A stretch of 64,000 bases of DNA from the NCBI GenBank assembly GCA_030431515.1, contig JAUIIX010000002.1, positions 62,001 through 126,000 on the forward strand, in the 5' to 3' direction. The notes below the pieces were generated by a model that was given only the letters and a program-made list of their open reading frames with translations, made no database searches and was not told where the DNA came from. The translations under genes were made by a program, and so were the position numbers. Every line of letters begins with the position of its first letter. Position 1 is the stretch's first letter. This document shows positions 1-64,000 of this stretch, one piece after another. The DNA comes from a bacterium (lineage in GTDB: Bacteria > Bacteroidota > Ignavibacteria > Kapaibacteriales > UBA2268).

Positions 1-940
1 CTTCGCCATTTGTGAAAACTAATTGTAAAGCATAGTTAGATTTAGGTAAATTTAATTGATCTAAGTTTAGTTCAAAATTATATTTATCATTATTCAAATA
101 TTGATTTATAATTGTGTGAACTTTTTTCCCTTCCAAATCATAAAGAGATAATTCAAGATTACCAGATTTATGAAGAGTAACAGGGATTTTTGTACTTGAA
201 TTTACAGGGTTTGGGTAATTTTGTTCAAATTTGAATTGTTGAGCATTTTGTCTTTCGATATGACCAACTCCAGTAGTACCAGTACCTTTTACAGTTACAT
301 TTAAAAATGAATCATAGCCACCCATTTTAGTATTTTCAACTAAACTCGCTACCTGATATTCATATCCATCACTAAAAGAGCCATCTTGTTCGAAACTTAA
401 TGGGTCAGCACCTTTTGTATAGATGCTAGGATTATTTGCATAAATCTCATCTCTTTTTGCTAAATCAAAGCCAAATTGAGAAACTGCTGAATATGAAGAA
501 CTAACATAAATTTGAAAATGTATATGGCATATTCTACCTGGATACCAACCTGGGAAAATAGTTTCAAACTCCACTTCTCCATTAGAATCTGTAATTTGAT
601 ATCCTCGCAAATTTGTTTTACCAACTTCTGAGTTATAGCCAGAATAATTACCATCTTTGTCGCAATGCCAGATATTTACTCGGACGTTTGGCATTGGTTC
701 ACAATTTTCGTCACCAACTATTTTCATTTTCATTCTAAGAGGAACACCAACTCTATCTTCAATTATATTCTTTCTAAAATAAAATTCATTTGTTGTTAAA
801 TCTAATGGAAAAGGTCCTGCAGTTTCTGAAGGAATTATAACACAATTTCCTGCTGTTTCTACACTTGATAATTTTTTAATTGGCAAAGCTAATACTAAGC
901 CCGATAATCCAATACTTTTTAAAAATGTTTTTCTATTCAT
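1..940 (-). CDS. Secreted intradiol ring-cleavage dioxygenase-like protein with T9SS sorting domain (partial, 3' end beyond left edge)
   Basis: About 313 residues are visible; the stop lies beyond the left edge. The N-terminus MNRKTFLKSIGLSGLVLALP is a signal peptide of the kind found on exported dioxygenase-like proteins. The middle has intradiol dioxygenase signatures: ETAGPFPLD near residue 39, then VNIWHCDKDGNYSGY near 88-102, and GWYPGRICHIHF near 131-142. Y99, Y133, H139 and H141 sit where the family's four non-haem Fe(III) ligands lie, so the site looks intact. From about residue 238 the protein has the FEQNYPNPVNSSTKI signature of a type A T9SS C-terminal domain, so it is probably exported through the outer membrane. 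Known members open catechol-type rings; the substrate of these secreted forms is not known to me. The start is supported by AAAGGAAAT just upstream. It is transcribed in the same direction as the next gene but 170 bp away. Confidence 0.85.
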   Translation of the reverse strand, partial: MNRKTFLKSIGLSGLVLALPIKKLSSVETAGNCVIIPSETAGPFPLDLTTNEFYFRKNIIEDRVGVPLRMKMKIVGDENCEPMPNVRVNIWHCDKDGNYSGYNSEVGKTNLRGYQITDSNGEVEFETIFPGWYPGRICHIHFQIYVSSSYSAVSQFGFDLAKRDEIYANNPSIYTKGADPLSFEQDGSFSDGYEYQVASLVENTKMGGYDSFLNVTVKGTGTTGVGHIERQNAQQFKFEQNYPNPVNSSTKIPVTLHKSGNLELSLYDLEGKKVHTIINQYLNNDKYNFELNLDQLNLPKSNYALQLVFTNGE

Positions 941-1112
941 ATTATTTCCTTTAATTTAACTAACATACACATCAACACTGAATTAATTACAAATTAATGA
1001 AAATAATTGTAATAATAATAATTGTAATGGCAACTCATGAATTGCCATCATGAATTGCTACTACATATTTAAAATCAAATTAAATCTTTATATAAGACTT
1101 ATTCAATACCAT

Positions 1113-2480
1113 TTACTTTACAATCACAAATTCAGTTCTTCTATTTTTAGCTCTTCCTTCTGCAGTAGAGTTACTTGCAACTGGCTTACTTTCTCCATAA
1201 CCAATTGATTTAATTCTATTCGGATTTATTCCTCTTCTTATTAATAAATCTTGAACAGCGTTAGCTCTATCTTGAGATAATTTCATATTATTTTCATCAT
1301 TTCCAACATCATCAGTATGACCATGGATTTCAATTTTTAATTCATCTTTACTCGCAAGTAAAGATAATAATCTATCCATTGCATCATTTGATTCTGGTTT
1401 TAATTCACTTTTGTTAGTATCAAAATATACATTTAATAGCGTAACAGTTCCAGGTAGAGGAACATTATTAAATTCTTTTTCTGCTTCAATGATAGTATCT
1501 TTCAGACAAACTTTCATATTTAACTTGTGGTCTCCATAATCTGGTTGGTCAAACTCTAAAACATAATAGTTATTCAATCTAAAGTATAAATCTTCAAATA
1601 CATAGTTGAACTCATCAGTCAAATAAATATGATGATAAATTCCATTTGTACCTTTTGCAGTTTTCTCTAATAAACCTGGTGTTACATTATATCCATAGTC
1701 AATAGTATTTACCATTACATGACTTTCTAAAGCATTATTAATTACTTTATCTTCTGGTAACTTAGAAGAATTATCAGCACCATCTGTAAACACCATAACT
1801 ACTTTTTTATATTTATCTTCTACATTTGATAATACTTCAACTGCTTTATCAACAGCGTCTTTAGTTGCAGTTAATCCACCAAAACCTTGTAATCCTTTAA
1901 TTTGAATATAATTAGTTAATTCATTTTTGTTTGCAGTTGGTTGATTTTCAACCTTAATTTTAGCATCATAATTAATTAAAGTAATCAAATCATTAGGTCT
2001 TTTATTTTCAATAACTTTAGCAACTGCTTTTTGCATAACTTTGGCTCTTTCTTCACCCATAGAACCAGATAAGTCCATAACAATAGCAATAGCAAGGTCT
2101 TGAACTTCCTTAGATTCAACTTTTCTAACAGTGAAATTTTTGATTTCAGATTTGCCATCAATACTAAGTCCACACCAGTATTTCATATATTCTTTTGCAT
2201 CTGCACCAGTTAAGAAGTACTTATCTTCAGTCAAATGGAAAAATACTTTAACTTTATTGCTCGAATTAGCATCGATACTCGAAATCACAAAATTCGGATT
2301 TCCTTCTGCATCCTTAATATCTTTATAATCAGAAAGGAAAACAGGATTGTAATCAGCAGGTGGAGCAGAATCAAAAACTGGAGTTTCAGAATCACCACCA
2401 TTTTGCATTAACCATGCATTAATAAAATCGCAAGAATTTAGTGTAAACACTAAAACAAGAAGAAGAATTACATTTTTCAT
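1113..2480 (-). CDS. Lipoprotein with von Willebrand factor A domain and C-terminal OmpA peptidoglycan-binding domain
   Basis: I chose the internal ATG at 2480 over the one at 2540 because it gives a clean lipoprotein signal, MKNVILLLVLVFTLNSC, with Cys17 as the lipidated residue. A VWA domain occupies roughly residues 125-320: DLSGSMG is the metal-ion-dependent adhesion motif and VFTDGAD the conserved downstream strand. An OmpA-like domain fills the last 110 residues (FDTNKSELKPES, GHTDDVGNDENN, RAKNRRTEF) and should bind peptidoglycan. The combination suggests an outer-membrane lipoprotein, tethered to the cell wall, that presents a VWA protein-interaction domain. No partner is encoded next to it. 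The 2481-2540 extension would place basic and aromatic residues before the signal and is unlikely to be translated. Confidence 0.88.
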   Translation of the reverse strand: MKNVILLLVLVFTLNSCDFINAWLMQNGGDSETPVFDSAPPADYNPVFLSDYKDIKDAEGNPNFVISSIDANSSNKVKVFFHLTEDKYFLTGADAKEYMKYWCGLSIDGKSEIKNFTVRKVESKEVQDLAIAIVMDLSGSMGEERAKVMQKAVAKVIENKRPNDLITLINYDAKIKVENQPTANKNELTNYIQIKGLQGFGGLTATKDAVDKAVEVLSNVEDKYKKVVMVFTDGADNSSKLPEDKVINNALESHVMVNTIDYGYNVTPGLLEKTAKGTNGIYHHIYLTDEFNYVFEDLYFRLNNYYVLEFDQPDYGDHKLNMKVCLKDTIIEAEKEFNNVPLPGTVTLLNVYFDTNKSELKPESNDAMDRLLSLLASKDELKIEIHGHTDDVGNDENNMKLSQDRANAVQDLLIRRGINPNRIKSIGYGESKPVASNSTAEGRAKNRRTEFVIVK

Positions 2481-2631
2481 AAAATTATAATTAAAATTTG
2501 TTAATAATTCCAAAATTACAAAAAATAAACGAAATTTCATATTGATAATTTACTAAGATTTTGAATTGATTTTAATTGGTCATTCCCAAAAAAGTAGTGA
2601 ACGCAAATTAGCGGTCACGGCTATTTTTTAT

Positions 2632-2830
2632 GGATTCTTCGGCTTCGCCTCAGAATGAACTAGGTCTTATGGAATGACGAGAAAGAAGGAACGGTTTTTA
2701 AGTATTGATGGAGTTGAAAACAAAAGAAATACCCCGTCGCTACCGCGACACCCCTTTTTTACATTTCGACTACGCTCAATGACCGAGGGGAATTATAAGA
2801 GAATATGGATTCTTCGCTTCGCTCTGAATG
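2632..2830. repeat. Mosaic intergenic repeat, inverted copy of the 209-bp unit at 19050
   Basis: Read on the minus strand this stretch follows the 19050-19258 unit module by module: the GAGCGAAGCGAAGAATCC hairpin, the CATTGAGCGTAGTCGAAATG element, a GTCGCGGTAGCGAC hairpin, a TCAATACTTAAAAACCG spacer, and the GAGGCGAAGCCGAAGAATC hairpin. It lies in the gap between two genes of the same strand. No coding potential is seen in it. A further palindromic module with AGTGAACGCAAAT precedes it at about 2594-2625. Confidence 0.85.
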
Positions 2831-2840
2831 TCGTGGAATA

Positions 2841-2867
2841 AAAAAAAGAGGCAATTGCCTCTTTTTA
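2841..2867 (-). terminator. Rho-independent terminator after the serine palmitoyltransferase gene
   Basis: Perfect inverted repeat AAAGAGGCAATTGCCTCTTT followed on the minus strand by a T run, three bases beyond the stop of the gene at 2871-4064. Confidence 0.85.
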
Positions 2868-2870
2868 TAA

Positions 2871-4064
2871 TTATTCAATATATCCTAAATTTTTACCGAC
2901 TTTCTCGAAAACATTTAGAATTTGATCTAAATGATGCTTTTCGTGAGATGCCATATAACTTGTTCGCATCATTGACATGTGAGGAGGTACCCCTGGTGGT
3001 ATAAAGGCGTTTACGAATACTCCACTGTCAAATAATTGCTTCCACATCATAAATGCTTTTTCTGGTTCGCCGACAATAACAGGCACAATGGCTGTTTCAC
3101 TATCTAAAACGTGGAATCCTATTTTCTTAAATCCAGCTCTCATATAATCTGAATTTTCACGTAATTTTGTTACTAATTCTGGTTGTGCTTCTAAGATATC
3201 AAGAGCGGCTAAAGTAGCAGCACAAGATGAAGGCGTTGGTGATGCACTAAATATTAATGCTGGTGAATGGTGTTTTATATAATTAATTACTCTTTCTTTA
3301 CCAGCTACAAATCCACCAAGGGACGCAAATGTTTTAGAGAAAGTACCAATTACTAAGTCAGTTTCATCAACTAAATTATAATAAGCAGCAGTACCTCTAC
3401 CGCCAGGTCCGATAACTCCAACTGAATGTGCATCATCTACCATTACATTTGCATTATATTTTTTAGCAAGTTCTATTACTTCTGGTAATTTCATTAGTTC
3501 ACCAGATCCAGAAAACACTCCATCGGAAACTATTAATTTTCCTACATTTTCTGGTATTCTTTGTAATTGTTTTTCAAGATCTTCTACATCGGAGTGTTTG
3601 TATCTTTTAAACTCTGCAAAGCCACCTTTTGCCATCATACAACCATTAATAATACAAGCATGGTTTTCTTTGTCTGATAGAACATACTCGCCTTTCTGCA
3701 CTAAAGTAGATATAACTCCAATCGCTGTTTGATAACCTGTAGAAAATAATAAGACAGACTCTGTGCCTAAGTATTTGGCAAGTCTTGATTCTAATTCATT
3801 ATGCAAATCAAGTGTACCTGTAAGGTATCTCGACCCAGAACAACCAGTTCCGTATTTATCAATTGCTTGTTTTGCAGCTTCTTTTACTTTCGGATGAGCT
3901 GTTAAACCAAGGTAGTTGTTAGAGCCAGCCATGATGACTTCTCTACCTTCAATATGCACAACAGGTCCTTCATTTTCTTCAATTGCACGAAAGTAAGGGT
4001 ATAATCCTGCTTGTTTTACCTCGTCTGCACGAGTATATTCATAACATTTTTCAAATAATGACAT
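2871..4064 (-). CDS. spt: Serine palmitoyltransferase (PLP-dependent alpha-oxoamine synthase)
   Basis: Condenses L-serine with an acyl-CoA to 3-ketosphinganine, the first step of sphingolipid synthesis, in the cytoplasm. It is 397 residues, the usual length for bacterial SPT. It shows the alpha-oxoamine synthase hallmarks: [12 protein letters not shown] (about 48-59), [13 protein letters not shown] (73-84), DKENHACI with the cofactor-stacking H135, [10 protein letters not shown] (210-219), and the Schiff-base Lys in [12 protein letters not shown] (K244). The beginning ([23 protein letters not shown]) resembles Sphingobacterium-type SPT more than KBL or BioF, and no biotin or threonine catabolism genes are nearby. 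Sphingolipids are typical of Bacteroidota, and the glycine-lipid gene pair at 16.2-18 kb fits the same membrane chemistry. KBL remains a less likely alternative. Confidence 0.85.
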
Positions 4065-4166
4065 TCACTTTTCTCCATTTTCAATTTTCAAATATAAAAA
4101 TCATTTATCAAATAATAAAATTAATGTTAATAAAATTTTAAATTAGATTGATATTTTTACTAATGT

Positions 4167-4958
4167 TTATTTTTTAATTTTAACTTTAATTTCGATTGCT
4201 TTGTTATCATAAACTAAAATTCCTTCTAAATATTCAGGTATTTCTATTCTAAATTCATCTAAAGGAATATTAATCATTGTTATATCATTTATCAAGTTAA
4301 CTGATTGTTTTGCACCGTGAGAAAATATACCACCTTCGTAAGGAAAGAAAACTATATCCTTACTTTCGCCATTTAGATTTTCGTGAAATTCTAAAATGAT
4401 ATTATCTTCACTTATTGTTGCCATTGCATTGTTAAGTAATTTTTCTTGTGGTCTATTTTGTACTAAATTTTTGATATATTCTTTAGCGGCTTCATCAATA
4501 TTTTTTCCTTTTTGGTAAGGAATAGTGAAATTAAGAATTGTGTCTTGTGGAATACATTCTTCTTTGCAAACAAGCCAAGATATTTTAGCTTTTAGAGTTA
4601 TATCCTTTCTCCAATCATCAGGATTTATCTCAATTACTAAATTAGATTTCCCTGAGAAACCATAATTAGCTAAATCAAGAAATGGTATTTTTTCAGGAAT
4701 ATCAACCCAAATTATATCGCTAATACCTAAATCATTGTCAGTTTCAATTTTAATATCAGTAGGCAAGCCAGAATCACCTGGGTTTCTCCAGTAAGTATGC
4801 CATTCGTCTTTTATATTAAGTTCAAATAGGATGTAAAATTTATCTCTGTTATGAGTAATAACACTTGTTTTGCTTGTAACTTTAACTAAATCGTTATCGC
4901 CAACTGTTTCGTCAGCACTAAGGAATAAAGAAGATAGGAAGAAAATTAAAATTATCAT
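4167..4958 (-). CDS. Periplasmic DsbD alpha-domain-like protein, stand-alone
   Basis: 263 residues with an N-terminal signal peptide (MIILIFFLSSLFLSA). The body matches the N-terminal (alpha) domain of the thiol:disulfide interchange protein DsbD: WHTYWRNPGDSGLPTDI near residue 53, GFSGKSNLVIEI near 100, and WLVCKEECIPQ near 118 with the redox pair C121 and C125. In DsbD this domain receives electrons from the membrane domain and passes them to periplasmic acceptors. Here neither the eight-helix membrane domain nor the thioredoxin-like gamma domain follows in the frame or next door, so its electron donor must be encoded elsewhere. It is divergently arranged to the lipoprotein gene at 5032. 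Confidence 0.8.
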   Translation of the reverse strand: MIILIFFLSSLFLSADETVGDNDLVKVTSKTSVITHNRDKFYILFELNIKDEWHTYWRNPGDSGLPTDIKIETDNDLGISDIIWVDIPEKIPFLDLANYGFSGKSNLVIEINPDDWRKDITLKAKISWLVCKEECIPQDTILNFTIPYQKGKNIDEAAKEYIKNLVQNRPQEKLLNNAMATISEDNIILEFHENLNGESKDIVFFPYEGGIFSHGAKQSVNLINDITMINIPLDEFRIEIPEYLEGILVYDNKAIEIKVKIKK

Positions 4959-5031
4959 AGTTTCATTAAATTATTAAATAAGCTAATACGTTTTTAGTTT
5001 ATAATTGTTTTAAGATTTTGTGAATATGCAA

Positions 5032-5448
5032 ATGAAAACCCTTTATCTTATTATATCATTACTATTTATTAATTCTTGTATTCAGTATGAGTTGAAAGAA
5101 AAATATAAGGAACATACAATTTGGTATGGTACTTCATTAGTATTTTATAATGATAGTACTTTTAAATTTAATGAGTGGGATTGTGATGGTGATGAAATTA
5201 TTACTGGAAATTATAAAAGAGAAGGAAATTATATTACTATTCTAAATGATTATTATGGTTTAAAAGAAATAGATAATATTACTTTTGATTCAATTTACAA
5301 AAGTAATTACTTTATATATAAGTTATTTCTTATTGAATCAAAATGGAAGATTGGAAGAAATAGCATAAAAGTAGTTGAAGTTGATAGAAATTATGGAAAA
5401 ATCAATAACTATTATCAAAAATTAAGTGCTGAATCAAATGAAGATTAA
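5032..5448 (+). CDS. Small lipoprotein of unknown function
   Basis: 138 residues. The start at 5032 gives MKTLYLIISLLFINSC, a lipoprotein signal with a lipobox Cys at residue 16; ATG 5026 or GTG 5020 would only add two to four residues. The mature part contains GNYKREGNYITI, a pattern seen in small lipocalin-like or calycin-like beta barrels that carry a turn between two strands, but I do not recognise a named family. The gene is followed after 51 bp by the TraB/GumN gene on the same strand, so the two may be co-transcribed. The base composition is like its neighbours. Confidence 0.7.
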   Translation: MKTLYLIISLLFINSCIQYELKEKYKEHTIWYGTSLVFYNDSTFKFNEWDCDGDEIITGNYKREGNYITILNDYYGLKEIDNITFDSIYKSNYFIYKLFLIESKWKIGRNSIKVVEVDRNYGKINNYYQKLSAESNED

Positions 5449-5499
5449 GTTTAATAATATTTTCTTAATTTTGTAGAAAAGATAAAACAAGGATAAAAA

Positions 5500-6345
5500 A
5501 TGAAATTAACATTAATAATATTTTTAGTAGCGAGTTCTCTATTTTCTAAAACTTTTCTTTGGGAAGTAAGTGATAATGACTCTAAAATCTATTTGCTTGG
5601 TTCAGTCCACGTAGCTAAAAAAGAAATGTATCCACTTGCAGATGTAATTGAGAAGTCTTATAAAGATTCGGAAGCATTAGTCCTTGAAGTTATTATAGAT
5701 GAAATAAACCCAATGACTATGATGAATAAAATGATGTTACCCGAAGGGCAGCAATTAAAAGATGTGATGAAAAAAGAAACTTATGATAAGTTAACAGAAA
5801 TGATGGATTCTTTGCAAATTCCGTCGATGGTTTATTCTCGATTGAAACCATGGGGTGCTACGATTTTTATAATGCAAAGTCAAATGGCGAAAGAAGGTTT
5901 TGACCAAAGTCTTGGTTTCGATAATCATTTTTTGACACAAGCAAGATCTGAAAATAAAAGCGTCTATGGATTAGAAACATTAGATGACCAAATTTCTGCA
6001 TTTGAAAAGTTAACAGAATATTCTGATGATTTTTTCAATTATTCTATTGAGGAAATGGAAAATTCTAAGTTAATGGTTGACGAAATGCTTGAGGCGTGGA
6101 AGCAAGGTGATACTGCTAAAATTAATGATATTATTAATAATCCATCAGAAACTACTGAAAATTATGATAAAGTAATTGAAATTATGCTTGATGAAAGGAA
6201 TTTCAAAATGCAAGCCAAAATTGAAGATTATTTAAAGGATAATAAAAAGTATTTTGTTATAGTTGGTGCTGGGCATTTGACGGGAGAAAATGGTTTATTA
6301 AAATTATTAAGCAAAAGCGGTAAATATAAACTAAAACAATTATAA
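5500..6345 (+). CDS. TraB/GumN family protein
   Basis: 281 residues with a cleavable signal peptide (MKLTLIIFLVASSLFSK). The family is recognised from FLWEVSDNDSKIYLLGSVHVAKKEMYP at the start (GSxH motif), the central LKPWGATIF region, and the C-terminal VGAGHLTGENGLLKLL motif. These conserved His and Glu/Asp residues suggest a metal-dependent hydrolase, related to the fold of Tiki-type proteases; the bacterial role is not established. Length is normal. A good -7 element (TAATTTTG, 5466-5473) lies upstream, without a well-placed -33 element. The gene ends where the opposite-strand zinc-finger gene ends. Confidence 0.85.
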   Translation: MKLTLIIFLVASSLFSKTFLWEVSDNDSKIYLLGSVHVAKKEMYPLADVIEKSYKDSEALVLEVIIDEINPMTMMNKMMLPEGQQLKDVMKKETYDKLTEMMDSLQIPSMVYSRLKPWGATIFIMQSQMAKEGFDQSLGFDNHFLTQARSENKSVYGLETLDDQISAFEKLTEYSDDFFNYSIEEMENSKLMVDEMLEAWKQGDTAKINDIINNPSETTENYDKVIEIMLDERNFKMQAKIEDYLKDNKKYFVIVGAGHLTGENGLLKLLSKSGKYKLKQL

Positions 6346-6672
6346 TTATTTACTTTTACAATTCACACAAAACAAACTCTCTGGCATAAAAATAATTCTT
6401 TCGAGTTGAATTGTTTCGCCACAATCTTGACATTTACCAAAATCATTAGTGTCAAGTCGATTTAATTGAGTGCGTAAATCATTCAGTTTATTTTTTGCTT
6501 GTCGCTCAGAAAACTCTGCGGTCGATTTATTATTAATAGCGTCCATTCTACTAATTCTACCAATTGAATCATCAGGAGCAATTGGCTTTGTTATCTCCTT
6601 AAACTCCTCAAGGATAAACTCTGTTTCCTTAATTTCATTTAATATTATTTCTTTTATTTTTTGTTTATTCAT
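6346..6672 (-). CDS. DksA/TraR-type C4 zinc-finger protein
   Basis: 108 residues. A helical N-terminal part is followed by CQDCGETIQLERIIFMPE and then CVNCK, the four-cysteine zinc knuckle of the DksA/TraR family. Such proteins enter the RNA polymerase secondary channel and modulate transcription during starvation, with or without ppGpp. The short length is typical of the Bacteroidota/Firmicutes group rather than the 151-residue E. coli DksA. The stop codon directly abuts that of the TraB/GumN gene (convergent). The conserved acidic coiled-coil tip of DksA is not evident, so direct polymerase action is inferred only from the family. Confidence 0.82.
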   Translation of the reverse strand: MNKQKIKEIILNEIKETEFILEEFKEITKPIAPDDSIGRISRMDAINNKSTAEFSERQAKNKLNDLRTQLNRLDTNDFGKCQDCGETIQLERIIFMPESLFCVNCKSK

Positions 6673-6685
6673 TACATATATTAAT

Positions 6686-6838
6686 TTAATAATTATTTAT
6701 TTGAAATATATTTTCAGCGATTCTATAATTAATAAATGGTTTGGTATTTTCACTAAAAAGCCCAGATAATTTAGCAAATACATCTAATAAATTTAGATAT
6801 TCGGTATTACTAAAATTATGTTTAAATGGGGTAAACAT
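6686..6838 (-). pseudogene. Truncated restriction endonuclease-like ORF coupled to the methyltransferase
   Basis: A 50-codon frame starts with an ATG overlapping the methyltransferase stop (TAATG), so it should be translationally coupled. It reads MFTPFKHNFSNTEYLNLLDV, continues with AKLSGLFSENTKPFINYRIAENIF and then stops. From memory, the segment LSGLFS...PFI.YR.AENIF resembles the amino-terminal end of type II restriction endonucleases with a phospholipase D-like fold (NgoFVII-like group), which usually exceed 250 residues. If so, the nuclease has lost everything after the first tenth. It could instead be an unrelated small protein. Only 13 bp separate its stop from the DksA-like gene start. 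Confidence 0.5.
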
Positions 6839-8073
6839 TAAAGTACTTTTAATATATTTTCAAATATCCTTTTAATTAAAGGCATTGTTACTGAATTTCC
6901 AGCTTGATGATATAGTTTGCTATCAGGTAAGTCAGGTAAAATATATTCTTTTGGGTATCCTTGAAATGAAAAACATTCTCTAGGGGTTAACTTTCTAATA
7001 CCGTAATCATCTTTTATTAAAGGAACATTGTGTCCACCTAAACCCATATTCGCAGTTAATGTAGGACATACATTGCTTTTATTTTCTCTAACATATACTC
7101 TTCTCCATTGATAAATTGTATCTTTGGAAGTCATATTTTTAATTAATTCTGGATAATATTTATGTTCTTTTTTATAATAATATTTATCATCTTGTTTATC
7201 TTTTTCTAAAATATCGTGTATAGTTTTAGTTAAAGTTATTTCTTCTGGAAAATTAAATTCTTTATAATTTACAATTTGATCTGGGTCAAATGCAATTATA
7301 AAAACTCTCTCACGATTTTGTGGAATATTTGCGTGAGTCATTGAATTTAATACTTTATAAAAGATTTTATAATTTAATTTATCTTCTAATATTGATTTAA
7401 TAATTCTAAATGTATTCCCATTATCATGACTAACAAAATTTTTTACATTTTCTAAAAATATAACTTTTGGTCGATATTTATTTGCTATTTCTTCAATATC
7501 AAAAAATAATGTTCCTCGAGTATCTTCAAATCCTTTTCGTAAGCCAGCAATAGAGAATGCTTGGCAAGGAAAACCTGCACATAAAATATCGAAATCTTCT
7601 GGTATATATTTTTTAGTATTTTCCTGAGAGATATCACCAAATGGTATTTCGCCAAAGTTTTTATAATAAGTTTTTTGTGCTGATTTTTCCCACTCACTTG
7701 AAAAAACACATTTCCCATTGGATTCTTGCAATGCTAATCTAAAACCACCTATTCCTGCAAATAAATCAATAAATTTAAAATAAGCATTTTTTGGAGAAAG
7801 AAAGGGAATACTGGCAGTATTATTATTTAAGCCCCTAATAATATCGGCTTCATAAAGTTCGACTTGGTCTTTTAACTGTTTGAATTGAATATATTTTTCA
7901 ATAATATCTTTGCTTTCCGAACCATAAGTTTCTTCTGATTTAGATATATTTTGCAGATAATGAGATAACAACGCCTTATCATTAGAAGATTTTCTAAATT
8001 CTAAGTATTGCTTTGTATCAAAATCATCAAAACTAATATTATTAATAAATTCACTCATTTTATATTCTTTCAT
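6838..8073 (-). CDS. DNA (cytosine-5-)-methyltransferase
   Basis: 411 residues. All main C5-methyltransferase motifs are visible: motif I FKFIDLFAGIGGFRLALQ (about residue 100, AdoMet binding), motif IV CAGFPCQAFSIAG with the catalytic Cys, motif VI FLENVKNF, motif VIII QNRERVFIIAF, and motif X YHQAGNSVTMPL. A helical extension of about 95 residues precedes motif I, as in Dcm-type enzymes. The target-recognition stretch lies between VIII and the LTPRECFSFQGYP segment; its specificity cannot be read. The gene is intact while its probable restriction partner downstream is a stub, so it is likely an orphan enzyme now. It is divergent to the capsid cassette, and could either be cargo of that element or an old restriction-modification system. 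Confidence 0.93.
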   Translation of the reverse strand: MKEYKMSEFINNISFDDFDTKQYLEFRKSSNDKALLSHYLQNISKSEETYGSESKDIIEKYIQFKQLKDQVELYEADIIRGLNNNTASIPFLSPKNAYFKFIDLFAGIGGFRLALQESNGKCVFSSEWEKSAQKTYYKNFGEIPFGDISQENTKKYIPEDFDILCAGFPCQAFSIAGLRKGFEDTRGTLFFDIEEIANKYRPKVIFLENVKNFVSHDNGNTFRIIKSILEDKLNYKIFYKVLNSMTHANIPQNRERVFIIAFDPDQIVNYKEFNFPEEITLTKTIHDILEKDKQDDKYYYKKEHKYYPELIKNMTSKDTIYQWRRVYVRENKSNVCPTLTANMGLGGHNVPLIKDDYGIRKLTPRECFSFQGYPKEYILPDLPDSKLYHQAGNSVTMPLIKRIFENILKVL

Positions 8074-8281
8074 TCAATATTTACTTTCACAAAATTAACA
8101 ATTTTAAGTCAGATTAACAACTCATATTTTTAAAATTATGTTCTAAATAAATTAATAATATTTTAATTTTATTTTATAATTATTATACAATATATTGATT
8201 TTAATTGACTTTATGTTTAATATCTCTCCTGTAATTTCGCATTGTAAATAAAACACAAATAAAAATAAAGGAGAATTTATA

Positions 8282-9145
8282 ATGTGGATTGAGATTTTCA
8301 AAAAAGGTAATCATACCGATTCGTCTGGTAAGAAAATAAACTATACTGATGACGATATTAATGAGATTGTAAATAAATATAATCTTAAAGTAAAAGAATC
8401 TGATTCTTTTGAAGCACCTATTGTGAAAGGTCACCCAGGTAGTGATGAACCAGCTTTCGGTTGGGTAGAAAGACTACAAAAGAAAGGTGATGTAATTATT
8501 GCTAAATTAAAAGATGTAACGCCCGAATTAATGAAGGAAATTCGTGATGGTCGATTTAAAAAAGTATCTGTTGCATTATATAGTGATAATATGCTTAGAC
8601 ACGTGGGATTGCTCGGTGCTATGCCACCTGCAATTAAAGGATTAAAAAATGTATCTTTTAATGAAAATAATTATTTAGAGATTAATCAATTATTTAATAA
8701 AGATGATTTAAATAATGAAGTAAATGAATTAATCTTATTTAATGAAGAATTAAAAGAAAAATATAATACTTTAATTATGGAGAAAAAGAAATTATTCGAT
8801 GAAATTAATAGTATTAAAAACAAAGAATTTATTGAGAATATTAAAACAAAAGGAAAAATAAATGATTCGACTTCTGAATGTATAATTAATTTATTTTCCG
8901 AATTAAATGAAATAGATAATTCTAATAAATTAATTAATAATATAAAAGAAATTATTTTAAATTTAGTAGATAATAAATTAAATAATAATTATTATGATAA
9001 AATTAATTTAACTACTGAAAATAAGTTTTCTGAATTTCAGAATGTAAACAAGGATAGACTACATTTACATGAAAAAACAATAGAAATATTAAACGCTAAC
9101 CCTACTTTAACTTACGAAGACGCATTATTATTAACAAATAAATAA
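8282..9145 (+). CDS. Mu-like prophage I protein: capsid maturation protease/scaffold
   Basis: 287 residues. Residues 1-125 match Mu gpI-like proteases: an N-terminal FKKGNHTDSSGK segment, EAPIVKGHPGSDEPAFGWVE, then AKLKDVTPELMKEIRDGRFKKVSVALY, and RHVGLLGAMPPAIKGL. Residues 126-287 are low-complexity, Asn/Lys/Glu-rich and predicted helical, as expected for the scaffold half that shapes the procapsid and is later removed. The start has a strong ribosome site (AAAGGAGAATTTATAATG). It is the first gene of the capsid cassette and is followed by the major capsid gene, the normal order in Mu-like phages. The very AT-rich codon use in the tail is more extreme than in chromosomal neighbours. Confidence 0.85.
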   Translation: MWIEIFKKGNHTDSSGKKINYTDDDINEIVNKYNLKVKESDSFEAPIVKGHPGSDEPAFGWVERLQKKGDVIIAKLKDVTPELMKEIRDGRFKKVSVALYSDNMLRHVGLLGAMPPAIKGLKNVSFNENNYLEINQLFNKDDLNNEVNELILFNEELKEKYNTLIMEKKKLFDEINSIKNKEFIENIKTKGKINDSTSECIINLFSELNEIDNSNKLINNIKEIILNLVDNKLNNNYYDKINLTTENKFSEFQNVNKDRLHLHEKTIEILNANPTLTYEDALLLTNK

Positions 9146-9190
9146 TTAATAATTAATAAATAAATAATTAATAATTAATAAATAAATTAT
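9142..9190. repeat. AT-only tandem repeat between protease and capsid genes
   Basis: A 22-bp unit, AAATAATTAATAATTAATAA plus AT, occurs twice in a row, starting at the last codon of the protease gene. It consists solely of A and T and lies just before the capsid ribosome site (AGGAGACT). Confidence 0.75.
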
Positions 9191-9211
9191 AAAACAAATT
9201 AGGAGACTATA

Positions 9212-10147
9212 ATGTCCTTATCAAGAATAGACACGCTAAGAGCTGTCGATCCGGTGCTTTCAACTATTGCACAATCGTATAGTAATTCATCTTTTATGAG
9301 TGAATTACTATTCCCTAAAGTTTCAGTTTCTAAATTAAAAGGTAAAATACCTAAATTCGGAAAAGAAGCATTTTATTTAAGAGAAATAAATAGAGCTATC
9401 GGAGCGAGTTCTAATAGAATATCGCCCGCTGATTTAGAATTAATTGACTTCGAAACTCACGAAAGAGATGTCGAAATGGCAATTGATTATTTGGAGCAAG
9501 AAGAATCTTCATTTTATCGTAGATACGAAAATCAAGTTACTAAACAACTTGTAGATACTATTGCACTTAAAAAAGAAAAAGAAGCTGCTGATTTGACACA
9601 GAATACTGCGAATTATGGTGCAGGTATGTATGAAACAATTACATCTGGAGATGCTTTTAATGATTATACTTTAAATAAAGATCCACTTGTGAAAATTAGA
9701 GCAGGTATATCGGCAATTCGTGCTAAAATTGGACGTTATCCAAATACAATGTTAATTGGTGAAGCAACTTACAAAGCACTACTTGACCACCCAAAAATAC
9801 TTGAAAGAATAGAATTTAATGGAATTAAAAAAGCAAATGCTGATATTATTGGAAGTATTTGTGATATTGAAAATGTAGGAGTTGGTCTTGCTGTTTCAAC
9901 AACAGACGGAATTAACTTCACAGATATTTGGGAAGATAATATAATTCTTGCTTATGTTGATAAAAGTGATAAAAAGTCTGAATTTATTCCAAGTTTTGGA
10001 TATACTTTCCAACGTGAAGGAATGCCACAAGTTGATACTTATTTTGAAAATGGTGGAAAAATTAAAGTAATTAGAAATACTGATAATTATGCTTTGAAAA
10101 TAACTGCTAATGATGCTGCTTACTTAATTAAAAATACTAATCATTAA
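9212..10147 (+). CDS. Phage major capsid protein
   Basis: 311 residues. It opens with MSLSRIDTLRAVDPVLSTIA and SFMSELLFPKVSVSKLKGKIPKFGKEAF, then ETHERDVEMAIDYLEQEE, a layout I associate with HK97-fold major capsid proteins of Mu-like and related tailed phages. The middle (IRAKIGRYPNTMLIGEATYKALLDHPKILERI) is the conserved part of the fold, and the end has a SFGYTFQREGMPQVDTYFENG stretch. It is preceded by the protease/scaffold and followed by a small decoration-type protein, which supports the assignment. Start at AGGAGACTATAATG. The frame is intact with no internal stop, and base composition is closer to the chromosome than that of the scaffold. Confidence 0.85.
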   Translation: MSLSRIDTLRAVDPVLSTIAQSYSNSSFMSELLFPKVSVSKLKGKIPKFGKEAFYLREINRAIGASSNRISPADLELIDFETHERDVEMAIDYLEQEESSFYRRYENQVTKQLVDTIALKKEKEAADLTQNTANYGAGMYETITSGDAFNDYTLNKDPLVKIRAGISAIRAKIGRYPNTMLIGEATYKALLDHPKILERIEFNGIKKANADIIGSICDIENVGVGLAVSTTDGINFTDIWEDNIILAYVDKSDKKSEFIPSFGYTFQREGMPQVDTYFENGGKIKVIRNTDNYALKITANDAAYLIKNTNH

Positions 10148-10178
10148 TTAAATAATTAATTTAAAATAGGAAAATAAA

Positions 10179-10523
10179 ATGCCAATAAATAATAAAACAA
10201 ATAAATCAATATTAAATTTAACATTAAAATCAGCAGAGGCAATTCCCTCATACAGATTTGTAGATTTTAGTGGAAATTTAGCAAGTGACAACGAAAAAGC
10301 TCTCGGCACAGCAGAGATCTCCTACCTAAGTGGAGAGTTTATGTCAATCGCAGTAGTCGGTGTATCAGTAGTCGAAACTGTAGGTGCAATTACAAAAGGC
10401 ACAAATGTTGCCTCGGCTGCAAGCGGAAAAGCCCGTACAGCATCACCGACTGATAATGTCGTTGGACGTGCATTAGACACTTGCTCTGGTGCTGATTTCA
10501 TCCGTGTTCTTTTGGTGCCATAA
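10179..10523 (+). CDS. Capsid decoration protein (DUF2190-like)
   Basis: 114 residues, Ala/Ser/Thr/Val rich. The sequence ILNLTLKSAEAIPSYRFVDF, then GTAEISYLSGEFMSIAVVGVSVVETVGAITKGTNVASAASGKA, resembles capsid cement proteins (DUF2190 or gpD-like), small beta-tulip trimers that stabilise mature heads. Position right after the major capsid gene agrees. Its codon use is less AT-biased than the rest of the cassette. The stop overlaps the start of the next gene by one base (TAATG). Confidence 0.7.
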   Translation: MPINNKTNKSILNLTLKSAEAIPSYRFVDFSGNLASDNEKALGTAEISYLSGEFMSIAVVGVSVVETVGAITKGTNVASAASGKARTASPTDNVVGRALDTCSGADFIRVLLVP

Positions 10524-10936
10524 TGTATATTAGTAATTTTGAATTAGTTGACGAGCTGGGCCATCAGGGCTTGGCTTTGTTGACTGGAGACCCAACTGGA
10601 ACAGTAGTAGATCAAGCAAAAGTTGATGCTGCAATAAGAATGGCAAGTAATTTAATTGACACTTTTTGCTACCCACGTTATGCAGTTCCATTGTCACCAA
10701 TGCCGGAATTAATTAGGGATATTGCAACAGCACTAACAATTTATAATTTATATATGTTTGCCAAACGTGATGATTTAATTTCTTCAACTATTATTTATAG
10801 AAAAATTGATGCAATTAAATTATTAAATGATATTTCACAAGGAATTTTAAAATTAGATATAATTCCAAATGGTAGTCAATATAAATTTATTTCAGGTCAT
10901 AAAATAATTAATATGGAGGATTTAAACGATGGTTAA
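10523..10936 (+). CDS. Mu gp36-like head-completion/connector protein (DUF1320)
   Basis: 137 residues. The sequence has the DUF1320 pattern: an N-terminal ISNFELVDELG segment, VDQAKVDAAIRMASNLIDTFCYPRYAVPLSP (about 34-65), and ELIRDIATALTIYNLYM. In Mu this gene (gp36) follows the capsid genes and is thought to complete the neck of the head. The start overlaps the stop of the decoration gene, and its end overlaps the next frame by 8 bp, so the cassette is translated as a coupled block. Confidence 0.82.
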   Translation: MYISNFELVDELGHQGLALLTGDPTGTVVDQAKVDAAIRMASNLIDTFCYPRYAVPLSPMPELIRDIATALTIYNLYMFAKRDDLISSTIIYRKIDAIKLLNDISQGILKLDIIPNGSQYKFISGHKIINMEDLNDG

Positions 10937-11261
10937 TAATCAAAAAATTAGTAAAATATATTCTGATATATTATTACAAATAGAAAGCATTTTAAAATAT
11001 ATAATTTTATCAAGTGTATTAATATTTCTACTTTATTTGCTTAAAATAAATGAGAGTGAATATAATACAATTTTACTTGTATTAATTTTTGAAATAATTT
11101 CTATTTTTCTATCAAAAACTGCTATTTATTTTTTAAGTAATGATAATAATTATTTAATTAATAAAAAAGATAATATTTTAAATTCAGCAATTATATTGGG
11201 AGTTCATATATGTACGGGCTTAGTTATACTCGGAGTTTATATAGCACAGTTTTCCTTCTGA
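10929..11261 (+). CDS. Three-helix membrane protein, holin candidate
   Basis: 110 residues with three hydrophobic segments (about 23-42, 47-65 and 85-106) separated by short charged loops and a basic N-terminus. This topology, a size near 100 residues and its position immediately before an endolysin-like gene are typical of class I holins, which open the inner membrane at lysis. No sequence family is recognised. The ribosome site is GGAGG 7-11 bases before the ATG, inside the end of the gp36-like gene. It overlaps the endolysin-like gene by 52 bp. Confidence 0.6.
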   Translation: MVNNQKISKIYSDILLQIESILKYIILSSVLIFLLYLLKINESEYNTILLVLIFEIISIFLSKTAIYFLSNDNNYLINKKDNILNSAIILGVHICTGLVILGVYIAQFSF

Positions 11262-11785
11262 TTTTTATTGCTTGCTCTGGCTTTGTTAAATATGAAATTA
11301 ATTGTGATAAAGATGTAAAAAGCTTATCTTACGATATTGTTTTAAATGAAGTAGGGATTACTGAAATAAATAATAATAGAGGTGAAGTAGTAAAATATTT
11401 AAAGTCCGTAGATTTACCTGCTGGCTACCCTTACTGTATGGCAGGGCAATACTGGGCTTTTGATTCTGCTTGTCGGACATTAAATAAATTAAATCCATTA
11501 TTAAAAACTGGAAGTAGTTCTGCTCAGTTTAATTATTTAAAGAATAAAGGAAAAAATATTAAATTTAATATTAATAAATATGATTTAGTTTTCTGGAAAA
11601 AAAAAGATTCGTGGCAAGGTCATGTAGAAAGAGTAATGGAAACAGGGCAAGCTGGGTTTATTAAAACTATTGGCTTTAATGTTAAGCATAAAAGCAAAGA
11701 AGGTGTTTTTATTAAAACAAGAAATATTTATCATATAATTAATAGAATGTTTTTTGTTGGTTCAATAGGATTTAAAGATGAATAA
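11210..11785 (+). CDS. CHAP/NlpC-type peptidoglycan hydrolase (endolysin), probable lipoprotein
   Basis: 191 residues. Residues 45-150 carry NNNRGEVVKYLKSVDLPAGYPYCMAGQYWAFD, followed by a YDLVFWKK segment and GHVERVMETG. The Cys of PYCMAG and the His of GHVERV fit a Cys-His amidase/endopeptidase of the CHAP or NlpC/P60 kind, as seen in phage endolysins of Bacteroidota. Unusually for an endolysin it begins with a hydrophobic signal ending LIFIACSG, compatible with a lipobox; it may be exported by Sec and tethered. Start at GGGAG-N6-ATG. The 52-bp overlap with the holin candidate and 8-bp overlap with the next gene indicate tight coupling. Confidence 0.75.
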   Translation: MYGLSYTRSLYSTVFLLIFIACSGFVKYEINCDKDVKSLSYDIVLNEVGITEINNNRGEVVKYLKSVDLPAGYPYCMAGQYWAFDSACRTLNKLNPLLKTGSSSAQFNYLKNKGKNIKFNINKYDLVFWKKKDSWQGHVERVMETGQAGFIKTIGFNVKHKSKEGVFIKTRNIYHIINRMFFVGSIGFKDE

Positions 11786-12110
11786 ATTAATAATCCTTGA
11801 CCCAAGTGCTGATTCTGATTATTTATTTAATTGTGATATTAATAAAATTCAGAATTTCGGCAGACAAGCTAAAATTCATCAAATTGAAATTGTCTGGGAT
11901 TCACTCTCAGGCACTTTCAATGGTGAGTTGAATGTGTATCAAGAAAGTAAATATTCTACTTCATTAATTGAGAAAATAAATATTAATAATGCGAATGATT
12001 CTAAATTAATTTTATTAAATAATTATATAGGAAAAATTAGGGTAGAATATAAAAGCAATTTAATTGCTTCTGGTAATATTAAGTTTATTATTTATTGGAG
12101 GAATTTATGA
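11778..12110 (+). CDS. Small beta-rich protein of the capsid cassette, function unknown
   Basis: 110 residues: no signal peptide and no membrane segment. Alternating hydrophobic residues (IHQIEIVWD, GELNVYQ, GKIRVEYK, IKFIIYWR) suggest a compact beta-sandwich. Such small proteins in phage blocks are often tail or head accessory proteins, but I recognise no family. It overlaps the endolysin-like gene by 8 bp and its stop overlaps the next start (ATGA), so it is part of the same translation unit. Confidence 0.65.
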   Translation: MNKLIILDPSADSDYLFNCDINKIQNFGRQAKIHQIEIVWDSLSGTFNGELNVYQESKYSTSLIEKININNANDSKLILLNNYIGKIRVEYKSNLIASGNIKFIIYWRNL

Positions 12111-12511
12111 AGGATTTAATTTATATTTTAATTATATTAATTATTTTATTTTCCTTTTATTCAAATAATAATAAAATAAATACTCAATATATTAATAAAA
12201 TTGATACTATTTATAAATTAAAAATAGACACAATTAATATTAAAAGTAAAGCAAAAGTAATTTATAAGCACGACACAATATATACTACACGAGCATTTGA
12301 TGCACAACTTGACACAAACTTAAATAATAATATTATTAAAATAAACTATTCTTTTCCAGAAAATACTTTTAAATATAATTTATTAAGGAAGGATTCTATT
12401 CTCACATTTAATAAAATTGAATACAAGGAAGTCTATAAAAAAGAATGTTATTATTATGGATATATTTCTGGAATTATTACTTCTGGGATTTTAATATTAA
12501 TTTCTAAATAG
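12107..12511 (+). CDS. Membrane protein with N- and C-terminal helices, spanin-like candidate
   Basis: 134 residues from the ATG at 12107, chosen because GGAGG stands at 12097-12101 and the ATGA overlaps the previous stop; the TTG at 12095 would overlap the ribosome site. The N-terminal segment MKDLIYILIILIILFSFY is a membrane anchor, the middle is charged and may be extended, and the last 20 residues (YYGYISGIITSGILILI) are hydrophobic. A bitopic protein behind holin and endolysin candidates could be a spanin-type lysis protein or an antiholin. This is inference from position only; the sequence family is unknown. Confidence 0.55.
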   Translation: MKDLIYILIILIILFSFYSNNNKINTQYINKIDTIYKLKIDTINIKSKAKVIYKHDTIYTTRAFDAQLDTNLNNNIIKINYSFPENTFKYNLLRKDSILTFNKIEYKEVYKKECYYYGYISGIITSGILILISK

Positions 12512-12520
12512 GAAAATAAA

Positions 12521-13573
12521 ATGAAAAATATAAATAATACTTACTTCGATAAAATAAATAATTATATCCCAAATATAAATGAATTTCTTACTTATGATAG
12601 AATTAGGGAGTTGCGAAAATTAACTCAAGACCCGCATATCTGGAGTTGTATTCAATCTCGAAAATCTGGTTTGCTTTCGCTCGACTATCAACTTGAAATA
12701 AAAGATATTAATTATTTAGAAAATATCGATATTCATAATTTAATTTCTAATATTCTCGAATCAGTTTTTTATGGATTCCAAGCATTTGAACTTATTTGGG
12801 ATTGGAAAGGATATTATTACCCTAAAGCAATTATTCCACTGCCTCAAGAAATATTTCGAAAAGAATCTAATAAAGATTTAAAAATAATTATTAATGGCTA
12901 TCCGCAGGAAGTCGATAAAGATAAAATAATTCTTGCTATAAATGAACGCTCATTTATTTCACCTCTGGGAGTTTCTTTGCTTGAAAAATGCTACTGGTCG
13001 GCGAAATTCAAAAACACAGGAATGCGTTATTGGATAGATTATTTAGAGCGATTTGGAATGCCGATGATAATTGCTAAAATGAACAGAATGTCGAGTGATG
13101 GGGAAATGGAAAAATTAATGAATGAACTACATCAAATGGCGGGGAACAATATACTCGTTACGCCGAAAGATTTTGACATCGAATATCGTGAATCGCAACG
13201 TCAAGAGGCAGTTGAAATTTTCGCTACAATGGTAGAACTATGCAATGCAGAAATCTCTAAAACTATTTTATCCCAAACACTAACTACCGAGATTAAAAAT
13301 GGTTCACTCGCCGCTGCTGAAACTCATCTTAAAGTTCGTAAAGAAGTGATTGAATCCGACGCACGATTAGTTTCATACTTTATGAATGATTTAATTCGAC
13401 TAATTAATAAAGTAAATAAGCAAGATAGTGGAATGAGATTTCAAATAATGATAAATGACGAAGACAAAAAAGAAAGATTAGAACGCGACATTGCTCTCTC
13501 AAAAATCGGTGTCAAATTCTCAAAACAATATTGGATAAAACAATATCAATATCTTGAAGATGATTTGGAGTGA
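12521..13573 (+). CDS. Mu gp29-like portal protein (DUF935), short form
   Basis: 350 residues. The DUF935 pattern is clear: LTQDPHIWSCIQSRKSGLLS near 35, FYGFQAFELIWDW near 88, LLEKCYWSAKFKNTGMRYWIDYLERFGMPMIIAK near 153-186, then ILSQTLTTE and AAAETHLKVRKEVIESD. Portals form the dodecameric ring through which DNA enters the head. Mu gp29 has about 510 residues, so roughly 150 are missing, mostly after the core. In Mu the portal stands before the protease; here it is the last gene of the cassette. The frame is open with a good ribosome site (AGGAAAATAAAATG). Confidence 0.85.
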   Translation: MKNINNTYFDKINNYIPNINEFLTYDRIRELRKLTQDPHIWSCIQSRKSGLLSLDYQLEIKDINYLENIDIHNLISNILESVFYGFQAFELIWDWKGYYYPKAIIPLPQEIFRKESNKDLKIIINGYPQEVDKDKIILAINERSFISPLGVSLLEKCYWSAKFKNTGMRYWIDYLERFGMPMIIAKMNRMSSDGEMEKLMNELHQMAGNNILVTPKDFDIEYRESQRQEAVEIFATMVELCNAEISKTILSQTLTTEIKNGSLAAAETHLKVRKEVIESDARLVSYFMNDLIRLINKVNKQDSGMRFQIMINDEDKKERLERDIALSKIGVKFSKQYWIKQYQYLEDDLE

Positions 13574-13590
13574 GGAAACTTAAATAATTG

Positions 13591-13617
13591 TAGTGAACGA
13601 AAATTTGCGTTCACTAC
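13591..13617. repeat. Palindromic module, AGTGAACG family
   Basis: Inverted repeat TAGTGAACGAAAATTTGCGT continuing to TCACTA just after the portal gene. Related palindromes stand at about 2594-2625 and 14670-14692. Without a clear T run it is not a good terminator here, but the stem would end the capsid transcript near its 3' end. Confidence 0.65.
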
Positions 13618-13661
13618 TATCTGAGTAATCTGTTAAATCTGTGATTCTAATATTTATAATT

Positions 13662-13692
13662 TTTGTTAACTCCTAATTAATTCCTATTTTTG
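13662..13692 (+). promoter_or_regulatory. Bacteroidota-type promoter of the outer-membrane barrel gene
   Basis: TTTG (13662-13665), 19 bases, then TATTTTTG (13685-13692), an exact match to the Bacteroidota primary sigma consensus TTTG-N19-TAnnTTTG. It lies 22 bases upstream of the ATG at 13714 and right before a GGAGGT ribosome site. Confidence 0.8.
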
Positions 13693-13713
13693 TAAAAACA
13701 ATGGAGGTCGTAA

Positions 13714-14379
13714 ATGAAATACATAATATTATTATCAATTATTTGCATTAATATTTTAAATGCAAAGCCAGAAGAAATAGATTCAAATGCTACGCCAAAA
13801 TACTATTATATGGGATTATCAGCAGGTCCAACTTTTAGTAATTTAAGAACAAATATTGAAAATATTGATATAGAAATGGGAACTTCATATAGTTTGGGAT
13901 ATCATTTATATCAATATTTAGATAAATCTAAGAAACATAGTTTAGTTTCTAAAGTAAATATAAGTTCAAGAAAAGTTATTTTTACTGTTCCAGATATTTT
14001 AGATTTGACTTTACCTAAAAAAGAATATTCAGAAATAAATAGATCCTTTGATATTTCTATGGCTTATAAAAGACAGTTATTAAAATTTAATAAAAATTCT
14101 TTTTACGGTATTGGTGGACTATATTATTCCTATCTATTAGAATCTCTTGGCGAAGAAAATAGTTCATATATTACTACAAAAGAATATAAATCTTATGATT
14201 TAGGTATATTAGCTGGATTAGGATACGAAATAGAGTTTAATAGCTTTATACTTGGTTTAGAGTATTCATATATGCACGGTTTTGTAAATAAACTTGACAA
14301 TGATAATAGTTATTTAAAAAATCAAACTCATCTAATCAATTTTGTCTTTACAATGAAGCATTCTTTTCAGAAGAAATAA
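13714..14379 (+). CDS. Outer-membrane beta-barrel protein
   Basis: 221 residues with a signal peptide (MKYIILLSIICINILNA). The mature part starts YYYMGLSAGPTFSNLRTN and shows alternating aromatic/hydrophobic strands, for example SLVSKVNISSRKVIF and YGIGGLYYSYLL, ending in FVFTMKHSF, which is close to a barrel's terminal strand. This matches the small PorT/OmpX-like barrels (outer membrane beta-barrel family 2) common in Bacteroidota. Ligand unknown. The promoter and GGAGG ribosome site are unusually well defined. It is downstream of the capsid cassette but separated from it by its own promoter and so probably not part of it. Confidence 0.75.
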   Translation: MKYIILLSIICINILNAKPEEIDSNATPKYYYMGLSAGPTFSNLRTNIENIDIEMGTSYSLGYHLYQYLDKSKKHSLVSKVNISSRKVIFTVPDILDLTLPKKEYSEINRSFDISMAYKRQLLKFNKNSFYGIGGLYYSYLLESLGEENSSYITTKEYKSYDLGILAGLGYEIEFNSFILGLEYSYMHGFVNKLDNDNSYLKNQTHLINFVFTMKHSFQKK

Positions 14380-14661
14380 GAACATTTTAAATTTTCATTT
14401 ATTCGATGTAATTGTAAATTTGCCTTCACTACTTTATCATTTTTCTATATTACTTCACTTTCTGTATAATCACTATATTCCATGATTCTAACAAATATAA
14501 ATTTGTTTACTCCCAATTATTCACTATTTTTATAAATACAGGAGTTTAATATTTTGAATTGCCACCTGCTTTAGCTGGTAGATAATTATAATCTACAACA
14601 TAATGGCTTTAGCCAAATACTAACCATTTAATTTTGTAAAATACATAATTCTGAATAAACC
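14380..14661. repeat. Gene-free stretch holding a duplicated promoter region and palindromic modules
   Basis: Segment 14481-14541 repeats the promoter/ribosome-site region 13639-13708 of the upstream barrel gene, with TTTG at 14502-14505, 19 bases, and a weakened TATTTTTA at 14525-14532 followed by GGAG. No gene follows. Two small palindromes appear next: ACCTGCTTTAGCTGGTAGAT (about 14563-14582) and AATGGCTTTAGCC (about 14602-14614). The second recalls ACATAATGGCATCGCC at about 30652. Confidence 0.6.
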
Positions 14662-14697
14662 AAAAAAAAAGTGAACACAACTTTGCGTTCACTTTTT
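14662..14697 (-). terminator. Terminator after pyrE
   Basis: Inverted repeat AAAGTGAAC...GCGTTCACTTT between an A run and a T run, 25 bases beyond the pyrE stop on the minus strand. The stem belongs to the AGTGAACG palindrome family of this window. Confidence 0.75.
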
Positions 14698-14721
14698 AAA
14701 TTTGTTGGACTTCAATATTTC

Positions 14722-15261
14722 TTACTTTACTGCGTTTTTCAATTCAGTCATTGTAAATAAGGAAAATAATTCAATTCCGTGTTCGGCTAATTTTTCTCTT
14801 CCACCAGCTTCACGGTCAATCACACAAACTGCTTTATTAACTATTGCACCTCTATCTCTAAGGTCATTAGTTGAGATTATTATTTGCCCGCCACTTGTTA
14901 CCACATCTTCTACGATTAGTAATTCTTTTTCGGCGATTAATGGACCTTCAGCTAATTTTGCAGTTCCGTATTCCTTTGCTTCTTTGCGGACAAAAACCAT
15001 ACTTTTTTTATTCATCATTGCCATAGCAGTAGCAATTGGTATTCCACCCATTTCTAAAGCCGCTAAGTAATCAAAGTCAAAGCCACTAATCAAATGGTTC
15101 AACTGAATAGCAATAGACGCTAATAGCTCAGGATTAGACTCAAATTGATATTTGTCAAAATATTCATTGCTTATTACACCACTTCTTAACTTAAACTCAC
15201 CTGTGATATGAGCAATATTAAAAACATGCTTCGCTAAATCTTTTTTTTGTAATTCATTCAT
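14722..15261 (-). CDS. pyrE: Orotate phosphoribosyltransferase
   Basis: 179 residues. Transfers the phosphoribosyl group of PRPP to orotate, giving OMP in de novo pyrimidine synthesis. The PRPP-binding loop LLIVEDVVTSGGQ lies near residues 112-124; LRSGVISNEYFDKY near 22 is the orotate-binding start, ALEMGGIPIATAMA near 66 and VRKEAKEYGTAKLAEG near 90 are the other conserved blocks. Length is slightly below the usual 200-210 but all motifs are there. It follows dcd with a 2-bp gap on the same strand, forming a pyrimidine nucleotide operon. Confidence 0.93.
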   Translation of the reverse strand: MNELQKKDLAKHVFNIAHITGEFKLRSGVISNEYFDKYQFESNPELLASIAIQLNHLISGFDFDYLAALEMGGIPIATAMAMMNKKSMVFVRKEAKEYGTAKLAEGPLIAEKELLIVEDVVTSGGQIIISTNDLRDRGAIVNKAVCVIDREAGGREKLAEHGIELFSLFTMTELKNAVK

Positions 15262-15263
15262 TA

Positions 15264-15791
15264 TTAATTCTCTTTCTCAAAATCTTTATATAACATAGAT
15301 GCTTGTATTCCACTATTTTTCTGATATTTACCACCTTCATAAGAAGTATATTCACCTTCTATTGTGTGATAGAAAATTTGACAAATTTCTACATTTGGAT
15401 ATATCTTAATTGGTTGAACACAAAGCATTTCCAAAGTCCAGAACCCAGAAAAACCAACATCACCAAATCCAGCAGTTATATGGATAAACAAACCTAACCT
15501 ACCAATAGAAGAACGACCTTCGAGCATCGGCACTAAATTATTAGTTTCAGTATATTCTAAAGTTCTACCAAGATATAATTTCCCTGTTTCTAACATCAAG
15601 CCATCTTCTGGAATTATCAATTTAGAAGCAGTATTTGGTTTTTTCATATCCAAAACTTCATTATCATAAACTAACAATTCATTATGTAATCGAAGATTGT
15701 AACTATTTGGATTTAATTGCTTTTCGGAATATGGATTGATTTTAATATCATCACCAATTCTTTTCTTTATTTCTACGCCTGATAAAATCAT
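15264..15791 (-). CDS. dcd: dCTP deaminase
   Basis: 175 residues. Deaminates dCTP to dUTP, the main route to dTTP precursors. MILSGVEIKKRIGDDIKINPYS at the start, QLNPNSYNLRLH near 25, and EGRSSIGRLGLFIHITAGFGD near 91-111 (with the catalytic Glu region) are diagnostic. Together with pyrE it makes a two-gene pyrimidine operon. A bifunctional dCTP deaminase/dUTPase cannot be excluded from sequence reading alone. The start is the ATG 146 bp from the divergent Dabb gene. Confidence 0.92.
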   Translation of the reverse strand: MILSGVEIKKRIGDDIKINPYSEKQLNPNSYNLRLHNELLVYDNEVLDMKKPNTASKLIIPEDGLMLETGKLYLGRTLEYTETNNLVPMLEGRSSIGRLGLFIHITAGFGDVGFSGFWTLEMLCVQPIKIYPNVEICQIFYHTIEGEYTSYEGGKYQKNSGIQASMLYKDFEKEN

Positions 15792-15937
15792 TTTAAATTT
15801 ATATTTTTTTTATTAATTTCAAATTGCAATTTAACTAAATTTTTAAAGTTATAAAATTATTTGTTAGTTTTTCGATGGATATTTAACTAAAAAAATATAA
15901 TTTTGAAATATTAAAAGTAATAAAAAAGAAAAAAAGT

Positions 15938-16246
15938 ATGATAAAACATATTGTAATGATGAAGTTCTTAGATGAAGCAGACGGAAGAGCAAAAGCAGAA
16001 AATTTGAAAATTGCAAAATCGATAATTGATAACTTTGCTCCAAAAATAGCTGAAATAAAAGAAATGAAGTGTGGAATAAATTTTTACAATTTAGACAGCC
16101 CTAAAGCGTTTGATATAGTAATAGATTCTGTTTTTGAAACGGTTGAGGATATTGAAACATATAGAATTCATCCTTTGCACCAAGAATTAGTAGATTTTTT
16201 AAATAAAGTACGTGATACTACATATTATGTAGATTATAAGTTGTAA
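15938..16246 (+). CDS. Dabb (stress-responsive A/B barrel) domain protein
   Basis: 102 residues, a single Dabb domain: MIKHIVMMKFLDEADGRAK at the start, CGINFYNLDSPKAFDIVIDSVFETVEDIETY in the middle and HPLHQELVDFL near the end. The family forms dimeric ferredoxin-like barrels; some members are aromatic cyclases, most have no known activity. It is followed after 2 bp by the acyltransferase pair, so it may be co-transcribed with lipid genes. Confidence 0.85.
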   Translation: MIKHIVMMKFLDEADGRAKAENLKIAKSIIDNFAPKIAEIKEMKCGINFYNLDSPKAFDIVIDSVFETVEDIETYRIHPLHQELVDFLNKVRDTTYYVDYKL

Positions 16247-16248
16247 TT

Positions 16249-17115
16249 ATGGAAGAAATCTCACTCGAAAAATTAATTAAATCCAAAAATCCAAAGGTAT
16301 TCGAAAAATACCCTAAGATTGTATTAAACTCTGCATTTGCTATAATTGGGAAAATACTACATCTTAAAGAAGTAAATGAGTTTAATAGAAATTCAATAGA
16401 TTTGAAAGACTTAGACTATACGAATGCATTATTTAAAAAGTTAAATTTTGGATATAGTTTTAAAGAAGAAGATTTAGAGAAAATCCCCAAAACTGGAAAA
16501 TTAGTAATTGTAGCCAATCATCCACTCGGTGCTTTAGACGGACTGAGTATAGTAGAGATGATTCGCAAAGTTAGACCTGACGCAAAAATTGTAGTCAACG
16601 ATTTACTAAGCAATTTAGATAATCTTGAAGGGATATTCTTGCCTGTTGATTTGTATAATACCAAATCGCAAAGGGAAAATTTGATAAGTATCAGTAAAAT
16701 GATGAAAGAAGAAAAATGTGTGATATTTTTTCCAGCAGGTAAAGTTTCACGATTAACTAATGGGAAAATTCGTGATCCCAAGTGGAATAAAGGTGCAGTT
16801 ACAATTGCACGGAAATTTAATTCACCGATTTTACCAATTTTTATTTCAGGACGAAATACTTACACCTTTTATATCTTAACGAAAATCAAAGACATATTTG
16901 CTACATTCTTGTTACCACGTGAAATGTTCAAAAAAAGAAATTATATTTTGAATTATAAATTTGGTAATTTAGTAAATTATAATGTGTTTAATGAAATAAA
17001 AAGTGATAAAGAAATCACCGAGTTATTAAAAGATTATATTTACTCGATAGATGAAGCACCTCATAAACTGAAAAATTATTTTAACAAAAAAATCGATGAG
17101 AATAGAACTTGTTAA
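16249..17115 (+). CDS. glsA: PlsC-type O-acyltransferase, probable glycine/ornithine-lipid second step
   Basis: 288 residues. The acyltransferase motif NHPLGALDG (H91, D97, the H-x5-D spacing of the amino-lipid subfamily) and FFPAGKVSR near 164 mark it as a lysophospholipid acyltransferase-like enzyme. Its partner, which overlaps it by 7 bp, is an N-acyltransferase of the OlsB/hemolysin type. In Bacteroides the corresponding pair GlsB-GlsA makes glycine lipids (N-acylation then O-acylation of 3-hydroxy fatty acyl glycine). By context I infer the same or an ornithine-lipid pathway here. It is not a stand-alone plsC, which would normally lie apart from such a partner. Confidence 0.75.
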   Translation: MEEISLEKLIKSKNPKVFEKYPKIVLNSAFAIIGKILHLKEVNEFNRNSIDLKDLDYTNALFKKLNFGYSFKEEDLEKIPKTGKLVIVANHPLGALDGLSIVEMIRKVRPDAKIVVNDLLSNLDNLEGIFLPVDLYNTKSQRENLISISKMMKEEKCVIFFPAGKVSRLTNGKIRDPKWNKGAVTIARKFNSPILPIFISGRNTYTFYILTKIKDIFATFLLPREMFKKRNYILNYKFGNLVNYNVFNEIKSDKEITELLKDYIYSIDEAPHKLKNYFNKKIDENRTC

Positions 17116-17960
17116 AGCTATTTGAAAACTATAAAGCAGATTTAAACAAAGGAAAAGTAAGCATTTACTTGCTTAATTTTAAAGAACTTGATAATCCAAT
17201 TCTACAAAGAATAGGAGTATTAAGAGCAGAAACTTTTGGCTTAGTAGGGGCTGGAACTGATAAATTAATTGACATAGATGAAAATGATTTACTTTACTCG
17301 CATATAGTTATAGTAGATGAAGTAGATATTATTGGTTCATATAGAGTTGCCAAAATGACCGCTGTGATAAAAGATAATAAACTCGCTTCCCATGTTAGCA
17401 ATTACTACACTTTAGGTGATTTGTTTTACGAAAAAGCAGAATCTATGTTGGAATTAGGAAGAAGTTTTATTCAAAAGAAATATTGGTCTGGCAATTATCT
17501 TGATTATTTATGGTATGGTATCGGAGAATTTGTAAATAGAAACCCAACAATAGATTATTTATATGGTTCAGTTTCAGTTGGTAATTCATACTCATTAGAA
17601 GCAAAAACATACATCAAAACATTTGTAGATAAATGGTATGGCGAATATGACAATTTAGTTACTCCTGTACATGAATTTATATTAAGTCAAGAAAAATATG
17701 ACAGTTTCCAAAAAGAGTTAACTTCAGATGAACCAAGAAAAGACTTAAAAATATTAAAAAATAAATTAATAGAAATGGGCTTAAATGTTCCACCACTATT
17801 AAAAAAATACTTGAGTATTACAGAAGAAGGTGGAGCAAAAATAAAAGCAACAGCTTATGAGCCAACCTTCAAATCATCTTCATTTTTCCTATTACTTGAA
17901 TTAAATAAATTAAAAGAATTATACAAAGAACGTTATTTTAAAAAAAGGTTTTACCAATGA
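17109..17960 (+). CDS. glsB: GNAT-like N-acyltransferase, probable glycine/ornithine-lipid first step
   Basis: 283 residues starting at a TTG that overlaps the end of the O-acyltransferase gene; no ATG stands close by in frame. It has the OlsB/hemolysin acyltransferase pattern: QRIGVLRAETFG near 37, IIGSYRVAKM near 77, MLELGRSFIQKKYW near 116, LWYGIGEFVNRNP near 138 and LYGSVSVGNSYS near 157. These enzymes attach a 3-hydroxyacyl group from acyl carrier protein to the amino group of an amino acid. Together with the preceding gene it forms the two-step pathway for an amino-acid-containing membrane lipid. The amino acid used cannot be read from the sequence. Confidence 0.78.
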   Translation: MLKLFENYKADLNKGKVSIYLLNFKELDNPILQRIGVLRAETFGLVGAGTDKLIDIDENDLLYSHIVIVDEVDIIGSYRVAKMTAVIKDNKLASHVSNYYTLGDLFYEKAESMLELGRSFIQKKYWSGNYLDYLWYGIGEFVNRNPTIDYLYGSVSVGNSYSLEAKTYIKTFVDKWYGEYDNLVTPVHEFILSQEKYDSFQKELTSDEPRKDLKILKNKLIEMGLNVPPLLKKYLSITEEGGAKIKATAYEPTFKSSSFFLLLELNKLKELYKERYFKKRFYQ

Positions 17961-18862
17961 GAAATTTTAATATTATTCTCTTAGCATTAGTAACTATGTT
18001 TGTTTTGGACTCTTGTGTGTCCAAATCAAAATACGAGGCAGTAGTCTCTTCTCGTGATTCATTAGAACTTATAGTAGATTCGCTTGATCTTGTAATTGAA
18101 GGGTTAGAAAATAATCTAAACAATGAACTAAATACTAACAAAAAGTATGCAGAAAACATAAAGAACTTACAAGCAGAATTAATAAATGCAAAAGATAACT
18201 ATAACAAATTAAAAAACAGGTCAAGTAGTGAAACACAAGAATTATTGACACAAGTTGAAGATTTACAAGCAGAAAAAATCAAGTTAAATTATCAACTTAC
18301 AAAGACAGGTGAGCAATTAGACGAAATAAAAAGATTGCTTGCACAAAGAGATGAGAAAATAAACAACTTAAAGAACACAATAGCAAAAGCATTAGTTGGT
18401 TTTGCAGACAAAGGGCTAACAGTAAATATAAAAAATGGAAAAGTTTATGTTTCATTGTCAAATCAATTACTATTTAGTTCAGGTTCAATTAAAATAGACG
18501 AACAAGGTAAATCAGCAATAAAAGATTTGGCAATAGTATTAAATCAAAATCCAGATATAAATATTTTAGTCGAAGGACATACAGATGACCAAGCTGTTGC
18601 AGGAGGTTCAAGATTCAAAGATAACTGGGAATTATCAGTGCTTAGAGCAACGGAAGTATCGAAATTTCTACAAGAAGAAGGACAAGTTGATCCAACTCGA
18701 ATAATTGCATCAGGTAGAAGTGAGTATATTCCTATAGAAGTTGGATCTACACCAGAAGCAAGAGCAGTAAACAGAAGAACAGAAATCATCTTAACACCAA
18801 ATCTTGAAGAAATCTTTGAAGTGATAAAAGAAAACAAAGCAATTAAGAAAAGAGGAATTTAA
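17957..18862 (+). CDS. OmpA-family lipoprotein with long coiled coil
   Basis: 301 residues. Lipoprotein signal MRNFNIILLALVTMFVLDSC (Cys20), then a coiled coil over about residues 30-140 (heptads such as LINAKDNYNKLKNRS and VEDLQAEKIKL), and an OmpA domain over 170-280: LLFSSGSIKIDEQG, VEGHTDDQAVAGG, SVLRATEVSKFL, AVNRRTEIIL. The likely role is to link the outer membrane with peptidoglycan, the coiled coil acting as spacer. Its ATG overlaps the stop of the N-acyltransferase (ATGA), so it is translated from the same message as the lipid genes. It is distinct from the VWA-OmpA protein at 1113. Confidence 0.88.
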   Translation: MRNFNIILLALVTMFVLDSCVSKSKYEAVVSSRDSLELIVDSLDLVIEGLENNLNNELNTNKKYAENIKNLQAELINAKDNYNKLKNRSSSETQELLTQVEDLQAEKIKLNYQLTKTGEQLDEIKRLLAQRDEKINNLKNTIAKALVGFADKGLTVNIKNGKVYVSLSNQLLFSSGSIKIDEQGKSAIKDLAIVLNQNPDINILVEGHTDDQAVAGGSRFKDNWELSVLRATEVSKFLQEEGQVDPTRIIASGRSEYIPIEVGSTPEARAVNRRTEIILTPNLEEIFEVIKENKAIKKRGI

Positions 18863-18885
18863 CATTAATTTCCTCTTTTTTTTTT
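18850..18885 (+). terminator. Terminator of the lipid/OmpA operon
   Basis: Stem AGAGGAAATT-like (AGAGGAATTTAACATTAATT followed by TCCTCT) and a run of at least twelve T, directly overlapping the stop of the OmpA lipoprotein gene. Confidence 0.85.
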
Positions 18886-19049
18886 AATTCCATCATTCTA
18901 AATTTTTTCAGTATCTCCCAAAAATCTCCATCCTCGTATCTTTAAAAATAAAACTAAAATAATTCTAAAATAAAAACTTTTATAAAAACTATTTAACTTT
19001 TAATTTCGCACTTGTCATTCTGAGCGAAGTGAAGAATCTTTGGTCTTGT

Positions 19050-19258
19050 CATTCAGAGCGAAGCGAAGAATCCATATTCACTCAAAATTCCCCTCGGTCA
19101 TTGAGCGTAGTCGAAATGTAAAAAAGGGGTGTCGCGGTAGTGACGGGGTATTTCTTTTATTTACAACTCAATCAATACTTAAAAACCCTTCCTTCTTTTT
19201 CCATTCCACGTCATTCCATAACCCCCTACGTCATCCTGAGGCGAAGCCGAAGAATCTC
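19050..19258. repeat. 209-bp direct repeat, copy 1
   Basis: Contains the hairpin module CATTCAGAGCGAAGCGAAGA, the CATTGAGCGTAGTCGAAATG module, GTCGCGGTAGTGACGGGG, and the hairpin GAGGCGAAGCCGAAGAATC. The copy at 19599 has the same length and differs at only a handful of positions. No protein-coding frame worth calling is seen. Confidence 0.9.
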
Positions 19259-19492
19259 TAAAAAATGACAAACGTAATTCTGAACTCAGTTCTTTCAAAT
19301 ACTGCAAATACTGTAAAAAAAAAATTGTAACCGTAAGGGAAATTCATGAATTTCCCCTACAAAAAACAAAAAAACACAGTTTTTACTGCAAATTTTTTCA
19401 TCCGAATGATAACACAAAATATTCACTGCAAAAAACTGCAAATTCTGCAAAAATAGGTCATTCAGAGCGAAGCGAAGAATCCATAAAAAACT

Positions 19493-19590
19493 CTACGTCA
19501 TTCTGAGGCGCAGCCGAAGAATCTCGTTAAAATTACCAACATCTTAAATCCGTGTAATCTGCGTAATCCATAAAATCAGTGATTCTGAAT
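19493..19590. repeat. 98-bp repeat, copy 1
   Basis: Begins with a GAGGCGCAGCCGAAGAATC hairpin and ends AATCAGTGATTCTGAAT. Repeated at 19775-19872, where it overlaps the end of the 209-bp copy 2, and in part inverted at about 36714-36771. Confidence 0.88.
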
Positions 19591-19598
19591 TCTCTCAT

Positions 19599-19807
19599 CA
19601 TTCAGAGCGAAGCGAAGAATCCATATTCACTCAAAATTCCCCTCGGTCATTGAGCGTAGTCGAAATGTAAAAAAGGGGTGTCGCGGTAGTGACGGGGTAT
19701 GTCTTTTGTTTACAACTCAATCAATACTTAAAAACCCTTCCTTCTTTTTCCATTCCACGTCATTCCATAACCCCCTACGTCATCCTGAGGTGCAGCCGAA
19801 GAATCTC
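19599..19807. repeat. 209-bp direct repeat, copy 2
   Basis: Same modules in the same order as 19050-19258. Differences include TATGTCTTTTG for TATTTCTTTTA and GAGGTGCAGCCG for GAGGCGAAGCCG; the latter keeps the stem by a G-T pair. Confidence 0.9.
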
Positions 19808-19872
19808 GTTAAAATTACCAACATCTTAAATCCGTTTAATCTGCGTAATCCATAAAATCAGTGATTCTGAAT
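19775..19872. repeat. 98-bp repeat, copy 2
   Basis: Same length as 19493-19590 with few substitutions (CCGTTTAATC for CCGTGTAATC, among others). The rest of the gap 18886-20098 holds CTGCAAA-rich segments (about 19302-19316 and 19380-19455) and a palindrome GGGAAATTCATGAATTTCCC at 19338-19357. Confidence 0.88.
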
Positions 19873-20098
19873 AACAGGTTTCTCGACTACATTCGAATTG
19901 ACAATTCTATGTTCTGAAAGACAAGGCATTTCGACTTTATTCAAAGAAGAAAGAACTGCAATTTATCTAGGTTTTTTGGGTTATTTTTGTGCTTAATTTT
20001 AAATTTTTAATTATTTTTGTTAATTTACTTTATAAAATAAGTAAAATATAGAATTTATTATATTTGAATATGTAATAAGGCAATTTTTTTAGGGGATT

Positions 20099-20875
20099 AT
20101 GGAAAAGTTAAAGGATTTCGTAGAGCAAAGAAAAATATTTATTGCAGCACATAGAGGTGCCTCTGGAGTTGCACCTGAAAATACCTTGGCGGCTTACGAA
20201 GAAGCTATGAAAGGTCATGCTGATATGATTGAAGTTGATGTTCAAATGACAGTTGATAAAAAAATTATATGTTATCATGATTTTAAATTAGGTAGAACTG
20301 CTCAAGGTAGAAAACCAATTTCGAGGTTACCACTTAAATATTTGAAAAAACTTGATGTTGGGTCGTGGTTTGATAGATTTTATCAAAGCCAACGTATTCC
20401 AACTTTAGATGAAACTATTGATTTAATAAAAGATAAAGCGTACTTGAATATTGAAATTAAATCAAATAAAAAGGAAAATAATAAGGAAAAAGCAAGAAGA
20501 ATATATGAAGTTGTGAAAAGAAATGATTATATTCCTTATACTTTGTTTGCATCTTTTGATTTAGCTTTGATTGCAGATTTGAAGAGTAATGACCCTGATA
20601 TTCATATTGCAGGAATTAAAATACCTGGGAATGATACCCCTGCATCCGAATTAAAAGCTAAATATGGTATTGAAGCATTTATTGTTTCGATTGATGAGTT
20701 AACTCCTGAATTAGATAAGGATTGCAAGGACAATGGAATTTATCTTGCTGTTTATTCGGTAGATAATTGGTATGAATTAGAAAAAATTAAGAAATATCAT
20801 ATAAAAACTGTAGTATCTAATTATCCTGGAACTATTTCTAATGTGATTAATAGATATTTCCCGGTTACTATATGA
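20099..20875 (+). CDS. Glycerophosphodiester phosphodiesterase
   Basis: 258 residues, no signal peptide, so cytoplasmic. Hydrolyses glycerophosphodiesters to glycerol-3-phosphate and an alcohol. HRGASGVAPENTLAAYEEA near residue 18, EVDVQMTVD near 41 and the YHD of IICYHDFKL near 53 carry the conserved His, Glu, Asp and His residues of the GDPD active site; RIPTLDETIDLI and LNIEIKS are the next strand motifs. The end (YSVDNWYELEKI, VSNYPG) closes the TIM barrel. The stop overlaps the cysQ start (ATGA). A TATTTTTG -7-like element is at 20012-20019, with a 22-base spacer to TTTG, so it is only a candidate promoter. Confidence 0.9.
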   Translation: MEKLKDFVEQRKIFIAAHRGASGVAPENTLAAYEEAMKGHADMIEVDVQMTVDKKIICYHDFKLGRTAQGRKPISRLPLKYLKKLDVGSWFDRFYQSQRIPTLDETIDLIKDKAYLNIEIKSNKKENNKEKARRIYEVVKRNDYIPYTLFASFDLALIADLKSNDPDIHIAGIKIPGNDTPASELKAKYGIEAFIVSIDELTPELDKDCKDNGIYLAVYSVDNWYELEKIKKYHIKTVVSNYPGTISNVINRYFPVTI

Positions 20876-21630
20876 TTGATATTAACTTAGTAAATGAAGT
20901 TGCTGTAGAGGCAGGGAAAAAAATAATGGAAATCTATGAGGAAACTCATAATGTTCGTTATAAGCCCGATAATTCACCTGTTACTGATGCAGATTTTGCT
21001 TCAAATGATATAATTATTAATTATTTACAGAAATATTATTCAGATATTCCAATCTTATCAGAAGAAAGTACAGATGTAGATTATGAAATTAGAAAAGATT
21101 GGGAATACTATTTTTGTATTGACCCTTTAGATGGAACAAGGGAATTTGTTAAGAAAAGTGACCAATTTTCTATTAATATTGCTTTGATTAAAAATGGAAT
21201 TCCAGTTGCTGGGGTTATTTATGCTCCTGCAAGTCAAATTTCTTTCTTTAGTGGAGTTGATCAGATAGTATTTAAAAAGCATAAAGATAAAAAGAAAGAA
21301 GAAGTTATTACTAAATATAGAAAAGAAAACTTGATTTTAATTAAAAGTAATTCTTTTAATATGAGTTTGGCTAAGCATATTAATTTGCCTATTTCAGAAG
21401 AAGTGCAGTTAGGTAGTTCGTTGAAATTTTGCAAGATAGCTGAAGGTGAAGCAAATGTTTACTTAAGAATGGGTCCAACAATGGAATGGGACACTGCAGC
21501 AGGTCAAGCTATAGTAGAAGCAACTGGTGGTATTGTTTTTGTGAATGATAATGATAGAAATAAATTGGTATATAATAAAGAGGATTTACATAATCCGGAT
21601 TTCATTTGTATTGGAGGATATGAAGTTTGA
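20872..21630 (+). CDS. cysQ: 3'(2'),5'-bisphosphate nucleotidase
   Basis: 252 residues of the inositol monophosphatase superfamily. Removes the 3'-phosphate of PAP/PAPS, recycling the by-product of sulfate assimilation and sulfation. Metal-binding motifs PVTDADFASN near 37, ILSEES near 61, IDPLDGTREFVKKS near 83 and the late MEWDTAAGQAI near 205 are all present. The F in GTREF and the overall length agree with CysQ rather than with inositol monophosphatase proper. Overlaps genes on both sides (4 bp), so it is part of a four-gene run from GDPD to the membrane protein at 23215. Confidence 0.88.
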   Translation: MIDINLVNEVAVEAGKKIMEIYEETHNVRYKPDNSPVTDADFASNDIIINYLQKYYSDIPILSEESTDVDYEIRKDWEYYFCIDPLDGTREFVKKSDQFSINIALIKNGIPVAGVIYAPASQISFFSGVDQIVFKKHKDKKKEEVITKYRKENLILIKSNSFNMSLAKHINLPISEEVQLGSSLKFCKIAEGEANVYLRMGPTMEWDTAAGQAIVEATGGIVFVNDNDRNKLVYNKEDLHNPDFICIGGYEV

Positions 21631-23222
21631 AGGTTTTTTTACTTATTTTACTTTTGTCATTTCCGATGTTATCGGATGAATTACCAAGGTTTATTGATTG
21701 GGAAAATGCGGGCTTAGAAAATGAAATTGCCTATCAAGATTCTGTATATTTGGGGATTAGTCAAAATCAAGATATTTCCTCTATTCTTCAAGATGCAATT
21801 AATTTGCTCCCCCCTAAATCATTGATTATTATTAAAAATGGTACATATAAAATAAGTAAAGCAATTAATTTGAAAAGCGATATTGTAATTAGAGGCGAAT
21901 CTTCTGAAAATACTATACTCACAATTGAAAATGGAAACTGCTTTAATTTATCTGGTAGTCTAGGCAAACAAGTAACTTATGCGGAATTACCAAAAGCAAA
22001 TAGCGATACTTTAATTACTGATGAGGCCTTAGAAATCGGCGAGTTTATTCAAGTTGATATTGAAAATGGAGATTGGGATACTAATCCAGCTAATTGGGCT
22101 GAAAGATCTGTTGGTCAACAATTTAGAATTATCGCTAAACCCAATGAAACTACTTATATTTTAGATAATAAATTCAAATTTCATCCTGATACTACTTTAG
22201 AAATCAGAAGATTTACGCCAATTCAAAATGTGCAAATATCTTGTTTACAAATGAAAAGGGAAGTTCAACCATCAAGTGTAGCTTATAATATTTCTATGAA
22301 TTTTGCTTACAACTGCTATGTAAATAATATTGTTAGTTTAAAAGGTGATGGTGCTCAAGTTATGCTTTACAATTCTTTTCATTGTGAAGTTAAAAACTCA
22401 TTTTTTACTGATGCATTTGAATTTACTGGCTCGGGAACAAAAGGATATGGAGTTACTTGTGCAAGCAAGACTTCATATTGTAAAATTGAGAATAATATTT
22501 TCAAAAAATTGCGTCACTCTATGATGGTTAAGCAAGGTGCAAACTCTAATGTTTTTTCGTATAATTATTCGATAGAAGCAAATCGTTCTGAGCCGATTTC
22601 AGATTTTAGTGGAGATATTTCAGTTCATGGGCATTATCCATTTTATAATTTATTTGAATCAAATATTGTAGGCAGTATAATTATAGATCATTATTGGGGT
22701 GAAGCAGGTTATTATAATACTTTTCTTAGAAATAGAGCTGAGAATTATGGAGTTATAACTACATCAAGTGAAAAACAAAGTCGCAGTCAAAATTTTATAG
22801 CGAATGAAACTACAAAGGATATTATTTTTATTGACGAATATAGTGTACTTGGTGAAGATCATTTGGAGATTGGGAATAGAACAAAAACTGGGTTTAAGCA
22901 AGATACTAATGGTGTTTATAAATATACTTCTTTTTTATATCCAAAATTTAAGCAATTAATTGGGTCGCCTATTGAGTATAATTCGCAGAAAATATTGGCT
23001 CAAACTCGTTTTGAAAATGCTAATTATATGGATTGTAGTTATAATTTTACAAGTGTTAAAAGTAAATTAAAAAGTAATAAAGTTATTGCAGTCTATAATT
23101 TGTTAGGTGTTGAGCTTAATATTAATTCAAATGAAATAGAAGAAATTAAACAAGAATTAGATGCAGGATTGTATATTATTAAAAGTGAATCTGAGACAAT
23201 TAAATTATTAATCTATGAGTAG
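21627..23222 (+). CDS. Secreted right-handed beta-helix protein with degenerate T9SS-like tail
   Basis: 531 residues starting at TTG 21627, preceded by GGAGG at 21612-21616; signal peptide MKVFLLILLLSFPMLS. A parallel beta-helix fold is suggested by turns such as IIIKNGTYKI, IVIRGESSENTIL, NCYVNNIVSLKGDG, CKIENNIFKKL and FSYNYSIEANRS over residues 60-400, as in pectate lyase-like proteins. The last 80 residues (VIAVYNLLGVELNINSN and ELDAGLYIIKSES) look like a type A T9SS sorting domain. The substrate is unknown; the catalytic residues of known polysaccharide lyases could not be placed. It overlaps the neighbouring genes by 4 and 8 bp. Confidence 0.75.
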   Translation: MKVFLLILLLSFPMLSDELPRFIDWENAGLENEIAYQDSVYLGISQNQDISSILQDAINLLPPKSLIIIKNGTYKISKAINLKSDIVIRGESSENTILTIENGNCFNLSGSLGKQVTYAELPKANSDTLITDEALEIGEFIQVDIENGDWDTNPANWAERSVGQQFRIIAKPNETTYILDNKFKFHPDTTLEIRRFTPIQNVQISCLQMKREVQPSSVAYNISMNFAYNCYVNNIVSLKGDGAQVMLYNSFHCEVKNSFFTDAFEFTGSGTKGYGVTCASKTSYCKIENNIFKKLRHSMMVKQGANSNVFSYNYSIEANRSEPISDFSGDISVHGHYPFYNLFESNIVGSIIIDHYWGEAGYYNTFLRNRAENYGVITTSSEKQSRSQNFIANETTKDIIFIDEYSVLGEDHLEIGNRTKTGFKQDTNGVYKYTSFLYPKFKQLIGSPIEYNSQKILAQTRFENANYMDCSYNFTSVKSKLKSNKVIAVYNLLGVELNINSNEIEEIKQELDAGLYIIKSESETIKLLIYE

Positions 23223-23709
23223 TTTTAAACTTAGACCTCGAATAAAAGTTGAGTTAGATAAGTCATCAAATGAAATTGGCGAGTTATTTAAAAGTGGGAT
23301 AGAAAATAGTAATGATGTCATTGGGACAGTTGCTAAGCAATTTATAATATTGAAAATACCACAAGAAGACAGACATTTCTGGTCACCACAACTTACAATT
23401 ACAATAGAAGATATTGAGAGTCATAGTGTTGTACGAGGATTATATGGTCCGAAACAAACGGTTTGGGCAATGTTCGCCTTTGCTTATGGTACGCTTGCAA
23501 TGCTATTTTCGATAGTATTTTTATGGGCTTCAATTGATTGGCAACTAAATGATGACATTTCACTTTACTACTATTTGCCAGTGATTTTAGTATTAGCAAT
23601 TATTACTTATTTTATTGCTCAATTTGGACAAAAATTGGGTGCCGAGCAAATGTTTACACTTCATCATTTTTTTCAAGATACAATTAAAGAAAATGTAAAA
23701 GTGGAATAG
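23215..23709 (+). CDS. Membrane protein of unknown function
   Basis: 164 residues. A soluble N-terminal half (about 1-80) is followed by two membrane helices, roughly 83-105 (TVWAMFAFAYGTLAMLFSIV) and 122-140 (YYLPVILVLAIITYFIAQF). No family is recognised, although the LYGPKQTVWAMFAF segment looks like something conserved. Overlaps the beta-helix gene by 8 bp, last gene of the run. Confidence 0.65.
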   Translation: MSSFKLRPRIKVELDKSSNEIGELFKSGIENSNDVIGTVAKQFIILKIPQEDRHFWSPQLTITIEDIESHSVVRGLYGPKQTVWAMFAFAYGTLAMLFSIVFLWASIDWQLNDDISLYYYLPVILVLAIITYFIAQFGQKLGAEQMFTLHHFFQDTIKENVKVE

Positions 23710-23835
23710 ATATAAATAATTGTTAGTGAAAGTAAAATTCCCAAGGTGGTCTTTGATTTCGTTTCTATTAATCTTAATTAAATTTCTTAATTTAAGATTT
23801 AAAAATATATTTAAAATATAAGCGTCATTCTTGTT

Positions 23836-24126
23836 ATGAAAACTCAAAGCCAAATTCTGAAATTATTACATCAAAATAAACAAATTTTATTTAATAAATA
23901 TCCAATAAAGGAACTTGCTCTTTTTGGTTCTTTTGCTAGAAATGAACAAAATGTGAGTAGTGATATAGATATCTTAGTTGAATTTAATAAAAATGTTGGT
24001 ATTGAATTTATTGAACTTGCTGATGAATTGGAAGATTTAATTAAGTTAAAAGTTGATTTAGTATCAAAAAATGGAATTAAAGATAATTATTTTCAATTTA
24101 TTAAAAATGATCTAAAATATGTCTAA
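23836..24126 (+). CDS. MntA-like minimal nucleotidyltransferase (antitoxin of the HepT/MntA type)
   Basis: 96 residues. ELALFGSFARNE near residue 29 and SDIDILVEF near 45 are the GS-x-D-x-D signature of minimal nucleotidyltransferases. In MntA-HepT modules this protein AMPylates and silences the HEPN RNase toxin HepT, encoded next door. Here the frame after it, starting 8 bp before its stop, begins like HepT but is broken (see 24119). The enzyme itself looks complete, so the antitoxin seems to have outlived its toxin. Confidence 0.82.
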   Translation: MKTQSQILKLLHQNKQILFNKYPIKELALFGSFARNEQNVSSDIDILVEFNKNVGIEFIELADELEDLIKLKVDLVSKNGIKDNYFQFIKNDLKYV

Positions 24127-24238
24127 ACGTAATAATAAATTATTATTAGAAGATATATTACTATCAATTAAAATCATATATTTCTACTCTTTGCTCTTTT
24201 TGCCAATCAACAGGATTAGAAATAGAATCTGTTGCTGA
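24119..24238 (+). pseudogene. HepT-like HEPN toxin remnant
   Basis: Begins MSKRNNKLLLEDILLSIKII with the ATG overlapping the end of the MntA-like gene, the usual coupling of this module. The start resembles HepT proteins. After about 20 residues the sequence becomes unlike HepT (IYFYSLLFLPINRIRNRICC) and stops at 39 residues, with no HEPN RxxxxH motif, against more than 100 in intact HepT. Confidence 0.55.
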
Positions 24239-25081
24239 TAATTCGGATAATTTTTCCAAAAAATTAATACTTTTTTTTGAATTGACATTATAATTAACAA
24301 AAAAATAAAATAATAATTATTTTTTAATTCTGCCAGAAATCTCCAATTATCAACATCATCAGAATAATTCATTAGATATTTAATATTTGGAATGGTTTGA
24401 AAGCATTCCCTACAATTCCCGAACATTGCCAAGATGGTCTTTGATTTAGGAACGTTTCTCGCCCAAATGGTTTAGAATTTATATTCCTTTCTCGTAGGGA
24501 ACGGTTAGAAAACAACAAAACTAAAACTCGCAAACATTTTAAGACTGAATGAGAGATACAAACTGCCTCACTGTTCAAAACCCTTCCTTCTTTCTCGTCA
24601 TACCATAACCCCCAACGTCATTCTGAGACTTAGCCGAAGAATCTCCCAGAAATTAAAATGGTATAACTAAATTAATAGAAACTTGCGCCTTTAGGTGCAA
24701 TATGTTTGTAAACAATAAAACATCACAAACGAAAAAGCGCCGTAGGTGCGAAACATTTATTACTATTATAACCCAATTCTTTTAAAAACAGCAAATACTG
24801 CAATTTTCTCGTCATTCAGAAAAACACTCAATACAAATCCAAAACCTTCCGAAGGTTAAAACAAAAAAACACCCATTTTACTGCAAAAACAGCAAACAAT
24901 TTACGTCACATCGTTCAAAACCAAATTACTAACACATAATAAATCTTAAAACTCTGACTCCCTAATATCATAATAATTTTAATTAATTTAAGATAATAAT
25001 TCTATTTAGTCGTCTATTTTTAATTGTATAAGCAATTTCGTAATTTTGTAAAATTTTTATGACATTTTTGACGGAGAGTTA
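24239..25081. repeat. Gene-free stretch of repeat modules
   Basis: On the minus strand at about 24180-24285, just overlapping its start, one frame reads SINFLEKLSELSATDSISNP followed by VDWQKEQR, resembling the end of a small antitoxin-type protein, without an intact gene. The remainder contains modules shared with other gaps: GTAGGGAACGGTTAGAAAA (24486; also 27912), a GAGACTTAGCCGAAGAATC hairpin (about 24624), GCGCCTTTAGGTGC (24690; inverse at about 37717), CCTTCCGAAGG (about 24847), and CTGCAAA repeats (about 24797 and 24881). TAATTTTG at 25041-25048 may be the -7 element of etfB. Confidence 0.65.
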
Positions 25082-25825
25082 ATGAATATATTAGTTTGTG
25101 TATCAAGAGTGCCGGACACAGCAACAAGAATAAATGTTGGTGACGATGGCAAGACTATCAAGAATGATGGTGTTAAATTTATTGTTAATCCTTATGATGA
25201 GTATGCTTTAGAAACAGGTATTAGATTAAAAGAAAGTAATGGTGCTACTGTTACTGCGGTTACGGTTGGAAGTTCTGATTCTACAGATGTATTGAGAACA
25301 TCTCTTGCTATGGGCGTTGATAACGCAATTTTAGTAAAAGCTGAAAACTATGATTCTTATGTCGTTGCAGAAAATATCGCAGCAGTTGCTAAAGATATTA
25401 ATGCTGATTTAATTGTTTTAGGAAGACAAAGTATTGATTTTGATTCTTTACAATTATCTTCTCTTTTAGGTGCTATGTTAGATAGACCTTCTGTTTCAGT
25501 TGTTTCTAATTTAGAAATTAACGGTGATAAATTAGTTTGTGAAAGTGATATCGAAGGTGGAAAAGAAACAGTTGAAACTTCTCTTCCTTGTGTTATTTCT
25601 ACTCAAAAAGGAATTTATGACCCACGTTATCCTAAGTTACCAGATATTATGAAAGCTAAGAAAAAACCTATTGAAGAAAGAGATGGAGTTTCTTCTGACA
25701 CTAAAGTTGAAGTTATAACTATGGCTATCCCGCAATCTTCTCGTATTGGGAAAATAGTTGGCGATTCTGATGCTGAAATCGAATCAATTGTAAGTGCTTT
25801 ACATACTGAAGCAAAAGTAATCTAA
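25082..25825 (+). CDS. etfB: Electron transfer flavoprotein, beta subunit
   Basis: 247 residues. With EtfA it carries electrons from acyl-CoA dehydrogenases and similar flavoenzymes to the quinone pool via ETF:quinone oxidoreductase. The start MNILVCVSRVPDTATRINV, then NPYDEYALETGIRLKE near 37, GRQSIDFDSLQ and the VETSLPCVISTQKGIYDPRYPKLP region near 165-190 are the EtfB hallmarks. Preceded by GGAGAG, 28 bp ahead of etfA. A two-gene operon; the dehydrogenase partner is not in the window. Confidence 0.93.
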   Translation: MNILVCVSRVPDTATRINVGDDGKTIKNDGVKFIVNPYDEYALETGIRLKESNGATVTAVTVGSSDSTDVLRTSLAMGVDNAILVKAENYDSYVVAENIAAVAKDINADLIVLGRQSIDFDSLQLSSLLGAMLDRPSVSVVSNLEINGDKLVCESDIEGGKETVETSLPCVISTQKGIYDPRYPKLPDIMKAKKKPIEERDGVSSDTKVEVITMAIPQSSRIGKIVGDSDAEIESIVSALHTEAKVI

Positions 25826-25852
25826 ATTAATTATAAAAATTAGGAATTTAAT

Positions 25853-26812
25853 ATGTCAAATATTTTAGTTTTTCTCGAATCAAGTAATGGACAATTAAAA
25901 AGATATTCTACTGAAGCAATTACTGCTGCTAAAAACATCGCATCTCAAATCGGTGGAAGTGTAAATGCTATTATTTTAAATGATGAAGCAGCAGGTAAAC
26001 AAGCAGGTAACTATGGTGCTGATAAAGTTTTAGTTGCTAAAAGTGATTTATTATCAAAATATTCTTCAGTTGCTACTTCTAAAGTAATCAAAGAAGCAGC
26101 AGATAAAACTTCTTCAAATATAGTATTTATGGCAGCAAGTTCAGCAGGTAAAGAATTATCACCTCGCGTGTCTTACTTAATGGGTGCTGGTTATATTGCT
26201 GATATAGTTGCATTAAATAATGAAGGTGGCTTAGTAGCTACTAAACCAGTTTATGCTGGTAAAGCTCAAATCAAAACAAAAATTAAAACTGCTAATCAAG
26301 TATATTCTTTAAGACCAAATGTATTCACTGCAAATAAAATCTCTGATTCAGATGCTGCAGTAGAAGTATTTGCTCCACAATTAAGCGATGCTGATTTCTC
26401 TGCTGTAGTTACTAAGGTAAGCAAGTCAGAAGGAAAATTAGACGTAGCAGAAGCAAGTATCGTAGTTTCTGGTGGTAGAGGATTAAAAGAAGCAGAAAAC
26501 TTCAAATTAGTAGAAGACTTAGCGGCAGCTCTTGGAGCTGGTGTAGGTGCTTCTCGTGCAGTAGTTGATGCTGGTTGGAGACCTCACTCAGAGCAAGTAG
26601 GACAAACAGGGAAGACTGTTTCTCCTAATTTATATGTAGCAGTTGGTATATCTGGAGCAGTTCAACACCTTGCAGGTATGTCAAGTTCAAAATTTATACT
26701 TGCTATAAATAAAGATAAAGATGCACCAATATTTAAAATTGCTGACTACGGAATAGTTGGTGATGCTTTTGAAGTAGTTCCAAAAATTACTTCAATGATT
26801 AAAAATAAATAA
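25853..26812 (+). CDS. etfA: Electron transfer flavoprotein, alpha subunit
   Basis: 319 residues. N-terminal MSNILVFLESSNGQLKRYS and a C-terminal FAD-binding domain with VSGGRGLKEAENFKLVEDLA near 205, RAVVDAGWRPHSEQVGQTGK near 232, and SGAVQHLAGMSSSKFILAIN near 261. Normal length. Same transcript as etfB. After it, 15 bp away, comes the BFN gene, which may share the message although its function is unrelated. Confidence 0.94.
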   Translation: MSNILVFLESSNGQLKRYSTEAITAAKNIASQIGGSVNAIILNDEAAGKQAGNYGADKVLVAKSDLLSKYSSVATSKVIKEAADKTSSNIVFMAASSAGKELSPRVSYLMGAGYIADIVALNNEGGLVATKPVYAGKAQIKTKIKTANQVYSLRPNVFTANKISDSDAAVEVFAPQLSDADFSAVVTKVSKSEGKLDVAEASIVVSGGRGLKEAENFKLVEDLAAALGAGVGASRAVVDAGWRPHSEQVGQTGKTVSPNLYVAVGISGAVQHLAGMSSSKFILAINKDKDAPIFKIADYGIVGDAFEVVPKITSMIKNK

Positions 26813-26827
26813 GATTAAGATAAAAAT

Positions 26828-27397
26828 ATGGAAAAAATTCAATTAACAGTATTAGGTTTATCTGCTTCTCCGGCAGGGAATAATGCTTACGCACTGATTC
26901 TAAAAGAAATAGACGGAAAACGCAGAATGCCCATTGTTATTGGTACTTTTGAAGCTCAATCTATAGCATTGGAAATGGAGGGTTACGTCCCTCCACGACC
27001 GATGACACACGATTTACTAAAAAACTGTATTGAAACTGCTGGACTAAAATTAGAAGAAGTAATCATCAACGAATTAAAAGATGGAACATTCTATTCAAAA
27101 TTAATAATAAGTGGAATGGAAATCGACTCACGTCCAAGCGATGCGATAGCGATGGCAGTCAGATTTGACGTTCCAATCTTTGTAGATGCTGATATAATAG
27201 ATGAAGCTGGCTCCGAACCGCCAACAGAAGACACATATTCAGATAATTTTAATAGACAAACAAGTACAAAGAAAAGTACACCAGTAAGTCTAATTGATAA
27301 TCTACAGTTGAAGTTAGACAAAGCAATCGAAGATGAAGATTACGAATTAGCAGCAAATTTACGAGATGAGATAAAAAAGATTTTGGAAAAACAATAA
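26828..27397 (+). CDS. Bifunctional nuclease (BFN/DUF151) domain protein with UVR motif
   Basis: 189 residues. The BFN domain fills the first 130 residues: LTVLGLSASPAGNNAYALIL, MPIVIGTFEAQSIALEMEG, MTHDLLKNCIETAG and SRPSDAIAMAVRFDVPIFV. The tail has a UvrB/UvrC motif (LDKAIEDEDYELAANLRDEI near 155-178), a helical hairpin that mediates contacts in UvrBC and in Clp regulators. Plant and Thermotoga relatives cleave single-stranded DNA and RNA, but most bacterial members are untested. Follows etfA by 15 bp. Confidence 0.9.
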   Translation: MEKIQLTVLGLSASPAGNNAYALILKEIDGKRRMPIVIGTFEAQSIALEMEGYVPPRPMTHDLLKNCIETAGLKLEEVIINELKDGTFYSKLIISGMEIDSRPSDAIAMAVRFDVPIFVDADIIDEAGSEPPTEDTYSDNFNRQTSTKKSTPVSLIDNLQLKLDKAIEDEDYELAANLRDEIKKILEKQ

Positions 27398-27412
27398 TAT
27401 TACTTAATTTTG
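27381..27412 (+). promoter_or_regulatory. Bacteroidota-type promoter of the tRNA gene
   Basis: TTTTG (27381-27385), 19 bases, TAATTTTG (27405-27412): exact match to TTTG-N19-TAnnTTTG. It overlaps the end of the BFN gene and lies 29 bases before the tRNA. Confidence 0.85.
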
Positions 27413-27441
27413 TAATCTGTTCCGAACAATTTTTTTAATAT

Positions 27442-27515
27442 GCCTGAGTAGCTCAGTTGGTTAGAGCACTGGAATCATAATCCAGGTGTCGGGGGTTCAA
27501 GTCCCTCCTCAGGTA
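27442..27515 (+). tRNA. tRNA with CAU anticodon (elongator tRNA-Met, or tRNA-Ile2)
   Basis: A 74-nt cloverleaf: acceptor GCCTGAG/CTCAGGT, D stem GCTC/GAGC, anticodon stem CTGGA/TCCAG with loop ATCATAA (CAT), T stem GGGGG/CCCTC with loop TTCAAGT, discriminator A. The acceptor ends with a G-U pair. The anticodon stem lacks the three G-C pairs of an initiator, so it is elongator Met or the lysidine-modified Ile tRNA. CCA is not encoded. Confidence 0.95.
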
Positions 27516-28061
27516 CTATTAATATCCTATAGTAGAATTTCCCCTAAAAAAATATCGCTTAAAATATAAAATAAATTAAAAATATTTTAAAACAAAAAAC
27601 TTTATAAAAACTAATTTTATATTAATTTCGCACTCGTGATTCTAAACTTATTTCAGAATCTTTTGTATTCGTAGGGGAAATTCATGAATTTCCCAAAAAA
27701 CTAAACCCAGTTCTTACAAAAAACGAAAAAACACCGATTTTACTGCAAATACTGCAAAAATAGTGTAAAACTATAAAAACTAATAATTTACAGGCGGCAA
27801 AAATGCTAAAAACAACTAAAAACACAAAAAATTCACTGCAAAAAACTGCAAAAACTGCAATTTTCTGCAAAAATAGGTCATTCATAGCGAAGCGTGAAAT
27901 TCATTGTATTGTAGGGAACGGTTAGAAAATAAAGAACTTAAATTTGCAACCATTAGTAAAACAAAAAGAGATAATATAAACAGCTAAACTGCTCAAAACC
28001 GTTCCTTCATTCTCGCCATTCCATAATACTCTATGCAAATCCAAACCCTTCCGAAGGTTTA
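27516..28061. repeat. Gene-free stretch of repeat modules after the tRNA
   Basis: Shows a GGGGAAATTCATGAATTTCC palindrome (27673-27692), several CTGCAAA units (about 27740-27760 and 27835-27870), GTAGGGAACGGTTAGAAAA (27912) and CCTTCCGAAGG (28048-28058). No frame looks like a gene. Confidence 0.7.
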
Positions 28062-28262
28062 GAGAGGCTGTCTAAAAAGGTTAAATTTATTGAAAAATTA
28101 ATTTTAAAAGGTGTAGTGGCAATTCATGAATTGCCATTACAACTACTTGTTATTTTTATGGATATGAGATAATTATTAATAAATAGAAATTATCAAAAAT
28201 TGAAGAAAAATATGAATTTCTAAACAAAAATATTAATAATTAGGACTTTTTAGACAGCCTCT
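28062..28262. mobile_element. Miniature inverted-repeat transposable element, about 200 bp
   Basis: Ends are 17-bp inverted repeats: AGAGGCTGTCTAAAAAG at 28063-28079 and its exact complement at 28246-28262. The interior has no coding capacity. It sits inside a module that is uninterrupted at about 24840-24870 (CCTTCCGAAGG followed by TTAAAACAAAAAAA), so the insertion point is visible; TA flanks both ends as a possible target duplication. The terminal sequence recalls insertion sequences of the IS5/IS1182 type, by memory only. A palindrome of the CAATTCATGAATTG kind lies inside (28119-28132). Confidence 0.85.
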
Positions 28263-28388
28263 AAAACAAAAAAAATACCAAAATTCACTGCAAAAACTGC
28301 AATTTTCTGCAAAAATAGGTCACTCAAAACGAAGAGTTAAATCTATTGTTTTAAAATTCCCACTTTTTTTGTGTTAAGTTAAAAAAGT

Positions 28389-28700
28389 TTAATCTTCTTC
28401 TGGGCTAATTATATCTAATACAAAAAGAGTAGAGCTTTTTAATGCTTCTAATGTGGAGTTATTGTTGATTACAAAGTCCGATTTTTCCTTCTGGGCTTAG
28501 TTGATTTTTTATTCGGTTGAGGATTTTTTCTTCTGTTAGATTACCTCTTTTTAGTAATCTTTCTACTACTTGCTCTTGTTCCGAAATTACACATATTACA
28601 AAATTGTAAACATCTTGCATATTGATTTCAAATATCAAAGCACTTTCTACAAAGATTATATCTTCCCCTTCTTCTACTTATTTATCTATTTTATGAAATT
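28389..28700 (-). pseudogene. coaE: Degraded dephospho-CoA kinase fragment
   Basis: Read on the minus strand: EEGEDIIFVESALIFE, then VYNFVICVISEQEQVVERLL and KRGNLTEEKILNRIKNQLSP, followed after a frame change near 28485 by SDFVINNNSTLEALKSS. This is the C-terminal half of dephospho-CoA kinase (VEAALIFE, RI.NQ, and the KADFVIDN motif). There is an in-frame stop before EEGED and a frameshift, and the P-loop half is missing. A functional copy must exist elsewhere for coenzyme A synthesis. Confidence 0.82.
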
Positions 28701-28841
28701 TTGAATCTATTTTGAAAAATATTAGATAAAAAATATAATTTGTTTGCTCATTATTCGTAATAATATTTATATTTTTGTAAATTGCATTATGCAAAATGCA
28801 AAAGTATTTAGATTGAAAAAATTTTAAATTAGATTATAATA

Positions 28842-29747
28842 ATGGCTGAATTAATAAAAAATAGAAAGAATTTTTCCTTTGGTGTTATCGGTGGTGGAAA
28901 GTTAGGTCTCAACTTAACTATTGAACTGCTGAAAATGGGAAGGTTAGATTGGATATTGGCTCACTCTAAAAGGACTTATGATAGAGTCTTAGGTAGAATT
29001 ATTAACCGCTTTTTGATAAGAGCAACTATCCAAGAAATTGATAAATTTCCAGATATGATTATAATCTGTACTCCTGATTCTGAGATAAAAAGGGTCTCTG
29101 ATGAATTAGCTCGTATCCATGGAAAAAATCTAAAGGGTAAATATATAATTCATTGTTCTGGTGTCCTAAAAAGAGATATCCTCTCTGCTTGTGAAAAAGT
29201 TGGGGCTATGACAGCAGCAATTCACCCTTTTCAAACTTTTTATTTTGAAGAGCCAGGTATTTTAAGTGATATTCGATGGGGTGTCGAAGCATCTGACGAA
29301 GATTATGGCTTATTTGCGAGTTTCGTTGATTTACTTTTTGGTTTCCCTGTTAGATTATCTGAAGAAAGTATTCGTGAAAAAGCACTTTATCACGCTGTTG
29401 CAACTGCTGCATCTAATTATATGACTACAATTATTCAATTAGCTAATCAAATAGCCGATTCTGCTAATATTGACTCAAATGAATTTTTACCACCTATTGC
29501 TAAAACTACATTAGGCAATAATTTACGTGGACTATCAGATTCTAAAATGATACCATTAACAGGACCAATTGCAAGGGCAGATATTGGGACTATTAAATTA
29601 CATATTGATGCACTAAAATCGCATCCACATATCTTAAAGCCATATTGTTATATGGGATTAGCCACTGTTGAAATGGCACACAATGCTGGTATGCTAACAG
29701 AACAAGCACTTAAGGAAATGTCAGACCTATTTAAAACAGGTACATGA
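28842..29747 (+). CDS. DUF2520 / Rossmann-like NAD(P)-binding protein
   Basis: 301 residues. The dinucleotide-binding motif FGVIGGGKLGLNLTIEL starts near residue 13; MIIICTPDSEIKRVSDEL and IIHCSGVLKRD follow. The second half has the DUF2520 pattern AAIHPFQTF, EKALYHAVATAASNYM, and TGPIARADIGTIKLHIDAL. The family resembles ketopantoate or hydroxyacyl dehydrogenases; the natural reaction is unknown. Its stop overlaps the start of uppP (ATGA), suggesting co-expression. Confidence 0.85.
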   Translation: MAELIKNRKNFSFGVIGGGKLGLNLTIELLKMGRLDWILAHSKRTYDRVLGRIINRFLIRATIQEIDKFPDMIIICTPDSEIKRVSDELARIHGKNLKGKYIIHCSGVLKRDILSACEKVGAMTAAIHPFQTFYFEEPGILSDIRWGVEASDEDYGLFASFVDLLFGFPVRLSEESIREKALYHAVATAASNYMTTIIQLANQIADSANIDSNEFLPPIAKTTLGNNLRGLSDSKMIPLTGPIARADIGTIKLHIDALKSHPHILKPYCYMGLATVEMAHNAGMLTEQALKEMSDLFKTGT

Positions 29748-30577
29748 GCATAATTGAAGCTGTTATTTTAGGGATTATTCAGGGTTTAACTGAATTTATT
29801 CCTGTTTCTTCTACTGCACACCTTACACTTGCTGGAAATTATCTTGGTTTAATAGACTCAAATAATCCTCAAGTATGGACTGCATTTATTGCAGTTATCC
29901 AATTAGGTACTTTAGCCGCAGTTTTATATTATTTTTATAAAGAAATTATTGAAATTGGTAATTCTTTTTTAAAAGAAAACCTATTTAAGCGAGTTACTTT
30001 TAAGCAACAATCCTTTAATTCAAAAATGGGTTGGTATGTTATTTTTGCTTCTGTTCCTATCGTTACTATTGGTATGCTTCTAAAAAAAGTAATTGAAAGC
30101 AATATAACTAAAGACTTAACAGTAATAGCAGTAAGTCTTATTATGCTTGCAATTATAATGTTTATAGCAGAAAAAGTAAGCAAATTAGAACGTGATATTA
30201 CACAAGTAAAAATGTTTGATGCAATAATGATTGGCTTAGCTCAATGCGTTGCTTTGATTCCTGGTTCTTCTCGCTCTGGGACAACAATTACCGCAGGTTT
30301 ATTCTTGGGTTTGAATAGAGAAACTGCAGCCAAATTTTCATTTTTAATTGGTATTCCAGCTATATTTGGCTCAGGCTTATATGAATTTTATTCCGAATTT
30401 CAATTCTTATCTGGTGATATGCTATTACCTTTGATAATTGCTACTATATTTTCAGCAATTACTGGTTATTTTGCTATAGACTTCTTATTAAAATATCTAA
30501 AAAAACACACTACAAACTTATTTATCCTATATAGAATAGTAGCAGGAATTGTGATTTTAGTTATCATTAATTCTTAA
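29744..30577 (+). CDS. uppP: Undecaprenyl-diphosphatase
   Basis: 277 residues, polytopic. Dephosphorylates undecaprenyl pyrophosphate in the inner membrane so that the lipid carrier can be reused for peptidoglycan and O-antigen. The catalytic motifs are present: IQGLTEFIPVSSTAHL near residue 12-27 (conserved Glu and Ser) and IPGSSRSGTTITAGLFLG near 170-187 (conserved Arg). About seven or eight hydrophobic helices. Overproduction gives bacitracin resistance in other bacteria. Confidence 0.95.
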   Translation: MSIIEAVILGIIQGLTEFIPVSSTAHLTLAGNYLGLIDSNNPQVWTAFIAVIQLGTLAAVLYYFYKEIIEIGNSFLKENLFKRVTFKQQSFNSKMGWYVIFASVPIVTIGMLLKKVIESNITKDLTVIAVSLIMLAIIMFIAEKVSKLERDITQVKMFDAIMIGLAQCVALIPGSSRSGTTITAGLFLGLNRETAAKFSFLIGIPAIFGSGLYEFYSEFQFLSGDMLLPLIIATIFSAITGYFAIDFLLKYLKKHTTNLFILYRIVAGIVILVIINS

Positions 30578-30776
30578 TCATAAATATTAACTCAAAAAGA
30601 TAAAGTAATTCAAAAATCAATTGAGCATCTTGGGTCTGCCAAATAGACACGACATAATGGCATCGCCTATGCAATAATATCCAATTAATCAACCAATTTG
30701 TCATTTTTATTGAATTGGCACACTTTTCCTATACCATTAAATATAAAATTTTAATTCATAAATTATAGGTGAGAAA

Positions 30777-31214
30777 ATGTCATTATTAGGTATAGATAAC
30801 TTTGCAAATATAGATTCAGTTATAAAAAATATTAATAGATTTGGTAATGAAATCAGCAAAGGAGTAACTTTTGAAACTGGTGGATTTAATCCAAGAGTTA
30901 ATATAATAGAAAACGAAGATCGAATAAATGTAACTGTAGAGTTAGCAGGTGTAAAAAAAGAAGATGTTAATATTTCAGTAAACGACGAAAATATATTGAC
31001 AATAAAAGGTGAAAGAAAAACAAAAGAAGAACAACAAAGTAAAAACTTTTTAAGAAAAGAAATTGTATTTGGAGCATTTTCACGTTCATTTCTTTTACCA
31101 GATAATTTAGATTCTAATAAAATCACAGCAAAATTCAACGATGGTGTATTGAACATATCAGTTGCTAAAAAAGAAGTTCAAGCACCAAAAGAAATACATG
31201 TTCAAATTAATTAA
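30777..31214 (+). CDS. Small heat-shock protein Hsp20, first copy
   Basis: 145 residues with an alpha-crystallin domain (about 40-140): NPRVNIIENEDRINVTVELAGVKKEDVNISV and the C-terminal FNDGVLNISVAKKE (A-x-x-x-G-V-L motif). These ATP-independent holdases bind unfolding proteins as large oligomers. A second, related gene follows after 14 bp. A possible ribosome site AGGTGAG precedes the ATG. The 200-bp gap before it holds a palindrome ATGGCATCGCC but no certain promoter. Confidence 0.92.
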   Translation: MSLLGIDNFANIDSVIKNINRFGNEISKGVTFETGGFNPRVNIIENEDRINVTVELAGVKKEDVNISVNDENILTIKGERKTKEEQQSKNFLRKEIVFGAFSRSFLLPDNLDSNKITAKFNDGVLNISVAKKEVQAPKEIHVQIN

Positions 31215-31228
31215 TCAAAGGAGGCCTT

Positions 31229-31684
31229 ATGTCAATAGTTAGAATAGATCCTTTTAGAGGATTCGATAGTTTAGCCCGTAAAATGAATAGCTTTGTAAGC
31301 GAATTTGATAAGGGCATTAATGTAGAGTATGGTAATTTTTTACCAAAAATCGACATTTCGGAAGATGAGAATGCGATATATATCCAAGCAGAATTAGCGG
31401 GTATGAAAAAAGAAGATGTTAAAGTATCTGTAAATGATGATAACTTAATATCAATCAAAGGAAAAAAAGCGAAAGAGTTCAAGGAAGAAAAGGAAGGCGA
31501 GGATAACAAGTTAGTTTATCTAAGAATGGAAAGAAGTTTTGGAGAGTTTACTCGTAGTTTTCAACTTCCAGATAATGTCGATAAAGATAGTATTTCAGCG
31601 AAATATGAAGATGGTATATTAAATATATCATTGAAGAAAAAAGAACCTGAAAAACCAAAAGAAGTTTTAGTTAATATCGACTAA
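31229..31684 (+). CDS. Small heat-shock protein Hsp20, second copy
   Basis: 151 residues, paralogue of the preceding gene: LPKIDISEDENAIYIQAELAGMKKEDVKVSV, SFQLPDNVDKDSISAKYEDGILNISLKKKE. It has a strong ribosome site (AAAGGAGGCC). Tandem hsp20 pairs often form mixed oligomers or differ in expression. Shares the terminator at 31701. Confidence 0.92.
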   Translation: MSIVRIDPFRGFDSLARKMNSFVSEFDKGINVEYGNFLPKIDISEDENAIYIQAELAGMKKEDVKVSVNDDNLISIKGKKAKEFKEEKEGEDNKLVYLRMERSFGEFTRSFQLPDNVDKDSISAKYEDGILNISLKKKEPEKPKEVLVNID

Positions 31685-31699
31685 AACTTTCAAAGCACT

Positions 31700-31731
31700 A
31701 AAGGGTTATCAATTTTGATAACCCTTTTTTA
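31700..31731 (+). terminator. Terminator of the hsp20 pair
   Basis: Perfect stem AAGGGTTATCAATTTTGATA continuing to ACCCTT, followed by a T run, 16 bases after the second hsp20 stop. Confidence 0.9.
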
Positions 31732-31768
31732 TTTTAATCATAAAAATATCTAATTTATTTATCCTCTT

Positions 31769-32098
31769 CATCTGCACCCTGAAAATGTTGACTATGATGT
31801 TACAATATATACACCTGAATCTTCGTCAACTGTAAATAGAGTTGTATCACAAAAAGAATTTGAAGTGAAAGACCATCTCGGAAATGTTAGGCTTGTGTTT
31901 AGCGATTTGAAAGATGTGAATATTGGAAGTATTGGAAGAAGTAGGTATAAATTGGACGTGCGTGCTGTAAATAACTACTACCCATTCGGAATGTTAATGC
32001 CAGATATGAGCTGGCAGACAAGTGGTTATAGGTATGGTTTCAGTGGTCACGAGAATGATAATGATGCGAAAGGCACTGGGAATCACAGCTATTTCAGT
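31769..32098 (+). pseudogene. Rhs/YD-repeat protein core fragment
   Basis: In frame from about 31769: HLHPENVDYDVTIYTP, then VKDHLGNVRLVFSDLK, VNNYYPFGMLMPDMSW and YRYGFSGHENDNDAKGTGN. This is the RHS-associated core (DHLGNVR, YYPFGM) that lies before the variable toxin tip of Rhs and wall-associated proteins. Everything before it and after GTGNH is missing, and the frame runs into the end of the opposite gene. It is a remnant of a large secreted polymorphic protein. Confidence 0.85.
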
Positions 32099-32111
32099 TT
32101 TTTCCAAAATT

Positions 32112-32903
32112 TTAACTTGTCTTATCCTTTTCTATTATTAATCGTTTGAAATTAAAAATAATATAAAATATAATAAAATAAGTTATTGATAATAAATGAA
32201 ATCGATATGACTGAATAAATGAAGGAGAATCTGGTGGAAATGAAAATAAGTTTTGAGCTAATAAATAATTAGGTAGGTAAACTATATATTTCATTGAATC
32301 ACTTATTGCTATAATAGGGATTGAAATTTGAAAAATTATTGGTAAAATAATATTTAAAAAAGTGTTCTTTACTTCATATTTATAAAAAATATTTATAAGT
32401 ATATAATAATATGACAATTGTAATATTGGGTAACTTAGTATTAGTTTTGTGATTTTCCAAAAATCAGAGCCAAATTCAAACCCGAGTTTAAATTCACTAT
32501 CCATCACTAAATATGATATATAAAAAGCAATTAAAAATGTAGCAATACTTATCAATGTATAAGCCATAATTATTACTAATTTATTTAGCAACATATTATC
32601 TGTATTCACACCAAAAATATCAAGTTGTTTTTTGTAATTATTATCTAATTCAATATCCACCATATCTACTATTAAGTACAATGAAACAAACAAATTAATA
32701 AATCCAAAAAATATAGCAAAATGCGTAATTAATAAATCAAAACCGTTTTTAGCTTCAATTGTATATACAATTGCATTTTTAGAATTATATACATAAAGTG
32801 TTAATAATACCCAATATAATAATGGAAATAATATTGAAATTATTAAAAATTTTACATTTTTAGTTTTATAAAATTCAATTTTTAAGTTCTGAATTATATT
32901 CAT
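32112..32903 (-). CDS. ABC-2 type transporter permease
   Basis: 263 residues with about six membrane helices and no recognisable periplasmic domain. The topology and its 4-bp overlap with an ABC ATPase on the same strand (ATGA-type coupling) make it the membrane half of an exporter. Size resembles lantibiotic-immunity or drug exporters of the ABC-2 class. The end (FNFKRLIIEKDKTS) touches the Rhs remnant on the other strand. Substrate unknown. Confidence 0.8.
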   Translation of the reverse strand: MNIIQNLKIEFYKTKNVKFLIISILFPLLYWVLLTLYVYNSKNAIVYTIEAKNGFDLLITHFAIFFGFINLFVSLYLIVDMVDIELDNNYKKQLDIFGVNTDNMLLNKLVIIMAYTLISIATFLIAFYISYLVMDSEFKLGFEFGSDFWKITKLILSYPILQLSYYYILINIFYKYEVKNTFLNIILPIIFQISIPIIAISDSMKYIVYLPNYLLAQNLFSFPPDSPSFIQSYRFHLLSITYFIIFYIIFNFKRLIIEKDKTS

Positions 32904-33592
32904 AATATTCCTTGATGTACATTTAGTAATTTAGATTTGAAACTTGGATAATCAGAATCTTGTTTTCCTTGAAATAATAATTTTCCAGATTTTAAAACAA
33001 GAAACTCATCAAAAAATTCTCCAAATTCACCTAAGAGATGAGTCGAAATTAATATATTGCATCCCTTTTCTTTGTTCAGTTTTTTCAATAATTTAAGGAT
33101 TAATTCAATACCAAAAGGGTCTATATTTGCAAGTGGTTCGTCTAAAATAATAATTTTGTAATCATATAAAAGTGGATAAGCAAGTGATAGTTTTTGCTTC
33201 ATTCCAGTCGATAATTCTTTTACTTTTTTCTTACCATCTATATTCAAAATTTCTAAAACTGATTCTATTTCATTATTTGATATACCCTTATATTTACAGA
33301 AAATATCAAGGTTTTCATAAACAGTTAAATGCCCATAAAAAACTGGTTCATTTACCGTTGCAAACAACTTATTTCTAATTAATTCATTAGAGTTAGCATA
33401 TTCTAAGTTGTCAATAGTTAATTTTCCACTTTTTGGAAATAATAATCCAGAAATTAATTTTATTAAAGTTGATTTCCCTGCACCGTTCTCTCCTATCAGA
33501 CAAGTAATATTTCCTTTTTCAATTTCTAAATTGAACTTGTCAAAAATCTGTGTTTTTTTATAGTAGAAATCTATATTTTCTAATTTTATCAT
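32900..33592 (-). CDS. ABC transporter ATP-binding protein
   Basis: 230 residues. Walker A GENGAGKST (about residue 34), Q-loop, signature LSTGMKQKLSLAYPLL near 125, Walker B IIILDEPLANIDP near 147 and switch His in ILISTHLLGEF. This resembles CcmA/NodI-type ATPases paired with ABC-2 permeases. It energises the permease encoded directly downstream. A 38-bp gap separates it from the membrane protein at 33630. Confidence 0.93.
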   Translation of the reverse strand: MIKLENIDFYYKKTQIFDKFNLEIEKGNITCLIGENGAGKSTLIKLISGLLFPKSGKLTIDNLEYANSNELIRNKLFATVNEPVFYGHLTVYENLDIFCKYKGISNNEIESVLEILNIDGKKKVKELSTGMKQKLSLAYPLLYDYKIIILDEPLANIDPFGIELILKLLKKLNKEKGCNILISTHLLGEFGEFFDEFLVLKSGKLLFQGKQDSDYPSFKSKLLNVHQGIL

Positions 33593-33629
33593 AATTGTTT
33601 TATTTCAAAATTAGTTAAATTATTTTAAA

Positions 33630-34493
33630 TTAAAAAATTAATTCTTTATTTGATTTAACTTTAGTTTTACTTTTATCAAAATATACTTTAGCAAAAAGAA
33701 AAACAAAACATAATAAAATTATAATAGATTCTAAATAATATTTGTTAGGTTCAACCCAAAATTCTTCAAAGAAATTCCATCTTCCTAATATCTCAACTGC
33801 GTTCCAAAATATTACAACTGTAGGAATTGCATATCTAATAGCTTTACCTAAATGACGAATTCTAATTAAATTTTTGAATAGAAAAAATGACCAAAGTAAA
33901 CTTAAAAAGAATACAGCGTAAGTTACAAAATGTTTATCTCCAAATAAATGATCATCATAGATAATCAATAATACTATGTAAAAAAACCATATTATAATTA
34001 TCGATTCTAAAGCAGTTAAAGATGTATAGTTTGTTTTTTTTATTCCTATTTTTGGAATATTTAATTTGAATTTATCTTGTATCCACATAAACATATTACA
34101 TCGAGTAGAATAGTTTACAATTAGGGTACTTAATATAGTTATTACTAAGCCAACAGAGGAAATCATTAATAAATACTCAGGTCTTGTAACTATCTCATCA
34201 CCATCCATTAATGGCTTTATTTCCAACCGTTCTGCAAAATAAACAAATGCAAATTCTACCCAACCTGTCCATATTATTATACCTGCTAAAAGCCCTAATA
34301 ATGAAGAAGTTATTTCGTTTTGAACTCTGCTGAATAATAGTATTATAAAAAAACCACAAAAACCTAATATTCCAGCAAATAACATTTGATATTCTAAACT
34401 ATAGTTTTTAGTAAAAAAAGACATTATAATATGTCCTATTGGCATCAACAATAAAACTAGTATGAATGCGATTATTCCGGTGGTATATTTCAT
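33630..34493 (-). CDS. Polytopic membrane protein of the ABC operon, unknown function
   Basis: 287 residues with seven or eight hydrophobic helices (for example 4-24, 36-55, 62-82, 107-127, 165-185, 193-210, 222-240 and 253-273). No family recognised. First gene of a three-gene unit with the ABC ATPase and permease, so it could be a third transport subunit, a sensor, or a self-protection protein. It begins after the nuoD terminator. Confidence 0.65.
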   Translation of the reverse strand: MKYTTGIIAFILVLLLMPIGHIIMSFFTKNYSLEYQMLFAGILGFCGFFIILLFSRVQNEITSSLLGLLAGIIIWTGWVEFAFVYFAERLEIKPLMDGDEIVTRPEYLLMISSVGLVITILSTLIVNYSTRCNMFMWIQDKFKLNIPKIGIKKTNYTSLTALESIIIIWFFYIVLLIIYDDHLFGDKHFVTYAVFFLSLLWSFFLFKNLIRIRHLGKAIRYAIPTVVIFWNAVEILGRWNFFEEFWVEPNKYYLESIIILLCFVFLFAKVYFDKSKTKVKSNKELIF

Positions 34494-34575
34494 ATTTCCT
34501 CAATTAAAAAAATGCAATTTATGAAATATTTAAAACAAGATGAAATTAGTCGTATTTATGTTTTATAATGTTGTC

Positions 34576-34612
34576 AAAAAAAAATCCCTAACAATAGTTA
34601 AGGATTTTTTAT
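34576..34612 (-). terminator. Terminator after nuoD
   Basis: Imperfect stem AAAATCCTTAACTATTGTTA then GGGATTTT on the minus strand followed by T, about 30 bases beyond the nuoD stop. It separates nuoD from the ABC operon. Confidence 0.8.
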
Positions 34613-34638
34613 TAATTTCATATTTTTTTTGAAATGCT

Positions 34639-35943
34639 TTATTTGTCTGCTTCGCCCATGATAGGGTCAATTGATCCAATAACAGCCACAACGTCAGAAA
34701 GCATCGAGCCTTCGACCATATATGACAAAGTTTGTAAATTTGATGCACAAGGAGAGCGGATTTTCAATTTCCAAGGATGACCTTTTCCATTGTTAACCAT
34801 ATAATATCCTAATTCACCTTTTGGCGATTCAATTGCAGTATAAAGTTCTCCAACTTCTGGAGAAGCTCCAAAGTTAACTAACATAAAGTCATTAATTAAT
34901 TCTTCCATTTTAGTATATACAGCTTGTTTTTTGGGAAGTACAAATTTAGGGCTTGTTGCAAGCGTGTCGCCTTTTAGCGTTTGAAGTTTGTCAAGTGCTT
35001 GATTAATGATTTTTAATGATTCATCCATTTCACGAACTCTAACCATATATCTTGCCCAACAATCATTGTCTTGCTCAGTAATCACATCAAAATCACATTG
35101 ATCATATACAAAATAAGGATTGTCTTTTCTGATGTCTTTAGCTATACCAGAACCACGTAAAACAGGACCAGTAGCACCAAGAGCAACTGCTTTTTCTGGA
35201 GGTAAAATACCTACACCAGCCATTCTATCTACGAAAATTCTATTTCTATTTACTAATTTTTTGAAATATGACATGTGACTTGGGAAAGCGTTAGCCCAAG
35301 TACGAATTTTATCCATAGTAACAGCGTCGATGTCGTTTGCTACTCCACCAATACGTGCGTAACTTGTTGTAAATCTTGCACCAGTTATCAATTCAAAAAT
35401 GTCATATAATTTTTCACGCTCTGTGAAACACCATAAAAGTAATGTTAATGCACCAACATCCATACAAGTAGCACCCATCGCCATTAAATGCGATGAAATT
35501 CTTGCTAATTCGGAAGTTAGAACTCTTATCCATTGTGCTCTTTCAGGGGCTTCGATACCACAAGCATTTTCTACTGCATAGCAAAAAGCACTATTATTTT
35601 GCAAAGGAGCAAGATAATCTAATCTATCTGTGTGCGGTATAAACTCATGAAAAGTACAATTTTCTGCTAATTTTTCATATCCTCTGTGTAGGTATCCTAA
35701 TTCGGGTACACATTTGATAATAGTTTCACCATCTAAACGTAAAAGTACTCTTAGCACTCCGTGAGTAGCAGGGTGTTGAGGTCCCATATTCAAGACCATA
35801 TCATTTTCTAATGGGTCATCAAATATAAGTTCTGTGTCTTTGTCAAGCAAAGTTTTATAGATTTTCTCTTGTCTTCTTTGGTTAAGAGAGTCTAACTCTT
35901 GCTGTGTTTTTAAGTTATAATCTTTGAACATTTTTATACTCAA
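34639..35943 (-). CDS. nuoD: NADH-quinone oxidoreductase subunit D
   Basis: 434 residues. The 49-kDa subunit of complex I, forming much of the quinone site. LNMGPQHPATHGVLRVLLRLDGE near residue 52, PELGYLHRGYEKLAE near 80, DRLDYLAPLQNN, ELARISSHLMAMGA near 144 and GKGHPWKLKIRSPCASNLQ near 390 are all diagnostic. The C-terminus ends VIGSIDPIMGEADK as usual for NuoD. No other nuo gene lies next to it, whereas in most bacteria nuoA-N are contiguous. The first 40 residues are a family-variable extension; Met4 could also serve as start. Confidence 0.95.
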   Translation of the reverse strand: MSIKMFKDYNLKTQQELDSLNQRRQEKIYKTLLDKDTELIFDDPLENDMVLNMGPQHPATHGVLRVLLRLDGETIIKCVPELGYLHRGYEKLAENCTFHEFIPHTDRLDYLAPLQNNSAFCYAVENACGIEAPERAQWIRVLTSELARISSHLMAMGATCMDVGALTLLLWCFTEREKLYDIFELITGARFTTSYARIGGVANDIDAVTMDKIRTWANAFPSHMSYFKKLVNRNRIFVDRMAGVGILPPEKAVALGATGPVLRGSGIAKDIRKDNPYFVYDQCDFDVITEQDNDCWARYMVRVREMDESLKIINQALDKLQTLKGDTLATSPKFVLPKKQAVYTKMEELINDFMLVNFGASPEVGELYTAIESPKGELGYYMVNNGKGHPWKLKIRSPCASNLQTLSYMVEGSMLSDVVAVIGSIDPIMGEADK

Positions 35944-36915
35944 AATAATTAATTTTAATATGCAATTTAAGAAATTTATTTAAAAAAACATAAATTATAA
36001 ATGTAAATTATGATTATTTAGATTAATTCAACGTCATTCAGAGCGAAGCGTGGAATCCAGTCTCCGTCATTCTGAGGCGTAGCCGAAGAATCCATAAAAA
36101 AATAAGTCGAGAAGGTAATTTCTTGTTTTTTATTTTGTTTTTGTCAAAATTACTAATTTTTTTATTTTCTGGTTTTTGCACTTTTCTTGTAATTAGTAAA
36201 TATTATAATATGTTATAAGGGCAATAAAAATTAGTCTGAAAAAAATTAGTGATTTTTTATTTGCTTTTCATGATTGTGATTATTTAGTTGTTGTTATTTT
36301 ATGTCGTTTTTATATATTATTTTGTTCTTCCTTTGTCTTTTTGGTTGTTTTTGTTTTGAAGATATGCCGAAAGAAAGCAAGAAACACCCCGTCGCTGCTG
36401 CAACACCCCTTTTTTGCATTTCGACTACGCTCAATGACCGAAGGGAATTTTGAGGGAAGTCAACCCATATTTATAATACAATTATCGTTTCGTTCTGAAT
36501 GACAATATTTTCAATTTTTTGTATTCTAATATCTATGTTCAACTTCTCCGAAGTTGTTATATACTATTGATTTATATATGCTATTAGCATTAAACTTCTC
36601 CGAAGTTTTTTAAGTAGCCATGACAAATCAATGATTTTACGAAGAATAATGAAGGGAGGTATTTTTCTGGATTCTTCGCTTCGCTCTGAATGACGGGGAA
36701 TTTCAGAATCACAGATTTTAATGGATTACGCTGATTACACGGATTTAAGATGTTGGTAATTTAAACGAGATATTTCGCTTCGCTCAATATGACGGGTTAG
36801 TTTTTAAGAAAAACGGAATTCAATCACCCCGTTGGCAAGCGGACACACCTTTTTTACATTTCGACTACGCTCAATGACCGAGGGGAATTTTGAGGGATTT
36901 TCACTCAATGAAATG
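35944..36915. repeat. Gene-free stretch of repeat modules between nuoD and a terminase-like gene
   Basis: Contains hairpins GCGAAGCGTGGAATCC and GAGGCGTAGCCGAAGAATCC (36030-36090), two partial inverted copies of the 209-bp unit (about 36383-36457 and 36824-36899), two AACTTCTCCGAAGTT palindromes (36541-36555 and 36593-36607) and an inverted copy of the 98-bp repeat (about 36714-36771). The T-rich segment 36110-36350 has no recognised content. No gene seen. Confidence 0.75.
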
Positions 36916-37587
36916 TTATTTTGTTTCGATTTTGTCTATTTCTTTGATTTGGTCCTCGATGTCGAGTTGCTCGATGGCGGCGAGCTGTCTTTCGAGTTCC
37001 TCTAATTGTGCCTTGTATTTATCTGTGTTTAATAAGTTGAAATCGCTTTTGTCTATTGCGTTTGGTGCGTAGTTTTCGATGTTTTTAAATTGTTTATCTA
37101 TGTTGGTTGTTAGTCGTACGTAACATTCGAAAAATCGCATTACCATGTACATTGTTTGGATTTCTTGTTTTTCGTGTTGTCTTTTGTTTTTTATTTTATC
37201 GGGGTCTATTGGATTTGTATCCCATTTATATAATGTTCTGTGAACTCTATCGCTTGATAGGTTTGCTCTTTCTTGTATGGCTACGAATTGTTGTAATGCA
37301 TCCATTTTTTCTTCTTGAAATTGCATTAGTAATCGGCTTTTCATTGTTTCAAATTCATTTCTGTCATAATCTATTGATCTTTCTTGCCATTTGAATTTTT
37401 TTGCATAAGCATAGAGTGTGTATGGTTTGCATTTATATCTTGATGCTAAGTGGGATATTTTTCTTGGCAAACCCATTTTTAGATAATCCAGAAGCATGTA
37501 ATATTGTTCTGTTGTTTCGTTTTCCAGTTTTGGTGGGTGGTTTACTAATTTTTCTACTATGTGTCTATCGTCAAATCTTACGGACAT
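36916..37587 (-). CDS. Phage terminase small-subunit-like DNA-binding protein
   Basis: 223 residues. The N-terminal third carries a helix-turn-helix (LPRKISHLASRYKCKPYTLY then AYAKKFKWQERSIDYD, about 56-90), the WxERxxxYD pattern of small terminases that bind the packaging site. The rest is helical, ending in a long acidic coiled coil (ELERQLAAIEQLDIEDQIKE). A large terminase subunit does not follow. It stands alone, embedded in repeat modules on both sides and about 23 kb from the capsid cassette. A transposase-like or regulatory HTH protein is an alternative. Confidence 0.6.
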   Translation of the reverse strand: MSVRFDDRHIVEKLVNHPPKLENETTEQYYMLLDYLKMGLPRKISHLASRYKCKPYTLYAYAKKFKWQERSIDYDRNEFETMKSRLLMQFQEEKMDALQQFVAIQERANLSSDRVHRTLYKWDTNPIDPDKIKNKRQHEKQEIQTMYMVMRFFECYVRLTTNIDKQFKNIENYAPNAIDKSDFNLLNTDKYKAQLEELERQLAAIEQLDIEDQIKEIDKIETK

Positions 37588-37960
37588 TTTAATCGCCTTA
37601 TTGTTTTTTGAATTTTGGCGAATTTATGGTGTTTCGATTATTTATAAAGTTATATATTGTGAATATATTTTAGTTTATTTTTAAGGATATGGGGAGGGTT
37701 TGTAAGAAATATTTTGCACCTAAAGGCGCTTTTGGGTTGGTGGGGTTTTGTTGTTTACAAACATTTTGCATCTATAGATGCAATTTTTAATTCTCTCAGA
37801 ATTACGTTGGCAATTCTGGGAGATTCTTCGGCTTCGCCTCAGAATGACGTTAGGGTTTTTGGGGGATTTAGTTTTAACCTTCCGAAGGTTTTGAACCTTC
37901 GGAAGGTTTCTAATATCGTTTAATATGGATTCCACACTTCGCTTTAAATAATATAATAAA
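37588..37960. repeat. Gene-free stretch of repeat modules
   Basis: GCACCTAAAGGCGC (37717-37730; inverse of 24690), GCATCTATAGATGC (37767-37780), a GGCTTCGCC hairpin at 37822-37850, and two back-to-back palindromes ACCTTCCGAAGGT and ACCTTCGGAAGGT (37879-37908). A TATAAAGTTATATA sequence near 37645 may belong to the promoter of the terminase-like gene. Confidence 0.7.
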
Positions 37961-38641
37961 CTAACTAACTATTCTACCATCGTCCATTGTGATTATTCGA
38001 TTAGTTTTATCAGCGAAACTCATGTCGTGAGTTACTATTAGTAGGGTTTTCTTGTATTTAGATGTTAATTCATTAAATATTTCAAAAACTATATCTGTGT
38101 TTTTATTATCGAGGTTTCCAGTTGGTTCGTCGCCCATTATGATTATTGGGTCGTTTATCATCGAACGTGCTATGGCTACTCTTTGTTTTTCGCCACCTGA
38201 TAATTGATGTGCCATTTTGTGTGCTAACTTCTTTATATCAAGGTCTTCTAATAAATTCATTGCTCTTTTTTCGAGTTCTTCTTCCGTGAATTTATTTGAT
38301 TTGAATCCTGGTAGCATTATATTTTTTAATACTGAAAATTCATTTAGCAAGTAGTGGAATTGAAATACAAAGCCGATTTTTTCATTTCTAATTGCGGCAA
38401 GTTCTTTTTCTGATTTTTTATAAGTTGATTGATTATCAATAAATAGTTCACCTTTGTAATCAGTATCCATAGTTGATAATATATAAAGCAAAGTGGATTT
38501 GCCACAACCTGATTTACCTATTATTGATGCAAATTCACCATAATCTAATGTAAAAGATACATCTTTCAATACGTCAATTTTAACTGGGTCGGTAAAAGTT
38601 TTGTAAATAGATTTTGCTTCGAGTACTTTTTTATCTAACAT
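37961..38641 (-). CDS. ABC transporter ATP-binding protein, MacB/LolD type
   Basis: 226 residues: Walker A GKSGCGKST near 37, signature LSGGEKQRVAIARSM near 143, Walker B IIMGDEPTGNLDN near 163, His loop TLLIVTHDMSFA. The DEPTGNLD motif is typical of ATPases acting with FtsX/MacB-like permeases (lipoprotein release or MacB-type mechanotransmission). Its ATG overlaps the permease stop (TAATG). Last gene of a three-gene operon. Confidence 0.92.
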   Translation of the reverse strand: MLDKKVLEAKSIYKTFTDPVKIDVLKDVSFTLDYGEFASIIGKSGCGKSTLLYILSTMDTDYKGELFIDNQSTYKKSEKELAAIRNEKIGFVFQFHYLLNEFSVLKNIMLPGFKSNKFTEEELEKRAMNLLEDLDIKKLAHKMAHQLSGGEKQRVAIARSMINDPIIIMGDEPTGNLDNKNTDIVFEIFNELTSKYKKTLLIVTHDMSFADKTNRIITMDDGRIVS

Positions 38642-39900
38642 TATTTACCTCTTATGATTACAACTGGGTCAACCATACTTGCTTTTCGAGCAGGGAACCA
38701 ACCAGCAAAGTAAGTAGTAAATAAAGCAAAAACACCTGCAATAATATAATAATTAATTCCGTAATCAATTGGATAAGTAGTGATTGTAGGCATTGCAGCA
38801 ATTTCAAAAGGAATATTATCAATCATAAAACATAGCAAGAACCCAACAATAGAACCAGCAATTATTCCAAATGCTCCTATGCTAAGAGCAATATTTATAA
38901 AGACTCTTTTTACATCTTTACCTGCAAAACCAGTAGCTTTTAGTATTGCAATCGTATCCATTTTTTCATAAATCATCATATTTAAGATGTTATAGATTCC
39001 AAATCCTGCTACTATAAGTAAAGTAATTCCAACGGCGTAAGAAATTAATGAACGAATATCGCTTCCAGTGCTATATTGAGCATTAGCAGTTTGTATATCT
39101 TCAGCATCAACTTTAAATATTTTGCTATATTCTAAGGCAATTGGTGGAGCATTGTTTAAATCTTTTAGTTTAATTTGTAGTTCATTAATATAGGAATTAG
39201 ATTTGCCAAGTATTTTTTGAGTTGTAGAAATATTAACAAAACTTTGGACTTTATCATAATCTGCCATTCCAGTTTGAAAATAAGCAACGACTTTAAGTGG
39301 GAATTGGTCGCCCGAAGTAGTTGTTACAATTATAACATCGCCAATTTTTGCGAGCATTTTTTCAGCTGCACCTATTCCAAGGATTATACTATTTGCAACA
39401 TTTTTCAAATCCATATAATTTCCTTCCGGAATATAATCTGCGAAGGAATAGTATTTTGCTTCTTTTTCTACGTCAATACCGTTAACCATTCCATTAAGCT
39501 CAATGGTACCAAGACTATAAAATGCTTGTGCAAGAGTTCTTGGTGCAACTCCTTCTACCCTATTATCTTTTTCTAAAGTATTTAATATTGCATCTACATT
39601 ATGTAGTTGATTTCTAGCAATAGCAGGTTTAATTGATTTTATAAAATTGTAATGATTTTTATATTTTTCAGAGATTTCTATTGGCTGAATTTCTGTTGGT
39701 CTAATATCGTTAAATAGTCGAATGTGAGGAGTTCTATTTAATACTAAACTATCTAACAAGCCATTTAAGCCCTCCATAAAGCCAAGTAAGGTAATGAACA
39801 AGGCGATACTAAATGTTACGCCGATAGCAGCAATTAGTGTTTGCTTCCAACGGGCAAATAGTAAAGCTATTGATATTTCTGCTATGTGTTTTACTTTCAT
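38641..39900 (-). CDS. MacB/LolC-type ABC permease
   Basis: 419 residues with four membrane helices: one at 23-45 (LIAAIGVTFSIALFITLLGF) before a periplasmic domain of about 220 residues, and three in the C-terminal FtsX domain (about 285-405, e.g. LLIVAGFGIYNILNMMIYEKM). The end has FPARKASMVDPVVIIRG, the usual FtsX-family coupling segment. Such permeases do not pump through a channel but transmit ATPase motion to periplasmic partners. The adaptor protein gene comes 1 bp before it. Could export drugs, peptides or siderophores or help move lipoproteins. Confidence 0.88.
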   Translation of the reverse strand: MKVKHIAEISIALLFARWKQTLIAAIGVTFSIALFITLLGFMEGLNGLLDSLVLNRTPHIRLFNDIRPTEIQPIEISEKYKNHYNFIKSIKPAIARNQLHNVDAILNTLEKDNRVEGVAPRTLAQAFYSLGTIELNGMVNGIDVEKEAKYYSFADYIPEGNYMDLKNVANSIILGIGAAEKMLAKIGDVIIVTTTSGDQFPLKVVAYFQTGMADYDKVQSFVNISTTQKILGKSNSYINELQIKLKDLNNAPPIALEYSKIFKVDAEDIQTANAQYSTGSDIRSLISYAVGITLLIVAGFGIYNILNMMIYEKMDTIAILKATGFAGKDVKRVFINIALSIGAFGIIAGSIVGFLLCFMIDNIPFEIAAMPTITTYPIDYGINYYIIAGVFALFTTYFAGWFPARKASMVDPVVIIRGK

Positions 39901-39901
39901 T

Positions 39902-40978
39902 TTAAGGTAAAATTATTTTAGTATTTTTATCAATTCCAGATTTTATTTCAACTAAGTTGAAATCCATTAATCCAGTTTCAATTTTTTGCAAGTCGCCATT
40001 TTCTAAAGTTACTTCAAAATTTGAGTTCAAATAGTTCCTTGGAATTGTTAGTACTTTTTCTTTTTTATTTAATACAATATTAGCTTCTACTGTTAAGTTA
40101 GGATATAGTTTAGGTGGTTTTTCGTTGAATTTTGCCTCGATTTTGAAAGTACGAGTTCTTTCGTTCATAATAGGCTGGATATCACTTACTGTGGCTTCAA
40201 ATACTTTATCTTGATAACTATCCATTCTAATAAATACTTCTTGACCAAGTTCAATTTTGACTATGTCAATTTCATCGATATTTACTTCAATTATAAAGTC
40301 TTCTGCTCCTATAGATGCAATGGCAGACATATTTGTAATTAATTCGCCTTTTTCTTTATTGATTTTGTAAATAACACCTTCAACTTCGCTTTTAATAATA
40401 AAATCTTCTTCCATCAACTTAGCGATTTTAAGATTGTTTTTACTTTGTTGAGAGTTTAATTTCAATTGTTTTTTTAAGTCAATTAACTTAATTTTTAAAG
40501 ATTCTAAATTGTTTTTTGAATTTTCAAAATTTAATTCTTTTTGCTCCAATTCAAATTTACTGCCTACTTTTTTAGCCCAAAGATTTTTTTGTCTTTCTAA
40601 TAGTAGAGAGTCATTTTTTAGTTTTTGTTCAGCTAGATTTATATTATTCTCAATTTCATCAATTTTAGCTTTATTATTTTGATAATCAGCATTGCTTGCA
40701 AGTAATTTTGCATTTTCAGTATTCAATTTAGAATTATCATTATCAAGTTGAAATAGAGTATCCCCTATTTTTACAAAATCTCCTTCTTTGACAAAGATTT
40801 TTTTCAAAACACCAGCACTTTTAGAAAAAACTTCATATTGATTCTTGCTTTTTACAAAACCAGATGCATACACGCTTTCTGTGATGTCTTTTAGTTCTGG
40901 AGTGATTGATTTTTTTTCTTTAGAGCAAGAAAATAATAATATTGAAATAATAATAATAATATAAATTGAAGTTCTCAT
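39902..40978 (-). CDS. MacA/HlyD-family membrane-fusion lipoprotein
   Basis: 358 residues from the ATG at 40978, chosen because MRTSIYIIIIISILLFSC is a lipoprotein signal; the ATG at 41005 would add nine residues ahead of it. A biotinyl-lipoyl half-motif (VFSKSAGVLKKIFVKEGDFVKIGDTLFQLD, about 45-75) is followed by a coiled-coil hairpin (80-185) and the second half-motif IIKSEVEGVIYKINKEKGELI, then a beta-barrel (VNIDEIDIVKIELGQEVFIRM). It should bridge the permease to an outer-membrane channel, not encoded here. First gene of the efflux operon. Confidence 0.9.
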   Translation of the reverse strand: MRTSIYIIIIISILLFSCSKEKKSITPELKDITESVYASGFVKSKNQYEVFSKSAGVLKKIFVKEGDFVKIGDTLFQLDNDNSKLNTENAKLLASNADYQNNKAKIDEIENNINLAEQKLKNDSLLLERQKNLWAKKVGSKFELEQKELNFENSKNNLESLKIKLIDLKKQLKLNSQQSKNNLKIAKLMEEDFIIKSEVEGVIYKINKEKGELITNMSAIASIGAEDFIIEVNIDEIDIVKIELGQEVFIRMDSYQDKVFEATVSDIQPIMNERTRTFKIEAKFNEKPPKLYPNLTVEANIVLNKKEKVLTIPRNYLNSNFEVTLENGDLQKIETGLMDFNLVEIKSGIDKNTKIILP

Positions 40979-41102
40979 AAAGGACCTTTTTAAAAGTAAA
41001 AACATTTAATACAAATAAGTCTTATTTCTTTTACAAAATTACTAAATAATTTTATAACTATTAAATATTAAAATCTATATTTTTTTAAAGTTGGTATAAC
41101 AT

Positions 41103-41134
41103 AAAAAAAGCCGAGTATTACTACTCGGCTTTTA
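41103..41134 (-). terminator. Terminator after the 2134-residue giant gene
   Basis: Perfect 11-bp stem AAAGCCGAGTA/TACTCGGCTTT with loop TTAC and a T run on the minus strand, 22 bases after the stop. Confidence 0.92.
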
Positions 41135-41156
41135 AGGAAATCTAATACTTTAGAAA

Positions 41157-44100
41157 TTATTTAGTTAAAACAACTTCTTTAGTGATAGAAGCACCGTCAA
41201 CAGTAAACTTGATGTAGTAAACTCCACCAGCTATGTCTCCAGCTTCCCATGTAACATTGTGAGTACCTGCACTGTAAGTTTGGTTATTAATTACATTAGC
41301 AATTACTGCACCTGCTGCATTGTAAATTTCAACGCTAACATTCGCATGATCAACTAAACTAAAGTTAATAGTAGTTTTATCATTGAATGGGTTAGGATAT
41401 GGTTCGTTAACATTTGCAGTGAATCCTTCAACAGAAGAAGCACCATCAGCAGATATTGTAAATCTACCAGATCTTGCATATTCAAGGTTTGCTTTGTTAT
41501 CGAAGATTGCTCTAATTACAACGTTTTCAGAGTTCACGTTAGGTAATTTCCAATCCCAGTTTTGTTTCAATGCGTTTACGTTTTCTTGAATTGTAGTCCA
41601 GTTAAGACCACCATCAAGAGATAATTGTAAGTCAAATTCTACAACAGAATTATTGTTCCATCTAACAGATTTGATTGGGTCGTTTTTAACAACTAAAACA
41701 TCACCAGCTCTTGGAGAGATGAAGTTTACATTTCCAGATAAGATTCTGAATGCTTCAGAGCTAGCAAGGTATTCACCTGTTGTAGCATCATACATAGCGA
41801 TTACAGCTTTATCAGTATTTACGTTATTAGGAACAGTCCATTCAACTTTTCCAGTAAGTGCGTTAACAGTAGCAACGATTGTACTCCAGTTAGTAGTACC
41901 ATTTGGAGAGAATTCAAATCTTACATTAGTTACATCTTCAGCAACGAATTCTATGTTAGATTTTGCACCTGCAAAATAGATAGGATCTTGAGCTGAAGGT
42001 TTTGTAATTCTGTTTTTAGCTTGTGTAATTGAGAATACATTGTTTGATACATCAATAACAGTGTTATCAACAGCGTCAACTAATCTAACTAAACATTCGT
42101 TAGATTCAAAGTTCTCAACAGTATATTCAAAGTTAGCAGCAATAGCTTTAACTTGAGTTTCATTTAATCTAATCCAAGAGTTACCTCTATCAAGAGATAA
42201 TTCAACGAATAAGTCTTGATCCATAGAAGGTTTAGTCCAAGAAACGAAGTAAGATTTACCAGTTTTCCAAGATTCACCACCATTAGGAGAAGTTAAAACA
42301 GCATTAACATTGTTATCAACTTTATTACCATCATCAAAGTTACCGTAACCAGTGATTACGTTACCATCGATATCTAATACAGCAGTTGAGTAATGCCAAT
42401 CGAAGTCAAAAGAATTAGCTACATTTATATCTCTGATAGAGAATACTAAAGTACCAACTAAAGTTCTTTCGTAAGGCACACTGTAACCAGGGTGTTTGTA
42501 GAAAGTATTAGTAGAAGCATCTCTATAAGGTTTGTTGTCATAGTCAATCTCAACAGATCTAACGTTGTCAATTGGCTTAGGAGCTACTGGAAGTGGAGCA
42601 GAATAAGTTTTAAAGTAACCTAAAGCTGCGTCATCACTCCAAGGACTGTTTTCAGTATTAGCGATAGTAACAAAAGTTAAGTTTTTGTTATCATACTCTA
42701 ATGCAAAAGTACAGTTACCTAAAGCAAATGGCTCACCAGTGTTTTCCATATAAACAGATAACATTAATAGACCTTCGTCTTCTAATAACTCAGTTTCAGA
42801 ATAAACATTATAGCTTAATCCACCAGCTTGTAACTTAGCTTTTCTAACTTCTTTAATTTTGTCAGAAGATTGCATTAATCCACCTAAGTTGTTAGCAGCT
42901 TTCATAGCTCTAGCATTCATAATTTCAGATAACGTAACATCATTAGTATTAATTTTGTTAAATTCAGTACCGTTTTCGATTTCACGAACACCTTGAGTAA
43001 TACCGAAGATTGTTGACCAATCTAAGTATTCAGCAAGTGACCAAACTTTACCAAAGTTATTATCAATGATTGATCTATCAACAGCGTTAACAGAACCATC
43101 ACCAGTAACATCAGCAGTTAAGTCATTTCCAAGACCTTCTAATCTAGATTGAACAGCATCTGCTACGTTAATCTGACCATCTCTGATTACATCACCTGCA
43201 ACCATAGCAGCCATTTTATTAGCAGTTGCAGAACTACCTTGACCAGCAGTATAAGCTAATGCAGTTCTTGAATAGTCAGGAGATGTTGGGTCGATAGACA
43301 CAGCACCTAAAGCTGAATATGCAGTACCAAAAGCAGTTGGGTCTTGAGAGTTTGCTAAAGTTAATAAATCAGTTGTATCACCTTCCCAGTTTTGGAAATC
43401 CCAACCAGACTCTACAGCCCAAGTTGATTTATCATCACCAGAGAAAGAGAAAGGAGCAGCATATCTAGACATAACTGGTAAGTGATTTTCGTGTTCTACT
43501 AATACATAATAAGTTGAGTCAACTATGTCAGTGAATACGTATTCAACATCACCAAATTGAGAACCAGCATTTCCTCTGATACCATCAGCAGATAAAGGAT
43601 CTTTATCAACATAATCAGCTGAGTTAACTGAAGTAACTTTTACATTACTTGGAGAACCAGATTGATCATTGTATAAAGAGATTCTTAATCCATTAGCGTC
43701 GAATGCAGTTCCTAAAATACCTTGATCATTTCCAGCACCATCATCACCGAAGTTATTTACAGAACTTCTTTGGTAACCTTCTAATAATACTCTTACAGTA
43801 AAGTTAGAAGGAGGTGTGATAGAAAATACATCAGTTTGGTCTTTTAAGTCTTCAAATTCAGTCCAGTAGAATGGAGAAGCAGCATTAATAGTTGATTCAC
43901 CTTTGATTTGTAATCTAGCATTTTCTAAAGCAGCTGGGAATGGCTCTTGCTCATTTTCAGTCGCATTGTGTTTAGTTGTAGATACATTTAATAATCCAGC
44001 ATACTGAGTATGAGGTGGATTAGTACCTAAGAATTTGTAAGTTTCAGTTAAAGGTAAACTGAATGCATTAGTATAAGAAGCAAAATCATTATTTGATGAA

Positions 44101-47100
44101 GTTGGGTTGTAAGGTATATTAGCTACACCACCACCACCTAAATTCGACCATTCTAAATCAGAATCTTCAGTTAATACACTGTTACCAGTAGAGAAACCAG
44201 CTTTATCATAGTTAAATCCAATCCATCTTACTCTAAGAGCAGTATTAGATTGAGCAACTTGTGCTTCAAACATTGGTTCAGCTAATTTTACAAAAGGTTT
44301 GTTACCAGTAAATTTAACACCGTTGTTAACAATTACTTTAGCATTTAAGCTATCAGAAGCACCATTAATAACAGAGAATAAACTATTATATTCCATATCA
44401 TTAGCAACTACTGAAGTACCATCAAAATCGAAAGAAGCGATTAAGTTAGTTTGAGAAGTAGTTAATAATTCAGAACCTTTAATATTAGCAGCACCTTGTA
44501 AGAAAGTAGTCATTGCAGTAGGTTCAACACCAGAAGCAGATTGACCATTAGGTAAACCACTCCAGTATCTTAAACCTTTTAATTCACCAATAAATGATTG
44601 GTTATAAGTTGCAGAATTTCTATGTTCGTAAGCAATATAAGCTGGGTAAGTATTATTAGAATTAACAACTACATTAGAAGCAGTAGTTAAAGATCCAGTA
44701 ACAGCATCACCAGTTTGGATATTACCATCAATGTAAAATCTTACATCAGGAGTTCCAGAACCATTTCCTAAATTTACATAAACAGCTACATGAGTCCAAG
44801 CAGAGTCATTAGATACTGTAATTGGTTCAACAATAGGTAATGCTGCATTTGATTCAGCAGTAAATTGTTGACCATCAGCAGATCCAACAACAACTTGAAT
44901 TTGACCAGTGCTTAATAATCTTAAAGCATAGTGAATATCACCAGTTGTAGTATCCATTTTGTTTGTAATTGGGAAGAACCCTTCAGTAGCAGTTGGAAAT
45001 CTATAAGGTTTAATCCAAGATTCAAGAACTGCAGAACCACCTAAGAAATTCATATCTTGGTTTGATTCAATTATTATAACTGAATTTTCACCAGTATTTT
45101 GTAATGAGAAGTAAGGAGCTACTTCAAATTCTTCAGTAGTAAATGTGATGTTATCTTGATTATTAGCAGAAGTACCGCTAATTCTTAACATTACATTTTT
45201 AGAATAGTTAGTATCACCAGGAGCAACAGCTTGTAAGTCATTATATTGACCAATAACTGTATTGCTTCTGTATGGTTCCCATCCCTCATAATTACTTTCA
45301 GCGTCCATACCATCTAATAATATACCAGAATTTTTAATAGCATAAGCCCAAGTATTTCCACCATCACGGCTAAACTGAAGAACTAAATCTTCAGTTGCTA
45401 TTGTTTCTGTATCACCTAATCCAAATGATGCCCATCTTACAGGGTAAGCAGCACCATCTAAGTTAGTTACACCAGACATAGAAGAAGGGGAAGTAATTCT
45501 TACGTGTCCTCTATCAGGTCTGTAAGGGAATCTTTCTTCAGTTAAAGAAGAAATAGTTCCATTTGTAATATCTGTATATAATCTTAATAAGTTTGCACCA
45601 TTTTGATTTCCACTACCAACACCTGATCCACTTGCAAGGTCAGCAGAAACACCATTTAAAGAGTAGTAAAACTCCAAAGCATTTCTTTCATCGCCATTAG
45701 CAAAAGGAGTAGCAGCTGGGTTAGGAACTCCAGACATATATTTTCTAACTTCACCTTGTGCAAATGCTTTTCTCCAGATTTTTACTTCTTTAATACCAGC
45801 ATTTAAGTAATCGTTAGCATCAACTGTTCCATTCGGGTTAACACCAATCCAGATATTTTGAGAACCTTGTTCAGGTCTTAAATCAACTGCATTTTCGTTA
45901 GTTGTTTGTTCCATTAATTCTCCATCAACATAAATTGATAAAGTATTATTGTTTACAACACCAGCAATATGATGCCAGTTTCCTGGATGTTCTGTATTGT
46001 CATCAATAGGAACATTTGCAGTAGCAGCGTCGATTGCGTCAGGAGATACAACAGTTGCTATATAAATAGAACCATTTTCACCTCTATTAGCACCACCACC
46101 TTGGTGATCTCTTACTCTAAATGCAGGGTATTTACCATCTTTCAAGTATAACATCCAAGTTCCTTCAGTAGTACCTGGACCATTAGAAGATGCCACAATA
46201 GCAGGTTCTATAGTCGATATGGTGTTTGAATTTATTGAAGTTAAGTTTACCCAAGCTTCTACAGTAAATTGAGTAGGGTTGTCAAATTTATCATTTGTTC
46301 TTAAGTATTCAGTAGCACCATCTAATTGCAAGAAGAAAATTCTTGACAAAATAAAGTTTGCATCACTTATATCATAAGTACCATCAGCAACATTGCTTCT
46401 TAAAGCAATACTAGCACCAGTACCAGTTGTATCAAGTTGTCTGATTCTTAAACGAGCTTCTTCAGAACGGAATGGGAAGAATTGGTCATCGTCCCACATT
46501 GCTCTTAAAACTCCGCCATAACCATCACCAGATCCAACAGGTAATTGAGTACCATCTCCTTGAGTTAACAAGAAGCCAGTATTAGCACCATTTGAAGTTG
46601 TAATTTCTCCACTTCTATGATTTGTAACATTTCCACCTAAAGTAGTAACGTTATCTCTATGTTCAGCAACTCTCATAAATTCAGTCCAATCTTGATTAGC
46701 ATCAGATAGACCAGTGTCATATCCTGCTACAAAATCAAAACCATAAGCTAATTTATTTGAAGTTCCATATCTTGAAGTAGCTGTTGGAGAAAACAATCCA
46801 GATCTTTCGAAATAAATTGGGTATCCAGCAGTTGACATAGAAGAGTATTCTTTATTTCTATTTAATGCTTCATCAGGTCCATTAGGGTTTAATATTGTAA
46901 TCCCTCTAATAGGCATGTTAGTAGTATTAACTATAGTAGCATTTGCTTCAACATCATTACCATCAACATCAAATAACACAAAGTTACCAATAGATTGTAG
47001 TGAGTTAAAAGATATATCAGTCATATCAGTTAAATCTAAATTATTATGATCGATAATATCAAATACTAATTTTCCAACAAAAGAACCAATTCCATCAGTT

Positions 47101-47561
47101 TCAGCAGCGATACCTTGTGTAGAAGGTACAGTTGGTATAGCAACGTGCATAATATACACATAGTTAGAACCATCAGTAACAGGATTTGCAGTTAATGCAG
47201 AGTACCCATTAGCACTGTGATAATTAGATGTAAATGTTCTATAAGGTAATGGAGCTGTTTGTTCTACATTATAATCTACAGAATCTGTAGTTTGTAAAGC
47301 ATAAGAAGCAGCATCCGCAGGAGATAGATGAGCAGTGTTATATGTAACACCAATCGTCATATTCCCTATTTTAGGTACAGTTGTACTTGCACCTTTTAGC
47401 CAAAATTCAACACCGATTTGATCACCCATTCTTCTCTGTTTTAATGTAACAGTATAGTCTTGAGCGAATACATCAGGAGCGAATAATAGAACTGCTAGCA
47501 TCAAGACAAGTGCCTTTCCTTGGCAAACTTGAATCGCTTTTTTTATTCTATTAAGGTTCAT
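41157..47561 (-). CDS. Giant T9SS-secreted multidomain protein: cohesin-like, LamG x2, dockerin-like, Ig-like modules
   Basis: 2134 residues. Signal peptide 1-33. Order: cohesin-like beta-sandwich (about 35-210, YTVTLKQRRMGDQIGVEFWL); LamG/concanavalin domain (410-610, FTVEAWVNLTS, WHHIAGVVNN); Ig-like SPSSMSGVTNL region; second LamG (815-1000, ESWIKPYRFPT, WTHVAVYVN); more beta-sandwiches; a dockerin-like pair of calcium loops (1450-1505, GDVIRDGQINVAD and ADVTGDGSVNAVD); second cohesin-like domain (about 1575-1740); Ig-like repeats SPNGGESW; T9SS type A tail from about 2050 (PYPNPFNDKTTINFS). Probably a cell-surface or released adhesive or scaffold protein. It is a paralogue of the gene at 56020 and has its own terminator. 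No catalytic domain is seen. Confidence 0.88.
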   Translation of the reverse strand: MNLNRIKKAIQVCQGKALVLMLAVLLFAPDVFAQDYTVTLKQRRMGDQIGVEFWLKGASTTVPKIGNMTIGVTYNTAHLSPADAASYALQTTDSVDYNVEQTAPLPYRTFTSNYHSANGYSALTANPVTDGSNYVYIMHVAIPTVPSTQGIAAETDGIGSFVGKLVFDIIDHNNLDLTDMTDISFNSLQSIGNFVLFDVDGNDVEANATIVNTTNMPIRGITILNPNGPDEALNRNKEYSSMSTAGYPIYFERSGLFSPTATSRYGTSNKLAYGFDFVAGYDTGLSDANQDWTEFMRVAEHRDNVTTLGGNVTNHRSGEITTSNGANTGFLLTQGDGTQLPVGSGDGYGGVLRAMWDDDQFFPFRSEEARLRIRQLDTTGTGASIALRSNVADGTYDISDANFILSRIFFLQLDGATEYLRTNDKFDNPTQFTVEAWVNLTSINSNTISTIEPAIVASSNGPGTTEGTWMLYLKDGKYPAFRVRDHQGGGANRGENGSIYIATVVSPDAIDAATANVPIDDNTEHPGNWHHIAGVVNNNTLSIYVDGELMEQTTNENAVDLRPEQGSQNIWIGVNPNGTVDANDYLNAGIKEVKIWRKAFAQGEVRKYMSGVPNPAATPFANGDERNALEFYYSLNGVSADLASGSGVGSGNQNGANLLRLYTDITNGTISSLTEERFPYRPDRGHVRITSPSSMSGVTNLDGAAYPVRWASFGLGDTETIATEDLVLQFSRDGGNTWAYAIKNSGILLDGMDAESNYEGWEPYRSNTVIGQYNDLQAVAPGDTNYSKNVMLRISGTSANNQDNITFTTEEFEVAPYFSLQNTGENSVIIIESNQDMNFLGGSAVLESWIKPYRFPTATEGFFPITNKMDTTTGDIHYALRLLSTGQIQVVVGSADGQQFTAESNAALPIVEPITVSNDSAWTHVAVYVNLGNGSGTPDVRFYIDGNIQTGDAVTGSLTTASNVVVNSNNTYPAYIAYEHRNSATYNQSFIGELKGLRYWSGLPNGQSASGVEPTAMTTFLQGAANIKGSELLTTSQTNLIASFDFDGTSVVANDMEYNSLFSVINGASDSLNAKVIVNNGVKFTGNKPFVKLAEPMFEAQVAQSNTALRVRWIGFNYDKAGFSTGNSVLTEDSDLEWSNLGGGGVANIPYNPTSSNNDFASYTNAFSLPLTETYKFLGTNPPHTQYAGLLNVSTTKHNATENEQEPFPAALENARLQIKGESTINAASPFYWTEFEDLKDQTDVFSITPPSNFTVRVLLEGYQRSSVNNFGDDGAGNDQGILGTAFDANGLRISLYNDQSGSPSNVKVTSVNSADYVDKDPLSADGIRGNAGSQFGDVEYVFTDIVDSTYYVLVEHENHLPVMSRYAAPFSFSGDDKSTWAVESGWDFQNWEGDTTDLLTLANSQDPTAFGTAYSALGAVSIDPTSPDYSRTALAYTAGQGSSATANKMAAMVAGDVIRDGQINVADAVQSRLEGLGNDLTADVTGDGSVNAVDRSIIDNNFGKVWSLAEYLDWSTIFGITQGVREIENGTEFNKINTNDVTLSEIMNARAMKAANNLGGLMQSSDKIKEVRKAKLQAGGLSYNVYSETELLEDEGLLMLSVYMENTGEPFALGNCTFALEYDNKNLTFVTIANTENSPWSDDAALGYFKTYSAPLPVAPKPIDNVRSVEIDYDNKPYRDASTNTFYKHPGYSVPYERTLVGTLVFSIRDINVANSFDFDWHYSTAVLDIDGNVITGYGNFDDGNKVDNNVNAVLTSPNGGESWKTGKSYFVSWTKPSMDQDLFVELSLDRGNSWIRLNETQVKAIAANFEYTVENFESNECLVRLVDAVDNTVIDVSNNVFSITQAKNRITKPSAQDPIYFAGAKSNIEFVAEDVTNVRFEFSPNGTTNWSTIVATVNALTGKVEWTVPNNVNTDKAVIAMYDATTGEYLASSEAFRILSGNVNFISPRAGDVLVVKNDPIKSVRWNNNSVVEFDLQLSLDGGLNWTTIQENVNALKQNWDWKLPNVNSENVVIRAIFDNKANLEYARSGRFTISADGASSVEGFTANVNEPYPNPFNDKTTINFSLVDHANVSVEIYNAAGAVIANVINNQTYSAGTHNVTWEAGDIAGGVYYIKFTVDGASITKEVVLTK

Positions 47562-47601
47562 GATTTAATCCTTTAAATTAATTTAAACAAATTTTCGATT
47601 T

Positions 47602-47636
47602 AAAAATGGTAGAGATGGTGATTTACCACCTCTACC
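47602..47636 (-). terminator. Terminator between two giant genes
   Basis: Stem GGTAGAGGTGGT/ACCATCTCTACC (one G-T pair) with loop AAATC, followed on the minus strand by TTTTTAAATC, just after the stop of the 2587-residue gene. Confidence 0.8.
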
Positions 47637-47643
47637 TGAATAA

Positions 47644-50600
47644 TTACTCTACTTGAGAGAAGATTTCGTTATTACTTGTGCTAACTCTTAAAGTATAGCT
47701 TGAAGTAGAATAAGCGTCACCATTAGCTCCATATACTTTTAATACATACGAACCTGCAGCATTATTAAGTATAATTACTTCATCGCCTTGTAAAGTAACT
47801 TTAGAGTCTCTTAGTAAAGTTTTATTTATTATACCAGCAGATGCATCGTATAATTCAACTTCATAGTTTGCAGGTAAATTAGATAGTCTAATTATTGCAT
47901 TGTTTTTAGTTGAAGGTATTTTAAATTGATACCAATCGATTTCATCAGCAGCTGATATAGTACTTGTAATGTCGATATCTGTTTGTATATTCGCTGGTAA
48001 TGTTTCAGTTGAAGCTGAACTTATGTCACCAGAAGAAGTTGTGAATGATATCGGGTTTCTAACTGATTCACTAGTGAAAGCAGTACCAGTTGCATAGTTA
48101 AAGTTAGGAGTTGTTCCATTATAGTCAAATACTTGAACATAGTATCTTGTATTTGGCATTAATCCTGTTATGTCGTTAGAATATGCCGCCGCTCCTGCTG
48201 CAACATTTGCCATAACTACATAAGAACCTGGACCAGTTTGACCAATACCAGAACTTGCTAAGTCTAAATTTGCAGTATATGCAGTTGCATCTGTTGGAAC
48301 GTGAGGAGCAGAACCTTGTCTAATTACTACTATTCTACCATCTGTTGAACCAGAGTTAGCTGTAATATTTGTTATTCTAGCTGTTGTAGCTGTAATATTT
48401 GCAATTGTAACAATCGCATCATTTGCAGCTGGTTCAGCTTCTAAGATAGTAATAGCATTTGAATTTGCAGAACTTGTTAAAGAAGATCCATTAGCAACTA
48501 TAACTAAATCAGTTGATCCAGCAGCAGCAGTTAATGAAGGACTTACTATAACATTGTTTGTTCCGTTTACGATAGTACCAGTTGCAGTACCACCAACAGT
48601 TCCAGTTCCACTTACTTTAGCTATTGTTACTGTTTCAGCAGCACTTACTACTGTTGGGTAACCATTAGCATCAACTGCTCTTACTGTAAATCCTAATGTA
48701 TTTCCAGTTGTAACAGATGTGTTATAATGTACTAAAGTTAAAGCAGTAGCTGTACCAGCAGTTCTGATAGTATGAGTAACTGCAGTAGCTGGTAAAGGAC
48801 CAGTTGCATTTAATTTAGCAGGTGATGCTAAAGTAATGTAATCAGTACTTGTTAATTGAACTTTTACTGTTGAACCAGCAGTCGCTCCACTTCCAACTTT
48901 AACACCTACTAAATATTTTCTAGCAGAAGATAAAGATTGAGTAAATCCAGTAAATGTTAAGTTCCCAACACCAGAAGTTGATGTTAAAGTACCATTTGCG
49001 ATTTTCTCAGAAGTTTCACCAAATCCATTTCCATTAGCGTCATAATAAAGACTCCAGTTAGAAAGGTTGTTTGCTAAAGCAGCTGCACTTAAAGTAACAG
49101 TTAAGTTTGCACCTGTAAATGATACAGGTTGATTATTGTCTGGAGTTAATGTAAATCCAAATATTGGTTGTCTATCAACTCTTGTTCCTAAGTTACTTGC
49201 TGCAGTGTTATTGTTAACATCAACAGTAACTGTAGAATTTACAAAAGAATAAACGAAACCATTATGAGAACTTGCAGCATTTCCATTAATATCAGTTCCT
49301 CTTATACCTGCATCACTTGATTCTAAGTTTGCATAAGTTAATGTTGGAGTAATATCTGGAGATGTATTTCTAACACCATCTTTAACATCTGCTACAACAA
49401 AGAAATATGTTGGAGTAGTTGCTAAAACTCTTTTTGCACTAAATGTAATATCAAATTCTGTAGAAGTTACATTTGAACTTGCTAATGAAATTAAATCACC
49501 TGCAGCCATATCTGCAAAATCATGTTCAGTAACAGAAGAGTAAACTCTTACATTTTCGAATACAGCAGAAGGATCTTCATCAAAACTTAAAGAGAATCCA
49601 GTAATACCAGGTAAACCAGCAGCAGATGTAACTGATGCTTTATAACCAAATAATACAACATCACTTTGTCCAGCAATTAATGGAGCATCAGTTAAGCCAA
49701 CCTCGTGAGGTGAAACCATGATTGAAGCTCTAAATGCATAAGCCGAACCTGTTAATGAAAACTCTTCTGTAATACCATCAGAAATTGTAGTTACTAAGTT
49801 TGTTGTTGCAGGAGTAATTGTAGATGTTGCAGCAGTAACTGTTGATACGATATCAGTAACTAAGAAATAGTTAACTGGAGTACCTTCATTTACAACATTA
49901 TAAGCAGCATCTTGACCTGAAACATCAAAAGTAACATAACTAAGACCAGAAGTACCACCAGTAGTATTAGTACCACCTGGAGCAACATCAATCATAGTAT
50001 AGTTATCTTCAGTTGTTGAGAAATCATCATCTTCAGAATAAACTAATTTCCATTTAGCTACTTCATTTGTAGCACCTAAATTTCTACCTAAGTTAAATCT
50101 TACTGATGATAAATCAACAGAACCATTTGAAGTATATTGAACACCAAAAATTGCATTGTCATTTGTACCAGCAGAAATTGGAGTAGTAGCTAGACCATTT
50201 GTGATTGACGTTGCAGTCAATACATCAGGAGTACCAATTGTCCACCATTCTGTTAATCCAGTAAATGCATCTATTGCAGAGTTTGGAGTTGTTAATCTTC
50301 TTAATTCAGTATTTAAAGTAGATTCTTGTATAGTCCATACATCAACTGCAGGATCGTCACCATAAACTAAAATTAAATCATCTTCTGTTAATACACCTAA
50401 TTCACTTGCATCATATTTAAACACTAATTTTGCATCTAAACTTGAGTTACCAGCTACTATAGAATAGTATCTTGAAGCTTGTGTTTGATTTCCTACTGTC
50501 AACGGAATGTGGTATCTTTTAACAGTTAATAAACCTGGGTCAGCAGAAGTTATAATAGCTCCTAAACCACCAAAGTTAATATTTGATAGAGATGCACCTG

Positions 50601-53600
50601 GAGTTTGAACTGCATAAACATGACCAGTAGAAGTACTTGGTCCATTATTAACAACAGTATTACCCGCAGTTTCATCTAATTTTGCAGTAGCAACTGTATT
50701 AACATCAATAGTTAATATGTTATTACCATTTAAGTCGATATCACCAGATTGTAATCTTAAAGTTCCTTGAACAGATAGTTGATTAACAATTATATCATTA
50801 CCAGTACCAACTAATTTTAAACCATTTGAATTGTTAACAGTAGCATTATGTAATAATAAAGATGTAGAATTACCTGCACCTAAAGTACCATTACCTTCAA
50901 GGTTAATATCTTGTTGGCTAGAACCATTAAAGAACACTCTTTTATCACTAGTTTGAGCATCAAAAATTGCATCATCTTCAAGAGTTAAATTACCGTTGAT
51001 ATAAAAATCGTTATCAAATTGAACATCAGTACTTGTAGTAGCTAAAGTCAAGTTATAGAATTTTAAATTAGTAGCAACAGTTGTAGCATTATCAAAAGTT
51101 TGAGGAGCACCACCATTTACAGTAACAGTTCCAGCAGTAGCTTCAAATTTACCACCAGTAGCACCACCAACAGTTAAATCACCTTGGATAGCAAAACTAG
51201 AAGTAGTATTTACGATATTACTTGCTTCATTTGCAATAGTAACATTCCCTAAAGTCAACGTTCCATTATTTTGAATAGTTTTAGTTGTTGCACCAATAAA
51301 TGTAATTTCGTCTGCAGGATCACTTGCTACTGCAGAGCTTCCGCTACCAACAACTATATTTCCAGATACTTTCATATCTAAAGCACCAGCACCTAAAGTA
51401 GTTGTACCATTGAAATCTACAGAACTAAAAGTTAAACTTCCATTACCAGTTTCTTCTAAAATCGAACCTGTACCTTCAAATGTTACTAGGTTTGAAGTAT
51501 TTTGTAAATTACCTTGTGTAATAGTAAAATCACCATTTACTGTAAAATTATCATTTGAAGTAATATTATCAGTGTTTGCATTTTTATTAAATACTAAATC
51601 ATGGAATTGTAATAAACCTTCATTTGTAATTGCAACATCATCAGTACCATCAGTAGTACCACCATCACCAAAAGAAATCCCACCATCAGTCATTTGAAGT
51701 GAACCAGTATTAGTTACATCTAAATCACCCATGATATTAATTAATTCAGTTCCTGCAGTTCCATCAACAGTATATGCACCTTGAAATGAAACATCAAATA
51801 GGTTTACAGTATTTGTAGTTGCAATATTAATAGCTTCACCTGAACCAGTAAAAGTTATATCAGATGAATTATCAGCTGCCGCAAGTGTTCCTGTACCAAC
51901 TTGAGATAAACTACCACTAATAATTATAGGAGCATCAAAAGTAACTACTACACCATTAGCAATTGTTAAGTCGTGGAATGTTAATGCCGTTGCAGTACTG
52001 TTATTATCAATATCTGGGTCAGCAGCATTATTTACATTCATAGTTATATTCCCATCAGTAGCTTCAAAAGAGCCACCCGAAGCAATTACAATACTTGCGT
52101 CAGTATCTGATTCTAATAAAATTGATGCTAAAGTAGAAGTTACATCTCCAGCAACACCTACATTTATAGAACCAACACTTAAAACATTAGTACCAGTGAT
52201 TGTTGCTTCTCCGGCAAATGTAATATCGGAATCTGGGTCAGAACCAGCCATATCAAATTCATCTACTACTAAATTACCATTTAAGGTAATTGCATCAGCA
52301 GCTTCAAGAGCTATAGCTGCCGATGATGAAAGAACTAAATTATTTAATTCAATAGTTGCACCTACAACAGTTGTATGGTCACCATCTATTATAACATCTC
52401 CAGCAGTAGAGTTAAATCCAGCACCAACACCAAAAATATCATCTAAATCAGATGTACCACCAGTATTTGTTAAATGTATTTCACCTAAATTTGTTATAGC
52501 AGAAGATAAAGAAATACCATCTGTATCTATTTCAAGTCGACCATTAATTGTTATCGCACCACCACCAGTTTCATCTACACTTACTGTTAATTCACAATTA
52601 TCGTCTATAATTAATGTTCCACCAATTGAGAATGTTGTTAAGTTTACAACACTTGCTTCAAATTTATTATCATCTACATAATCACCATCGCTATCAGGTG
52701 CACCAGAATCTCCATAAAATGTTAATTCGTCGGAAGTTTGAGTATATGATGTACCATCTAAAGTTTTAACAATTGCGAAATCTCCAGTTGAAGTCAACGC
52801 TGTTCCAGCATTCAAATTAAAGAATGTTGCTGAACCAGCTCCACCTATTGTTAATGCATTTGTAGTTCCACCAAAAGTTACAGTTCCCGCAGATGCTACA
52901 AATTGACCAGTGATGTTTGTTGCACCATCTTGGTCACCAAATGTCATATTATTATCTGTTACTACACCAGTTGAATTTGAAATTGTTACAATATCAAGAA
53001 CCAATGCTCCAGTAGTATTTAATTCAATTGTTTGTTCAGATGTGCCATTGAAATCAACAATTGATAATGCTGCACCAGTTACTGTCGCACCATCTTCAAC
53101 ATTAAAATCACCTGCAACATTCATATCAGTCATAGTTGCATCAATAGCAGCATCAGCTTCGAAAGTTACTTCTGCAAAATCAATAGTACCTGCAGCTCCA
53201 TCTATTGAGAAAGCTCCACCACCATCAAAATAAATGTGCGAACTATTTGTAGTAGCATTTAATGTTCCAGTTATATTTAAACCGTCTGCTTGGCTACTTC
53301 CAACATAGAAATCACCAGAAGTTGTTACATCACCTGAAATAACAACATTACTAAATTTAAGATTTGCAGCGGTTGCTGTTGAATTAGTAATATTAGAAGT
53401 TCCATTAAATGATAATAAATCAGTTGAAGCAGCGCCAATTACAAAAGTACCAGTTGTTAAAGTAAAATCACCTGTTACTAATAAAGTAGAAGCAGCCCCA
53501 TCAACATAATCACCTGTTATAGTAGCACCATTAATAATTAAATCATCTACTTGATTAATATCAGTACCAGCAAAACCTACATCTTCCAATCCAAGTACTA

Positions 53601-55407
53601 ATGCACCTGCATTATATTCCAAGTTTGTTGCATTATCAAATGTAGGAGCTACAGCAGTTGTTAAGTTGCCTGACAAACCCGTTGGTTCTGCTGTTTTTAA
53701 AGTTGAACCTGCTGAAGTTACAAATGAAGAGTTAGCACCATCTAAAGTTAAAAGATTTGCACCAAAGTCTAAAGTTCCAGATGCACCAACTGTGATAGTA
53801 ATATAATCGTCAAGTGAACCTGTTCCATCATCTAAATCTAAATCATTTAATAATGTTGTTGAACCATTTATATTAATAGCAATTCCAGCAGCAGCATCTC
53901 CAAAAATATCTAAACTACCTGCATCTACAACATTGATTGAATTTGTATTACTAAATACGATTGTATATACTTCATCGCCAGAGGTTGCATTATCTAAGTC
54001 AAATGTACCACCTGTTGCAATTCCAAAATAATTAGTAATTGTGAAACCTTCAGTACCTTCACCAACTCCTAAAGTTGATAAAGATTCATCACCAGCTATT
54101 GTACCTGTTATTTCTAAACCATAAAGAACTAAAGTTTCATCGTTAGCATTTAAAGTTTTTGCTGCACCTGACATAGTTATAGTACCAGATGTAGCAGTAA
54201 CAGTTGTAACACCACCTGTATTTTCTGTAATTGCTAAATTACCTGTCATTATGAAGCCTTCAGTTATTGAAATGGCAAGAGTAGCTCCAGTTTCAGTTCC
54301 AAAAGTAACATCATCAACAGTTGTTATACTTGCTCCAGCAAAGCCAGTTGTACCACCTTCGATTATATAGTCAGTAGCCGCATTAAATGAATAAGTATCT
54401 AAATCAATAGCACCAGCAACACCATCACCGTCATTTACATTAATAACTGAAGTTGCACCTGTTGTTATTGAACCAGTACCTGAAATTTCATTTGAAGCAG
54501 TTACTTTTAAAGTTGCTGCCCCTACAGTTAAATCACCAGCAAAATTCGCTAAATCACCAACTAAAGTTGTGTTAGCATTTACATTTAATGAAGAACCAGC
54601 TTGAAAAGTCAAAGTTCCTGCATTTGTTAATGTTTTTGTTGGGTTATTAGCTAAAGTTACTATAGAAGGGTTTTGTAAAATAAGAGAAGACCCAGAAGCA
54701 ACATTCATATCACCATTTACAGTCAAATCTGTATTTGTAGTATATGAAGAGTTGTTATTATAAGTTACTGTATTTAATTCTAAAGAACCATTATTAGTAA
54801 TAGTTTTACCAGATCCTTTAAAATAAACATGTGAGTCGTCAGCATTTGTACTTGGTAAAAATGAACCATTTATAGTAAGATTACCATAAATTTCCATATC
54901 ACCATTATTATCACCAGCAACTGTAGTAATAGAACCATCAATTGTTAAGTTGAAGAATTGCATTTTAGCTTCATCATCTGTAACGTTATTGATGGAATTC
55001 GTAGCTCCAGAGCCATCAAATGTCCAAGAAAGACGACCAGTAGTTCCTGCATTTGTATATAAGATTGATCCAGCTGTCAAAACTAGATTATCTCTTACAC
55101 GCATTGTTCTTGCAGAACTTGCATCTGGTCTTAATGTAACATCTGCATAGTTTAGTGTTAAAGAGTTAACATCAGCAGCAGTGTTTACATTTACTGTGTA
55201 AGCTGTAACAACTATTGAGTTGTCAAGAATTACATCATCAGAACTCGTCGGAACTGCGTTGCCATCCCAGTTGTCGGCATCGTTCCAATTCGTTGTACTA
55301 GCTCCACCGTCCCATTTTATGGTTGCGGCGAACGCATTAATACTCGGAAGACCCAAGAAGACTGCCATGAGCAAGCCAAGTATTATAAGTTTGTTTTTAG
55401 ATTTCAT
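47644..55407 (-). CDS. Giant secreted beta-solenoid protein with Fn3-like and PPC-like C-terminus
   Basis: 2587 residues. Signal peptide MKSKNKLIILGLLMAVFLGL... cleaved near residue 27. The start WDGGASTTNWNDADNWDGNA is common in large secreted proteins of T9SS bacteria. Residues about 60-1640 consist of dozens of irregular strand-turn repeats (patterns like LTINGSFLP, VNGDMNVASG, ITGDFTV), predicted to form a long beta-solenoid rich in Gly, Thr, Asn and Asp. Residues about 1650-2310 hold further beta-sandwich repeats; 2320-2455 is fibronectin III-like (TNITANSGSTDGRIVVIRQG, PNTRYYVQVFDYNG) and 2460-2587 resembles a PPC domain (DEIDWYQFKIPS, YVLKVYGANGD). Composition suggests a surface filament or adhesin. 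No T9SS tail is recognised. Confidence 0.8.
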   Translation of the reverse strand: MKSKNKLIILGLLMAVFLGLPSINAFAATIKWDGGASTTNWNDADNWDGNAVPTSSDDVILDNSIVVTAYTVNVNTAADVNSLTLNYADVTLRPDASSARTMRVRDNLVLTAGSILYTNAGTTGRLSWTFDGSGATNSINNVTDDEAKMQFFNLTIDGSITTVAGDNNGDMEIYGNLTINGSFLPSTNADDSHVYFKGSGKTITNNGSLELNTVTYNNNSSYTTNTDLTVNGDMNVASGSSLILQNPSIVTLANNPTKTLTNAGTLTFQAGSSLNVNANTTLVGDLANFAGDLTVGAATLKVTASNEISGTGSITTGATSVINVNDGDGVAGAIDLDTYSFNAATDYIIEGGTTGFAGASITTVDDVTFGTETGATLAISITEGFIMTGNLAITENTGGVTTVTATSGTITMSGAAKTLNANDETLVLYGLEITGTIAGDESLSTLGVGEGTEGFTITNYFGIATGGTFDLDNATSGDEVYTIVFSNTNSINVVDAGSLDIFGDAAAGIAININGSTTLLNDLDLDDGTGSLDDYITITVGASGTLDFGANLLTLDGANSSFVTSAGSTLKTAEPTGLSGNLTTAVAPTFDNATNLEYNAGALVLGLEDVGFAGTDINQVDDLIINGATITGDYVDGAASTLLVTGDFTLTTGTFVIGAASTDLLSFNGTSNITNSTATAANLKFSNVVISGDVTTSGDFYVGSSQADGLNITGTLNATTNSSHIYFDGGGAFSIDGAAGTIDFAEVTFEADAAIDATMTDMNVAGDFNVEDGATVTGAALSIVDFNGTSEQTIELNTTGALVLDIVTISNSTGVVTDNNMTFGDQDGATNITGQFVASAGTVTFGGTTNALTIGGAGSATFFNLNAGTALTSTGDFAIVKTLDGTSYTQTSDELTFYGDSGAPDSDGDYVDDNKFEASVVNLTTFSIGGTLIIDDNCELTVSVDETGGGAITINGRLEIDTDGISLSSAITNLGEIHLTNTGGTSDLDDIFGVGAGFNSTAGDVIIDGDHTTVVGATIELNNLVLSSSAAIALEAADAITLNGNLVVDEFDMAGSDPDSDITFAGEATITGTNVLSVGSINVGVAGDVTSTLASILLESDTDASIVIASGGSFEATDGNITMNVNNAADPDIDNNSTATALTFHDLTIANGVVVTFDAPIIISGSLSQVGTGTLAAADNSSDITFTGSGEAINIATTNTVNLFDVSFQGAYTVDGTAGTELINIMGDLDVTNTGSLQMTDGGISFGDGGTTDGTDDVAITNEGLLQFHDLVFNKNANTDNITSNDNFTVNGDFTITQGNLQNTSNLVTFEGTGSILEETGNGSLTFSSVDFNGTTTLGAGALDMKVSGNIVVGSGSSAVASDPADEITFIGATTKTIQNNGTLTLGNVTIANEASNIVNTTSSFAIQGDLTVGGATGGKFEATAGTVTVNGGAPQTFDNATTVATNLKFYNLTLATTSTDVQFDNDFYINGNLTLEDDAIFDAQTSDKRVFFNGSSQQDINLEGNGTLGAGNSTSLLLHNATVNNSNGLKLVGTGNDIIVNQLSVQGTLRLQSGDIDLNGNNILTIDVNTVATAKLDETAGNTVVNNGPSTSTGHVYAVQTPGASLSNINFGGLGAIITSADPGLLTVKRYHIPLTVGNQTQASRYYSIVAGNSSLDAKLVFKYDASELGVLTEDDLILVYGDDPAVDVWTIQESTLNTELRRLTTPNSAIDAFTGLTEWWTIGTPDVLTATSITNGLATTPISAGTNDNAIFGVQYTSNGSVDLSSVRFNLGRNLGATNEVAKWKLVYSEDDDFSTTEDNYTMIDVAPGGTNTTGGTSGLSYVTFDVSGQDAAYNVVNEGTPVNYFLVTDIVSTVTAATSTITPATTNLVTTISDGITEEFSLTGSAYAFRASIMVSPHEVGLTDAPLIAGQSDVVLFGYKASVTSAAGLPGITGFSLSFDEDPSAVFENVRVYSSVTEHDFADMAAGDLISLASSNVTSTEFDITFSAKRVLATTPTYFFVVADVKDGVRNTSPDITPTLTYANLESSDAGIRGTDINGNAASSHNGFVYSFVNSTVTVDVNNNTAASNLGTRVDRQPIFGFTLTPDNNQPVSFTGANLTVTLSAAALANNLSNWSLYYDANGNGFGETSEKIANGTLTSTSGVGNLTFTGFTQSLSSARKYLVGVKVGSGATAGSTVKVQLTSTDYITLASPAKLNATGPLPATAVTHTIRTAGTATALTLVHYNTSVTTGNTLGFTVRAVDANGYPTVVSAAETVTIAKVSGTGTVGGTATGTIVNGTNNVIVSPSLTAAAGSTDLVIVANGSSLTSSANSNAITILEAEPAANDAIVTIANITATTARITNITANSGSTDGRIVVIRQGSAPHVPTDATAYTANLDLASSGIGQTGPGSYVVMANVAAGAAAYSNDITGLMPNTRYYVQVFDYNGTTPNFNYATGTAFTSESVRNPISFTTSSGDISSASTETLPANIQTDIDITSTISAADEIDWYQFKIPSTKNNAIIRLSNLPANYEVELYDASAGIINKTLLRDSKVTLQGDEVIILNNAAGSYVLKVYGANGDAYSTSSYTLRVSTSNNEIFSQVE

Positions 55408-55518
55408 AACTAAATCCTTTTAGAAATTATTAAAGACAATTAATTTACAGTTTATTATTTAATTCTCTTGAAAAAAATGTGTACATCAGTAATTTTTACT
55501 GCAGCATTTATCGCGAAC

Positions 55519-55566
55519 TCATTTACCAACCGGTGAACGAATATCGGGAAAACCCAACTCTTTCAT
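55519..55566 (-). CDS. Possible 15-residue leader peptide
   Basis: A short frame MKELGFPDIRSPVGK with a strong ribosome site (GGAGG, four bases before the ATG), ending 111 bases before the start of the 2587-residue giant gene. A CAGTAA-AAA-TTACTG hairpin and a TTTTTTT run follow the frame. It could be a regulatory leader with an attenuator, or a chance match. The remaining gap up to 56019 is AT-rich without other features that I can recognise. Confidence 0.4.
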   Translation of the reverse strand: MKELGFPDIRSPVGK

Positions 55567-56019
55567 AAATCCTCCATAATTTTTACTAAATAAACACATC
55601 CATTGTGTGATTTTTTAAATTTTATATTTTTCATTGACTTAATCATATTTTTGCTTTTTCTAAAAAAGTAATTCTACTATTTCATTATTACTTATCGACC
55701 AAATGATTAAAAACTTTAGGAAAATTAGTATAAATTATACTAATCATAAAAGTAAATAACCAATGATATTCAATTCTGTTTAATATTAGCCATAAAAGCC
55801 GTTTTATTTGCTTCTTTTAGCGTCCTATTTTATAATTCAATATAAGTGCCAATAATTTTTTTTCGTCGTATTCGTTTTTAAAATAATGAGTTAGAGATTC
55901 AATTCGATTTAAGTAAAGAAATCAAAAATTATTTAGAGGTGTGGAAAACTCACTCTCGTAACAATTTTTTAAAAAAATAATGAAAGAATTTATAATTTTT
56001 TTATTCTAAATTCTATTTT
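55567..56019. other. Gene-free stretch between two giant genes
   Basis: AT-rich sequence without recognisable gene, palindrome family or terminator. ACACATCCATTGTGT at about 55592-55606 is a small inverted repeat. The stop of the upstream 1970-residue gene is at 56020, with no clear terminator after it. Confidence 0.6.
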
Positions 56020-59000
56020 TTAATCTTTTATGAACTTATTAAAATACCTAATGTTTTCATTTTGAATTAGAATGAAGTAAACTCCATCTGCTAATTCTTT
56101 TTCCAAGTAAAGATCGTTGTTACCAATAGTTAAGTAAGTTTTTGTTTCTTGGTAAAGCTGTCCATCTAAATCATAAATATAAATATTACAATTAATATTT
56201 TTTTCTGAGAACACCTTTACACTATTATTTATCGTCTGATATGAAATTAACTTTAGTGTTTTTTCTTCTTTTTCGTCAAATTCAGTAGAACTGCTTAGAT
56301 CAATCGTGAAGCTCGAAGTGATATCATAAAGCATTTCTGGGTCATCATTCCATATTGCTCTTATCAGTACAAACTCCGATTCTATACCGGGTACATCCCA
56401 GTTATAATAACGCGAATGAGCATTTAGATTGCTCTCAATATTTAACCAATTATCACCAGCATCTAATGAAAACTGTAAAGTGAAATAATCTACATCACTA
56501 TAAGTCCACCTAATTCTTTGATTGGTATTAGTAGCCCAAATTGTAGATGCATTAGGAGTATTAAGGTCAAGAGTCCCATTTAAAACTCTTATTTTATCTG
56601 ATATATCAATAATCTCTGAGCCATTTATCATTCTAATATACATTATATTAGTGCTTTTTCTTGGTATCATCCACGAGAATTTCTCAGATTTAGCACCTAC
56701 ATTTTTCTTTAATGGTTTCCAATTATCGCCACCATCATCAGTATATTCAAAATCAACTGTTTCAAAACCTGATGCAGTAAAGTAAACTTGAATAAAATCT
56801 CCACCTGATAAGACACCATCATTTGAAGAAGGACTAACTATCTGCCCAAACTTTCTTTCGATTACAAATTTATCTGATTTCACTAACTCCACTTGAAGTT
56901 GAGCATCTATTATTCTAAGCCTTGCATTAAAGTTCTCTGTGTTTGGCAAAGTCCAATTAAATTTACTTACTTCTTTAGTGAAAACTGAATCTGATATTTT
57001 ATTCCAAGTAACACCATTATAATATTCAAGTTGAATAGGGTTTCCTTCGTTCAACCAAGAAATTTCAAGATTTTGACCAATAGAATAGCTTTTTCCACCT
57101 TTAGGATTTAATAATTCTATCTTAAATTGCTTAACTGGAGATATATCTTCTTTAGTTCCAAAGGCAAGTAAATTCTGTCCAGTATTACTATATACCAAAG
57201 TACTATTGTGCCATTTGAATTGAACAATAGCATCTTTAGTTTTTATTTTGAAATTGAGTTTTCCAAGAGAAGTTAATTCGCTTGGAACAACTAAACCATC
57301 TTTTCCTTTTTCAAGTACAATTTCTATTGTTCTAAGATTTTTATAAGGAGATTGAGTTTCAGCATTTGGAGCGGAAAATGAAGTTAAATATCCAGCAGTC
57401 TTATTATTACTAAATATTACGTCTTTATTAGAATAAGTTATATAGTCTAATTTCAAAGTATCAAAAGTAAAAGCAAATGTTGAATTTCCAAGTTTAAATG
57501 TATCACCTGTTGACCTGATAAAAAACTCAACCGTTGCAATAGAGTCTTTGACTGTAGTTAAGGAAGATATATCATAAGATACACCTGCAAGTAATTGTGA
57601 TTTGTTAATAGATTTTACAATATTACTTGACTTAATAATATCATTATTTGAAATTTGGATTGATGATGTTGTTCCTGAGCTTTCTTGATACTTTAAATAA
57701 TTATATTCTCCGAGAGAACTAATTTTTCCAATATTACTTTGTGTCATAATTCTATCAAAAGCATTTACAGTGGAATCTGCATTCAAATCAAATTTTATAT
57801 CACTTCCACCAGAATTTAATAATATTTGCGCAATATCAGTACTATCAATTTTTCCATCTTGATTAACATCTCCTGCAACCATAGCAGGAAGCGGATTAAT
57901 AGTTGAAGAACTTTTCCCATCATTATAATTCAATCCAGTAGAGAACCAGTTAACAGAATCTCTACTTGCTTCAGAATTTCCAAAAGCAGTATATCGGAAT
58001 AAAGACCAAGGGTTTTCATTTTCTTTCAAAGTATTGTTTCTAGCACCATTCCAAGAAGTGAAGTCCCAACCAGATTCAATCACCCAAGTGCTTTTATCTT
58101 CTCCTTCATATATAAATGGAGCTGGGAATTTACTCATAATTGGCAAGTGATTTATCTGTTCAACAAGTACCCAATACTTTCCAGTTTCTAAATTTTCAAA
58201 TAAGAATGGCAAATTAGCAAAGTTTTTTTGTCCGTTATTCTGATGAAAAGAGCTTTTTTCTTCATACGATTTAGTTGCTTCGCTCTCCCCTACTTTTTTA
58301 CCGGGTTTACCATTATCATTTTCAAAAAGCGATACTTTTATTCCACCTTTATCATAAGGAGTTTTCAAATCATCAATTGCTTGAGTTTTTCCAGAGTGCT
58401 TTCCTTCAAGTAAAACTCTTAAGGTAAAATTCTCACCAGGGATAACAGAATACAATGGACTTTCTGCCTTAATAGAATAAGGAGTACTTTCTACAATGTA
58501 TCTTGCGTTAAGCCGAAATCTAATATTATCTTTTACAATTGGTAAAGCACCTTGGTCAATAAAAAGATTGTCGTGGTTCATATCTGCGTTTGCATTGCTT
58601 ATATCTAAACTCGCAGCATAAATAATATTCTGTCCAAATTCTTTAAATCTATAATTACTTGAATCAGGCAAAGTAAATGAATTTCGTACATTTCCATTCC
58701 AATAAGATGAACCTACATACTGATATGGAACTACACTATTTCCTGCTCCACCTTTTTCTGAGAACTCTAATGATGGTGGATTACCAAATCTTTGTCCACC
58801 AGTAAAACCATTATTATCTATTCCGAAAGCAACCCATCTTATTTTAAAATTAGTATTATTTTGTTTAATTCTTGTATATTCCGGCGGACTAACTATTCTC
58901 AAATATGCTTTAGCTGCAGTATAAGTTGGATTTAATCCTTTAAATTCAAATATCATTGTAGAATCAATTGAAGCAGCAATAGTTTTTGTTTTTCCGAATT

Positions 59001-61932
59001 TCTGAAATAATCCACTATTGAAAGAAAATGTATTAATCAAATTAAGAGTATCTTTCCCAAGAAATCTATCTGCTTGTACAGTTAATGCACCTTGAATAAA
59101 TTCAGTTAATTTTCCATTTGTATAATTTCTATTTGCAGGAAATCCTTTCCAAAATCTTAATTCTCTAAACTCTCCTTCAAATCCATAATTAACTTTAGCA
59201 CCTTGTAGTTTTGGAAAATAACCCAAATACATTCTCTTGTTATTTGTGGAATCATAATTCAAGTCAGTAAATCCATCTTCACTAAATTCATTCCCAATTT
59301 CATTTCCATCTATCCATAATAGATATGGTTTCACTTTATTATAAGGATTAAAGTAAACTGCAATATGTACCCACGCAGTATCAGATGTTTTCGATATCGG
59401 CTCTAATAATCCTTTATTCACATCTGAAATTGCTTTTCGTAGTTTATTCTGACTATCTGTATAAGTGAACTCTAATAATCCAAATTGATTTAATGATAAA
59501 TCATATTTAATTTCGTTACTAACAGAATCTAACATCGAAATTATTGGAAATACTTCTTCATTTTCTGTTGGAAATCTATGTGGCTTTATCCAAGTTTCAA
59601 TAAATAATCCTTTTTCAGTTGGAAGTAATTTTCTTGTGCTATCAGAATATATTAAATTTGCTTTTGTTTTCTTTAAAGAGAAATTTCGAGAAACTACAAA
59701 TTCATCTGTCGGATTTGAAATTGTTCTTTGTCCGTGAGTTTCGTGTCCTGTGATACGTAGTAATACCTTTTTCTCGAATGGCTCTACGTCACGAAGCCCA
59801 GCACCAACATCATTATTCTGATATGGCTCCCAAGTTGCTTTATTATCTTCAACATCAATAGCATTATTTCCACCAAGTTTTAATCCACTTGAGTTTTCTA
59901 CTTGCAACCAAGTTGAACCACCATTTGTTGAAAATTCTAAATAAACATCTCTCGAAAATCTTGCAGCATTATTTCCAAGATTATAACTTACAAATCGAAT
60001 AGGATATGACTGACCAACTGCTAATAATAATCCACTTCCTCTACTTGGAGAAGTTATTCTTCCGTGAGGTAAATCTGGTAAGAAATTAGCATTTGCACTT
60101 ATTTGAGTTCCTTTATAAAATTGTAAGTTGTTAGCACCATTTTGAAATTGTGCATTTGTAGCAAAATCTTTTAAATCATCATTTAATTTGAAATATAAAT
60201 CTAAGCTCGTTCTAGTATCTGGTAAAAAGTTATTATCAATTGATGATGGTGCTACAACACCTATTGCATATTTTCTAACTGAATCTTGTTTGAAAGCTGC
60301 TCTCCATACTTTTGCTTCTTTTATTCCACCAGCAAAATAATTCTTTCCATCTAACTTCCCATTTGGATTTACACCAACCCAAATAGGATGTTCTGTTATC
60401 AATGCTCTATAATCTTTATCTTTGTTTACTATATCACTTGCTACTAATTCACCATCTACGTACAAATATGCAACTGAATTTTCTAATACTGCAGAAATAT
60501 GTGTCCAGTTTCTTGAGAAATCATCTTCCGTAGTTGAATAAGTAGAAACATTAATTGGATCTTCTGCTACAAGATTAACTAAATAGCCATCTTTTCCTCT
60601 ATTCTGATTTTCCCTTACTCTGAATGCAGGATATTTACCATCTTTTAAATATAGCATCCAAGCACCTTCTTTTTTACCAAAGATTTCTGCTTGTTCAGGT
60701 CCACCACTTGAAGTGATTATCCCCACTTCTCCACTATTTATTTTTGTAGGATTTATCCATGCTTCAATAGTTAATTGTGTTGGGTTTGAAAAAGATTTTT
60801 CTGTTTTAAAATATTCATTGCTACCATTTAACATACTGGTAAAATATGTTCCCATAGATTGAGTATTTGGCGATTCTGAAGATAAGTTAGTTTTTGCTCT
60901 ATCAAGTATATTATCATTGATTGTTCCAGAAAGCATCGCAATTCTGATTTTTACATTGCTATTTCTATCACGAATATTACTTGGTTTTGCCCACAAAATT
61001 CTAACTGGGTTTCTGAAATTTGAACTACCAAGTGCTTGACCATTAGAAGAAGTTATTACATAAGTTCCTACTTGAGTTGGACGAGCTACATCACCAGAAC
61101 GATACAAGGCAGAACTACCAAATGCTTGATTATTATGCTCGGCTACTCTTCCAAGTTCTTTCCACGCACCGTCATTATAATCTAATACATAAGCATTATT
61201 TCCATTTGCAGGACCAGGGTAACTTTGTGGATTAACAGAACGTTCGAAATAAATTGGATAACCAACTCCCTTATAATTATTAGCCAATGAAGAATAATCT
61301 TTATCTCTATCGATAACTTGTCCAGTATAAATTGGAGATAATAAAGTTACACCTGTGATTGTAAAATTACTAGGCTGTTTGATACTTACTTTACTAGTTA
61401 TATCTACAGAATTAACACTTAAAATACTTGTTGCTGGATTTGAAGTTAAAATTTTGATTGATGCTTGGGCGTTGATTGGAGGGCTATTTTTAATATCAAA
61501 TATTATTTTACCAATGAAATTACCTCTTCCATTGAGTGATGGCTTAAATCCACCATTACCCATTGTGGTTAATCTGGCTCTAATTCCTATATTTGTTTGA
61601 TTATTCAATGCAGATAAACTAGCGTAACCATTTTTGCTATTAAACTCAGAGTTTATTTGCATAAGTGGATTTGCTTGGTCAATATCTTTAGAAAGCGAAT
61701 CCGCAATTCCATTGACAGTATTAGTATTCGGCACTAAAAACTCTTGGTTATACTCAATCCATAATTGTGCATCACCAATCAAAGCTGGATTTGGTGTAAG
61801 TGACTTTACCCAAAATTCTGCGTGTATTTGGTCATATTTGCGACGTTGGATAATATTCAACTCATAATCCTGTCCAACAATATCCATAGCAAACATAAGC
61901 AAAAGCATTGCTATTACTAACGTTCTTGACAT
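56020..61932 (-). CDS. Giant T9SS-secreted multidomain protein, paralogue of the 2134-residue protein
   Basis: 1970 residues. Signal peptide MSRTLVIAMLLLMFAMDIVG. The order of modules mirrors the gene at 41157: cohesin-like start (YELNIIQRRKYDQIHAEFWV), LamG (364-554, LTIEAWINPTKI, WTHISAVLEN), Ig-like segment, second LamG (744-934, ETWIKPHRFPT, WVHIAVYFN), dockerin-like pair (from about 1349, GDVNQDGKIDSTD and DLNADSTVNAFD), second cohesin-like domain (FKLGNSTFAFTFD), LLNPKGGKSY Ig-like repeats, and a short T9SS tail (from about 1894). Identity is visible over the whole length, but the tail lacks the usual PNP turn. An ancient duplication, then divergence. Function probably surface adhesion or assembly. 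Confidence 0.87.
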   Translation of the reverse strand: MSRTLVIAMLLLMFAMDIVGQDYELNIIQRRKYDQIHAEFWVKSLTPNPALIGDAQLWIEYNQEFLVPNTNTVNGIADSLSKDIDQANPLMQINSEFNSKNGYASLSALNNQTNIGIRARLTTMGNGGFKPSLNGRGNFIGKIIFDIKNSPPINAQASIKILTSNPATSILSVNSVDITSKVSIKQPSNFTITGVTLLSPIYTGQVIDRDKDYSSLANNYKGVGYPIYFERSVNPQSYPGPANGNNAYVLDYNDGAWKELGRVAEHNNQAFGSSALYRSGDVARPTQVGTYVITSSNGQALGSSNFRNPVRILWAKPSNIRDRNSNVKIRIAMLSGTINDNILDRAKTNLSSESPNTQSMGTYFTSMLNGSNEYFKTEKSFSNPTQLTIEAWINPTKINSGEVGIITSSGGPEQAEIFGKKEGAWMLYLKDGKYPAFRVRENQNRGKDGYLVNLVAEDPINVSTYSTTEDDFSRNWTHISAVLENSVAYLYVDGELVASDIVNKDKDYRALITEHPIWVGVNPNGKLDGKNYFAGGIKEAKVWRAAFKQDSVRKYAIGVVAPSSIDNNFLPDTRTSLDLYFKLNDDLKDFATNAQFQNGANNLQFYKGTQISANANFLPDLPHGRITSPSRGSGLLLAVGQSYPIRFVSYNLGNNAARFSRDVYLEFSTNGGSTWLQVENSSGLKLGGNNAIDVEDNKATWEPYQNNDVGAGLRDVEPFEKKVLLRITGHETHGQRTISNPTDEFVVSRNFSLKKTKANLIYSDSTRKLLPTEKGLFIETWIKPHRFPTENEEVFPIISMLDSVSNEIKYDLSLNQFGLLEFTYTDSQNKLRKAISDVNKGLLEPISKTSDTAWVHIAVYFNPYNKVKPYLLWIDGNEIGNEFSEDGFTDLNYDSTNNKRMYLGYFPKLQGAKVNYGFEGEFRELRFWKGFPANRNYTNGKLTEFIQGALTVQADRFLGKDTLNLINTFSFNSGLFQKFGKTKTIAASIDSTMIFEFKGLNPTYTAAKAYLRIVSPPEYTRIKQNNTNFKIRWVAFGIDNNGFTGGQRFGNPPSLEFSEKGGAGNSVVPYQYVGSSYWNGNVRNSFTLPDSSNYRFKEFGQNIIYAASLDISNANADMNHDNLFIDQGALPIVKDNIRFRLNARYIVESTPYSIKAESPLYSVIPGENFTLRVLLEGKHSGKTQAIDDLKTPYDKGGIKVSLFENDNGKPGKKVGESEATKSYEEKSSFHQNNGQKNFANLPFLFENLETGKYWVLVEQINHLPIMSKFPAPFIYEGEDKSTWVIESGWDFTSWNGARNNTLKENENPWSLFRYTAFGNSEASRDSVNWFSTGLNYNDGKSSSTINPLPAMVAGDVNQDGKIDSTDIAQILLNSGGSDIKFDLNADSTVNAFDRIMTQSNIGKISSLGEYNYLKYQESSGTTSSIQISNNDIIKSSNIVKSINKSQLLAGVSYDISSLTTVKDSIATVEFFIRSTGDTFKLGNSTFAFTFDTLKLDYITYSNKDVIFSNNKTAGYLTSFSAPNAETQSPYKNLRTIEIVLEKGKDGLVVPSELTSLGKLNFKIKTKDAIVQFKWHNSTLVYSNTGQNLLAFGTKEDISPVKQFKIELLNPKGGKSYSIGQNLEISWLNEGNPIQLEYYNGVTWNKISDSVFTKEVSKFNWTLPNTENFNARLRIIDAQLQVELVKSDKFVIERKFGQIVSPSSNDGVLSGGDFIQVYFTASGFETVDFEYTDDGGDNWKPLKKNVGAKSEKFSWMIPRKSTNIMYIRMINGSEIIDISDKIRVLNGTLDLNTPNASTIWATNTNQRIRWTYSDVDYFTLQFSLDAGDNWLNIESNLNAHSRYYNWDVPGIESEFVLIRAIWNDDPEMLYDITSSFTIDLSSSTEFDEKEEKTLKLISYQTINNSVKVFSEKNINCNIYIYDLDGQLYQETKTYLTIGNNDLYLEKELADGVYFILIQNENIRYFNKFIKD

Positions 61933-62027
61933 AATTCAACCCAAATTGTTAATCAACAATAGTCTTTCGTCAATTAATGTGCCACTATCTTTTTTTACAA
62001 AATTCTGCAATTATAATTTATACTACT

Positions 62028-62117
62028 ATAGTAGTTTTACTGAGTTTTGTTTGGGGTAAGAATTTTTGAGGAGAATTGTTGTTAAATAAAAAACAAGGGC
62101 GAGTTGCCCTTGTTTTA
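62028..62117. repeat. 90-bp direct repeat with terminator, copy 1
   Basis: Nearly identical to 63649-63739 (one extra T there). Includes GAGTTTTGTTTGGGGTAAGA, an AGGAGAATTGTTGTTAAATA segment and the stem ACAAGGGCGAGTTGCCCTTGT (62093-62113), which acts as a minus-strand terminator for the gene at 62139. Confidence 0.92.
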
Positions 62118-62138
62118 ATTATTTTAATATGATTATCG

Positions 62139-62510
62139 TCAAAGTTTCTTTAAAATTGGTGTGATAATATCAGACTTAAAATCATTATAACTTAAAATAT
62201 CTCTCTTAAATCGAGGAAAGTATTCTAATCTAATTTGATCTTTAAATAAATCCAATTTTATAAAATACCCAAAATCATTAAATTTTATTTTACTTTCAAA
62301 TATGGTTGTATTTTCTTTAGTTGCTAATTTTTTTAAATCAATACCTTTTAATACATCAACAATAAATTTATATTTTGTTTTATCATTTGATATATGGTAA
62401 ACATAATAGGCTCTCCTTTTTCCTGAAAATTTTCGTATTCTGAAATAAGAATATATTAAAAAATTTACTATTAGAAATGATAAAGATAAGACAATTAAAT
62501 TAAATTCCAT
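62139..62510 (-). CDS. Small membrane-anchored protein, unknown function
   Basis: 123 residues. One N-terminal helix (MEFNLIVLSLSFLIVNFLIY) followed by a basic cytoplasmic-type domain (RIRKFSGKRRAYYVYHIS) of mixed alpha/beta character. No family recognised. It follows the Gly-rich lipoprotein gene after 18 bp and precedes the duplicated terminator. By its position it could be a partner or self-protection protein; see the parallel unit at 63799. Confidence 0.65.
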   Translation of the reverse strand: MEFNLIVLSLSFLIVNFLIYSYFRIRKFSGKRRAYYVYHISNDKTKYKFIVDVLKGIDLKKLATKENTTIFESKIKFNDFGYFIKLDLFKDQIRLEYFPRFKRDILSYNDFKSDIITPILKKL

Positions 62511-62528
62511 TTGTTTATTCCTTTGTAT

Positions 62529-63422
62529 TTATTCACAAGGTACAGGTTGTTTACATTGAACACAGTAGCAAGGCCAAACTGGATCTTCGTCACCTTCTGA
62601 GTTAGAAGTTGCAATCCCTAAAATCATTATACCAGAAGTAACAGCAGCACCAAATCCACCTAGTACAGTACCTAAGGCATCTGCACCTAAAACTGCAATG
62701 GCTTCATTTGCTTGGTCAAGAGCTTCATAATTTGGAGCCATTAATAAACTTGCCGCTTTAGTCTCGAAACCATTTGGATACCAATATTCTTTCGATTTTC
62801 TATATACTGCTTCAAATTTCAGTGCGTTAGAATAGACACTTGTATTTAAGGTATCCCAAGGAAAATTTTCAATTCTGTTATTAAAACTAATTAAATCTAA
62901 ATTTTTATAATCATTTATCATAGGGGATAAAATAGAATAATTAATTGAGTCAATATAATTCATAACAAATGCTTCATCAAAAATATCATCTACATGATCA
63001 AATAAAAAATTTAGAACTAAAGTATCATTTAGTTCACTAAATAAACCTACCTCCATAAAAAAATCTTTGATATTTTCTCTTTGTGAATCTACTTGACTCT
63101 CAGAATAAATATTATTTACAATATAATAATCACCCATAATCTCTAAATAATTATCAAGATCACCTACAGTTGCAAAAAAATCACCCTCAAAATTATATAA
63201 CATTAAATGAGTACTATCATGAGGTAAATTGTTATTATGGTAATAAGCTAACAAATTATTGTGTTCAACTCCAACACTATCATAAGGATTTGAAAAGGTT
63301 GTAGAAGTTGTATAATTAATATCATTCCCAACTTTAGCGAGTGGCTCCTCCTTACAAGACCAAAGAAATGTAGATAATAAAATCATAGAAAAAAAGCTTA
63401 GTTTAAGTGTTATGTGTTTCAT
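62529..63422 (-). CDS. Lipoprotein with hydrophobic Gly-rich segment and Cys-rich tail
   Basis: 297 residues. The signal ends LLSTFLWSC (Cys23). Residues 45-60 contain NPYDSVGVEHNNLLAYY, a motif I recall in uncharacterised Bacteroidota proteins. A helical acidic middle is followed by a Gly/Ala-rich hydrophobic stretch (ALGTVLGGFGAAVTSGIMIL, about 247-268) and a tail with CYCVQCKQPVPC. The stretch could insert in a membrane or form a glycine zipper as in pore-forming peptides. The tail may bind a metal or form disulfides. A GGAGAT ribosome site precedes the ATG. Confidence 0.7.
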   Translation of the reverse strand: MKHITLKLSFFSMILLSTFLWSCKEEPLAKVGNDINYTTSTTFSNPYDSVGVEHNNLLAYYHNNNLPHDSTHLMLYNFEGDFFATVGDLDNYLEIMGDYYIVNNIYSESQVDSQRENIKDFFMEVGLFSELNDTLVLNFLFDHVDDIFDEAFVMNYIDSINYSILSPMINDYKNLDLISFNNRIENFPWDTLNTSVYSNALKFEAVYRKSKEYWYPNGFETKAASLLMAPNYEALDQANEAIAVLGADALGTVLGGFGAAVTSGIMILGIATSNSEGDEDPVWPCYCVQCKQPVPCE

Positions 63423-63478
63423 AACATCTCCTTTATATTAAATTAACAAAAATTTCAAATATTAATTTTAATTTCTGC

Positions 63479-63530
63479 TAATTTAAGCAATGCTAATTTA
63501 AGCAATGCTAATTTAAGCAATGCTAATTTA
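63479..63530. repeat. 15-bp tandem repeat, 3.5 copies
   Basis: Unit TAATTTAAGCAATGC at 63479, 63494 and 63509, then TAATTTA. It lies about 60 bases upstream of the lipoprotein gene at 63422, in the leader or promoter region. Confidence 0.92.
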
Positions 63531-63648
63531 AAAACCAAATTATTTTTTCATAAAAAAGAGAAAGTTTGCCACAACCTTATATATTTGTAAAGAGTTATGA
63601 TTTGAAAATAATTGAAAAATAAAGTGTGTTTGTTTTTATTTTATGTCA

Positions 63649-63739
63649 ATAGTAGTTTTTACTGAGTTTTGTTTGGGGTAAGAATTTTTGAGGAGAATTG
63701 TTGTTAAATAAAAAACAAGGGCGAGTTGCCCTTGTTTTA
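63649..63739. repeat. 90-bp direct repeat with terminator, copy 2
   Basis: See 62028. The hairpin (63715-63735) stands downstream of the 34-residue membrane peptide gene at 63799 on the minus strand. Confidence 0.92.
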
Positions 63740-63798
63740 TTTATAGCTACAGAAATTAATTACGTAAATTCTAATACATTATTTGATATAAATTTATT

Positions 63799-63903
63799 CT
63801 AACTAAATTTATATGCTAAAGTAACTACAACACCTATTAATATTCCTTGTAAAATTGACCTAATTATTATCTTAAAAAAAATTACTTTTTTTTTCTCATC
63901 CAT
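63799..63903 (-). CDS. 34-residue single-helix membrane peptide
   Basis: MDEKKKVIFFKIIIRSILQG continues to ILIGVVVTLAYKFS: a charged, basic start and one membrane-spanning helix. A ribosome site AAGGAAAAAC precedes the ATG. It follows the partial gene at the right edge after 31 bp and precedes copy 2 of the duplicated terminator, the same place held by the 123-residue membrane protein in the neighbouring unit. Confidence 0.6.
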   Translation of the reverse strand: MDEKKKVIFFKIIIRSILQGILIGVVVTLAYKFS

Positions 63904-63934
63904 TGTTTTTCCTTAAATATTTCATATTTATTTT

Positions 63935-64000
63935 TTAATCCCAAAAAGTGCTTACAGCCCAATCTACAATTGCACTTGAAAGTGAGCCAGCGCCTCCACC
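63935..64000 (-). CDS. C-terminus of a protein entering from the right edge, Gly-rich end
   Basis: Only the last 21 residues are visible, including GAGSLSSAIVDWAVSTFWD, followed by a stop. Gly-rich and then amphipathic, like the ends of class II-type bacteriocins and related exported peptides. The frame is chosen because it reads open to the edge and ends right before a small gene with a ribosome site. Its full size and start are unknown. Confidence 0.5.
   Translation of the reverse strand, partial: GGGAGSLSSAIVDWAVSTFWD

Follow-up and report, generated by a model that had tools for sequence, protein, structure and literature searches.

A putative gene transfer agent-like head and lysis locus with an unlinked terminase in the Kapaibacteriaceae

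Gene transfer agents (GTAs) are phage-derived, have genes dispersed over several loci, are inherited vertically and lack replication and integration genes (PMC9662315, PMC11841831). The particles of RcGTA and BhGTA are tailed (PMC9662315). The genes described here, from the family Kapaibacteriaceae, resemble those of RcGTA (Rhodogtaviriformidae), BaGTA, the Brachyspira VSH-1/BhGTA, Dd1 and the Methanococcus VTA in that the head, portal, terminase and lysis genes are derived from a phage, are chromosomal, occupy several loci and are vertically inherited. The putative Kapaibacteriaceae system differs in its ancestor (with a Mu-type portal and a PHROG 1005 capsid), its host family, its lone and unlinked terminase and the lack of a recognisable tail. 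To our knowledge, no GTA is known in Kapabacteria or elsewhere in the Bacteroidota, and the well-characterised GTAs are tailed. A literature search for GTAs or prophages in Kapabacteria found no precedent, and none for Bacteroidota either.

Other relatives are the Mu-headed tailed phages, such as Rhodobacter phage RcapMu, Pasteurella phage AFS-2018a and the Kapaibacteriaceae prophage L036, which carry a homologous capsid (32–46% identity) and other homologous head genes. Prophage L036 has the protease, cement, gp36, portal, holin, lysin and X2 genes in common with the block, or cassette, analysed here. In complete Mu-headed prophages the portal gene adjoins the terminase, portal and protease are longer, and a tape measure and other tail genes are present, whereas the cassette has none of these features and ends with the portal gene. 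Tail and terminase genes linked to the head genes, as in a complete Mu-like prophage, are not a property of the cassettes. Finally, capsid-forming phage satellites (cf-PICIs) are small elements which encode a capsid without a full virion gene set.

The nine-gene block

The DNA analysed (the window) is a stretch of 64,000 nucleotides from contig C15; the genome measures 3.5 Mb. As a preliminary description of the window had reported, positions 8282–13573 include nine intact open frames, all on one strand and overlapping or tightly spaced (Table 1). The gene identities proposed at that stage held for the five frames with firm phage-head matches (protease, major capsid protein, cement protein, gp36 adaptor and Mu-type portal) and are less certain for the lysis genes. 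The CHAP match of the lysin is weak in the window and stronger in the relative L052 (E 2e-5). The presumed holin is still a candidate: a family search gave no match, and its position in front of the lysin gene is kept in the cassettes and in prophage L036. The structural matches of X1 are generic and include the HFTV1 capsid turret and phage tail or adhesion modules. X2, for which 20 homologues were aligned (alignment A3), occurs with lysis genes in prophage L036, and its position and hydrophobic pattern suggest a spanin-like role.

Table 1. Open frames of the block, with window coordinates
Product	Length (aa)	Position	Strand	Basis of assignment
Head maturation protease/scaffold (Mu I-like)	287	8282..9145	+	PHROG 976, E 1.6e-50
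Major capsid protein	311	9212..10147	+	PHROG 1005, E 3.7e-79; Phage_cap_E, E 4e-6
Cement/decoration protein	114	10179..10523	+	PF09956, E 6e-10; PHROG 673
gp36-type head-tail adaptor	137	10523..10936	+	PF07030, E 6.2e-21
Holin candidate, small hydrophobic protein	110	10929..11261	+	Position, size and hydrophobic make-up only
CHAP-like endolysin, N-terminal signal/anchor	191	11210..11785	+	Weak CHAP match
X1, jelly-roll protein, turret/fibre-like	110	11778..12110	+	Model pLDDT 89.5
X2, spanin-like candidate	138	12095..12511	+	Membrane protein, hydrophobic segments at both ends
Mu-type portal, short form	350	12521..13573	+	PF06074 (Portal_Mu), E 1.4e-75

The immediate neighbours of the block are host genes (TraB/GumN, a DksA/TraR-type protein, a cytosine methylase, a phosphoribosyltransferase and a dCTP deaminase). 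In searches of the window's own genome, the contig of the block yielded neither a terminase nor a tape measure, Dit or tail terminator. Two further features that had been thought to set it apart fared less well. With a G+C content of 24–30%, compared to 26–29% just outside, the block has no distinctive AT bias, and strong ribosome binding sites (GGAG/GGAGG) precede some of its genes while others have TAGGA.

Distribution, inheritance and selection

An orthologue of the capsid gene is present in 46 of 54 Kapaibacteriaceae genomes, almost always as one copy, and is absent from the sister families apart from distant matches. In nearly all cassettes examined it is accompanied by the protease gene. 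The order protease-capsid-cement-gp36-holin-lysin-X1-(fibre-like genes)-X2-portal was found, with local losses, in 18 further family genomes and in most of 20 more. The gene order of the window also recurs in a MAG of Candidatus Kapaibacterium from Lake Pavin, whose capsid is 59% identical. The genes between X1 and X2, present in several relatives and missing from the window's genome, encode proteins with a phage-tail-repeat-like N-terminus and a variable C-terminus, some with LamG domains. Intact cassette portals are about 335–405 aa long, compared to 464–520 aa for most prophage portals.

None of the five g5 genomes examined has gp36 or X1. The portals of G225 and G326 and the lysin of G233 are frameshifted or split, and the cassette of G091 is truncated. 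A rearrangement in genus g9 has divided the block into two pieces, both of them present and intact in genome G262, an arrangement that fits chromosomal genes acting in trans rather than a mobile unit.

Several observations argue that these genes have been inherited vertically. Genera are recovered in the capsid, portal and terminase trees, with the exception of two g3 terminases which are ungrouped in the midpoint-rooted terminase tree. The distance matrices of gene pairs correlate (Mantel r 0.42–0.79, permutation p 0.0005 for each), including those of unlinked genes (capsid-terminase, r 0.56; portal-terminase, 0.64; lysin-terminase, 0.79). Within genera, the cassette and terminase loci each have shared flanking genes; a glycosyltransferase gene located next to the terminase or close by occurs in four genera (g4, g6, g9 and g12). 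That the block is kept by selection, as had been proposed from its intact frames, is supported: in the two close genus pairs compared, dN/dS was 0.04–0.22 (g7) and 0.01–0.14 (g8) for cassette genes and 0.05–0.09 for the terminase, values far below 1 and not neutral. Both the protease gene and the unlinked terminase gene are preceded, in genus g7, by a nearby 11-bp direct repeat (TTTYAAA-N4-TTTYAAA) (six of seven intergenic clusters, six loci; p ~7e-7, for a motif chosen after inspection). We regard this as no more than a lead towards common regulation of the two loci, and a test for a shared promoter that took in 33 genomes gave no significant result (p 0.23).

These data bear on the idea that the block is what is left of an ordinary Mu-headed prophage, its frames being intact because the loss is recent. 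The head genes are indeed of phage origin and resemble those of complete prophages (L036 and L055, for instance). However, the blocks of relatives do not lie inside complete prophages; related but distinct prophages, some of them complete, coexist with the cassette in some of the same genomes. Moreover, the tail-less gene set is intact in dozens of species with 43–62% capsid identity and its dN/dS is well below 1, the conserved unlinked terminase described below speaks against a decaying prophage, and it is implausible that more than 20 genera should independently and recently have decayed to one gene set. For the family as a whole, decay is refuted. For the window's genome early decay may hold, since its terminase is split, it has no fibre gene, and its portal, holin, X2 and nuclease half evolve faster than any others in the sets compared; even so, we consider it very unlikely that the block is a decaying prophage remnant of this ordinary kind.

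It has also been suggested that the block is a capsid-forming satellite to which helper phages supply terminase and tail. It would resemble a cf-PICI in having a capsid without a full virion set, and the absence of a tail and, locally, of a terminase, together with the presence of related phages in the same genomes, would be in keeping with this. In contrast to a satellite, the cassette is a single copy in nearly all family genomes, lies between host genes with conserved flanks, shows a vertical signal and is matched by the family's own conserved, unlinked terminase. No mark of mobility and no integrase were noticed; the flanks examined are host genes. Its relatives on viral contigs are few, all on short contigs and mostly chromosomal-looking, and the plasmid capsid matches, among the matches listed, are distant (about 36%). 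One contig, L004, was considered as a closed circular satellite, and no terminal repeat was found. A satellite origin thus appears highly improbable.

An unlinked terminase and no recognisable tail

A search with Terminase_6C revealed a lone large terminase, unlinked to the block, in most of the family's genomes. (PHROG 2 was discarded as a terminase probe, its real matches being only in prophages and most others being other ATPases.) We defined the terminase group by a profile built from 16 lone terminases (alignment A1) and searched 54 family genomes. A full-length member of this single orthologous group is present in 45 of the 54, with scores of 574–753 bits, while other terminases of the family reach at most 492. 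The Walker A and B motifs and the acidic nuclease residues are intact. The gene sits among host genes, usually far from the block: in the closed 2.66 Mb genome G217, the two loci are located at 0.95 and 2.64 Mb, a separation of about 1 Mb on the circular map. They share a contig in G326 and G160, 15 and 30 kb apart, and the terminase is found directly upstream of the block only in G288 and in the metagenome contig L162, an arrangement which may be ancestral.

Tail genes were sought in 21 family genomes with the tape measure PHROG 58, the tail tube of prophage L036, the Dit PHROG 33 and the tail terminator PHROG 209. Strong matches that could be placed were all in prophages, the remainder were weak or isolated, and most genomes had none; the tail-tube query, a single prophage sequence, is weak as a negative test. 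Nor was a small terminase found for the system. The particle thus appears to be tailless or nearly so, with divergent tail genes elsewhere in the genome a possibility.

A container with no genetic role or a lysis device, that is, a capsid which holds protein or is released as a signal or weapon, would require no tail, and genus g5 does without gp36 and X1, components that a particle delivering DNA would ordinarily require. Yet the portal and a terminase competent for both nuclease and ATPase activity are kept under purifying selection in the same species, and neither has an obvious use without DNA packaging. The proposal that the block makes a protein container is less likely, given that the portal and lysis genes have been retained together with a terminase whose catalytic residues are intact, and we consider it unlikely that the particles are a container or lysis device of this sort.

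The window's own genome encodes the terminase in two open frames on two contigs: the ATPase half (G000:C30:4198-4827), which covers residues 5–215, and the nuclease half (G000:C53:71287-72051), which covers residues 206–469. The break falls exactly in the linker between the domains. Both halves have their best match in the intact gene of G306, from the same genus (60% identity for the ATPase half and 39% for the nuclease half), and the idea that the C53 fragment is a prophage remnant was dropped for this reason. An assembly error is disfavoured as the cause of the split, the nuclease half being far too diverged for a break that exists only on paper. Near-invariant residues, including catalytic ones, are kept at 33 of 35 positions in the ATPase half and at 29 of 36 in the nuclease half. 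Among their respective counterparts, the nuclease half, portal, holin and X2 of this genome have diverged most, and the portal is the fastest-evolving of 30 family portals; the capsid, cement protein, protease and ATPase half have evolved at ordinary rates.

The system may be real and selected throughout the family but inactivated in the window's lineage, with the terminase cut by a rearrangement and the packaging genes drifting. The contrast between its two pieces and the single gene of G306, and the long branches of the nuclease half and the portal, point in this direction. On the other hand, both halves are open and broken exactly in the linker with most near-invariant and catalytic residues retained, every one of the nine cassette frames is open, and the evolutionary rates of capsid, cement and protease are normal. 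Inactivation in this lineage is a serious possibility, if somewhat short of an even chance; either the system is being lost or it is being remodelled around a two-piece terminase.

A dispersed packaging system of the host

Several genomic features of GTAs and viriforms were found here: head, portal and terminase genes derived from Caudoviricetes, long-term vertical inheritance, purifying selection on structural genes, and dispersed chromosomal loci, the terminase being unlinked in nearly all genomes and the block itself being split in g9. On these grounds the system would be a candidate GTA rather than a proven one. The early guess of a domesticated, GTA-like system split over several loci, which comparison of gene order across the family and of flanks within genera has served to examine, is strongly supported by the conserved unlinked terminase, family-wide vertical inheritance and purifying selection. 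We conclude that the block is probably the head and lysis locus of a domesticated GTA-like viriform with several loci, inherited vertically since the ancestor of the Kapaibacteriaceae. A more specific version, which we offer tentatively and think rather doubtful, is that of a tailless GTA, or another host-owned DNA-packaging capsid, which is conserved across the family, whose gene set was broken by rearrangement and whose two-piece terminase in the window's genome still works with a rapidly co-evolving portal.

From its gene content, such an apparently tailless, GTA-like system would package and transfer DNA. It would have entered the ancestor of the Kapaibacteriaceae and have been passed on vertically since then. 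Protease, capsid, cement and portal proteins would build a procapsid, which the lone terminase, with its ATPase and nuclease, would fill with host DNA by headful packaging. The holin, the CHAP lysin and the spanin-like protein would then lyse the producer and release the particles, and the jelly-roll protein X1, together with the variable fibre-like and LamG proteins encoded near it in many relatives, could bind recipient cells. In the lineage of the window, where the terminase has been split at its domain linker, the system would either be on its way to being lost or run on a terminase in two pieces.

Searches limited to a single locus miss such a system, as do virus catalogues which list fragments of this kind as viruses. 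If our reading is correct, a family-wide, independently domesticated and apparently tailless system would extend the notion of a GTA, would make it possible to test how DNA might get out of and into cells when no tail is present and, with its 54 genomes, would provide a large natural series of gene losses, splits and relocations.

Phage-like regions and contigs outside the window

The genome that holds the window also has further, separate phage-like regions, L133 (on its contig C116) and L055 (C119), with their own terminase, portal and capsid genes and each cut by a contig end; they are possibly the two halves of one prophage. The cassette is present on four IMG/VR "viral" contigs (L004, L162, L282 and L283), and the last three appear to be fragments of relatives' chromosomes, not of viral genomes. 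L004 carries the gene order from terminase to portal without a tail, and a different gene set occupies the position of the lysis module.

Split frames and absences among relatives

The portal of two relatives and the lysin of a third are each found as two frames (see table), owing either to sequencing error or to real loss. Among the whole genomes searched, the full-length large terminase usually unlinked to the cassette was present in G210, where no cassette was found; G247 has the cassette and no such terminase was found; in G268 neither was found. These absences reflect either incomplete assembly or real loss.

Genes inserted in or adjoining the cassette

Two relatives have defence-type genes inserted within their cassettes; one of the two, G091, also has a truncated lysin and a truncated portal.

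Coordinates of cassette-associated features
Locus	Genome	Position	Feature
Window		6838-8073	cytosine-5 DNA methylase gene, immediately upstream of cassette, opposite strand
L046	G225	4908-6043	portal, two frames
L243	G326	13352-14506	portal, two frames
L047	G233	8708-9223	lysin, two frames
L003	G315	1811-9694	cassette with type IIG enzyme and PLD-helicase
L040	G091	1794-10358	cassette with methylase and PDC-S58/ApeA-like protein
L259	G302	10476-12778	portal, UmuC-type polymerase gene directly 3'
L283		3538-5843	portal, then UmuC-type polymerase gene, overlapping

A gene for a UmuC-type translesion polymerase comes straight after the portal gene both in the Kapaibacteriaceae genus g5 (L259 of G302) and on the related metagenome contig L283, a hint that the cassette may be tied to the DNA-damage response.
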